From: a virus
Length of the DNA stretch: 26,860 nucleotides
Virus record (IMG/VR): IMGVR_UViG_3300012964_000051
Span: 1 to 26,860 of that record
Strand: one strand, 5' to 3'
Part shown: positions 1 through 26,860 of the stretch, piece after piece
Layout of the letters: each line of letters starts with the position of its first letter
How positions within the stretch are numbered: position 1 is the stretch's first letter
Translations under genes and position numbers: made by a program
Notes under the pieces: generated by a model
The model's database searches: none
What the model was told of the DNA's origin: nothing
The model's input: the letters and a program-made list of their open reading frames with translations, nothing else

Positions 1-252
1 AGCGTGTTGCGGTCGCCCAGCGTGTTGAAGTTGCCCAGCGTGTTGTCGTCGCCCAGCGTGTTGCCGTTGCCCAGCGTGTTGCGGTCGCCCAGCGTGTTGC
101 GGTTGCCCAGCGTGTTGCGGTCGCCCAGCGTGTTGCGGTCGCCCAGCGTGTTGCGGTTGCCCAGCGTGTTGCGGTTGCCCAGCGTGTTGAAGTTGCCCAG
201 CGTGTTGAAGTTGCCCAGCGTGTTGCCGTCGCCCAGCGTGTTGCGGTCGCCA
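1..252. repeat. Tandem array of an 18-bp unit, 14 copies
   Basis: On the + strand each unit reads agcgtgttg, three variable bases (cgg, aag, tcg or ccg), t, c or t, gccc. Twelve or more bases per unit are invariant and all differences fall in two adjacent codons of the leftward gene. The array begins at base 1, so its true length is unknown. Confidence 0.95.
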
Positions 253-266
253 TAGTCTTTAGACAT
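1..266 (-). CDS. Hexapeptide-repeat protein, 5' part (runs off the left edge)
   Basis: An ATG at 266 opens a leftward frame beginning MSKDYGDRNTLGDG, still open at the window edge (88 codons seen). A good SD (AGGGAG) lies about 8 bases upstream. After six residues the protein is entirely hexad repeats of the form G-[DN]-x-N-T-L with x = R, F, G or D; 14 copies of an 18-bp unit are visible. The hexad approaches the left-handed beta-helix rule [LIV]-[GAED]-x2-[STAV]-x but has Asn where S/T/A/V is usual, so a beta-solenoid is an inference. The start overlaps the end of the upstream gene by 8 bp, so the two are probably translationally coupled. Function unknown; a repetitive binding or structural surface is possible. 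An antisense frame stays open here only because the repeat length is a multiple of three. Confidence 0.75.
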   Translation of the reverse strand, partial: MSKDYGDRNTLGDGNTLGNFNTLGNFNTLGNRNTLGNRNTLGDRNTLGDRNTLGNRNTLGDRNTLGNGNTLGDDNTLGNFNTLGDRNT

Positions 267-678
267 TTGAATTCTCCCTTTGAATATTTTCGTACAGCAT
301 CCACAGCGCGTCGACCTTCAACATCTTGCGCCGGTTGTCCTGTGTCTGCCATACTTCGTAAACTGCGCGATTGACCGCGTGACTGCTGCCGTAGTGCTTG
401 ACCAGCACGTCAATCAGTTGCGCGGTGGTCTGCGGCTTCTCAACTACTGCGTATCGCCGCCCGGTGCTGTTTGGAAATGGATCGGCGTCGCCGCTACAGA
501 ACGCCACGTTGAGTTTCTCCGTTGGTTGTGCCGCCTTTGCAGCGAATACCCGCTGCCCCACCATTCCCAGCATGCCGGTTAGGCGGCTCATGGCGTGCCA
601 TGCGTTGTTCGCCAGCAGCCGCGCCGCGTAGCGTTCACCGTTATTGACGACGGTGACGTCGTAGAGGACGGCGGTCAT
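259..678 (-). CDS. Hypothetical phage protein, 139 aa
   Basis: ATG at 678 overlaps the stop of the preceding gene as ATGA and has a GAGGTG SD; a GTG at 687 in the same frame is a less likely start. The protein begins MTAVLYDVTVVNNGERYAAR and ends YENIQRENSNV. I recognise no family, no membrane segment and no cysteine cluster. A middle stretch (TTAQLIDVLVKHYGSS) and a basic segment (QTQDNRRKML) look helical. It is the next-to-last visible gene of the left-end operon and overlaps the hexapeptide-repeat gene by 8 bp. Confidence 0.7.
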   Translation of the reverse strand: MTAVLYDVTVVNNGERYAARLLANNAWHAMSRLTGMLGMVGQRVFAAKAAQPTEKLNVAFCSGDADPFPNSTGRRYAVVEKPQTTAQLIDVLVKHYGSSHAVNRAVYEVWQTQDNRRKMLKVDALWMLYENIQRENSNV

Positions 679-911
679 ACCGAGCACCTCACGAGGCAGT
701 CCATGCCGTCATCCGCGAACGCACCGATCAGGCGCATGATGGCGTGCGTGTCGCCGCTGACTGCCGTTATATCCACAGTCTGGCTGAGTATGAATATCGA
801 CTCGCCGCCTATCGTGAATTCATTTATAACAGACTCCAGCCCTGCGCGCTCTGTCGCCGCTTCTATGACATTAATTGGCGCGAGAAATACTGCGTGCTTG
901 GTTGCTTCCAT
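675..911 (-). CDS. Hypothetical phage protein, 78 aa
   Basis: ATG at 911 follows an excellent AAGGAG SD at 6-base spacing. The product starts MEATKHAVFLAPINVIEAAT and ends DGMDCLVRCSV. It looks like a small soluble alpha/beta protein; no family recognised. Its TGA overlaps the next start (ATGA), so the genes are coupled. Function unknown. Confidence 0.7.
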   Translation of the reverse strand: MEATKHAVFLAPINVIEAATERAGLESVINEFTIGGESIFILSQTVDITAVSGDTHAIMRLIGAFADDGMDCLVRCSV

Positions 912-930
912 GATAGCTCCTTACAAAGAA

Positions 931-996
931 TTAGTCAACGAAAGCGACGTAGATGATCAACGCCGCCCATGCGATACCGAGAGTTAATGGCTCCAC
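931..996 (-). CDS. 21-aa single-span membrane microprotein (candidate)
   Basis: A GTG at 996 with GAGG seven bases upstream opens a 21-codon frame, MEPLTLGIAWAALIIYVAFVD, ended by TAA. About 15 central residues (LGIAWAALIIYVAFV) form one hydrophobic helix, with Glu near the N-terminus and Asp at the C-terminus. It fills the gap between its neighbours exactly: its SD overlaps the upstream stop (TGA at 1006-1008) and its own stop is followed directly by the SD of the next gene. Phages often encode such small membrane peptides, but the function here is unknown. The case rests on hydrophobic pattern, SD and spacing. Confidence 0.5.
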   Translation of the reverse strand: MEPLTLGIAWAALIIYVAFVD

Positions 997-1005
997 GCGG
1001 CCGCC

Positions 1006-1248
1006 TCAGTGAATGATGCCGTGGTATTGTCCTTCGCCGGTTCTCCAGAAATCGCAGGATTCTACGCACTCCGTGGCTTCCAGCTCGTCGCGGCGCTCTG
1101 CGTAGTCTACCGCCTCCATGCGCAGTTCCGCGTCGATGTATTCCTCAACGATGCGGGCTTGCAGATCGGGCGGGGCGTCTGGGTACTGCTGCGCCACCAG
1201 CGCGGTGACTCGTGCATGGCGGGCGCGTTCGATTTGATTGAGGTTCAT
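1006..1248 (-). CDS. Hypothetical phage protein, 80 aa
   Basis: I chose ATG 1248 (MNLNQIERARHARVTALV...) because a purine-rich AGGGGGG lies just upstream and it leaves a 10-bp gap to the previous stop. An upstream in-frame ATG at 1278 would add ten residues and overlap the previous gene by 20 bp. The product is acidic and helical, with an arginine-rich start and two nearby cysteines (ATECVESCDFW). No family recognised. Second gene of the left-end operon. Confidence 0.65.
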   Translation of the reverse strand: MNLNQIERARHARVTALVAQQYPDAPPDLQARIVEEYIDAELRMEAVDYAERRDELEATECVESCDFWRTGEGQYHGIIH

Positions 1249-1258
1249 GGTGCCCCCC

Positions 1259-1633
1259 CTAGTAGTTACAGCCGCCATCTACGCAACCGCCCAGCGTGAT
1301 GAGCGATGCGTGGAGTTGATGGGCTGCGATTTCGTCAGCGGGAGAAAGCACGATGCTATCTGTACATTCTCGGTTCGTGAGTACAACGTCGTAGACATAC
1401 GATCCGTCGGTCAGCGTCTTACGCACTACGGACGCCGCTGTGTGGTTTGTTAGCGGTGCGATCGTTGCCTTGACATCACAGCGGCGCGCTTGCTGCATGT
1501 AGCGTTCTGCGCGACCATGTCCAAGAGATGCGCCGCTGGCGTTGCGCCATTCCTGCGCGGCCTCCGCCCATTTGCCAAGTTTCTCAGCAGCGGCTGCGCG
1601 GTCTTCGTAGTACGATGGTGGATGGTTGTTCAT
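1259..1633 (-). CDS. ANR/PerC-like small protein, 124 aa
   Basis: ATG 1633 has a perfect AGAGGAG SD. Residues about 8-50 (YYEDRAAAAEKLGKWAEAAQ, then EWRNAS...) follow the pattern of ANR/PerC-type regulators: a helix with A-x-x-x-E-x-x-G-x-W-x-x-A-A-x-x-W-R-x-A and a basic, alanine-rich second helix. The C-terminal 70 residues (VVRKTLTDGSYVYDVVLTNR) look beta-rich and match nothing I know. Some ANR proteins modulate AraC-type regulators, but whether this one regulates anything is inference. It is the first gene after the promoter at 1961-1989 and a ~320-nt leader. It ends in TAG. Confidence 0.6.
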   Translation of the reverse strand: MNNHPPSYYEDRAAAAEKLGKWAEAAQEWRNASGASLGHGRAERYMQQARRCDVKATIAPLTNHTAASVVRKTLTDGSYVYDVVLTNRECTDSIVLSPADEIAAHQLHASLITLGGCVDGGCNY

Positions 1634-2013
1634 TTTGATTCTCCTCTGTGGTTGATGTTACGGGTAGCTCCCAAAGCACACTCGCCGCGCTTGACCTTGG
1701 CCTATGGCGCGAATGTGCTTACAGAGTTGACTGGACAATCACCATGCACGGAGATTTCCAATCTACCTACTAAGCGGGGCCAGAGGAGGCGCGTGCGCTG
1801 TTCGGTCTGCGAGGAGGTTTCACCCCCTATATAGTGTTCCGCATTGCGTGCATCTTACCAGATGGATGCGGGCTATATAAGCCTGTTTCTGTTCGGTTGG
1901 TAGCTATCAGGGACTTGTCTTTTAACTAACCTGCGACTACTTCCTATCAACCTTGACGCCATTCTAAACAATGTTGTCACGAAAGACAACCCCCTAGCGA
2001 GATTTATTTCTGC
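1634..2013 (-). other. Long structured leader of the left-end operon (no gene seen)
   Basis: This 380-base stretch has no convincing ORF. It carries a leftward promoter (1961-1989) and about 320 bases of untranslated leader before the ATG at 1633. Inverted repeats include AAGCACA/TGTGCTT at 1674-1680 and 1714-1720, extended inward by five or more further pairs, and GGCT/AGCC around ATATA at 1871-1883. Several codon-poor mini-frames of under 20 codons occur but lack a convincing SD. Confidence 0.6.
1961..1989 (-). promoter_or_regulatory. Sigma70-like promoter with embedded palindrome
   Basis: On the - strand TTGTCT, a 17-base spacer and TAGAAT. The -35 lies inside a palindrome, GTTGTC-N6-GACAAC (1973-1990), a likely operator. 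A second promoter at 2235-2263 has the same TTGTC-N5-TGACA layout. Confidence 0.6.
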
Positions 2014-2208
2014 CTAATTATTGAGCATTTCTAGCAGGCGGTCCCAGACTGTTTGCTGCACGGCTGGCGGTAGTGCGCTGAACCGTGCGTTTACAGCGGG
2101 GTACTCAACAAGCGATGCCTTACCCATGAAGTTAACGAAGAAATTTACATCGGATGCGTGCTTTGCAGACAGTGCTGGTTTGAACGCACAAACATTAGAT
2201 TTAGACAT
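2014..2208 (-). CDS. Hypothetical phage protein, 64 aa
   Basis: ATG 2208 has an AAGGA SD seven bases upstream. The product starts MSKSNVCAFKPALSAKHASD and ends WDRLLEMLNN, then TAG. The C-terminal half (NARFSALPPAVQQTVWDRLL) is a predicted amphipathic helix. No family recognised. It seems to form its own short transcription unit, with a promoter at 2235-2263 inside the end of the helicase gene and another just after its stop. Confidence 0.7.
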   Translation of the reverse strand: MSKSNVCAFKPALSAKHASDVNFFVNFMGKASLVEYPAVNARFSALPPAVQQTVWDRLLEMLNN

Positions 2209-2234
2209 GGCGGATCCTTAAAATATGATGCCAC

Positions 2235-2263
2235 ATTATCAGTCTTAATGTCATTCGTGACAA
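2235..2263 (-). promoter_or_regulatory. Sigma70-like promoter with TGTCA/TGACA palindrome
   Basis: On the - strand TTGTCA, a 17-base spacer and GATAAT, a strong match to consensus. The -35 is part of the hairpin-like palindrome TGTCA-CGAA-TGACA. It overlaps the last codons of the SNF2 helicase gene and points at the 64-aa gene. Confidence 0.6.
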
Positions 2264-3777
2264 GCTCTTTTTCTGCCTCTTTTTTGAGCAGATTTTGGCA
2301 CCAAAATCCCGGCTTCTGCTGCGTAACTACGCAGGGCGCTAAATAAACCGCCCTGCGTGCCTTCCTTGCGGCGCAGGCTGGGCAGTATGCCCCACGTTTC
2401 CACCGTGCGCGCGGCTACAAAGGAATGCGACGTCACGACCTTTGCCTTGTTGCCACGCCTACGCAGACGGCGGATGAACTGGTCTGTCAACTCGTAGTCC
2501 GCCGTAGGCGTGTACCACGCAACATGATGCGCACTGCTCTTCTGGAAGTTCAGGCCGTGCGCCATAGACTGCGGGTGGCCGAACATATATGGTAGATCGC
2601 CAGCGTTCCACGCCGCCTCGATTCTCTGCGCTTCTTTAACGCTGACGCCACTACCTATATATGGCGTCTTCGCACCGAACCGCTTGCGCAGCTTTTCCAG
2701 ATCGTGCTGGAACCAGTACGCGACCAGCACCTGCTGCCCCTGTAGCTCGTCTATCAGCTCCTCCAGTGCGTCCAGCTTCTCATCATGCACGTTGTACCAT
2801 TCACGCTTGCCGTTCTGTGCCATCGGCTCGCCTGTGATCGGATCGACGATTGCCTTGAATACCGCGCCGGTCGCAATCTGGCAGCACTTACCGTAGACGG
2901 CACCGGCTGTCGCTGCCGTGATTATGTCGCCGGACAGCACCGCCAGCATTTCTTCCTCCATCTGGTCGTAGATCTTGCGTGCTTCTGGCGGCAGATCAAT
3001 CTTGATTACGTTATGCTGGATCTCGGGCAGCTTTACACCGGCACCGAGCTCCATGCGCAGTGCGAGCGGTGCTATACGTGCATATATAAGGTCAGCCGCG
3101 CCTTCCTTGAGCACGTAGTCCCACTCGCTGATTTGCGTGAAGAACATATTGCGGTAGTGTGTAATATACGGCCCAAAGGCCGCGCCGAGATCCAAGACAT
3201 TCACCTGCCCGAACAAGTTCATCAAGCCATTAGCCGCTGGGCTGCCGGTAAGTCCCCAGCGCCGCGCAAACTTCGGCAGGTAGCTCCACAGCAACTTGCG
3301 ACGAATAGCCTTCTTGCTGGCATTGCGCATCTTGGATAATTCATCAAATACAAGTGTGTCCACCCACTTGTTCTTGAGCAGAGTCTTCAGATGTCCGCTA
3401 TTGATTAACCATGCAAGCCCCTCATAGTTGACTATGTAAATCTCGTGCCGTTCCTTGACTAGACGATCCTTGTCCTTGCCGTGGAGTACTACGACATCAA
3501 GATGGTTGAAGTCCAACCAGTCCTTCGCTTCTGCGGGCCACGTTGAAGTCGCAGGTCGTAGTGGGGCGACTACGATAGCGCCGCCGAACATCTTCTCGTT
3601 CTTCAACACGGTGAACGCCGCATACGTGATACTCGTTTTTCCTGCGCCTGACTATCCAGGGTCGAGGAAAAGCGCCGCAGCGCTACGAGACACAAGCCAT
3701 TCCACACCGAGAAGTTGTTCGCGGTCTGGCGTCCATGGCTGTGCTTCCCCGACCCTGTTATGGGTCTCCTTTTTCAT
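2251..3777 (-). pseudogene. SNF2/DEAD-like phage helicase interrupted by an in-frame amber in the Walker A loop
   Basis: ATG 3777 ([10 protein letters not shown]), overlapping the HNH stop as ATGA and preceded by AGGAAA, opens a frame ended by TAG at 3652-3654 after LFLDPG. The same frame continues SGAGKTSITYAAF for 466 codons to TGA at 2251, 508 codons in all. The amber sits at a variable position of the P-loop, G-x-S-G-A-G-K-T (residues 41-48). Downstream motifs are intact: DE at about 145-146 (LVFDELSK), GLTGSPAANG at about 175-184, and QFIRRLRRRG at about 433-442 as motif VI. The family unwinds or remodels DNA with ATP. The open part alone, from GTG 3609, lacks Walker A and should be inactive. 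Point mutation, sequence error or suppression are all possible; other genes here end at TAG normally. Confidence 0.85.
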
Positions 3778-4313
3778 TTTGATTTCCTGTGATGTTTGAG
3801 TAATCCTGCTGATATCTTCTGCTTTGCTTCTTTGCTGTGGTGCTTTCCGAACATTGGATGAAGTGCGCCTGTGCGACCATAACACGCCGCCAACGGCCCG
3901 CGCTTGCCATACATCGGGCTATTGACGCCGGACATTCTACGACTCCATTCAGCGCGGCGCTCGGGCGTCCATAACTTTTCAAAGACGCCCTTTCTAGCTG
4001 CGTCTTGCTGATTGTCGCTATTAGTACCGAGCCATAGGTGTTCTGGATTTATACATGCTCGTACGTCGCATCTATGGCAGACGAACAACCCATCGGGAAT
4101 TTCGCCCACGTAGAACTGATACGGCGCTATATGCGCGCGACCGCTGAACTGTGATCTGCCTAGATGCCGACTGATACGACCATAGCCATTTTCAAAGAAC
4201 AGCCCATGCCATATCCAGCATCCGTTCTCATCAACTACGTATGAAGTCTGTAGTTGCCTCACGATGTCATCGCGCAGAGCTTCGTCTGTTCTAGGCGGTC
4301 TACCGGTTCTCAT
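3774..4313 (-). CDS. HNH homing endonuclease with NUMOD3 repeats, 179 aa
   Basis: ATG 4313 overlaps the upstream stop as ATGA with a GAGGAA SD. An HNH_3-type core is clear at about residues 75-115: C-H-x-C-D, then [10 protein letters not shown] and N-x-x-D, the usual zinc/metal-binding layout. The C-terminal ~50 residues carry three NUMOD3-type DNA-binding motifs ([33 protein letters not shown]). Such free-standing enzymes cut cognate sites and spread by repair. It is wedged between the VRR-NUC and SNF2 helicase genes, an ordered pair in many phages, so insertion of a selfish gene is likely. Its stop overlaps the helicase start. Confidence 0.9.
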
Positions 4314-4654
4314 TCTCTGTTCCTCAATAGTGCGGCAGTGTTGCGCGGAGCTGACTTCTTGGCGGCTGCGCATATGGCTGCCGTAGCCTCCTCCACGTTG
4401 TCGTGAACCTGCACTTCGTATCCTGCGTGCCGCAGGCGTTCGTGAATCAGCAACTGATACGGGCGTGGCGCTTCTCCGGGACGCTTGAATTCTACGAAGA
4501 GCGGACGACCCCCGCGAACGAGGAACATCCTGTCGGGGTAGCCTCTCTCTTGGGTACGCTTCAACTTGATGCTGAAGATACCAAGTTCTTCAAGCGCCCA
4601 CGCGGCGACCTTGCCTTCGATGTCGCTTTCGTACGCTACCTTACTTGATTTCAA
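4310..4654 (-). CDS. VRR-NUC domain nuclease, ~114 aa
   Basis: The sequence has the VRR-NUC core of the PD-(D/E)XK fold: S-D-I-E-G-K near the start, GYPDRMFLV with the catalytic Asp, and [11 protein letters not shown] giving E-x-K, followed by [19 protein letters not shown]. These small phage enzymes are often Holliday-junction resolvases or flap nucleases. I prefer a TTG start at 4654 ([14 protein letters not shown]) because GGAGG lies five bases upstream; ATGs at 4675 and 4684 in frame lack an SD. It overlaps the end of the previous small gene by 14 bp and is coupled to the HNH gene. Confidence 0.85.
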
Positions 4655-4841
4655 CGCGACCTCCGAACATTTCATACGCCACATGCTTGAACTTGTTCAT
4701 ACGATCAAACTCGCGTATGTAGTCCATCGTCGCGAGCATTCGCTCCATAGTGCTGAGCTGATTGTGCTTGGCTTTATCAAGCAGCGCCGGAGTTCTGTGC
4801 GGCGCTACGTAGATACGCGGCTTTCTTACTTTGGCAACCAT
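4641..4841 (-). CDS. Hypothetical basic protein, 66 aa
   Basis: ATG 4841 overlaps the end of the GNAT gene by 16 bp. The product starts MVAKVRKPRIYVAPHRTPAL and is basic at the N-terminus, with helical remaining sequence (MERMLATMDYIREFDRMNKF). No family recognised. Its 3' end provides the SD (GGAGG) used by the VRR-NUC gene, so the two are probably coupled. Confidence 0.65.
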   Translation of the reverse strand: MVAKVRKPRIYVAPHRTPALLDKAKHNQLSTMERMLATMDYIREFDRMNKFKHVAYEMFGGRVEIK

Positions 4842-5149
4842 ACCATCTCCCTTGACTCAGTGTTCGGCTTGGTGCGAACGAACCCGTATCGTGCGTAGAA
4901 ACCGGCTAGAGTTTCCACGGTCATTGCGCTGTCGTCAAACGGTGCCACGATCAGGTAGACCGTGAGCTGGTGGCGGCGCATGTAGCCCACTGCACGCCCC
5001 AGTAGCAACCGCCCCAGACCGCGTCCTCTGCGCCCGCTTACCACGTAGAAGTCATCCAACTCTACGCGCCCTGTACTGCGCTGCCGGATGGTGAGTTCAC
5101 CCGCTCCGTCGCCTGTGGTGAACTGCTTCAAGATCTTTTCTTCGGCCAT
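4826..5149 (-). CDS. GNAT-family N-acetyltransferase (first of a tandem pair), 107 aa
   Basis: The acetyl-CoA-binding motif A is clear: VVSGRRGRGLGRLLLGRAV (R/Q-x-x-G-x-G/A pattern, about residues 36-54), followed by a beta strand with VYLIVAP and the C-terminal AGFYARYGFVR typical of GNATs. Enzymes of this fold transfer acetyl from acetyl-CoA to an amine. Substrate unknown; host proteins, antibiotics or signalling factors are all possible. It overlaps the next GNAT gene by 22 bp and the two products share layout (ALxxFYxxYGF near the end, then REMV), so they likely arose by duplication and divergence. Confidence 0.85.
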   Translation of the reverse strand: MAEEKILKQFTTGDGAGELTIRQRSTGRVELDDFYVVSGRRGRGLGRLLLGRAVGYMRRHQLTVYLIVAPFDDSAMTVETLAGFYARYGFVRTKPNTESREMVWLPK

Positions 5150-5493
5150 TTCAGCACCATCTCCCGCTTGTCGTACTTCGTTGACTTGAACCCGTAGCTC
5201 TTGTAGAACTCAATCAGCGCATCTACGTTCATGGCGGGGCTGTTGTACGGGATGGCTCGCAGGAACACGCACCAACCCTGCTCCCTTGCGTGCGCCAGCG
5301 CGGTTTCCAACAGCACGCGCGCCCAGCCCCTGCCACGCCGCAGAGGATGTGTATGGAGATCACTCAGTTCCACGTACACCCGCGCATCACGCCCTCTTAT
5401 GTAGCTGTCGTCTTCGGAGAGGGCGAACAGTGTGACTTCCCCGATAAAGCCGCCCGCCCCGATGACCCATCTCTGCAGATCCTTTCCTGGCAT
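5128..5493 (-). CDS. GNAT-family N-acetyltransferase (second of a tandem pair), 121 aa
   Basis: Motif A is HPLRRGRGWARVLLETALAH (about residues 48-67), followed by VFLRAIPYNSPAMN and IEFYKSYGFKSTKY at the C-terminus, as in small GNAT enzymes. It is a paralogue of its 107-aa neighbour. ATG 5493 has GAGG ten bases upstream. The gene overlaps the Cys-rich ORF above by about 97 bp, unusually long for this compact genome, so either that ORF has lost its proper stop or one of the two starts is mis-set. Substrate unknown. Confidence 0.85.
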   Translation of the reverse strand: MPGKDLQRWVIGAGGFIGEVTLFALSEDDSYIRGRDARVYVELSDLHTHPLRRGRGWARVLLETALAHAREQGWCVFLRAIPYNSPAMNVDALIEFYKSYGFKSTKYDKREMVLKWPKKRS

Positions 5494-5693
5494 TTGCTAT
5501 CATCCTCATAATCGCAACCGTTCAACGTGTCTGGATTGCTACAGAACCTGAAGCCTGTCGTGATGACTTCCACCATGTGGTGCCCGCAGTACGGGCATAC
5601 ATCCTCCAGCACCTTATGCACGCACTCGCCGCCACCGCAGTTCAATACATGGCAGCGCCATTCGCGATATGCCGTGTCCGCTAGTACCGGCAT
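5397..5693 (-). CDS. Cys-rich zinc-ribbon protein, 98 aa (3' end uncertain)
   Basis: ATG 5693 (MPVLADTAYREWRCHVLNCG) overlaps the PD-(D/E)XK gene by 13 bp; AAGGGCGG upstream is a modest SD. Cysteines and histidines at W-R-C-x5-C-x3-E-C-x-H, CPYCGHH and FRFC look like one or two zinc ribbons in residues 13-65. After about residue 72 (CDYEDD) the frame runs antisense-like through the GNAT start region and ends SPKTTAT. Stop codons in another frame (GATGATAG) lie exactly before the GNAT ATG, hinting that the natural end may be there and that an indel shifted the frame. Function unknown. Confidence 0.55.
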   Translation of the reverse strand: MPVLADTAYREWRCHVLNCGGGECVHKVLEDVCPYCGHHMVEVITTGFRFCSNPDTLNGCDYEDDSKCQERICRDGSSGRAALSGKSHCSPSPKTTAT

Positions 5694-6403
5694 GTTCCGC
5701 CCTTGGCGCAACTGTAGGCGCAATACTGACATTTCGCATTCGGCTTCGGGCGGAACGTAGTGTCTGCGAACATGGGCTTGACCTTGGCGGTCCACTTGCG
5801 CTTGAGTTGCTCCAACTCACTGCGGTCGTAGTAGATCTCGTCGCCGTTGATCTGTGGGTAGATCACGCCTTCGTCCAGGAACCACAGACGCGGAGAAGCG
5901 CCGGTCACTTCGGGGAATTCACACATGCCGCCCAGCGAATATATTTCTAGTTGCTCGATGTAACTGCCTAGTTCGCCCTCGCGGTACTTGCCAGTCTTAT
6001 GATCTACCGGAACTAGTACGTTCGTCGCTTCATCAATACCGCAGAGATCCTGCTTTACGCGAAACCATACGTTATCCCAGTCGTTCCACGCCACAGGCTG
6101 CCAATCGCGATTGAAGCACCACGATTCTTCAACGAAGACATTCTTCATGCGAAGTGCCTGCGCGGCCTTGAACTCAGCTTCGAACAATTTAAGTTCCATC
6201 GGCAGCTTCTTCAGCGTTCCTTTAACAAAATCCTCAGCCATCTTACCGATCGCGCTACCACGCGCCATCGCAGGACTTCCTCCAGGAGGGCCATCCGGTA
6301 TCTTGTCCAGATGTTTTAGCTTAGCATAGTACGGACACTTATCGTAGTCACGATATCTTGAATAGGACCAAGACTGGAACTGCTTTATTTTCAAAGTTGC
6401 CAT
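5681..6403 (-). CDS. RecB/Cas4-like PD-(D/E)XK nuclease with probable Fe-S cluster, 240 aa
   Basis: AAGGAG stands five bases before ATG 6403 (MATLKIKQFQSWSYSRYRDY); the ATG at 6406 is an alternative. The start, WSYSRYRDYDKCPYYAKLKH, is the classic CxxxxPxxY-like entry of RecB-family nucleases. The catalytic region has R-V-K-Q-D-L, then PVDHKTGKY (D-x-K) and YIEQLEIYSL (Q/Y motif). One N-terminal Cys and three or four C-terminal Cys (KCQYCAYSCAKGGTC) match the 4Fe-4S arrangement of AddB/Cas4 nucleases. Likely a 5'-end or exonuclease-type enzyme in phage recombination or DNA processing. It ends in TAG. It overlaps the GIY-YIG gene by 3 bp. Confidence 0.85.
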   Translation of the reverse strand: MATLKIKQFQSWSYSRYRDYDKCPYYAKLKHLDKIPDGPPGGSPAMARGSAIGKMAEDFVKGTLKKLPMELKLFEAEFKAAQALRMKNVFVEESWCFNRDWQPVAWNDWDNVWFRVKQDLCGIDEATNVLVPVDHKTGKYREGELGSYIEQLEIYSLGGMCEFPEVTGASPRLWFLDEGVIYPQINGDEIYYDRSELEQLKRKWTAKVKPMFADTTFRPKPNAKCQYCAYSCAKGGTCRY

Positions 6404-7116
6404 CATTTCTCCTTCTTCTCGGTTAACTTTCTAAGTCTTAATGTCTCTCGCATAGCCGCTGTTCTCTTGGCGATATGATCAGCAGATTGCTTACGTCCTA
6501 GCGTGTATGTATTTCCAAGCATCTGCGCGGCCATTCTAGTCGCTGTCTTCTTACGACGTGCAGGATTGTCCCATGCGGCTTTCTGCATCTTAGACATGTG
6601 TGCATGAAACTGTGGGGATGCCCACATGTTCTTCGCTTTTTCAGATATGATCCGGCGGGAATTCTCAGAAAATTTCTTTCCTAGAAGGTATTTATTTCCA
6701 GCGTTGGCGCGTGCAATCGCTGCCCGCGTAGTTTCAGGCATTACGTGCCCGCGAACAGCCGCTGCATGTCTAGCGCGGGCTTCTGGCGTATGCCGTGCCT
6801 TTAACCTAGCTCGAGTTTCATCAGATGGTGTGTATCCTGCAGGACCTTCGCCGCCGTCAGTAAGATTTGCCAACCTAAAGCCCTGTTCGCGGCACCATGA
6901 AATCATCCATTCTTCATGACGAAATGCATGCCACTCAGATTTGCACGCATAGATAAATACCTGAATATTCGTCGCGCCGTACTTTGCAATAATATTCTGA
7001 TAGTGCGGATTTCTGGGTCTGCTCAAATAGTACGCCCGTCTAGAATGCCCTTTTCCGACATAGAAGGGTTCTCCGCTAGGGCGGCAGTGTACGTAGATGT
7101 AGAACTGCTTATTCAC
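6403..7116 (-). CDS. GIY-YIG homing endonuclease, 237 aa
   Basis: A GTG at 7116 overlaps the polymerase stop (TAGTGA). The N-terminal domain carries a variant GIY-YIG motif: FYIYVHCRPSGEPFYVGKGH, with R and Y residues following (SRRAYYLSRPRNPHY), and E-x-W in the HAFRHEEWMISWC region. The C-terminal half has repeated NUMOD-like basic motifs (GYTPSDETRARLKARH, LGKKFSENSRRIISEKAK, LGRKQSADHIAKRTAA), which bind DNA. The gene lies directly after DNA polymerase, a common site for free-standing homing endonucleases, and is probably selfish. Its 3' end overlaps the nuclease gene. Confidence 0.88.
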   Translation of the reverse strand: MNKQFYIYVHCRPSGEPFYVGKGHSRRAYYLSRPRNPHYQNIIAKYGATNIQVFIYACKSEWHAFRHEEWMISWCREQGFRLANLTDGGEGPAGYTPSDETRARLKARHTPEARARHAAAVRGHVMPETTRAAIARANAGNKYLLGKKFSENSRRIISEKAKNMWASPQFHAHMSKMQKAAWDNPARRKKTATRMAAQMLGNTYTLGRKQSADHIAKRTAAMRETLRLRKLTEKKEK

Positions 7117-9032
7117 TATCGTTTCTCTTTCAAATCTTTGAGAGAACCCCAGTTCGGGCCGTATTCGCCATCGCTCTTCATCAGTACGTCCATCTCGATG
7201 CTCTCCATACACTCGCGAAGCACCAGCATCTCTTCCTTGAACAGCCCCTTCTCTGCGCTGATGTCAATTTCGTCATGTACCTGCACGACCATGCGACCAC
7301 GTTTCTTTGGATGCTCGTGATACCGTATAAGAGCGGCCTTGGTGACGTCGGCGGCTGACCCCTGCACCAGATAATTAAGTAGCTTATACTCGAAGGTCAT
7401 GACTCGCTTGTACTTCTCCGAGTACCTCGGTTCCTCGGTGTAGTACTCGCGCCCGCCCCACGTGCGAATCGGTTCTCCGGCCTTGGCGCGTGCTTCTATG
7501 TTCTTGCTGAGTTCCTTCAGTCCTGGTAGTGCCTTCATCTGCGCATCACGCAGCCGCTTCACATCATGCACCGGCATTCCAAGTCGTTCGGCCACTGACG
7601 AAGTCCCTTCCCCATAAATATATCCGAAATTCAGCATCTTGACGGGACTACGCGGTACAGTCTCATTCAGCAACTCTTCAATCACGCCCTTGACGAAGCT
7701 GTGCGTATCAAGGTCTGGGTCTTCTTGGTATGCCTTCAGCAGCGCACCATCTTCAAAGTGAGCAACGATGCGCAGCTCTTGCTGATTGTAGTCGCGGCGG
7801 CCGAACAGATGGTTCGGCGCGTCGGGAATAATCAACTTGCGCAGAAGTGGGAGTTGTGGCAGTTGAATGATCTTTGACGACGGATGTACGTACCCATCGT
7901 TCTTATCTTCCAAGTCTGTAGGTATGTTCTGGAAGTTGGGGGAGCTGCTCATGCGGTTAGTCCGCGCACCGGCAGTATTCTTTCCGCCGTTCCTGTTCTG
8001 CCGTACTTGGTTCCAGCTTGTGTGGATGATGCCATCCGTGCGGCGGGCTGTGTTTAGCCAAGGGCGCATGAACGTGCCAAGGCAGGTACTGAGCTTGCCA
8101 CGATAGCCCAATATGCTCGCCACATGCTTGTCGGTGAACGTATCTACCTTCATGTTCTTCTTGCTGGTGCTGCGCTTGCCGGTCTTGGTGAGCGTCCACT
8201 CAGTAACGATACCCGCCTTGTCCAGCGCATCCGCCAGTTCAGCATCGCTGTCTATGTTGAGGTTCGGTACTTTCAGCTTCTTGCGCAGCCAGTTATCCGC
8301 GTTCTGCAACGCAGCCTCGTAGATCTTGGTATCTTTCTCCAACTGCCGCAGGTTGCATCGCATGCCTTCCCGCTCATTGTCCAGCAAGATAGGCATCAGC
8401 TTCTGCTCGCGCTGGTACGCCTCCAGCATGCCCCGTTCTACGATCTCTGGGTACAGCTTGCGGAACAGTTTGTAGGTACGCTCCACGTCGCCGTCTGCGT
8501 AGCTGCCCACTAAGTCTCCGGGAGCCAGACAGATCCACTTACCCGCATTGGACATGGTGATGGGCTTCTCGTCCGCCGGTAGTAGCCCGTCGCGCTTGAG
8601 TTCCTGTTGATGCTGTACCAGCCACTGAGCGACCGCCTGCTGCTCTGTGGGCGGCATTCCCAGGATGCGCTCCGCACTGGGTTTGAGGGAGAAGGTCTGC
8701 GCGTGTGGATCGCTCAGTGCAAGGAGGAACATCGTATCGTGCATCAGCAACGGATCTGTGATGCGCTTGCATCCCATGTGCGTCTCTGCTACGTCGACGT
8801 CGAACTTGTCATTCTGGAACAGCAGCGCGCCTGACTTCCACGCCTCCTTGAGCACCCTCTGCGCATCTTTGAAGTTGCAGTTATTGCGTACCGGATGCCC
8901 CCATGCGTAATACTGAGACTTCCGTTCTCCGGGACGGCGTATGCTGAACCCTACGGGCTTCGGCGGGTATTGGGGACGAGAAAAAATTGGAAATGTCTCG
9001 AAGTCAATTGTCGTTACCGATGGGATGCTCAT
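7116..9032 (-). CDS. Family A DNA polymerase with 3'-5' exonuclease domain, 638 aa
   Basis: Residues 1-200 hold the proofreading domain: Exo I D10/E12 (TTIDFETF), Exo II N74/D78 (LFQNDKFDVD) and Exo III Y178/D182 (SYADGD). The polymerase domain has NFQNIP (366-371), motif A DYNQQELR (414-421; usual is DYSQIELR), motif B RSPVKMLNFGYIYG (461-474) and motif C VQVHDEID (584-590). All catalytic residues are present, so it should be an active replicative enzyme. ATG 9032 overlaps the DUF2130 stop as ATGA. The end is a tandem TAG-TGA, and the second stop overlaps the GTG of the homing endonuclease gene. Confidence 0.95.
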   Translation of the reverse strand: MSIPSVTTIDFETFPIFSRPQYPPKPVGFSIRRPGERKSQYYAWGHPVRNNCNFKDAQRVLKEAWKSGALLFQNDKFDVDVAETHMGCKRITDPLLMHDTMFLLALSDPHAQTFSLKPSAERILGMPPTEQQAVAQWLVQHQQELKRDGLLPADEKPITMSNAGKWICLAPGDLVGSYADGDVERTYKLFRKLYPEIVERGMLEAYQREQKLMPILLDNEREGMRCNLRQLEKDTKIYEAALQNADNWLRKKLKVPNLNIDSDAELADALDKAGIVTEWTLTKTGKRSTSKKNMKVDTFTDKHVASILGYRGKLSTCLGTFMRPWLNTARRTDGIIHTSWNQVRQNRNGGKNTAGARTNRMSSSPNFQNIPTDLEDKNDGYVHPSSKIIQLPQLPLLRKLIIPDAPNHLFGRRDYNQQELRIVAHFEDGALLKAYQEDPDLDTHSFVKGVIEELLNETVPRSPVKMLNFGYIYGEGTSSVAERLGMPVHDVKRLRDAQMKALPGLKELSKNIEARAKAGEPIRTWGGREYYTEEPRYSEKYKRVMTFEYKLLNYLVQGSAADVTKAALIRYHEHPKKRGRMVVQVHDEIDISAEKGLFKEEMLVLRECMESIEMDVLMKSDGEYGPNWGSLKDLKEKR

Positions 9033-10171
9033 GCTGACAATCTCGCTATGTCAAGACCTTCTATCTCAGCAAGAGACTTTCCCGCGATGGCTTGCAGGTC
9101 GCCATACATCCCGACGGTCCCTGTAAGTACGCGCTCAATCTGAGCTTCTCGCTTTGACCACTGCTTAGTTATGGCGCGACGCTCCGCGTCCAAGTCTTCA
9201 CGCATGCTGGTGAACGCCTCTACAATAGCCGACACACGAGACTTGAAGCGAGGTCCTACCATGTATTGATATATGAGGCCAGCCTTGGTCTCCACGCCCT
9301 CGCCCGCCGCCTTTGCAGATGCGACCTCCGTAAGCACTTGGCGCAACGCCACCGCCAGCGGAATCGCATGCTGCGGCGAGCACACCCAGACACCCTCTAC
9401 TTGGTCAAAACTGGCGACGCCCTTGGGCAGCGCCACCGTGACAATGACCAATAGATCCGCCTTCGCGGCACGGCCATCGTCACGCAGCTTTGCAAGCCAG
9501 CCGTCTGACCATGTCTTGGTATTCTTGGACTCATACAGAATTGTACCGGCACCGTTGATAGTCTGCGTGCAGTCACCGCCGGAAATACCCTTGCCGACGG
9601 GCGTGATGGTGTCGGTCGGAAACCGTTCTTGCAGTGCTCGCTCCAGCGCAAGTTCCTGCGCCTCACCCTGTGTTTGCTGCGAGCCTTGTTCCGCCTTGCG
9701 CCGCAGCTCCTCCACTGTGCGCGCCATTGATGCTATTGTCTGGTCACGCTCAGCGATGTTACTGCGGAACCGCTCTTCCACGGCCTGCTCTGCTGTCAGT
9801 CTCGCCGACGCAAGGCCCTCGGCGGTGCGTCGCTCAACCGTCAGCTCAAGCTCACGGCGGGCTTCTTCCAGTTCACGCTGTGCCTTCAGCGCCTTGGCTT
9901 GGTCCGCCTGCGCAGCCTCCAGCTTTACGACCATCGCGCGCTCGCTGTCAGTCGCCATCTGTGCTTCACGCTTGATGGCGGCCACTACGTCGGCTTGCGT
10001 CTTCTGCGCACGCGCAGTCGCGTCGGCTTCAATCTGCCGACGCGCTTCCTCAACCTGCTGCGCAAGATCACGACTAGCTTCCGCGCGCACGGCGGCGATC
10101 ATTGGCGCGGCCAGTGCGTCGGTCAACTCGAACGTGTGGTGGCACTTGGGGCATTCTACTTTCGTTTCCAT
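9029..10171 (-). CDS. DUF2130-like coiled-coil PD-(D/E)XK protein, 380 aa
   Basis: ATG 10171 uses an SD (TAGGAG) overlapping the previous stop. The start has one CPKC pair (Cys7, Cys10). Residues about 25-165 are a long charged coiled coil rich in E, R, A and Q. The rest matches DUF2130: a helix near EAQELALERALQERFP, GISGGDCTQTI with Asp200, and ILYESKNTKTW giving E214-x-K216, the PD-(D/E)XK-like core, then SDGWLAKLRDD. The C-terminus again looks coiled-coil (MREDLDAERRAITKQWSKR). DUF2130 proteins are mostly bacterial and uncharacterised; nuclease activity is inferred. The gene directly precedes the polymerase, so a role near replication or host DNA handling is plausible. Confidence 0.85.
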   Translation of the reverse strand: METKVECPKCHHTFELTDALAAPMIAAVRAEASRDLAQQVEEARRQIEADATARAQKTQADVVAAIKREAQMATDSERAMVVKLEAAQADQAKALKAQRELEEARRELELTVERRTAEGLASARLTAEQAVEERFRSNIAERDQTIASMARTVEELRRKAEQGSQQTQGEAQELALERALQERFPTDTITPVGKGISGGDCTQTINGAGTILYESKNTKTWSDGWLAKLRDDGRAAKADLLVIVTVALPKGVASFDQVEGVWVCSPQHAIPLAVALRQVLTEVASAKAAGEGVETKAGLIYQYMVGPRFKSRVSAIVEAFTSMREDLDAERRAITKQWSKREAQIERVLTGTVGMYGDLQAIAGKSLAEIEGLDIARLSA

Positions 10172-10180
10172 GGAGTTCTC

Positions 10181-10450
10181 CTAGCGTAGTTGTTCGTGAA
10201 AGAAATCAAGCAGCGCGATGAACCATTCCTTCTTCGCATGCGCGCCATTGCCTGCATGGAAGTGCTCGCCCTCTGGCGTGGTGCCGATGAAGTTGCCGGT
10301 CACGGGATTGTAGTGTACGAACGCCCCGCCTCCGCGGATGGTGACGTACCCGCTGCTCACGAGATTCGCCATATCTACTTCAAGGGTCTGCTCTTTACAG
10401 AGCTTGAGTACTTCTTCCAGTGTCTTCGGGCGGTGCGTATGTCTGTTCAT
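10181..10450 (-). CDS. Hypothetical phage protein, 89 aa
   Basis: ATG 10450 with AAGGAG spaced 7-8 bases. It starts MNRHTHRPKTLEEVLKLCKE and ends KKEWFIALLDFFHEQLR. A glycine-rich middle (YVTIRGGGAFVHYNPVTGNF) suggests beta hairpins. No family recognised. It ends TAG within TAGGAG, the SD of the DUF2130 gene, which starts 9 bases later in the same frame; readthrough would give a fusion, but this stop/SD overlap is a normal pattern in this genome. Confidence 0.7.
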   Translation of the reverse strand: MNRHTHRPKTLEEVLKLCKEQTLEVDMANLVSSGYVTIRGGGAFVHYNPVTGNFIGTTPEGEHFHAGNGAHAKKEWFIALLDFFHEQLR

Positions 10451-10465
10451 TTCGTAGCTCCTTAG

Positions 10466-10744
10466 TTAATCAATACATGCTTCAAGACGATTTAACTGCG
10501 TGCGCGCCATGTCAACAGCTCCTGGATTCATGCGCACCAAGTACCTATCTATAGCGGTTCTAGTTAGATGCTGGTATCTGCGATATTCTGCCTGCTGCAT
10601 TGTGGGGAACATCGTAGCGCCGAACTGCTTTCTACTTGAATCTGGAAATACGACATACATTCTCTTCTCGCATACCGCCAGTTCAACATTTCGCAGCATC
10701 TTCACGCGGCGGCACTTATTAACTAGAAATACTCTGTCACACAT
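10466..10744 (-). CDS. Hypothetical phage protein, 92 aa
   Basis: ATG 10744 has a perfect AAGGAGG SD at seven bases. The product starts MCDRVFLVNKCRRVKMLRNV and is basic, with YVVFPDSSRKQFGATMF then a helical C-terminal half rich in Arg, Tyr and Met. No family recognised. It is the first gene after the terminator at about 10853-10881 and its SD sits right beside one arm of a long inverted repeat, so its translation may be affected by that structure. Confidence 0.7.
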   Translation of the reverse strand: MCDRVFLVNKCRRVKMLRNVELAVCEKRMYVVFPDSSRKQFGATMFPTMQQAEYRRYQHLTRTAIDRYLVRMNPGAVDMARTQLNRLEACID

Positions 10745-10758
10745 AATGATGCCTCCTT

Positions 10759-10864
10759 GTGGTTTGTTGAGAACCGCACTGGGCGAATGCTGTTCCGTCT
10801 GTACGGATAGGCAGAGGTCATAGACAATGCACTAGGCGGCGCAGTACGGCTCTCAACAAACCAC
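10759..10864. repeat. Long inverted repeat, 14 bp plus 3, around a 74-base loop
   Basis: TGGTTTGTTGAGA with a preceding G at 10759-10772 is matched exactly in inverse at 10851-10864; after one mismatch CCG/CGG extends it (10774-10776 and 10847-10849). One arm overlaps the tail of the rho-independent terminator, the other lies just before the SD of the 92-aa gene. Confidence 0.8.
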
Positions 10865-10881
10865 CCTCTCGCGAGGATGGT
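10853..10881 (-). terminator. Rho-independent terminator of the SSB operon
   Basis: Just after the TAA at 10889-10891 the - strand reads ACCATCCTC, GCGA, GAGGGTGGT, TTTGTTG: a nine-pair stem (one G-U), a GNRA-type tetraloop and a T-rich tail. This closes the operon that starts at the promoter near 12.75 kb. Confidence 0.75.
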
Positions 10882-10888
10882 GTGCTCG

Positions 10889-11104
10889 TTACTCGGCGTC
10901 GGCGTTGATGTTCGCCACGGCGGCAGCTTGCGCAGCCTTGGCACCCTTGTTGAACTGCTTGTCGTCAGACTCGAAGTCTGCGATAGCGTCAGCGGCGGAT
11001 GTCTTCACTGCTTTGATGCAGCGTTTCGTTTCTGCGGCTACGGCCTTCTCAACTGCTTTTTCCACTGCTGCGGTGACGTCGTCCTTGGTGATTACCTTTG
11101 CCAT
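10889..11104 (-). CDS. Small Ala/Lys-rich protein, 71 aa
   Basis: ATG 11104 has a GAGGAG-type SD. The product MAKVITKDDVTAAVEKAVEK onward is rich in Ala, Lys and Asp and predicted helical, with imperfect AVEKAVEK repeats and an acidic tail (ANINADAE). No catalytic motif. It follows the SSB-like gene in the same operon and is the last gene before the terminator; a small accessory DNA-metabolism protein is possible but not shown. Confidence 0.7.
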   Translation of the reverse strand: MAKVITKDDVTAAVEKAVEKAVAAETKRCIKAVKTSAADAIADFESDDKQFNKGAKAAQAAAVANINADAE

Positions 11105-11159
11105 CTGTACTTCTCCTCTTCTTAGTTCCCGCCTATCAACACGACAGGCGGGTTGCTGC

Positions 11160-11984
11160 TTAAAACTTCCGCCCGCCCTTCGCAGGAGCCTTGCCCGCCG
11201 GTTTCTTGGCGGCTGGTGCTTTGCGTGCGGGCGCTGCGCCACGACGCGCCGGTTGCTGCGGTTCATCGTCGCTTGGTACGGCATACGGCGCGATGATGTC
11301 CTTCTCCAGATCGGCGATCTTGGCTTGCATGGCATCGTAGACCGGCTGATCGAAGTCAATCAGTTCTTCGAACATGAAGATGAGCTTGAACTGCGTCTTC
11401 GGGTCTGTCACGAGGGACACTAATGTAACGACACCCCACGACGGACGTTCCATTTCTTCGGACAATTTGTTGACGTACTTCGCCCAGTTCTTCACGGAGG
11501 TCACCGGCACCTTGAGCATGCGGGTTTCTGCTTCCTGCATGGCTTCGGCGGATTCCAGCGCGTCCTCAGTTACCAGCAACAGACGACGGATATTCTTGCA
11601 TCCCTTGCCACGACCGATATCTGCGCTACCCATCACATTCAGTTCGCAGTCATCACACGCGTCGCACTGCTTCTGCTGACTATTTTCATGTGGCGACATA
11701 TCTTCACCCTCCAAGCTGAGTGCGAAGCATACTGGCACCGTGAGCTCATTCGGGTTGAACGCACCCTCGTAGCGTTGATTTTCAAACGCTGATGCCAGCA
11801 CGATGCAACGGAGTTCGTTGTTCTTGATGGGTGTGTCGTCAACAGACAGGATACCGCTGCGGGTGCTGATGGACTTGAAGCTGCCCGTTACTTGTTCCTG
11901 CGCTGCCTGTTTCTTCGCCGCTGCGGCCATTTGTTCTTGCCACACTACGACGTTCGTTCCCTTCTTGCCTTTTGGTGCTGCCAT
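11160..11984 (-). CDS. Phage ssDNA-binding-like protein with zinc site, 274 aa
   Basis: The layout fits phage single-strand-binding-type proteins: a beta-rich N-terminal half, four cysteines at about 107, 110, 113 and 129 (QCDACDDCELN, GRGKGCKNIRR) forming a probable zinc site, and then LKVPVTSVKNWAKYV. The C-terminus (about 245-274) is a Pro/Ala/Lys/Arg-rich basic tail, unlike the acidic tails of many SSBs. It would coat single-stranded DNA during replication. ATG 11984 has GAGGAG at nine bases. The CCCGCCT/AGGCGGG hairpin at 11127-11151 lies in the short gap after its TAA. Assigned by family resemblance, not by a diagnostic catalytic motif. Confidence 0.7.
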   Translation of the reverse strand: MAAPKGKKGTNVVVWQEQMAAAAKKQAAQEQVTGSFKSISTRSGILSVDDTPIKNNELRCIVLASAFENQRYEGAFNPNELTVPVCFALSLEGEDMSPHENSQQKQCDACDDCELNVMGSADIGRGKGCKNIRRLLLVTEDALESAEAMQEAETRMLKVPVTSVKNWAKYVNKLSEEMERPSWGVVTLVSLVTDPKTQFKLIFMFEELIDFDQPVYDAMQAKIADLEKDIIAPYAVPSDDEPQQPARRGAAPARKAPAAKKPAGKAPAKGGRKF

Positions 11985-12117
11985 GTTGTTTGCTCCTCTT
12001 AAAAGTTGATGCGCTGAAAAATGTTAGACAGGAGTCGCAGCGCGGTGAATACTCCCCTGAATGGTGTTGTTGATTCCGCACTGTGCGCACACCGCCGCAC
12101 AGCGGGCAGTCATGCAT
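11839..12117 (-). CDS. Small zinc-ribbon protein, possibly frameshifted at its 3' end
   Basis: ATG 12117 (second of a tandem pair; GAGGAGG seven bases upstream) starts MHDCPLCGGVRTVRNQQHHS, then CDSC, a clear CxxC...CxxC ribbon. After about residue 35 the frame continues 146 bp into the SSB gene with low-complexity sequence and stops at TGA 11839. One extra T in the T5 run just before would end the gene at the TAA next to the SSB SD, giving a product of about 40 aa. So the true gene may be short and the long tail an artefact of an indel. Function unknown. Confidence 0.5.
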   Translation of the reverse strand: MHDCPLCGGVRTVRNQQHHSGEYSPRCDSCLTFFSASTFKRSKQHGSTKRQEGNERRSVARTNGRSGEETGSAGTSNGQLQVHQHPQRYPVC

Positions 12118-12245
12118 CATGCGCCTCCTCTGCCTACTACGCGGCTCCAGATCCACAGATACGCACGTTGATACCACGTCAGTCGCTGGCTGTAGCAGTC
12201 CGCGTAGAACAACTTCTTACCGAGATTGTAGAGATAGAAGCGCAT
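12117..12245 (-). CDS. Small basic aromatic protein, 42 aa
   Basis: ATG 12245 follows AGGAG spaced 6-7 bases, overlapping the previous stop (TAGGAG). The product starts MRFYLYNLGKKLFYADCYSQ and ends WSRVVGRGGA. It is rich in Tyr, Trp, Phe, Arg and Lys. The TGA overlaps the tandem ATGs of the zinc-ribbon gene. No family recognised; position, SD and coupling support it as real. Confidence 0.6.
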   Translation of the reverse strand: MRFYLYNLGKKLFYADCYSQRLTWYQRAYLWIWSRVVGRGGA

Positions 12246-12254
12246 CGCGATCTC

Positions 12255-12668
12255 CTACCGCTTCACAACGGAGACGACAGGTACGTTCATCGCGGCGCAT
12301 CCGGGAACTTCCTTCTTCGCCTCCCAGATTTCGCGCACGGCGCTCTCGCTCACGCGACGCTGCATGAGAGCGAACGCGCCCTTCTTTGCATTCTTGATGA
12401 TGTAGGAATATAGCTTGTCCCAGTCTTGCACCTGAACTACGGACTTGTTCTCCACGGTGGCGCGTGCAATCTTACCGGCGATCCCGGTTGCCTCGGACTT
12501 GGGCAGGTTGTTGATGAGGTGTTCGCGGAGGGCTGCTTCCTTCTCAGCCAGCGCGTCCACCTGTTTGTTGAGCGCGTAGCGTTCTTCGCGGATTGAATAC
12601 AGCATGTCCGCGCAAGTTGCGAGGCTCTTCGGCGGGGTGAATTTCTTTGTTTCTTTGCGCGTTGCCAT
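12255..12668 (-). CDS. Phage protein of unknown function with coiled-coil N-terminus, 137 aa
   Basis: ATG 12668 uses AAGGAG with about eight bases of spacing. It starts MATRKETKKFTPPKSLATCA, followed by a charged helix (SIREERYALNKQVDALAEKE) and a segment VENKSVVQVQDWDKLYSYII. The charged helix followed by K-x-x-V-x-V-x-D-W resembles nuclease-inhibitor-like or recombination-accessory proteins that sit by SSB genes, but I cannot name a family. First gene of the SSB operon, directly after the promoter at 12723-12757. Confidence 0.7.
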   Translation of the reverse strand: MATRKETKKFTPPKSLATCADMLYSIREERYALNKQVDALAEKEAALREHLINNLPKSEATGIAGKIARATVENKSVVQVQDWDKLYSYIIKNAKKGAFALMQRRVSESAVREIWEAKKEVPGCAAMNVPVVSVVKR

Positions 12669-12722
12669 TTCGGTAGCTCCTTATAGAAATTTAGAAGTCA
12701 GTAGTTAGGTACTACGGTTGTC

Positions 12723-12757
12723 ATCATAGCCAACTCTGTTATTTATATGCAAGTGAC
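12723..12757 (-). promoter_or_regulatory. Promoter of the SSB operon with GTCACTTGC box
   Basis: On the - strand GTCACTTGC overlaps -35 TTGCAT; then an 18-base spacer and -10 TATGAT. The box is shared with promoters near 17.7, 18.9 and 19.7 kb. Confidence 0.65.
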
Positions 12758-12788
12758 TGGGCGTACTTTAATTTACGAAGTCACTTGC
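12749..12788. promoter_or_regulatory. Perfect 10-bp inverted repeat, candidate operator
   Basis: GCAAGTGACT at 12749-12758 and AGTCACTTGC at 12779-12788 are exact inverse copies with 20 bases between. The left copy is the -35 box of the SSB operon promoter. It could be a two-site operator for a regulator that recognises GTCACTTGC, or an RNA hairpin in readthrough transcripts. Confidence 0.6.
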
Positions 12789-12800
12789 ACGGTTCGGCGT

Positions 12801-13034
12801 TTAATGGTTGTGCGCCTGCCAGTACAGGTCCAACAGATGCGCCAGCATCGCGGCTCTGTCTTCTGACTCCGATGTTCGCGCGCAGTGCGCAGGTTCATTG
12901 GAGTTTATCGTGCGCTTGCATTCTTGGCAAGCTTCGGCGCAGAACGTCTGCTCGCCTTGTAGCTTCTCAAGATGCTCCGCCGCCACGCGGTTCTCTTCGT
13001 ACAACGCCTCCAGGAATTCTCTGTTCATCGCCAT
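12801..13034 (-). CDS. Hypothetical protein with Cys pairs, 77 aa
   Basis: ATG 13034 has a strong AAAGGAG SD. The product starts MAMNREFLEALYEENRVAAE and contains FCAEACQECKRT and HC, four cysteines that could bind zinc, then an acidic helical end ending HLLDLYWQAHNH. No family recognised. It is the last gene of the primase-to-ligase unit, right after ligase. Confidence 0.65.
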   Translation of the reverse strand: MAMNREFLEALYEENRVAAEHLEKLQGEQTFCAEACQECKRTINSNEPAHCARTSESEDRAAMLAHLLDLYWQAHNH

Positions 13035-13046
13035 GTCTGACTCCTT

Positions 13047-13934
13047 TCACAAATCAATCGTATCGCGGAATCCCAAGAACACAGGGAACCTCGGCTTGTC
13101 CTTTGATCCGCTGTCAAAGAACTTATACTTGATGATCTTGCTGATCACATCGCTATCACGCGCCGCCCACTTATTCCACAACCACTGCCGGTCTGTTTCT
13201 GTGAACCCGCTCCCCACCTCAAACTCAACGCCCGTATGTATGTCACGCACGCGCAGTGCGCCCAGTGTACCGGCACCCAAGCGCCCCGCCTTGTGGCTGC
13301 TACGCCTGCCGTCGGCCTTGCGCTCGTTGGTGTTCGTACAGAGCTCCACCACACCCAGCACTTCCGCCTCGCTGTCTGCGAACCGCTTGAGCTTCATTAA
13401 GTAGCCTTCGCGCAGCGTGCTCCGCCCTTGCTTGTACGGCCCATCTGGATGGCGGAGCATAACGCCCTCGTAACCGACCTCCAACATAGCATGCTCAAAG
13501 ACTTCGAGTTGCATGGCGTTCTCCAACAGGCGGTGCGGCACTGCTTGTAGAATCTTTAGTCGTGAGTCTGCTACACGCTTACGAACTAACCCAAGCCGCT
13601 CCGTGAAGTATAGAGTCAACGCCGGTATTACATCAAATGCGAAGAACCTCACGTCCGGCTTCCCGTCAACCGACATCACGCCGCTCATCGTGTCGCGGAA
13701 CACGGTCTTGCTCGTCGGCTCACCCACGATCAGTTCGCCATCCAGACCGTTGAGTTCTCTACGCCCGAACAACGCCTGCACATGCTCGTTCGGAATGCGC
13801 TTCATGCTGCGGCTCATTACTACGCCGTCAATGATCAGTGCGCGCACCCCGTCCAGCTTGGGGCTTGCGAGCAGTGGGTAGTTGAGTTCGCCGAGCTTCT
13901 TGGGGTCTGCGGTTGCTGCGAGCATGGGTTTCAT
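13047..13934 (-). CDS. ATP-dependent DNA ligase, 295 aa
   Basis: Motif I SPKLDGVRA with the adenylation lysine K26 is present, then a DGE element (LDGELIV, 65-67), EGVMLR (about 156-161) and motif V LMKLKRF (about 179-185). The C-terminal third (GALRVRD, EFEVGSGFT) is the OB-fold. It seals nicks in replicated or recombined DNA using ATP. The length is that of small phage ligases. The ATG overlaps nothing; TAA of the previous gene lies directly before it (TAAATG). Confidence 0.93.
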   Translation of the reverse strand: MKPMLAATADPKKLGELNYPLLASPKLDGVRALIIDGVVMSRSMKRIPNEHVQALFGRRELNGLDGELIVGEPTSKTVFRDTMSGVMSVDGKPDVRFFAFDVIPALTLYFTERLGLVRKRVADSRLKILQAVPHRLLENAMQLEVFEHAMLEVGYEGVMLRHPDGPYKQGRSTLREGYLMKLKRFADSEAEVLGVVELCTNTNERKADGRRSSHKAGRLGAGTLGALRVRDIHTGVEFEVGSGFTETDRQWLWNKWAARDSDVISKIIKYKFFDSGSKDKPRFPVFLGFRDTIDL

Positions 13935-14132
13935 TTATGAGCGCTCCGTTTTGTCAGTTGATAGTAATCTGCACACTGCGTCAATCATTGCCTGATCATT
14001 AATAAGTGATGCCTTGATGGAAATCTTACCTCCAGGTTCTACAGCAATCACCAAGCTAGAAACTGTACTGGCATCCAGACCTACGGCCTCGCAAAGCTGT
14101 ATCGCCAGCTCACGTGAAGTTCTGGTACTCAC
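13935..14132 (-). CDS. Hypothetical phage protein, 65 aa
   Basis: A GTG at 14132 overlaps the previous TGA as GTGA, with a perfect GGAAGGAGG SD inside the 26-bp repeat described separately. The product starts MSTRTSRELAIQLCEAVGLD and has a beta-like middle (SLVIAVEPGGKISIKASL). No family recognised; the N-terminal helix plus VxxLVIxxxPG pattern is common in small phage proteins of unknown role. Confidence 0.65.
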   Translation of the reverse strand: MSTRTSRELAIQLCEAVGLDASTVSSLVIAVEPGGKISIKASLINDQAMIDAVCRLLSTDKTERS

Positions 14133-14154
14133 GGCATCCTCCTTCCAATTTCTG
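14129..14154. repeat. 26-bp direct repeat, copy 1 (stop/SD/start cassette)
   Basis: Identical to 14323-14348. On the - strand it encodes the C-terminal EIGRRMP, the TGA stop, a strong SD (GGAAGGAGG) and a GTG start. Confidence 0.95.
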
Positions 14155-14326
14155 TGCTGTCGCAGTATTCAAAGTCTAGCTCAGAGACTGTAGACTCATC
14201 AACCATTAAAGACCGCTCCCGAGAGACTCTTCTCTGAAATCTCGACTTACCAGATGATAGAGCCGCAAGAACCGCGCCAAACAATGCCGCGATGAGTATC
14301 ACCGCCCAGAATGCTACGTCAGTCAC
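14129..14326 (-). CDS. Small membrane protein, 65 aa
   Basis: GTG 14326 follows the same GGAAGGAGG SD cassette. Residues about 4-23 (VAFWAVILIAALFGAVLAAL) form one transmembrane helix, followed by a cytoplasmic-looking basic segment and an acidic stretch ending EIGRRMP. The last seven residues are identical to the end of the upstream gene because both lie in copies of a 26-bp repeat. The gene lies exactly between the two copies and may have been acquired by duplication. Function unknown. Confidence 0.7.
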   Translation of the reverse strand: MTDVAFWAVILIAALFGAVLAALSSGKSRFQRRVSRERSLMVDESTVSELDFEYCDSTEIGRRMP

Positions 14327-14348
14327 GGCATCCTCCTTCCAATTTCTG
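14323..14348. repeat. 26-bp direct repeat, copy 2
   Basis: Perfect second copy, 194 bp away from the first, with the same role for the preceding gene pair. Confidence 0.95.
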
Positions 14349-14706
14349 CGGCGGCTCGTACGATTGCGCGGCAGGTTGCTGCCGCATGGTTCTTGTGGAC
14401 TATCTCGTAGTCCGGGCCTTGTTCGCTGTCTGGATACTCATAGAGCTGGTGCCCCTCGCATTCGTCAACCACCCACTGAACCAGTATTGATGCATCGTTC
14501 ACTTCAACGCGAAGTCGCAGATCCACGGCAAGCCGCAACGCAGCATCATTACTGCACAGAGGATTCCATGTAACGTGACCTCCTTTGGGAAGGAAGAACC
14601 CAAGGCGCATACTGCCATCATCCTTCGCGTGTGCGCCTATATAGTAGTCGACAGCATACCCAGCAGCCTTCGCGGCCAGCTCCAACAGTTCCTTGTCCGT
14701 AGTCAT
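14323..14706 (-). CDS. DUF2591-like phage protein, 127 aa
   Basis: ATG 14706 (MTTDKELLELAAKAAGYAVD) overlaps the DnaJ stop as ATGA; the longer reading at 14730 is unlikely. The pattern ELLELAAKAAG...WNPLCSNDAALRLAVDLRL...V resembles a small-protein family common in Burkholderiales and other proteobacterial phages (DUF2591-type), of unknown function. The last seven residues EIGRRMP lie in the 26-bp repeat. The neighbours suggest an accessory role in the primase-ligase unit. Confidence 0.7.
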   Translation of the reverse strand: MTTDKELLELAAKAAGYAVDYYIGAHAKDDGSMRLGFFLPKGGHVTWNPLCSNDAALRLAVDLRLRVEVNDASILVQWVVDECEGHQLYEYPDSEQGPDYEIVHKNHAAATCRAIVRAAAEIGRRMP

Positions 14707-15074
14707 ACAATCACCCCCGCTCCGTGGCACTCACCGCACGCCGTCTCTGTGACCTTGTTGAACCCTTTCTGCTTGCTAGCGTACCCGCGCCCCTTGCACG
14801 CCGCGCACGGCTTCCCGTTGAGCTCAAGCACGTAGCGGTCGCGCCGCGTGGTGAGTTCGTGGTGCGCTGCATTCACCCGCGCCATCAGGTCTGTCGCGTC
14901 CTTCGTGCAGCAGACGTCGGGGTGTACGTACAGGGCGAGGTCACGGCGAGCACGGCTAACGTCTATCTGCGGGCTGTCGCGATGCACGCCCAACAGGTGG
15001 AAGGCGTGCTTGGCTTCCATGATCCGCCTGCGGATTGCTGTAATGCTCTTTTCTGCGATACGTCGCTCTTTCAT
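14703..15074 (-). CDS. Mini-DnaJ: J domain plus one zinc-finger pair, 123 aa
   Basis: Residues about 22-75 form a J domain with HPD at 51-53 (LALYVHPDVCC), the motif that stimulates DnaK ATPase. After a short linker come two CxxCxGxG motifs, CAACKGRG (90-97) and CGECHGAG (113-120), half of the four found in full DnaJ. No glycine-rich region or C-terminal substrate domain follows. It could recruit host DnaK for replication or assembly, as known for lambda P-type uses of host chaperones, but that is inference. ATG 15074 has AAGGAG. Confidence 0.85.
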   Translation of the reverse strand: MKERRIAEKSITAIRRRIMEAKHAFHLLGVHRDSPQIDVSRARRDLALYVHPDVCCTKDATDLMARVNAAHHELTTRRDRYVLELNGKPCAACKGRGYASKQKGFNKVTETACGECHGAGVIV

Positions 15075-15075
15075 G

Positions 15076-15333
15076 TCAGCTCCTTGTTATCTCTGCAAGT
15101 AGGCGCTTCCGCAGTGCGTGGTCGGTTTCTCCGTGTCTGCGGATTACTGCGGGCGACACCGCCATGCGGCCCAGTCTGTCCAGTTCAGCACCGCTGTAGA
15201 CGTGTGCAGAGACACGACTGTACGCCTCCGCCTGAAGTATCCGTTCATTGTCTTCACGCGTGCGGTATCCTCCACTCACACCGGCTACGACAGCCGCGCC
15301 ACCAAGTGTCTTCAGGAAGTCTCGTCTGTTCAT
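15076..15333 (-). CDS. Small protein with a Tat-type signal sequence, 85 aa
   Basis: The N-terminus MNRRDFLKTLGGAAVVAGVS fits the twin-arginine pattern R-R-x-F-L-K with a mild hydrophobic core, as in Tat signal peptides. The rest (LDRLGRMAVSPAVIRRHGET, then DHALRKRLLAEITRS) resembles a small domain seen in phage proteins (G-E-T-D-x-x-L-R-x-R-L). Export would be unusual for a gene between replication genes; a mimic of the signal or a membrane peptide is another reading. The ATG overlaps the previous stop (ATGA). Confidence 0.65.
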   Translation of the reverse strand: MNRRDFLKTLGGAAVVAGVSGGYRTREDNERILQAEAYSRVSAHVYSGAELDRLGRMAVSPAVIRRHGETDHALRKRLLAEITRS

Positions 15334-15500
15334 GGATGCACCTTCTTCGCTTGGATGGGCGTCCGTGCATCGCGATGCAGAATGCGCGTCTTCGCCTCGG
15401 CCATTGCGCGATTTACATCCCAGTTAGGATTTTCTTTGAGCAACTTCGCTGCGAGAGCGTTAACTCCAGGACGCCGAATTTCGCTAGTCTCGTCTATCAT
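15330..15500 (-). CDS. Small hypothetical protein, 56 aa
   Basis: ATG 15500 has AGGAG six bases upstream, inside the primase stop (TTTTAGGAGATAGAC). The product starts MIDETSEIRRPGVNALAAKL and ends IQAKKVHP, with a helical KENPNWDVNRAMAEAKTRI. Its TGA overlaps the next ATG. No family recognised; coupling on both sides supports it. Confidence 0.65.
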   Translation of the reverse strand: MIDETSEIRRPGVNALAAKLLKENPNWDVNRAMAEAKTRILHRDARTPIQAKKVHP

Positions 15501-15509
15501 GTCTATCTC

Positions 15510-17534
15510 CTAAAATTTCTTCTTCGCCGCAAGTGCGCGGCACTCTGCGTAGTGTACGCCCGCATCCTTCACCGACGCCTTCAACCACTGCTCGCGGTTG
15601 CGCACCGCGTATAGTCGGTAGCTCCGACCGTCGTGCGTGGGGATCGGTGCCTTGCTGTTCGCCGCCTTGCGGAACCCTGCGCGCTTGAGCTCCCGCGCCA
15701 GTGCGTTCGGGCTGGCACGCTTGTCGCCCAGCGGATCGTAGATCGCATGCAGCTCCTCCGCTGTGGCTAGGTCACCGCGCAGCTTCGCGCCCAGTACCGC
15801 ATCCGGCGTGTCCTTCAACCGCGCAACCCATGTGCCGAGCTCGCTCTTGCCGATGTGGGTCATTTCCTTCTTGGACTCGGTCACCAGTGCGGGCGCTTGC
15901 GGGTCGAAGTCGCCGAGGTCCAGGTTCAATAGATGATAGAACAGGGCGCTCTGCCCTTCCTTACCGCCTATCCACGCCAGCAGCTTGTCACGCAGTGCGA
16001 TAGGCAGATGGCCTGCGGTCACTTCGTGAATGAAGAAGCGGCGGTCACCGTCGTCGAGGTAGAATGCGTCAGGGTCGTTGGAGGTAAAGTAATAGTTGAT
16101 ACAGTCTGGGATTGTGTAGCTGCGAATATACTTTGGATCGATGCGCAGTGATTTCTGCGTGACCATCGTCTTGAACATATTGGACATCTTCCGGTTGTCG
16201 TGGCCGGTGATGTCGTCCGCGAGAACGAACTGCTTGTTCTCCGCCCACTCAAAGCGCGGTGACTGCAAGTCTGCGTCCTTCACCTCCGCCGCGTTCTCCC
16301 CGTACATGCGCATCAACGTATGGCCGCACAGTGTTTTCCCCGTTCCCTGCCCTACACCCCAGATCACCGCCGCCGACGCCATCTTCACTCCCGGATGCTG
16401 TATGGGGTATGCACACCAACGTTCGAACCACTGCTTGGAAGCGGGCTTGCTGCCGGTGAACAGATGGTCTAGCAGCGCAGTCCACAGGCTGACGTCGCCC
16501 TTGCTTGCGCACTCCACGCCCCAGCCGTTCCACATGTTGAGCTCGCCGCCTTCTGTGATGCGCTCTTTTCCCGGTGCGTAGGTGCTGCTCGCCACCTCTG
16601 CGCGGTGCTCCCACGCCAGCCACAGCTTCGCGGCGGACTTGCGCACCAGCTTCATCCCGCCTTCTTTGTCGAACGCAGGTACTTCTATCCATCGGTTGGA
16701 GTACGCGGCTGCGGTGAATATGTTCGGGGAGATGTAGCGCACCAAGTCATACGAGTAGATCGCGTCCAGTGCTTTGTTATACACAATCTCCTGATTGAAG
16801 GCGTGCAACTCCTTGCTCATTTCGTACTTGAATGCGGAGGCGAGTATGTTCCGGTGGAACGCCCTGTTCGCCTTGACTGGGTCCGTGTAGCGCAGCAGGT
16901 AGTCGTCGATACCTATCTTGCCCTTCCCCTTGCGCGGTATGCGGGCAATCATTACGCTGGCACCACGTTCTATCAGGCGCTTCGCCAGCGTGGCCTCGGC
17001 CATGATAATGTCGGGGTTTGTTACCGCATCGCTGTCAAAGCATATGTATATAAGTCGATCCTTTAAACTGATCTCGTCGAACACTGGTAACAGCGCAGCC
17101 TCTGCGCGCTTGGACATAAAGCACCACACGCCGCCGAGGCCCATCGTTGGTCCCACGATCCGTGTGGCGATGGCTGCCTTCTTTTCTCCCTCGGTGATGA
17201 TCAGCGGCTGCGCGCTCTTGAATACTTCCTGCCAATTGCAATACGGAGCCATATAGACTTCATTGACTGAGGCTGGCGGTTGTGCGTAGCGCAGAGGCTT
17301 CTTACCGCTGAGCGCAGAGAATCCTGTTGCTGTGTTCTCTACGTAGCGTACGCGGTAGAACTTGGTCTTCTTGCCCGCGCTGTTGAAATATGGAATTGTA
17401 TAGCCCGCGAACGCCGGTTTAAGACCGTGGTCCTTGGTGCTTAGTTGCAGCGTCTTTGCATCTTCTTCAGTTAGCCCGCTGCGTGCTAGGTCTTCTAGCA
17501 TTGCCGCGCGAACTTGTGTTGGTGTCATTGACAT
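15510..17534 (-). CDS. Primase-helicase (DUF3854 TOPRIM plus D5/DUF5906-type helicase), 674 aa
   Basis: The N-terminal third holds a DUF3854 TOPRIM-like domain: PLIITEGEKKAA (catalytic Glu about 115) and IYICFDSDA (D-x-D about 167-169), then GIDDYL. The C-terminal half is an SF3/D5-like ATPase: VIWGVGQGTGKTL (Walker A about 395-401), FVLADD (Walker B about 436-441) and YYFTSNDPDAF, matching DUF5906-type motors. Together they prime and unwind DNA at the replication fork. ATG 17534 follows a 145-base leader containing a strong predicted pseudoknot; no strong SD is seen (GGGAAA only), so translation may depend on leader structure. Ends in TAG. Confidence 0.9.
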   Translation of the reverse strand: MSMTPTQVRAAMLEDLARSGLTEEDAKTLQLSTKDHGLKPAFAGYTIPYFNSAGKKTKFYRVRYVENTATGFSALSGKKPLRYAQPPASVNEVYMAPYCNWQEVFKSAQPLIITEGEKKAAIATRIVGPTMGLGGVWCFMSKRAEAALLPVFDEISLKDRLIYICFDSDAVTNPDIIMAEATLAKRLIERGASVMIARIPRKGKGKIGIDDYLLRYTDPVKANRAFHRNILASAFKYEMSKELHAFNQEIVYNKALDAIYSYDLVRYISPNIFTAAAYSNRWIEVPAFDKEGGMKLVRKSAAKLWLAWEHRAEVASSTYAPGKERITEGGELNMWNGWGVECASKGDVSLWTALLDHLFTGSKPASKQWFERWCAYPIQHPGVKMASAAVIWGVGQGTGKTLCGHTLMRMYGENAAEVKDADLQSPRFEWAENKQFVLADDITGHDNRKMSNMFKTMVTQKSLRIDPKYIRSYTIPDCINYYFTSNDPDAFYLDDGDRRFFIHEVTAGHLPIALRDKLLAWIGGKEGQSALFYHLLNLDLGDFDPQAPALVTESKKEMTHIGKSELGTWVARLKDTPDAVLGAKLRGDLATAEELHAIYDPLGDKRASPNALARELKRAGFRKAANSKAPIPTHDGRSYRLYAVRNREQWLKASVKDAGVHYAECRALAAKKKF

Positions 17535-17576
17535 GTGGTTTCCCGTGCATTACTTATATAGTGTCTGGTTGCTTGC

Positions 17577-17679
17577 GTAGCTCCGGCGCAAGGTTGCAAC
17601 AGGTGGGCAGTGTGGCGCTATTGGCGGAGGAGCTACCCAGACCACACAGGCAGCGCCAAGCACCGCCCACCCATGCAAC
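17577..17679 (-). promoter_or_regulatory. Pseudoknotted leader of the primase operon
   Basis: In the - strand transcript a hairpin is formed by arms 17652-17679 and 17593-17619: 6+7+3+7 base pairs with small bulges. Its loop contains GTAGCTCC (17629-17636), which is the exact complement of GGAGCTAC (17577-17584) just 3' of the hairpin, giving an H-type pseudoknot. The hairpin starts about at the predicted transcription start. GGAGCTAC looks like the SD-plus-spacer used elsewhere in this genome, so the fold could affect ribosome access. Confidence 0.6.
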
Positions 17680-17686
17680 GCTATGC

Positions 17687-17719
17687 ATAATACAGTCCGA
17701 CTTAAACATTGCAAGTGAC
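17687..17719 (-). promoter_or_regulatory. Promoter of the primase operon with GTCACTTGC box
   Basis: On the - strand GTCACTTGC overlaps -35 TTGCAA; 16-base spacer; -10 TATTAT. Transcription would start near 17680, giving a ~145-base leader before the primase ATG. Confidence 0.65.
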
Positions 17720-17721
17720 GC

Positions 17722-17973
17722 TTAAATTTTGAGCATCTTGCTGAGCATCAGCGGGCAGCGGCTCCAGCTTGCGCAGGAACTTCGCGGGATGTCCGCATCT
17801 TTGTACGGGTAGCCCGCCAAGTACACCAGCGCATCGATTGTGAACATGCCGCAGTCGTCGCAGTACAGTAGGTCGGGTGGATCTACGTGCGCAACGGTGA
17901 ACACAGAGCCCATGCGCTTCTCCGTTCCGCACGCGCAGTTACCGACCACCATTACTTGATCGCCTTGTTTCAT
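17722..17973 (-). CDS. Small Cys-rich zinc-binding protein, 83 aa
   Basis: Cysteines at NCACGTE and LLYCDDCGMF plus later single cysteines suggest a zinc site. It starts MKQGDQVMVVGNCACGTEKR and includes SVFTVAHVDPPDLLYC, a strand-rich layout as in small phage metal-binding proteins. ATG 17973 has GAGAAG six bases upstream and overlaps the previous TGA. Its stop (TAA 17722-17724) is immediately followed by the primase promoter. Confidence 0.7.
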   Translation of the reverse strand: MKQGDQVMVVGNCACGTEKRMGSVFTVAHVDPPDLLYCDDCGMFTIDALVYLAGYPYKDADIPRSSCASWSRCPLMLSKMLKI

Positions 17974-18218
17974 TTCGTTCTTCTCTGTTTCTCCGCCTCA
18001 AGCGTGCTGAGTCTCCAATACAGCTTCTTACCGCACTGCACGGTCACGATCAGGTCTGGCTCTGGGAACCTGCCTCGACTGATTGCGCCGTGCAGCGAGT
18101 TCGTGCTTTTGTATCCGAACATCTCAGCGACTTCGGTGACGGAGCGCGTGGGTTCTCCGTTGATCTTGGCATGGTGCGGCCAATTGCTGCCGTGCGGAAG
18201 GTTAATGTCGTGGATCAT
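17970..18218 (-). CDS. Helix-turn-helix DNA-binding protein, 82 aa
   Basis: Residues 25-60 (TRSVTEVAEMFGYKSTNSLH, then AISRGRFPEPD) resemble an AlpA/excisionase-type winged helix-turn-helix, with KKLYWRLSTLEAEKQRR as the following wing/helix. It may regulate the early operons and could be a candidate reader of the GTC[A/G]CTTG boxes, though that is inference. ATG 18218 and TGA overlap neighbours in ATGA fashion. Confidence 0.65.
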   Translation of the reverse strand: MIHDINLPHGSNWPHHAKINGEPTRSVTEVAEMFGYKSTNSLHGAISRGRFPEPDLIVTVQCGKKLYWRLSTLEAEKQRRTK

Positions 18219-18493
18219 GCTGGTCTCGTTCGCAGAATAGCCAGTCCACGCAGTTGATCTGGTGTTAGTACATCCAATTCAACTACTGCGTGGTCTAGAA
18301 CTACTGAACTACGTTCGTCGGCTATTCGGCACATGCTTGCCAAGTACTCCGGTGACACGATGCGCAGGTCTTGGCGGTTCAGGCGGCGGGCCAGTACGCG
18401 GGCGTAGTCAAGCTGTCCATTCGGCCACACGTACACAGCGTTCGGCGGAGCTTGAAGCATCTGGCGGGTGGTTTCTCCTGATCCGCGAGTCAT
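18215..18493 (-). CDS. Small protein with degenerate P-loop, 92 aa
   Basis: The start MTRGSGETTRQMLQAPPNAV resembles the opening of P-loop proteins (RGSGKTTR), but the key Lys is Glu, so ATP binding is doubtful. VYVWPNGQLDYARVLARR and SSVVLDHAVVE follow the strand layout of such small phage P-loop-like proteins. It is the second gene of the first leftward unit, coupled both sides. Function unknown. Confidence 0.6.
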   Translation of the reverse strand: MTRGSGETTRQMLQAPPNAVYVWPNGQLDYARVLARRLNRQDLRIVSPEYLASMCRIADERSSVVLDHAVVELDVLTPDQLRGLAILRTRPA

Positions 18494-18831
18494 GATGGCG
18501 TGTATCCTGCGTATTCAAACGTCTTCTTAAGGATAGCGCGACACTTGGTTTTCGCCGCTGCAATGTCGTCCCACGCTTGCAGCTTGCGCGCGGCGTGTGC
18601 GTCCCATATGTCATTGATCTTGTCCATCGTGGCGCGGTACGTGATGGCTTCGGCGCGATATTGCACCCACACTTCGCGAACCTGCATCTGCGCATTCTGC
18701 GATGATTTGCGCAGCGTTTCTTTGATCGCCGCGATTTCCTTGTTCATGGTTGGTCGTGCTTCGGCGCGCTCTCTACGAAACTCTTCCGCCGCTTTTTCTA
18801 TGTTCTTTGGCGATACTTTTTTGGTAGTCAT
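18490..18831 (-). CDS. Coiled-coil helical protein, 113 aa
   Basis: ATG 18831 (MTTKKVSPKNIEKAAEEFRR) has AAGGAG nine bases upstream. Almost the whole sequence is charged and helical, with RRERAEARPTMNKEIAAIKE and WDDIAAAKTKCRAILKK. No family recognised. It is the first gene of the leftward early region, directly after the promoter at 18870-18900, so it may be expressed very early. Confidence 0.7.
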   Translation of the reverse strand: MTTKKVSPKNIEKAAEEFRRERAEARPTMNKEIAAIKETLRKSSQNAQMQVREVWVQYRAEAITYRATMDKINDIWDAHAARKLQAWDDIAAAKTKCRAILKKTFEYAGYTPS

Positions 18832-18869
18832 GGTTCTAGGCTCCTTAGGTTGTTGAGGTTGGAGTAAGC

Positions 18870-18900
18870 ATTCTACCGGCGTTTTTACAAAATACAAGCG
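18870..18900 (-). promoter_or_regulatory. First leftward promoter with GTCGCTTGT box
   Basis: On the - strand GTCGCTTGT overlaps -35 TTGTAT; 16-base spacer; -10 TAGAAT. It drives the four small genes 18831-17722. Confidence 0.6.
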
Positions 18901-19298
18901 ACGCGGGGTAGTGGGTGGGTGGCTACTGTGTAGCACGGTGCGCACGGCTAAATTCAACAATCTGTGACCACATGCTTCAAATAATCTGAAGTGACTCGTC
19001 ATCATAAACACGAGCGCCTCTAATAACGGCGGGACTTTCGACGACGTATATTAGGGTTTTCAAATATACACATTATTGAGGTCTGACCTTTTATATATTT
19101 ACTCTACTTATTATATGTAGTGGCCTACCCTACTGCGTATTTACTACTATATATACTACTATTTATATTCTATAAATATTGAAGTAGTGAAGTAATAATC
19201 GCTGAAAGCCAATAACAACAGGACTTTCAGCGACTTTCACATCTTCAAATAAGCTGAATAAAGCTGAACTATATTGAAAACACCGCAATCTCGGAGCG

Positions 19299-19321
19299 TT
19301 GCGCCGCCGCTTGTGTAGAAT
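19299..19321 (+). promoter_or_regulatory. Possible rightward promoter before the Q-like gene
   Basis: CTTGTGTAGAATGC repeats the -10 context of the 19.74 kb promoter (CTTATGTAGAATTGC), but no -35 lies at the right distance; TTGCGC at 19299 is only 11 bases away. It may need an activator. Confidence 0.3.
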
Positions 19322-19357
19322 GCCTGCCATCAGCGTGCGTAAGAGGAGACGACGAAG

Positions 19358-19714
19358 ATGAAACTATGCAGCGTGGAGATGGAAGATGTTCTGCGTAACT
19401 GGGCGCGATGGGCGTGTGGTTCCGCAGGAGGCCCAGAGCACCGACTTAGTTCTCTTGAGGGAAGATACATAGTTCCCGACAATGAAGAGGATGTACGAAA
19501 GAGAAATTACAATCCAGTTGACAACGCATCCGCCGAACGAATAGAGAAGATAGTCCGTTCTCTTGAATCGCGCAAGAAGAAACTCATCAAGCACTATTAC
19601 ATCCACCGATCAAATCCAAATCACGTCTGCCGCCGCATGCGAATATCGCACACTACGTACGAGCTGGAACTGCTTTCCGCCCACAGCTACATCGCGCACA
19701 TTTACATGGCGTAG
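19358..19714 (+). CDS. Q-like late antiterminator / sigma70-region-4-like regulator, 118 aa
   Basis: ATG 19358 has GAGGAG nine bases upstream. The product begins with a tryptophan-rich segment (VLRNWARWACGSAGGPEHR) and then has AERIEKIVRSLESRKKKLIK, HYYIHRSNPNHVCRRMRISH and TTYELELLSAHSYI, the layout of phage antitermination Q-type and ArpU/sigma-like helix-turn-helix proteins (conserved W near the start, then A-E-R-x-x-x-x-V-x-x-L, a CRRL-x-IS turn and a final helix). It directly precedes the late genes and a promoter, as Q does in lambda-like phages. The family assignment is by layout, not by a diagnostic motif. Stop TAG overlaps the next promoter box. Confidence 0.65.
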   Translation: MKLCSVEMEDVLRNWARWACGSAGGPEHRLSSLEGRYIVPDNEEDVRKRNYNPVDNASAERIEKIVRSLESRKKKLIKHYYIHRSNPNHVCRRMRISHTTYELELLSAHSYIAHIYMA

Positions 19715-19746
19715 TCACTTGCTTTTTTAACTGGCTTATGTAGAAT
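19714..19746 (+). promoter_or_regulatory. Late promoter with GTCACTTGC box
   Basis: GTCACTTGC (19714-19722) overlaps -35 TTGCTT; 16-base spacer; -10 TAGAAT (19741-19746). It points at the terminase operon and would place the long stem-loop in the leader. Confidence 0.6.
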
Positions 19747-19753
19747 TGCACGC

Positions 19754-19876
19754 ACAATTCAACCTTTCCTGTCAGTTCATGGACAGTGCGTTCATCGCCG
19801 GTCACGGTGGCTCGACTGCCTCCAAGAATCAGCAAGTCTGCTGTTTATGAACTGAACCCACAGACAATTCAACCTT
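19754..19876 (+). repeat. Direct repeat ACAATTCAACCTT in the terminase leader
   Basis: Two 13-base copies at 19754-19766 and 19864-19876, 110 bases apart. The second copy is inside the loop of the long stem-loop. The sequence between also repeats CTGTC...GACAG hairpins. Confidence 0.7.
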
Positions 19877-19939
19877 CTCCTCACGTTCTGTCTTCATAGA
19901 CAGCAGACTTGCTGATTCTCAGTGGCGATGATGCACTGT
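19783..19939 (+). promoter_or_regulatory. ~157-nt long stem-loop upstream of terminase
   Basis: Inner stem: 19825-19851 pairs with 19893-19919 over 27 positions, all Watson-Crick except one T-G. Outer stem: 19792-19799 with 19924-19931 (8 bp), then 19783-19789 with 19933-19939 (7 bp). Top helix: 19860-19864 with 19887-19891 (5 bp). No T-run follows, so it is not a simple terminator. It starts about 35 bases after the predicted late promoter and ends 58 bases before the TerS start. Confidence 0.8.
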
Positions 19940-19997
19940 GCGGAGCAGCAGAAATTCTGTTTGACAGAATCGATCACTCATCCGGAGAAGTGCAATC

Positions 19998-20588
19998 ATG
20001 GGCGCGTCAGCATCCACATCAAAGAACTCGCGACCTCGCAGCGGACTTACCCAGAAACAAGAAAGATTCGCATTGGAGTTTGTCAAGTGCGGTAATGCAA
20101 GCGAAGCATATCGTAAGTCGTATGAAGTCAGGTCCGCGACAACGCAAAAAACAGTGAACGAGCAAGCGTCCAAATTACTGGCGCACCCCGGCATCTCCAC
20201 AAGGATCGCAGAGCTCCGCTCAAAAATTGAGCAGAAGACAGAGATCACGATTCAAAGAATTGCTGAAGAACTTGCTCGCGTCGCCTTCGCAGATCAACGT
20301 AAAGTTATGCGATGGGGACAGCACGGTGTGACGCTCCACGACTCCGACGACCTGAGTGACGACGCAGCCGCTATCGTGTCCGAAGTATCTGAGACAACCA
20401 CGAAGGACGGGGGTAGTATCAAGCTGAAGTCCCACGACAAGGTTCGCGCGCTTGAGTTGCTTGGGAAACATATGGGCATGTTCAAGGAGAAGCTGGAAGT
20501 GACGACGCCAGGATCTGCGCAGCAAGAAGCGAAGATTCCGGCAGACGCTGTGGAGGCATCAAAAACGTACAAAGACCTCATGGGCTAA
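19998..20588 (+). CDS. terS: Terminase small subunit (Terminase_2 family), 196 aa
   Basis: Residues about 15-85 match Terminase_2: LTQKQERFALEFVKCGNASE, AYRKSYEV, TVNEQASKLLAHPGISTRIA. This N-terminal part is the DNA-binding helix-turn-helix and oligomerisation core; the C-terminal part (LKSHDKVRALELLGKHMGMF) is typical of the family. The protein recognises the packaging site and loads TerL. ATG 19998 has GGAGAAG seven bases before it. A long stem-loop lies upstream and may be the packaging site or a regulatory RNA. Next gene starts 3 bp after the stop. Confidence 0.93.
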   Translation: MGASASTSKNSRPRSGLTQKQERFALEFVKCGNASEAYRKSYEVRSATTQKTVNEQASKLLAHPGISTRIAELRSKIEQKTEITIQRIAEELARVAFADQRKVMRWGQHGVTLHDSDDLSDDAAAIVSEVSETTTKDGGSIKLKSHDKVRALELLGKHMGMFKEKLEVTTPGSAQQEAKIPADAVEASKTYKDLMG

Positions 20589-20591
20589 GTC

Positions 20592-20813
20592 ATGACGCTA
20601 CCCGCACACATGTACCGCGATCCGCAACAAGTAGCCATTCGTAACGAGGAAGAACACAACCGCAAAGAGGCCGCGTGCGGCGAGTGTCGCGAGCGCGTCA
20701 GCTTCCACTGGTACGGCGAGGAGTTGGTGAATTGCGAGTTGAAGTATGAACACTACGGCCATCGCTGCGAACATTTCCGCAAGCGCAGCCCCGATACTGA
20801 AGAGAACGACTGA
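20592..20813 (+). CDS. Small Cys-rich protein between terminase subunits, 73 aa
   Basis: Product starts MTLPAHMYRDPQQVAIRNEE. Cysteines at ACGECRERVSFHWYG, NCELKYE and HRCEHF, plus histidines, suggest a zinc-binding fold. ATG 20592 has only a weak SD; the internal ATG at residue 7 is an alternative. Its TGA overlaps the TerL ATG (TGATG). Small proteins of this kind between TerS and TerL are known in phages but their job is not. Confidence 0.7.
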   Translation: MTLPAHMYRDPQQVAIRNEEEHNRKEAACGECRERVSFHWYGEELVNCELKYEHYGHRCEHFRKRSPDTEEND

Positions 20814-22435
20814 TGCCTCTTGCCTTCCCACATGACTGGAAACAACCTGACATTGTAGCGGTGTTTCGGTGGCGCGCCGAACGCTTGCAGCGTATCCGCC
20901 AGAACCCCGAGAAGATACCGGCGCTGAAGAAGTATTACGCCGAGCACCCAGCCCAATTTATCAACGACTGGGGCTGCACGGTGGATCCGCGTAACGTAGA
21001 CCGCAAGCTGCCCGCCGTGATGCCGTTCCTGCTGTTCCCCAAGCAGGAAGAGTGGATTGAGTGGTGCGTCAAGCACTGGCAAGAACGCGAGAACGGACTC
21101 ACTGACAAGTCACGTGACATGGGCGCGTCGTGGCTTACTGTTGCGCTCGCCGCTACCATGTGTCTTCATCATCACGGGTTCTCTGCGGGCTTCGGCAGCC
21201 GCAAGGAAGAGTATGTTGACTTGATCGGCAGCCCGAAGAGTTTGTTCTGGAAGGCCCGCGAGTTCATCAGCATGTTGCCGGTTGAGTTTCGCGGCGGGTG
21301 GGTGCGCGGCAAGCACGACCCGCACATGCGCATTATCTTCCCGGAGTCGCAGAGCGTGATGACCGGCGAGGCCGGAGACAACATAGGTCGCGGTGACCGC
21401 ACTTCTATATACTTCGTTGATGAGTCCGCTCACATTGAGCGCCCCGAGTTGATTGAAGCCTCACTGTCCGCAACCACCAACTGCCGCATGGACTTGTCCT
21501 CCGCTAATGGTATGAACAACGTGTTCGCGCAGAAGCGATTCGGCGGTAAGATCGACGTGATGACGTTGCACTGGCACGACGACCCGCGCAAGGATGCGGC
21601 ATGGTACGCGACGCAACAGGAGAAGCTAGACCCCGTTACGCTGGCGCAAGAAGTTGATATCGACTACAACGCCAGCGTCAAGGGCGTGCTCATACCGTCT
21701 GCGTGGATCGCCGCTGCTGTGGACGCGTGCGCAAGGCTTGGCATTAAGGTTACTGGCAGCAAGCAGGCGGCGCTGGATGTGGCTGACGAGGGCGTTGACC
21801 TCAATGCATTCTGCGGCATGCGCGGCGTGCAGATCGAGCACATGGCGGAATGGAGCGGCAAGGGTGGCGACATCTACGATACGGTGCAGCACGCGTTCCA
21901 ACTGTGCGACGAGGGCGGATACAAGGATCTGCGCTACGACGGCGACGGCCTCGGTGCCGGTGTGCGTGGTGACGCGAAGAACATCAATACTGCACGCACG
22001 AAGAACAAGGTGTATGCAGTCAAGTGTGAGTCGTTCCGTGGTAGCGAGTCGGTCATCAACCCAGAAGCCAAGGTTGAAGGGACTGACCGCACGAACGAGG
22101 ATTACTTCGCCAACCGCAAGGCGCAGGCGTGGTGGAATCTCCGCACCAAGTTCAAGCGGACGTATCGCTGGGTCGTGGAGGGAATACCCTGCGACCCTGA
22201 CGACATCATATCAATAGCGCCGAACTGCACCAATCGGCAGAAGCTGGTGACCGAGCTCTCACAGCCCACGTATAAGATCAACGACGCGGGCAAGATCATT
22301 GTGAACAAAGCACCAGATGGCAAGAAGTCACCGAACCTTGCTGACGCAGTGATGATCGCGAACGCGGGCAACGACAAGCAGCTTATGAAGATCAGCGCAG
22401 CAACAGTGCAGGCAATGCGAATGAGGAAATCCTGA
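20813..22435 (+). CDS. terL: Terminase large subunit, 540 aa
   Basis: The ATPase domain has a Walker A-like DKSRDMGASW (about 98-107, the K-x-R-x-x-G-x-S form seen in terminases) and Walker B IYFVDESAH (Asp203, Glu204). The nuclease domain has acid residues in AALDVADEGVD (322-325), RYDGDGLG (376-378) and PNLADAVMIA near the C-terminus, the three-metal-ligand pattern of the RNase H-fold. It pumps DNA into the prohead and cuts it. It is coupled by TGATG at both ends. Confidence 0.95.
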   Translation: MPLAFPHDWKQPDIVAVFRWRAERLQRIRQNPEKIPALKKYYAEHPAQFINDWGCTVDPRNVDRKLPAVMPFLLFPKQEEWIEWCVKHWQERENGLTDKSRDMGASWLTVALAATMCLHHHGFSAGFGSRKEEYVDLIGSPKSLFWKAREFISMLPVEFRGGWVRGKHDPHMRIIFPESQSVMTGEAGDNIGRGDRTSIYFVDESAHIERPELIEASLSATTNCRMDLSSANGMNNVFAQKRFGGKIDVMTLHWHDDPRKDAAWYATQQEKLDPVTLAQEVDIDYNASVKGVLIPSAWIAAAVDACARLGIKVTGSKQAALDVADEGVDLNAFCGMRGVQIEHMAEWSGKGGDIYDTVQHAFQLCDEGGYKDLRYDGDGLGAGVRGDAKNINTARTKNKVYAVKCESFRGSESVINPEAKVEGTDRTNEDYFANRKAQAWWNLRTKFKRTYRWVVEGIPCDPDDIISIAPNCTNRQKLVTELSQPTYKINDAGKIIVNKAPDGKKSPNLADAVMIANAGNDKQLMKISAATVQAMRMRKS

Positions 22436-24498
22436 TGAACACAGCACTTCGCCGAATCATCGCCGCAGTAAGGGGCGCGCTCCAAGGTCTGCGCTCCGGG
22501 TTCCGCAGCGTGACGGAGGTGCCGGTCAATGCGCCCAAGTTCGAGCAGCCGCAGGACGCGAGCGCCAAAGAGCTGCGAGAGCAGTACCGCATGGCCGTTG
22601 CGACAGCGGTCGCCAAGATGAAGTCCGAGCAAGAGGCTGCGCAACCTGTAGTCACCGTACAGGACATATTCAAAGTGACCAAGCCCCCGAAAGGCGTGGT
22701 TCCCGCTGACCAGCAGATGGCGTTCGACCAGTCGCTTGAGGACCTCAGCAGCGTGATGGGGTGGGCGACTACGAACAGCCTGTTCGTCGAAGGGTTGATG
22801 TTCCTAGGTTACCCGTACCTCGCGCAACTGTCGCAGCGGCCGGAGTACCGCGTGATCAGCGAGACGTGGGCGCAGGAAATGACCCGCAAGTGGATACGGC
22901 TCACGGCCACCAGCGGCGGGCAAGACAGCACCAAGCAGAAGGTCGACAAGATGACCGCCATCGAGGCAGAACTCAAGCGGCTCAAGGCGCAGGATGCGTT
23001 CAAACGCTGCGCGGAGTTGGACGGGTCCTTTGGGCGCGGCCACATCTACATCGAGTTGACAGACGTCGATAGCAAAGATCGCGACGAACTGAAGACCAGC
23101 ATCGGCGAGGGCACCGGTGCCATCAGCAAGGCGAAGATCAAGCAGGGAAGTCTCAAGGGTCTGCGCGTGGTGGAACCGGTGTGGACGTATCCCAACGGAT
23201 ACAACGCCAATGATCCGCTGAAGTCCAACTTCTTCAAGCCCGACACGTGGTTCGTGATGGGCACTGAAATACACAGCACGCGCCTGCTGACGTTCATAGG
23301 CCGCCCGATGCCCGACCTGCTGAAGCCCGCGTACAGCTTCGGCGGCCTTTCGCTGTCGCAGATGGCGAAGCCCTACGTTGACAACTGGCTGCGCACGCGG
23401 CAGTCCGTGTCCGACGCGGTAAGCAACTTCAGCATCATGATGCTGATGACGGATATGTCATCCATGCTGCAGGAAGGGGCGATGACAGATCTCGTTACGC
23501 GAGCCGACTTCTTCAACACCACACGCAACAATCGCGGCTTGATGGTGGCAGACAAGAACACCGAGGATCTGAAGAACGTGTCCATGCCGTTGGGCGGGCT
23601 GCACGAATTGCAGTCTCAGTCGCAGGAGCAGATGTGCTCTGTGTCGCAGATACCTCTCGTCAAGTTCACAGGCATACAACCCGCCGGATTGAACGCCGAC
23701 TCCGAGGGCATAATCAAGGTATTCTACGATAAGGTCAACGCGCAGCAGGTAGCGCTCTTCAACGACAATCTGTCCAAGCTCATCGCGATTATACAGCTCA
23801 GTCTGTTCGGGGAGGTAGACCCAGAGATCGGATTCGTGTGGGAACCGCTGGACACGCTGGACCCGTCCGCGGAAGCTACACGTCGCAAGACCGAAGCCGA
23901 CACAGATGCTGTGTATCTGGATCACGGTGTTGTGATGCCTGCGGAGGTGCGCACCAAGCTCGCGGCGGATGACATGTCGCCATATGCTTCTCTTGATACT
24001 GATGCTGAGTTGCCTGATGTCAGCGAGCAGGAAGGCGGCGAGGTTGATGAGGAGACCGGCGCTCCGCTGATGGACGGACTGCTGAATACGGATGAACAGA
24101 AGTCACCGGCGATGTCTGCCGCAGGCGTGCTCTTCATCACGACGGAACAGCCGCCGCGCGTCCTGCTGCTCAAGCGCTCCGCCGACGACACTCGGCATCC
24201 TGGGTTCTGGGATATTCCTGGCGGCAAGACCGAGGATGGCGAGTTTGCTGTGCAGACAGCCGTTCGCGAGGCGGCAGAAGAGACTGGCGCTGACGTAGGC
24301 TCACAGCACTTGCGGCAGGTAGCCCACACACAGTGGAACGACGTGGATTACACCACGTTCTCCGCGCAGGTAGACAAGCCGTTCATCCCGGTGCTTGATA
24401 GCGAGCATGAGACTTACACATGGGCGAGCGTGCCCACGCTGCCGTCACCTATTATCCTACCGCTCGAAGAACTGCTGCACAACGTACTGGAGGCCTAG
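22435..24498 (+). CDS. DUF1073-type portal protein fused to a C-terminal NUDIX hydrolase, 687 aa
   Basis: Residues about 90-500 look like a DUF1073 portal: FVEGLMFLGYPYLAQLSQRP, TWAQEMTRKWIRLTA, WLRTRQSVSDAVSNFS, and ISQIPLVKFTG-like VSQIPLVKFTGIQPAG. An acidic linker (about 530-555) leads to a complete NUDIX domain at about 557-687: strand AAGVLFITTE, PRVLLLKRS, HPGFWDIPGG and the box G597-x5-E-x7-R-E-A-A-E-E-T-G (to 618). All metal-binding glutamates are present. Portals form the DNA entry pore of the head; NUDIX enzymes cleave nucleoside-diphosphate-X substrates. The frame is continuous with no internal stop. It ends TAG, then TTATGA couples to the next gene. Confidence 0.92.
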   Translation: MNTALRRIIAAVRGALQGLRSGFRSVTEVPVNAPKFEQPQDASAKELREQYRMAVATAVAKMKSEQEAAQPVVTVQDIFKVTKPPKGVVPADQQMAFDQSLEDLSSVMGWATTNSLFVEGLMFLGYPYLAQLSQRPEYRVISETWAQEMTRKWIRLTATSGGQDSTKQKVDKMTAIEAELKRLKAQDAFKRCAELDGSFGRGHIYIELTDVDSKDRDELKTSIGEGTGAISKAKIKQGSLKGLRVVEPVWTYPNGYNANDPLKSNFFKPDTWFVMGTEIHSTRLLTFIGRPMPDLLKPAYSFGGLSLSQMAKPYVDNWLRTRQSVSDAVSNFSIMMLMTDMSSMLQEGAMTDLVTRADFFNTTRNNRGLMVADKNTEDLKNVSMPLGGLHELQSQSQEQMCSVSQIPLVKFTGIQPAGLNADSEGIIKVFYDKVNAQQVALFNDNLSKLIAIIQLSLFGEVDPEIGFVWEPLDTLDPSAEATRRKTEADTDAVYLDHGVVMPAEVRTKLAADDMSPYASLDTDAELPDVSEQEGGEVDEETGAPLMDGLLNTDEQKSPAMSAAGVLFITTEQPPRVLLLKRSADDTRHPGFWDIPGGKTEDGEFAVQTAVREAAEETGADVGSQHLRQVAHTQWNDVDYTTFSAQVDKPFIPVLDSEHETYTWASVPTLPSPIILPLEELLHNVLEA

Positions 24499-24500
24499 TT

Positions 24501-25703
24501 ATGAAGAAGCTGCTTGAACGTTCGTTGTATGCAGCACTTGTTGTCGCCGTTCTCGCAGCTTCTGGGCTCCGTCTGGATTACGCACCTGCGCATGCGTACG
24601 ACGTCTACCAAGGATTCGCGGGTAGCAAGGAGTTGCTCTCTCCGACCGTGGTGCTGGTTGACCACAGCGGTTCCGCAGTATCCGCAAGCAACCCGCTACC
24701 GGCGATCACCGAGTATGGCTCGGTAGAGTCCATCACGGACCACTACGGAACGCAGCAGTATCTCGCGCCGAACGGCGAGGTGGTTGCGGTCCCTCTGTAC
24801 AAGCTGGTCGGCGATACGTTCTTTGACTCTGTGCTGGACACGGGGCGATGGGCTGCATCCGTCGGAACTGGCGGGTCAGCGGTTGTCTCTGCGGGGCAGT
24901 TGAGCTTGTCCACAGGCACGACTGCAAATAATGCAACGTCGTTAGTATCTATACACACAGCACGATTTTCTGGACTTGCCCCCAACAAAATACGTACAGT
25001 AGTTCAGCTCGCAGATGCTGGAACTGCGAACAACGTTCGTGAGTGGGGCGTTGCAACGGCATCCGCTGGAGCAGTAGTTGACGGCGCATTCTTTCGTCAA
25101 AATGGAACGACTCTTCAACTTGTCACCAGAAAGAGTTCGGTTGAGACTGTTATAGCATCGAGCGGTGCGTTCAATGGGCAGCACGGCGCGACGTTTTCAC
25201 TGGGAACAAGTTCTCACTTCTTCGAGGTCATCTATCAGCCAAGACAAGTCATATGGATGGCCGACAACAAGATCGTTCACACGCACAGTGCATCTGCTAC
25301 ATCGTGGACCGGCAATCTTCATCTGAAGATATGGCTTGCGAACTACAACACGAACGGGCTGACGACCAATGTCACCATGCAGGTTCGTCTGTCTACAATC
25401 GCCAGATTTGGGGTGGCCGACACTCAAGTTGATGGATATTTCCAACAAGGACTCACCGCTGGCGTCATTCTGAAGTATGGTCCTGGAACTTTACGCAGTT
25501 TGATACTCAGCGGCGTAACAAATAATGCCGTCGTGACTCTATACGACGGAACTTCGACGGCTGGAACAGTCATGTTCTCCAGCGGAACGATGGGCGCGCA
25601 GACTGCGCCGTTTGCGTTGAATGCCAGCGATGAGGCGTTCAACGACGGGCTATTCCTTACGGTGACCGGAGCAGCCGCGAATGCGTGGGTGCATTTTGAG
25701 TAG
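24501..25703 (+). CDS. Virion-region protein with a Sec signal peptide, 400 aa
   Basis: ATG 24501 lies two bases after the portal stop. The N-terminus MKKLLERSLYAALVVAVLAA is a classic signal peptide with an AHA cleavage site about residue 32 (APAHA-YD). The mature part is Ser/Thr/Gly/Ala-rich and beta-stranded, with a jelly-roll-like central region (FFDSVLDTGRWAASVGTGGS, FEVIYQPRQVIWMADNK, LHLKIWLAN) similar in feel to lectin-like domains, and a small C-terminal beta domain (LRSLILSGVTNNAVVTLYDG). It is between portal and the gpF-like gene, where decoration or tail-fibre-type proteins occur. Export of a protein from a head-gene operon is unexpected. Ends TAG. Function uncertain. Confidence 0.7.
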   Translation: MKKLLERSLYAALVVAVLAASGLRLDYAPAHAYDVYQGFAGSKELLSPTVVLVDHSGSAVSASNPLPAITEYGSVESITDHYGTQQYLAPNGEVVAVPLYKLVGDTFFDSVLDTGRWAASVGTGGSAVVSAGQLSLSTGTTANNATSLVSIHTARFSGLAPNKIRTVVQLADAGTANNVREWGVATASAGAVVDGAFFRQNGTTLQLVTRKSSVETVIASSGAFNGQHGATFSLGTSSHFFEVIYQPRQVIWMADNKIVHTHSASATSWTGNLHLKIWLANYNTNGLTTNVTMQVRLSTIARFGVADTQVDGYFQQGLTAGVILKYGPGTLRSLILSGVTNNAVVTLYDGTSTAGTVMFSSGTMGAQTAPFALNASDEAFNDGLFLTVTGAAANAWVHFE

Positions 25704-25719
25704 GCTGGCGTATGCTCGC

Positions 25720-25869
25720 GTGACCATCAGCCTGCCTTGGTGGTGGAAGATCTACGCACTTGCCTGCTGTCTGCGCTGCAGGATCATGGGCACGGAGCCC
25801 GACACTGACGCCATCGCTGAAAAAATAACAAGGCACGTTCGCTGCGACGTGAAGATGGTGAGCGAATGA
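25720..25869 (+). CDS. Small hydrophobic phage protein, 49 aa
   Basis: A GTG at 25720 gives MTISLPWWWKIYALACCLRC, an aromatic, partly membrane-like start with two Cys, then RIMGTEPDTDAIAEKITRHV and VRCDVKMVSE. The pattern S-L-P-W-W-W...G-x-E-P-D resembles small proteins found next to portal genes in phages of several hosts. The SD is weak, and a TTG at 25699 is an alternative. Its TGA overlaps the next ATG (ATGA). Function unknown. Confidence 0.6.
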   Translation: MTISLPWWWKIYALACCLRCRIMGTEPDTDAIAEKITRHVRCDVKMVSE

Positions 25870-26726
25870 CCCGCGAAGCTACGTTGCGCAGCACCCTGCC
25901 TGCCCCGTCGTCAAAGACCAAGACACTATCGCCGGTACACCCGAACGCAGGACTTGAGGCGGAGTACCGGCGCAGACTTGAAGCCTTGATCGATGCGATG
26001 CACAAGAGCCTTCGTTACTGGGTGCTCGCAGCATACCGAGGAGACCTGCCGGACACGGTCGAACTGCTGGCGATGGACGACTCCTCGTCGGTCAAACTCG
26101 CTGCAGTGATGCAGCGACTGTCGCGCCACTGGCTGCGCAAGTTCAAGGAAGCCGGTAAGCAACTCGGCAAGCACTACGCGCAGAAGGCGACGGACAGGGC
26201 GGACAACTCGCTGGAGCAGATCCTGAAGAACGGCGGTCTTGCCATCAAGTTCAAGATGACGCCAGCCGTGAACGACGTTGTGCAGGCCACGACGAAGAGC
26301 AACGTGGCGTTGATCACGAACCTCGCGCAGAAGCATCTGAACGAGGTTGAAGGATTGGTCATGCGCAGTGTGCAGCAGGGTCGTGATGTCGGTGGTCTTG
26401 CCAAGGATTTGGAAGAACGTTACAAGATGACCCGCAAGCGCGCGGCGCTGGTGGCGCGTGACCAGAACAACAAGGCCACAGCGGCCATCGTGCGCACGCG
26501 GCAGGCTGAGCTGGGCATTGAACAGGCCAAGTGGTTGCACAGCCACGCAGGTAAGAAGCCGAGGCCGTCGCACGTTGCAATGAACGGCAAAGTGTACGAC
26601 GTCAAGGAAGGCATGTGGGACCCAGACGCTAATGGTAAAGGGAAGGGTGATTATGTATTCCCAGGACAGTTAATAAACTGCAGATGCGTGAGCAGGTCAA
26701 TAATCCCCGCACTTGGAGTGCGGTAA
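25866..26726 (+). CDS. Mu gpF / SPP1 gp7-like minor head protein, 286 aa
   Basis: The C-terminal half has the family signature: LEERYKMTRKRAALVARDQN, KATAAIVRTRQAELGI, AKWLHSHAGKKPRPSHVAMN and PGQLINCRCVSRSI, ending in a typical INCRC metal-like motif. The N-terminal half is helical (RLEALIDAMHKSLRYWVLAA). Such proteins join the portal or help head assembly and DNA ejection. ATG 25866 is coupled to the 49-aa gene. A full-length member by size. The next gene follows after a 16-base gap containing its SD. Confidence 0.92.
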   Translation: MTREATLRSTLPAPSSKTKTLSPVHPNAGLEAEYRRRLEALIDAMHKSLRYWVLAAYRGDLPDTVELLAMDDSSSVKLAAVMQRLSRHWLRKFKEAGKQLGKHYAQKATDRADNSLEQILKNGGLAIKFKMTPAVNDVVQATTKSNVALITNLAQKHLNEVEGLVMRSVQQGRDVGGLAKDLEERYKMTRKRAALVARDQNNKATAAIVRTRQAELGIEQAKWLHSHAGKKPRPSHVAMNGKVYDVKEGMWDPDANGKGKGDYVFPGQLINCRCVSRSIIPALGVR

Positions 26727-26742
26727 CTCAAGGAGAAAGACG

Positions 26743-26860
26743 ATGGAGCAAGTAAACGAGCATGAGACTGTTGAGCAACCCGTCGCAGACGCACCCGTCG
26801 CAGACGCACCCGTCGCAGACGCACCCGTCGCAGACGCACCCGTCGCAGACGCACCCGTCG
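26743..26860 (+). CDS. PVADA-repeat protein, 5' part (runs off the right edge)
   Basis: ATG 26743 has AAGGAG seven bases upstream. The product starts MEQVNEHETVEQ and then consists of PVADA repeats: five full units plus PV before the window ends. Pro/Ala/Val/Asp-rich repeats are likely extended and acidic. Because scaffold proteins often follow the gpF-like gene and have acidic, disordered starts, a scaffolding or head-assembly role is plausible but inferred. Confidence 0.75.
   Translation, partial: MEQVNEHETVEQPVADAPVADAPVADAPVADAPVADAPV
26779..26860. repeat. Tandem array of a perfect 15-bp unit
   Basis: cccgtcgcagacgca is repeated identically five times and a sixth copy is cut by the window end. 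It is in frame with the last gene. All third-base positions are identical, a sign of very recent expansion. Confidence 0.95.

Follow-up and report, generated by a model that had tools for sequence, protein, structure and literature searches.

What does a hairpin at the head of a replication operon control when its loop can pair with a segment just downstream? The initial annotation of this locus had described a 23-bp hairpin before the primase-helicase gene and regarded it as a translational control element or an RNA stability element of the operon leader. We analyzed the leader within the window (the whole 26,860-nt stretch of viral DNA) and compared it with the leaders of related phages. The features of the window on which the analysis is based are listed in Table 1.

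Table 1. Leader features and loop-matched genes in the window.
Feature	Position	Strand	Description
Sigma70-like promoter (weak)	17687..17714	-	TTGCAA 17714-17709, 16-nt spacer, TATTAT 17692-17687; 9/12 consensus
Hairpin 1 (hp1)	17591..17682	-	Long stem, 23 Watson-Crick + 3 G-T pairs
Antisense loop of hp1, GGUAGCUCCU	17628..17637	-	Perfect 10-nt complement of the SD region of gene 12255-12668
Hairpin 2 (hp2)	17572..17592	-	Small, directly after hp1; CUUGCG[CCGGAGCUA]CGCAAG
Primase-helicase-like gene	15510..17534	-	First gene after the leader; phrog_1156 DNA primase E=2e-32; PF12965 DUF3854, PF19263 DUF5906
Gam/Gp157-like protein gene	12255..12668	-	137 aa; main conserved target; orthologue in 24/30 related contigs
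Target 1, SD region AGGAGCUACC of gene 12255-12668	12672..12681	-	10-nt complement of the hp1 loop
Target 2, SD AGGAGCUAC of gene 10181-10450	10454..10462	-	9-nt complement of the hp1 loop; 89-aa product
Target 3, SD AGGAGCUA of gene 675-911	914..921	-	8-nt complement of the hp1 loop; 78-aa product

Two hairpins in the primase leader

The leader occupies the 187 nt on the minus strand between the primase-helicase-like gene and its upstream gene. The 23-bp hairpin with a loop complementary to a downstream segment was confirmed at 17682-17591 on this strand: GTAGCTCC lies in the loop of hp1 (17636-17629; loop sequence, GGGTAGCTCCTCC) and is complementary to GGAGCTAC at 17584-17577. As GGAGCTAC itself sits in a hairpin loop, that of hp2, which carries the Shine-Dalgarno (SD)-like sequence GGAGCUAC as an exact complement of GTAGCTCC, a loop-loop (kissing) contact between hp1 and hp2 is possible. 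The resemblance of GGAGCTAC to the SDs of other genes also held: the GTAGCTCC/GGAGCTAC motif occurs seven times on the two strands of the window against 0.75 copies expected (0/100 shuffles), and two of the seven copies are the SDs of the genes starting at 12668 and 10450. The primase start at 17534 is preceded only by a weak SD-like GGGA, in agreement with the earlier observation that this gene lacks a clear SD.

The hairpin had also been placed at the predicted transcription start. The TATTAT -10-like box indeed ends about 5 nt ahead of hp1, which would therefore begin at or close to +1; the promoter match is weak by itself, however, with 3 promoter-like sites found against 3.2 expected. The folding energy of the leader, evaluated on this single sequence, was moderately unusual (z = -2.05; 5/200 shuffles equally good). 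As neither the folding energy nor the promoter match is remarkable when taken alone, the case against chance rests on comparative evidence. No Rfam family was assigned to the window or its relatives, and the sub-threshold matches (mir-449 and others) were judged to be chance.

Other structured regions were observed in the window. The terminase (late) operon also opens with a giant hairpin (19769-19940, plus strand; RNA z = -6.7; 26-bp arms 19826-19851/19893-19918). Its loop sequence CTTCTCC complements GGAGAAG, which serves as SD for the gene of the terminase small subunit at 19998; this late-operon hairpin had no convincing match among the SDs of the window genes beyond that of its own terS. 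On the minus strand, an 18-bp hairpin at 10758-10863 (GTGGTTTGTTGAGAGCCG/CGGTTCTCAACAAACCAC) lies inside the operon directly 5' of the SD AAGGAGG of gene 10466-10744, and a structured region at 1640-1900 precedes gene 1259-1633. In the latter, CTCCTCTG complements CAGAGGAG, which lies about 140 nt downstream and forms the SD of gene 1259-1633, and a copy of GGGAGCTACCC lies 30 nt ahead of the start of this gene.

Leader loops and Shine-Dalgarno regions in related phages

A DNA similarity search of phage records with the leader found no relatives, and relatives were therefore compared via the primase, using about 80 IMG/VR contigs together with Stenotrophomonas phage AXL3, Pseudoxanthomonas phage PW916, and MW202621. 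In about 25 of these relatives, a long GC-rich hairpin precedes either the primase gene or whichever gene opens the primase operon. A -10-like (sigma70-like) box usually lies about 6 nt ahead of the hairpin; in L070 and L073, this box belongs to a near-consensus TTGACN/TATAAT promoter. The hairpins differ in sequence and are often multi-branched. Because an automatic promoter-plus-hairpin finder chose wrong hairpins at several loci, hairpin limits were set by hand, partly by eye.

In many relatives, part of the hairpin complements a segment that follows shortly after the hairpin, the latter segment often in the loop of a small hairpin, as in L001 (ATAGCTCC/GGAGCTAT), L005 (GTGGCTCC/GGAGCCAC), L008 (GTCGGCTCC/GGAGCCGAC), L063 and AXL3 (CTCCTCAGC/GCTGAGGAG), and L086 (UCCCUCAGC/GCUGAGGGG). 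Stems resembling hp2 and differing in sequence were found in L063, L082, L086, L087, and L008. Across 26 leaders, hp1 fitted the downstream segment of the same phage better than segments taken from the other phages (z = -3.9, permutation p = 0.0003), a comparison that used a shortened loop for the window and thus understates it. The pairing accordingly survived the test set by the initial annotation, namely conservation in related phages. L070 and L073 have in common a conserved AGCTCCTC loop and a kissing pair, GTGTGGTG/CACCACAC, that links hp1 to the sequence following it. The primase of AXL3 (L082) may start at a GTG codon 48 nt upstream of the annotated ATG (L082 921), and the SD of this candidate start, GAGGAG, lies inside hp2.

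In the window, the 10-nt match between the hp1 loop and the SD of the Gam/Gp157-like gene (GGUAGCUCCU/AGGAGCUACC), located 5 kb downstream of hp1, is longer than the match to hp2. This site ranked at the top of 36 filtered start regions and also at the top of 114 regions in a laxer list. The encoded protein shows weak similarity to PF05565 Sipho_Gp157 (E=0.0024, below gathering) and to the Mu Gam-like phrog_253 (E=0.012). PHROGs labels its family "minor head protein" (phrog_13900); the gene sits among replication genes, and given this neighborhood and the weak Gam/Gp157 similarity the label is probably wrong.

The start regions of the Gam-like gene were gathered in 23 phages whose hp1 boundaries had been fixed beforehand. 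Pairing of hp1 with the SD of the same phage averaged -15.8 kcal/mol, compared with -11.4 kcal/mol for permuted pairs (z = -8.05), and none of 100,000 permutations was as good. In the best-matched pairs, complementarity is perfect over 7-11 nt spanning the SD, with sequences that are wholly different between phages: UUCAGCUCCUC/GAGGAGCUGAA in L003, UCCUUCAGCAG/CUGCUGAAGGA in L079, CCUCAGCAAG/CUUGCUGAGG in L086, CUCCCUGAC/GUCAGGGAG in L010, and CCUCCAUUC/GAAUGGAGG in L068. In L005 and L006, the SDs of the orthologues (GGAGCCAC and GGAGCCAT) track the changed loop GTGGCTCC. Matched target SDs mostly lie 3-9 nt from start codons. A convincing match to the Gam-like SD was absent from several hairpin-bearing phages (L012, L029, L048, L071, and L073 among them); L029 nevertheless matches four other SDs. 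In the contig of L070, which shares its kissing pair with L073, no Gam gene was found.

Hairpins on the divergent strand, about 750 nt upstream of the primase, were observed in L019 and L043, and each can match the Gam-like SD over 11 nt (GTTCGCTCCTC and GCTCGCTCCTC). Pairing from the opposite strand would force action in trans, here by a late transcript. Both hairpins were located by searching for the SD match, and their promoters are unclear, so that they are no more than suggestive of such action.

Matches extend beyond the Gam-like gene. Just three SDs of the window, those of the genes starting at 12668, 10450, and 911, are matched over at least 8 nt; four are matched in L029 (CCUCAGGAG), three each in L079, L059, and L031, and two each in L003 and L068. 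In AXL3, for which a public annotation exists, the SD regions of 9 of the 65 genes match the loop by 8-13 nt, whereas shuffled loops matched a mean of 0.12 start regions and at most 2 (300 shuffles). All nine genes lie on the early (primase) strand, with no match among the 26 late-strand genes. Likewise, the five matched genes of MW202621 are all on the early strand, a count that leaves out a trivial match to a gene on the strand opposite hp1.

Over 29 leaders and 476 start regions, 59 start regions contained a complement of at least 8 nt to the loop of their own genome, compared with 19.6 after permutation (maximum 45 in 50,000). In contigs lacking an annotation, SDs guided the choice of ORF starts; this could favor G-rich sites, but all permuted pairings share the same starts. 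After removal of the Gam-like gene and the leader, 41 matches remained against 15.8 permuted (maximum 40 in 50,000; 27 leaders). Same-sense and reversed controls of this test showed no excess. A complement-not-reversed control was mildly enriched (23 vs 13.9, p = 0.017), which we attribute to the near-palindromic nature of CUCCUC/GAGGAG cores. Furthermore, in 20 leaders the antisense segments were more often unpaired in the predicted hp1 than the remaining positions (probability 0.71 vs 0.26, p = 2e-6). These sequence comparisons strongly support a pairing regulon, in which one loop would address the SDs of several early genes.

A proposed mechanism and its alternatives

We consider, at a probability of roughly 80%, that an antisense RNA derived from the leader controls a set of early genes by masking their SDs. 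In this mechanism, the 5' leader of the replication operon would yield a structured RNA in which hp1, at or near the transcription start, presents an anti-SD-type sequence in an exposed loop. The loop would pair over 7-13 nt with extended SDs common to several early genes, a set that almost always includes the Gam/Gp157-like gene, and would block ribosome binding, such that translation of the targets would drop as the leader RNA builds up. The SD-motif copy in hp2 would pair with the hp1 loop and either restrain it or serve as its first target. We infer that pairing represses rather than activates translation and that the leader RNA also gives rise to a short, free form; the loop may act in trans, in cis along the polycistronic mRNA, or in both ways. 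Repression would be expected by analogy with RNAIII, sX13, and C4. Constant repression would be odd if the leader always shared an mRNA with its targets, barring a release step. In AXL3, L063, L086, and L087, a U-rich stretch comes after a GC-rich stem, and we speculate that the two could terminate some transcripts, freeing an RNA of about 100 nt.

The earlier proposal of translational control is supported, but the primase does not appear to be the main target. Control of the primase in cis, through sequestration of an SD-like leader site by the loop, would draw on a pairing that is real (GGAGCUAC/GTAGCTCC); in L008, L007, L031, and L059, the first gene has an SD that is identical to, or overlaps with, the downstream partner, and in AXL3 the SD of the GTG start falls within hp2. 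In the window, however, the partner GGAGCTAC precedes the primase start by 43 nt, in L001, L005, L070, and L073 the hairpin is separated from the primase by an additional small gene, and the loop covaries more with distant SDs (z -8.0) than with its leader partner (-3.9), values that come from different tests. We therefore regard cis control of the primase as doubtful.

A stem at +1 might merely shield the mRNA from RNase E/RppH. Many leaders have a base-paired 5' end at or close to the presumed +1, and the terminase operon is also headed by a giant hairpin, both of which fit a 5'-end stabilizer. Such a stabilizer would work with any loop, whereas the loop observed covaries with distant SDs, and we regard protection of the 5' end as an unlikely explanation when taken alone. 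Stabilization of the mRNA may be an additional role of the stem, and the RNA stability envisaged in the initial annotation could be a side effect.

Processive antitermination of the put/EAR type, in which a long early operon opens with two kissing hairpins that modify RNA polymerase, was also considered. It is in keeping with two hairpins and a kissing contact at or near +1 of an operon of about 15 kb; it was dropped because terminator-like sites are few in the operon and the covariation with distant SDs is left unexplained. In addition, no conserved sequence or sub-structure of the kind that direct contact with the polymerase would demand was seen across the family, and we consider antitermination improbable. 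It is similarly hard to credit that an RNA-binding repressor in the style of RegA/CsrA reads the extended SD motif, with hp2 as an operator copy and the hp1 complementarity secondary: the same-sense motif does occur in the hp2 loop of several phages, but such a protein needs no antisense loop, which all well-supported leaders have, and no candidate repressor was identified. An element acting as DNA (a replication origin or protein-binding inverted repeats) would suit inverted repeats in an intergenic region adjoining replication genes, but is highly implausible, as the targets are SDs mostly close to start codons, the antisense segments fall in RNA loops, and G-T exceeds A-C at stem mismatches (15:7, p = 0.067), weakly favoring the transcribed strand.

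SD masking by the leader RNA thus remains our preferred reading, and we lean toward the broader view that these leaders represent a new class of phage riboregulator, in which an antisense hairpin and a private "extended SD" code occur across a broad siphovirus clade. The code would turn over completely while loop and SDs stay matched, constituting an RNA-only, phage-specific switch, possibly for early-to-late shut-off, tuned by the SD mimic within the leader. Most of the phage antisense RNAs described in the review consulted address a single target or only a few. In these leaders, by contrast, a single loop appears to serve an entire set of early genes, and because each phage has its own version of the code, the covariation is clear from sequence. 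If this is true, strictly RNA-based translational regulons exist in dsDNA phages, such RNAs can be tested for by comparing a structured leader with the SDs of its own genome, and the leaders offer a source of orthogonal anti-SD/SD pairs. AXL3, an isolate with a nine-gene example, makes the idea directly testable.

Comparison with known RNA regulators

Like HK022 put, the leader has two hairpins just downstream of an early promoter; putL is an RNA of about 70 nt with two stem-loops just downstream of PL (PMC9378689). However, put acts on RNA polymerase, and no evidence for such action was found in the leader; hairpin sequence is not conserved among the relatives. P22 sar and lambda OOP are phage RNAs that block translation of phage mRNAs through base pairing (PMC12197685). 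Whereas sar has a single target (ant) and OOP is encoded in cis against cII, the pairing proposed here is short and multi-target.

The closest system in mode is the C4 antisense RNA of P1/P7 (Rfam RF01695), a structured RNA that precedes its target within one operon and has loops that pair around the ribosome-binding site and block translation (PMC5320573, PMC12197685). Likewise, the leader stands ahead of an operon that contains a gene with a ribosome-binding site complementary to the hp1 loop. By the covariance model, the leader RNA is not a member of C4: RF01695 gave no gathering match in the window or 12 loci, none of 24 related records exceeded the cut-off, with their best sub-threshold matches lying away from the leaders, and at E<=5 no match fell on the leaders of the window, L003, L082, or L063. 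C4 controls antirepressor synthesis in the ant operon, whereas the matched genes here are the Gam/Gp157-like gene and other early genes; several of them are matched in one phage, and the seed differs in nearly every phage. In the open-licence literature surveyed, C4 is not described as addressing a set of SDs.

One loop complementary to several SDs is instead reminiscent of RNAIII of S. aureus and sX13 of Xanthomonas, in which C-rich hairpin loops pair with the G-rich SDs of several mRNAs (PMC2837412, PMC3771888), a likeness of mode and not of homology. RNAIII and sX13 are chromosomal and address host targets; here, the loop belongs to a phage mRNA leader, the matched genes are those of the phage, and loop and SDs covary.

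Follow-up and report, generated by a model that had tools for sequence, protein, structure and literature searches.

A long rod-like structure, conserved in shape and without an intrinsic terminator, between a Q-like gene and the terminase genes of a virus

We analysed a rod-like stem-loop of 157 nt that lies between a Q-like antiterminator gene and the gene of the terminase small subunit (TerS) in the window, that is, the whole stretch of 26,860 nt of viral DNA considered here (IMG/VR record IMGVR_UViG_3300012964_000051, positions 1 to 26,860). The rod is a strong structure, its pairing is kept in the closest relative against the divergence of the letters, the sequence before it has the promoter layout of its Q family, and no intrinsic terminator is found in the leader. 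We consider, with moderate confidence, that the rod forms a structured 5′ leader on a late (packaging) transcript under the control of Q and that it is processed in cis by RNase III. The coordinates of the features are collected in Table 1.

Table 1. Features of the window between the Q-like gene and TerS (positions of the window; 26-pair helix, main helix of the rod).
Feature	Position	Strand	Basis or remark
Q-like antiterminator gene, phrog_19609 family, 118 aa	19358..19714	+	Profile matches; 44% identical to the L007 gene
-35-like hexamer TTGCTT	19719..19724	+	Q-family comparison; missed by the consensus scan
-10 hexamer TAGAAT, spacer 16	19741..19746	+	Q-family comparison
Direct repeat, copy 1 (CACGCACAATTCAACCTT)	19749..19766	+	Repeat search
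CACAAT, -10-like, in the initial transcribed region; putative sigma-dependent pause element	19753..19758	+	6 nt past the -10 hexamer; Q-family layout
Local hairpin CUGUC/GACAG, which could form instead of the base of the rod	19769..19786	+	Sequence and alignment A1; also in L007, where one pair is U-G
Rod, 157 nt: basal helix, small side hairpin, long helix and pyrimidine-rich apical loop	19783..19939	+	MFE -80.0 kcal/mol
26-pair helix, 5′ arm	19825..19850	+	
Direct repeat, copy 2, inside the apical loop	19859..19876	+	Repeat search
26-pair helix, 3′ arm	19894..19919	+	
Short hairpin ATTCTG-TTTGA-CAGAAT	19954..19970	+	Alignment A1; in L007 stem kept, loop changed
Shine-Dalgarno-like GGAGAAG of the TerS gene	19984..19990	+	Sequence
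Terminase small subunit (Terminase_2)	19998..20588	+	Different family in L007

The region 19740-20000 had a minimum free energy (MFE) of -106.9 kcal/mol, against -70.7 (sd 4.5) in dinucleotide shuffles (z -7.99), and none of the 200 shuffles folded as well. A preliminary description had read a stem-loop of about 157 nt here and had judged it far beyond chance, and folding bears out both statements (z about -8.0). It was also about right on the inner stem, given as 27 positions with one G-U and extended by helices of 8, 7 and 5 bp: the main helix consists of 26 consecutive pairs, one of which is U-G. A repeat search gave the inverted-repeat arms as 19818-19851 and 19893-19926, 88% complementary, and in the basal helix 19783-19800 pairs with 19923-19939, with the small side hairpin between the basal and the main helix. 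The rod is not an assembly artefact.

A scan with TerL gave 80 loci, of which the closest was L007, on an independent viral contig (78% identity). By blastn among 86 loci, the leader was seen only in L007, the window's own copies aside. The gene order in L007 is that of the window (Q-like gene, leader, TerS, small ORF, TerL), and its element, again of exactly 157 nt, stands in the same place, before an unrelated TerS gene. The small ORF between TerS and TerL (20592-20813, 73 aa, Cys-containing) is 66% identical in L007 and gave no family match. In alignment A1, the flanks of the rod are largely unchanged (39 of 41 positions at 19753-19793 and 50 of 56 at 19933-19988); of the 159 columns of the rod itself, 64 are substituted and 4 contain a gap.

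The corresponding stretch of the relative (L007:366-612) folds with a z of -3.5. When the 64 substituted letters were redistributed among their columns 1000 times, on the structure-blind alignment, the mean MFE was -34.8 (sd 4.6), and no permutation was as low as the -57.6 of L007. A covariance model built from the window alone matched L007 with 99.6 bits (E 5e-25). In the alignment fitted by this model, which leans towards structure, both sides had changed in 12 of 57 pairs, and 92.9% of the cells were paired, against 30-44% in slid versions. In the structure-blind alignment covariation in the classical sense is weak: only 3 pairs had changed on both sides, a number reached by 49 of 500 shuffles. 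Counted without gaps, 13 pairs differ, 9 of them on both sides, but this figure includes a register shift counted as several changes; with the shift resolved by eye (one base lost per arm), about four pairs changed on both sides and one changed on a single side remain. The permutation, the covariance model and the pair-change counts thus indicate, in two sequences, that pairing is kept despite divergence and that site-by-site covariation is modest. In this comparison of two members, which amounts to one lineage comparison, the folded shape of the rod in L007 is kept more than its letters.

The same description had named a Q-like gene and a promoter upstream of the rod. The gene stands at the family level, with profile matches to phrog_19609 (2e-16) and to phrog_79, 'anti-termination protein Q-like' (1e-6); its match to Pfam PF06530, at 22.8 bits, is under the curated cut-off of 26. 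As for the promoter, a consensus scan found none at this locus, and it was the comparison within the Q family that identified one. Precisely, we considered 21 loci with a Q match: the window, L007, the Burkholderia phages KS9 and BgVeeders33, two loci in G343 (the sole genome with a Q-family match among 398 searched) and 15 further IMG/VR loci. In 19 of the 21 loci, a -10 hexamer followed after 5-6 nt by CACAAT (in one case CAGATT) is present near the stop of Q; it is absent from L114 and L116. The loci are not independent of each other, since L100 and L108 come from one phage and others are near-identical. A run of at least five T after a hairpin, about 100 nt further on, was found in 17 of the 19 loci other than the window and L007, the same two lacking it. 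In G343 such a Q, promoter and terminator are followed, about 2.2 kb further down the same contig, by a TerL with 62% identity. The Q of KS9 and BgVeeders33 is 27-33% identical to that of the window, and these phages have the same promoter layout with the CACAAT element; unlike in the window, their leaders are of about 100 nt, end in a canonical terminator with T5 and have no long rod. The spacers between the -35 and -10 hexamers, where a Q binding element was looked for, are unequal across the window, L007 and the Burkholderia loci.

No terminator was found on the + strand of the window and L007 leaders, either by a terminator scan or by the T-run test; the latter is the better of the two, since the scan also missed the KS9 terminator. 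Within 19300-20800 the scan found no stem followed by a T run on the + strand, and the Q-dependent terminator suggested earlier is, as an intrinsic terminator, not supported; the more general suggestion of a Q-associated region is supported, as a Q-associated late leader with a maintained RNA structure.

The 13-base element of the loop, said to be present also 110 bases earlier, is an exact direct repeat (ACAATTCAACCTT, spacing 110), and an equally long repeat was found in 2 of 5000 mononucleotide shuffles. In L007 it is absent as a repeat, the longest exact direct repeat there being 8. According to a paper on the 21Q structure, the sigma-dependent pause at the late promoter is mediated by a sequence resembling a -10 element within the initial transcribed region (PMC6606751), and on this basis copy 1 of the element falls on the predicted pause element. 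This accounts for copy 1, as the region of the promoter-proximal -10-like element, but not for copy 2. Because the window and L007 have the promoter layout of the Q family in common, with a rod and without a terminator, we take the 13-base element to mark the pause element of a pR′-type promoter, and the rod to form a structured leader on the late transcript that Q controls.

According to this preferred reading, the late transcript would start near 19753, at a Q-controlled promoter of the pR′ type directly after the Q gene, and the -10-like element would hold RNA polymerase so that Q could load. The next approximately 190 nt would fold into a rod selected as structure, in the position that tR′ takes in other phages of this Q family. 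The rod would close while the new RNA emerges from the (Q-modified) polymerase and would act in cis on the late transcript, and RNase III would cut the long helix, which would set the stability and the 5′ end of the terminase mRNA. As regards the criterion for an RNase III site, about two turns of near-perfect dsRNA, the window has 26 pairs and L007 has 13 pairs, a 4x4 internal loop and 9 pairs; this loop interrupts the helix, and so the L007 helix is probably a weaker substrate.

In known systems, the nearest likeness is with the lambdoid Q-dependent late leader (pR′ to tR′), which also has the Q gene directly upstream, a -10-like element among the first bases of the transcript and an untranslated leader before the late genes; the window differs in that it has a long rod instead of an intrinsic terminator and terS as the first late gene. 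Hairpins processed by RNase III are found in phage leaders at the T7 R sites and in the lambda N leader, and they resemble the rod as long, near-perfect dsRNA in an untranslated leader, although the rod, a candidate for such processing, is larger and carries a side hairpin and a basal helix. The put RNA of HK022, which reportedly acts without a protein on early transcripts, is likewise an RNA that takes on a structure while being transcribed, shortly after a phage promoter; unlike there, the window has a Q gene, and its RNA is one long rod.

The main rival to an RNase III-processed leader is transcription gating in place of tR′: the hairpin, which lacks a canonical U tract, would halt or end transcription by itself or together with Rho, and Q would let the polymerase pass. 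The rod does sit where 17 of the 19 other Q-match loci have an intrinsic terminator, a Q-controlled promoter needs something to overcome, and the 21Q-type nozzle hinders hairpin formation at the RNA exit channel, according to the discussion in PMC7969949. However, no U run follows any hairpin of the window or L007 leaders, and we regard such gating as unlikely. Equally doubtful to us is a further reading, namely that in a late operon under Q control a long conserved RNA rod has taken the place of the terminator and is sensed by Q or by the Q-modified polymerase; the late genes would then be switched by folding and processing of dsRNA and not by termination. The current understanding of Q antitermination is that it overcomes terminators; a Q-type late promoter with a conserved dsRNA rod and no terminator would, if real, raise the question of what Q overcomes. 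A natural comparison is on offer here, with the same Q family and promoter followed by a terminator in one group and by a rod in the other.

The remaining alternatives are less probable still. A packaging site (cos or pac) read as DNA beside the terminase gene would explain why the rod is directly upstream of terS and would suit the close similarity of the TerL proteins; yet the TerS proteins belong to different families (phrog_51 in the window, phrog_15261/18735 in L007), aligning only in their last 20 residues, and the L007 leader is kept, nearly identical, as far as the Shine-Dalgarno region. If TerS recognised a site there, the site would be expected to change along with TerS, whereas the leader was kept. 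Moreover, the most strongly kept letters include the promoter and start region, and inside the rod it is the pairing that is kept, not the letters. The TerS packaging site of the preliminary description is therefore unlikely, and we give cos or pac in general a low probability as the reason for the conservation. A stable small RNA acting in trans, for example through the pyrimidine-rich loop, could be imagined by analogy with StxS, a small RNA of Shiga-toxin phages. It would be consistent with a discrete rod whose loop is unpaired and can pair with the GGAGAAG of TerS at -11.5 kcal/mol (2.3% of shuffled loops being equally good). We rejected this loop-to-Shine-Dalgarno pairing as weak: for the L007 loop and its TerS ribosome site, 23% of shuffled loops are equally good, and the window loop pairs better with the leader of the Q gene itself (-12.4 kcal/mol). 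As no terminator would give a free 3′ end and there is no Rfam match, a role in trans seems quite improbable. Last, the rod may be a DNA quasi-palindrome without any RNA role, kept by templated mutation or used as a cruciform or replication signal. Template switching in inverted repeats can keep arms complementary without selection, so that templated repair could mimic kept pairing, and two phages whose replication module is related, AXL_3 and PW916, likewise carry a long hairpin ahead of terS. Against this, the rod has a separate basal helix whose arms, about 120 nt apart, reform with different letters, and its length is the same in the window and L007; strand-specific G-U versus A-C differences between the two rods are too few to decide between a DNA and an RNA role. 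We consider this last explanation very unlikely.

Further members were searched for in several ways. With Rfam 15, no match in the window was above the gathering score, the hairpin having only three sub-threshold matches, to microRNA precursors, and L007 had no match. Further viral scans found no such leader except on the contig of L007, and blastn in phages and plasmids found no other. Model R2 gave one chance-level match (13.8 bits) in 65 loci and none in 274 genomes, where an empty answer proves little. A 19-letter pattern matched genome contigs 8 times, against about 7.5 expected by chance (an estimate), always without the rest of the leader, and an 18-base match in L006, within an apparent coding stretch, was taken as chance. 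A mobile or repeated element was rejected, the record of the window having only the rod and the rod's own inverted repeat. In a survey of rods upstream of TerL in relatives (43 loci, 22 having been dropped, one as the window's own copy and the others as near-duplicates by eye), the 8 folds inspected were not leader rods; with 8 shuffles the z values were noisy, and L007 itself reached only -3.1. We found no description in the literature of a rod upstream of terminase.

Some observations concern related phages. Between the window (19998-20588) and L007 (L007:607-1032), TerS is replaced by an unrelated TerS, and the exchanged part is sharply delimited: it starts at the start codon and stops short of the last 20 residues. 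AXL_3 (L125:3401-3546 joined to L126:1-34) and PW916 (L123:3401-3580), which are phages of Stenotrophomonas and Pseudoxanthomonas, have, after the replication genes and before terS, a long hairpin (about 115-120 nt) that is unrelated in sequence to the rod of the window (z -6.5 and -8.2, 30 shuffles). Their polymerase is 43% and their primase 39-40% identical to those of the window, the annotation shows no Q gene from their primase to their terminase genes, and the passages searched in the AXL_3 and PW916 papers contain nothing on genome ends or terminators. At a contig end, L084:1-150 forms a long stem of GTAGGTGAT-type repeats and their complement.

Elsewhere in the window, the AT-rich intergenic region 19012-19357, from the leftward genes to Q, folds strongly (z -6.4 at 19081) and contains a stem of 9 bp (CGCTGAAAG/CTTTCAGCG), and it is possibly an origin or a divergent promoter region. 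Both contig ends (1-255 and 26770-26860) carry tandem repeats of 15 bp; the short peptide repeats that they encode differ, and the contig may have broken at the repeats. A portal protein (Phage_portal_3) and a C-terminal NUDIX domain are encoded in one reading frame at 22435-24498.

Follow-up and report, generated by a model that had tools for sequence, protein, structure and literature searches.

A phage portal protein carrying a C-terminal NUDIX domain: an independently gained member of a known architecture

The 26,860-nucleotide stretch of viral DNA analysed here (IMG/VR record IMGVR_UViG_3300012964_000051, positions 1 to 26,860; the window) encodes a portal protein that continues in the same reading frame into a NUDIX hydrolase domain. 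The gene occupies positions 22,435 to 24,498 on the plus strand, runs uninterrupted from ATG to TAG, and codes for 687 amino acids. Judging from sequence comparison, structure models, and the analogy with solved portals, we give slightly better than even odds (a probability of about 0.55) to the reading that the product is a normal portal subunit whose NUDIX domain is a head-internal, catalytically competent cargo acting as an NDP-X hydrolase.

Two Pfam domains make up the fusion, both encoded on the plus strand. The portal core (residues 127 to 492; positions 22,813 to 23,910) matches Phage_portal_3 (PF06381, formerly DUF1073) over profile positions 2 to 356 of 357, with 256 bits (cut-off 33.8) and an E-value of 4.4e-76, and it also has structural matches to portals. 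The NUDIX domain (PF00293) spans residues 561 to 669 (positions 24,115 to 24,441) with 57.7 bits (cut-off 21.1) and an E-value of 1.7e-15, and its compact fold extends to residue 687. Between them lies a linker of residues 530 to 564 (positions 24,022 to 24,126, same strand) that is predicted to be disordered. PHROGs agree with both assignments (portal, phrog_146, E = 4e-94; MutT/NUDIX, phrog_1198, E = 7e-19). The first-pass annotation had described one frame joining a DUF1073-type portal to a C-terminal NUDIX domain; its coordinates are correct, and the Pfam search of the C-terminus bears the description out. No stop or frameshift separates the domains. An identical fusion layout, 78% identical to the window and flanked by matching neighbour genes, occurs in a relative from a different metagenome (L005/L015), so that a frameshift or assembly artefact can be ruled out. 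Separate translation of the NUDIX domain from an internal start is unlikely, because the start codons at residues 546 and 560 have no Shine-Dalgarno sequence at a usable spacing; such a sequence is likewise absent upstream of the matching codons in L005.

The gene takes its place in the usual order of head genes on the plus strand, after those for the small and large terminase subunits and before a MuF gene. The small subunit (positions 19,998 to 20,588) matches PF03592 with an E-value of 7.3e-31. The large subunit gene (positions 20,813 to 22,435) lies directly upstream of the portal; it has a weak match to phrog_5989 (E = 8.5e-5) and a 78% identical counterpart at the equivalent place in L015. 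The MuF-type head morphogenesis protein (positions 25,866 to 26,726; PF04233, E = 6e-18) is 89% identical in L015. No other recognized gene related to NAD or ADP-ribose was found in the window.

The NUDIX box, GKTEDGEFAVQTAVREAAEETG, forms residues 597 to 618 (positions 24,223 to 24,288, plus strand) and fits G-x5-E-x7-R-E-x2-E-E-x-G exactly, with E603, R611, E612, E615, and E616 in the prescribed places; the domain also conforms to the superfamily pattern G-x5-E-x7-R-E-U-x-E-E-x-G-U. Among 46 aligned NUDIX domains, taken from the portals and head proteases of related phages, W592, P595, and G597 never vary, and each of E603, R611, E612, E615, E616, E657, and W663 is kept in 45. AlphaFold predicts a complete NUDIX fold for the window domain (mean pLDDT 95.1, pTM 0.88); the alignments used for structure prediction left out two rows each from public phage records. 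The closest solved folds are the MutT-like structure 3grn (Z 18.4) and Escherichia coli MutT (16.7), followed by Ap4A hydrolases (16.4 to 16.6) and NudB (16.3). Between the window and L005, dN is 0.32 and dS 1.24 in the NUDIX region (ratio ~0.26, NG86), as compared to 0.099 and 0.85 in the portal core (ratio ~0.12, NG86). The conserved residues, the intact fold, and a dN/dS of ~0.26 mean that the domain is under purifying selection and appears, as far as sequence and model allow, to be catalytically competent. A degenerate NUDIX domain can be dismissed, since no box residue is lost in more than one of the 46 copies and the predicted fold is complete.

Homologous portals indicate where in the virion the domain would sit. 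The full-length AlphaFold model is of moderate confidence (pLDDT 69) and shows a portal fold, with pLDDT below 50 in the linker at residues 530 to 564. Its top structural match is the portal of Pseudomonas phage Pa193 (9b41, Z 28.2; model residues 112 to 536 on chain residues 98 to 513), and the E217 portal follows (8fvh, Z 27.2). In E217, the C-terminal helical barrel of the portal points into the head and folds only with DNA present (PMC10329688). In Pa193, density is absent for portal residues 529 to 765 (PMC11042391), and the E217 counterpart, also unmodelled, contains an InPase domain (PF18823, E = 3e-43). By analogy with these two portals, the NUDIX domain of the window is probably held within the head, facing the DNA, loosely tethered and present in about 12 copies. 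The early suggestion of a virion-borne enzyme is thus favoured by context: sister portals carry effector domains, and the C-terminal side of the solved homologues faces into the head. The portal, the ring that DNA passes on its way into and out of the head, remains in the virion, however, and delivery into the cell would therefore need cleavage of the linker; the idea that the enzyme is "carried in" holds only together with such a proteolytic release.

Related portals show that the C-terminus of this clade is a variable cargo site. By scanning viral contigs three times and bacterial genomes once, we collected 150 portals that were not near-identical, 142 of them with a complete C-terminus. A clear C-terminal NUDIX domain is present in five (the window, L015, L076, L200, and Bcep1), and a sixth, truncated portal (L082) has a diverged copy; the fusion of NUDIX to a head structural protein is in frame in the window, L015, L076, L200, and the Bcep phages. 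The distribution of NUDIX over the portal tree takes three changes to explain, and the AU test rejects a single clade of NUDIX bearers (p = 7e-6): as judged from these sequences, the portal-NUDIX fusion has three or more separate origins. The portals nearest to the pair formed by the window and its relative (L094, L095, L018, and L017) all have long C-terminal tails. The tails examined among them carry a zeta toxin (L006, equivalent to L094, and L009, equivalent to L095), Top1B (L095), or an ADP-ribosyltransferase (L007, which is almost identical to L017). Among 38 portal tails scanned, ADP-ribosyltransferase exoenzymes (8), NUDIX (6), and zeta toxins (5) were the most common domains, with rarer matches to histidine phosphatase (2), GNAT (2), ddrB-ParB, Top1B, PBECR1, and phosphoribosyltransferase. 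Mapping of the C-terminal variants, as the first-pass annotation had proposed, thus places NUDIX, ADP-ribosyltransferase, zeta toxin, Top1B, and other domains at one site. The same annotation had linked this place to 2H phosphoesterases such as Acb1. That link stands insofar as fusions of 2H phosphoesterases to MuF or portal proteins have been described (PMC9503650, PMC5512222), but no 2H/Acb1 domain was seen among the 38 tails scanned, and the window protein itself has no Pfam match to 2H phosphoesterase, its C-terminal domain being NUDIX.

NUDIX cargo is found on the head protease as well. At 36 of the 110 nonredundant loci where the protease is seen, the DUF2213 head protease begins with a NUDIX domain, which makes this position more frequent in the related phages than the portal. 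The protease can be seen at four portal-NUDIX loci, and none of them has a protease-NUDIX in addition; with a Fisher p of 0.30, mutual exclusion of the two arrangements is not claimed. A single clade of all head-associated NUDIX domains is neither supported nor rejected in a tree with controls (p-AU 0.10).

Taken together, the gene product would be a dodecamer-forming portal subunit with a MutT-like NUDIX pyrophosphohydrolase attached by a flexible linker to its C-terminus, past the barrel. If the homologous structures are a valid guide, about 12 of these domains would face the packaged DNA inside the head as a cargo that, from its context, may be interchangeable with the effector domains of sister portals. 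If the domain is freed from the linker, it might then hydrolyse NDP-X compounds in the infected cell; otherwise it might do so in the producing cell, while the particle is assembled or earlier.

The substrate of this predicted enzyme is not readable from its sequence or modelled fold. The closest profile matches are of the CTP/8-oxo-dGTP type; the window NUDIX falls far short of the cut-off of every NCBIfam equivalog model. The nearest solved structure does not assign a substrate class, with MutT, Ap4A hydrolases, NudB, NrtR, and others lying within a few Z units of each other, and neither do the trees. Chemistry narrows the range to some extent. NUDIX enzymes cut NDP-X pyrophosphates, a linkage that is present in ADP-ribose and the cADPR isomers but not in cyclic di- and trinucleotides or in linear oligoadenylates. 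Cleavage of cyclic dinucleotides by the predicted domain is thus unlikely, cGAMP and oligoadenylates are poor candidates, and an action on ADP-ribose-type signals is possible. ADP-ribose or an NAD-derived compound, a capped-RNA end, and a damaged dNTP are all candidate substrates.

What such an enzyme would do for the phage can be explained in several ways. One explanation, of fairly low probability, is counter-defence: the head protease would free the NUDIX domain from the portal linker, and the enzyme would enter with the DNA and hydrolyse ADP-ribose-type immune signals or other NAD-derived products early in infection. The pyrophosphate of the cADPR isomers and the variable effector-type domains at the equivalent portal site agree with this scenario, as does an earlier proposal that phage Nudix enzymes are packaged, injected, and act on NAD/ADP-ribose signals (PMC9503650). 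Phage T4 offers a precedent in Alt, an enzyme that is packaged in the head and injected (PMC9503650; T4 annotation). However, cleavage of the portal is without a known case, and the window domain does not appear to be specifically related to T4 NudE: a profile of protease-NUDIX domains alone gives it 120 bits, as opposed to 34 for T4 NudE and 53 to 98 for standalone phage NUDIX proteins. Moreover, no mechanism that degrades 2'cADPR or 3'cADPR was known before the RyR-domain glycosidase (PMC13232231, a 2026 preprint), and degradation of these molecules by a NUDIX enzyme would therefore be new. A search of the literature for phage nudix, anti-defense, and NAD+ together found no paper.

Alternatively, the enzyme could work late and for housekeeping, in the producing cell or the prohead, by sanitizing nucleotides or clearing pyrophosphate-type metabolites near the packaging vertex; the fusion would then merely retain it in the head. 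Purifying selection and the conservation of catalytic residues would fit late action in the producing cell equally well, and MutT-like, Ap4A, and NudB-type enzymes as nearest folds, the CTP/8-oxo-dGTP-type profiles, and the pyrophosphatase-like InPase at the equivalent place in E217 all point in this direction. Still, similarity to MutT-like enzymes is a poor predictor of substrate across the NUDIX superfamily, and toxin-like effector domains on sister portals fit housekeeping poorly; we give this explanation about the same fairly low probability as counter-defence. That the NUDIX fold is only a structural module binding nucleic acids or nucleotides, with catalysis irrelevant, is very improbable: its constraint is weaker than that of the portal core, but 45 of 46 divergent copies retain the arginine and the glutamates that bind metal, and the domain was gained independently more than once.

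A more speculative scenario is one that we regard as improbable in its entirety. In this scenario, the head protease would cut a head-tethered NUDIX domain off the portal, the domain would reach the cell along with the genome and cleave an ADP-ribose-type immune signal at the onset of infection, and the portal C-terminus and protease N-terminus would be interchangeable docking sites for pre-loaded anti-defence enzymes. If the domain is indeed delivered and active on immune signals, the idea of packaged anti-defence would be directly testable in cultured Naesvirus on Burkholderia. The value of the finding lies in this testability rather than in novelty. Both the fusion architecture and the packaged-enzyme hypothesis are already published and thus anticipate the first-pass annotation (the Bcep records, PMC9503650, PMC5512222).

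Among known systems, the portal gp19 of Pseudomonas phages E217/Pa193 resembles the window protein: it is a PF06381 portal, its structure was determined in the virion, and an enzyme-like domain follows the barrel at its C-terminus. The extra domain in E217, however, is InPase PF18823 and not NUDIX. The NUDIX-DUF2213 protease fusions (Shewanella phage QDWS gp44, Klebsiella phage Chronis gp4, and many IMG/VR loci) share the kind of NUDIX domain and the head gene module, and differ in carrying NUDIX on the N-terminus of the protease instead of the C-terminus of the portal. Phage Nudix domains fused to MuF, portal, or head protease were described in 2022 (PMC9503650). These, together with the related polyvalent and effector fusions (PMC9503650, PMC5512222), are similar in placing Nudix on a portal, MuF, or head serine peptidase and in being proposed to be packaged and injected. 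They were mainly classed as T4 NudE-like or NadM-like, whereas the window domain scores far above T4 NudE with the protease-NUDIX profile; a single BLASTP comparison with T4 NudE, whose subfamily hydrolyses ADP-ribose, FAD, and ApnA, gave 35% identity over 62 amino acids (E = 4e-8), and the tree including controls is without resolution on this relationship. The closest parallel is the Bcep781 group of Burkholderia phages (Naesvirus): for Bcep1 gp18, Bcep781 gp17, Bcep43 gp17, and BcepNY3 gp16, a single gene flanked by terminase and MuF encodes a PF06381 portal that continues into a C-terminal NUDIX domain. In the records, BcepNY3 gp16 is named "NUDIX hydrolase", and Bcep1 gp18 is listed as "portal protein" with the note "similar to membrane-localized nudix hydrolase family proteins". 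However, these portals are only 37 to 39% identical to the window over the match and represent a separate gain on the portal tree, and their NUDIX domains have a shorter loop and PAG in place of PGG. The window thus adds an independently gained, diverged member to the small set of phages with this known architecture.

The long tails that bear cargo, the variable C-terminal domains of sister portals, frequently contain a short motif resembling E.(D/K)HPRD..G(K/Q)F. This motif sits between the cargo domains and was found in 15 long-tailed portals and a few further ORFs of the same loci, with a maximum of four copies per protein in the portal of L094 (6836-12772). Further examples, which do not exhaust the set, are the long-tailed portals of L164 (6743-12127), L174 (953-4720), L150 (1462-6054), L117 (6737-9547), and L018 (5941-8691). 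The motif seen in these 15 portals is absent from the window. It may represent a head-cargo signal for cleavage or docking.

In the window, a gene of 400 aa (24501-25703, forward strand) is flanked by the portal gene on one side and the MuF gene on the other. The N-terminus of its product resembles a signal peptide (MKKLLERSLYAALVVAVLAASG), and a Pfam search with the 400-aa protein yielded no match. Among the compared loci, its sole relative (48% identity) occurs in L005/L015, a relative from another metagenome with the same portal-NUDIX fusion. A secreted-looking product in the middle of a head module is odd. The replication module contains two homing-endonuclease-like genes on the reverse strand, one of the HNH/NUMOD3 type (3774-4373) and one of the NUMOD3 type (6403-7212) that adjoins the gene for DNA polymerase A. 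Two adjoining genes for small GNAT acetyltransferases (4826-5149 and 5128-5493, both reverse strand) probably are a pair that arose by duplication. Tandem repeat arrays occupy positions 1-251 (18-bp unit, 13.9 copies) and 26778-26860 (15-bp unit, 5.5 copies), and the contig probably ends at these repeats. Thus, the record is likely incomplete, and the head protease would lie past the contig end.

Further NUDIX domains are encoded downstream of portals, in a 453-aa protein of L112 (8797-10158), where the domain has diverged, and in an unassigned, incomplete ORF of L130 (14197-15372). The portal of Pseudomonas phage E217 (L214, 9124-11418), whose structure was modelled for residues 97-528 of 765, carries an InPase domain (PF18823, E 3e-43) past the end of the modelled residues. 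Next to NUDIX, this InPase is a second cargo of the pyrophosphatase-like kind within one and the same portal family, and it belongs to a phage whose virion has been solved.
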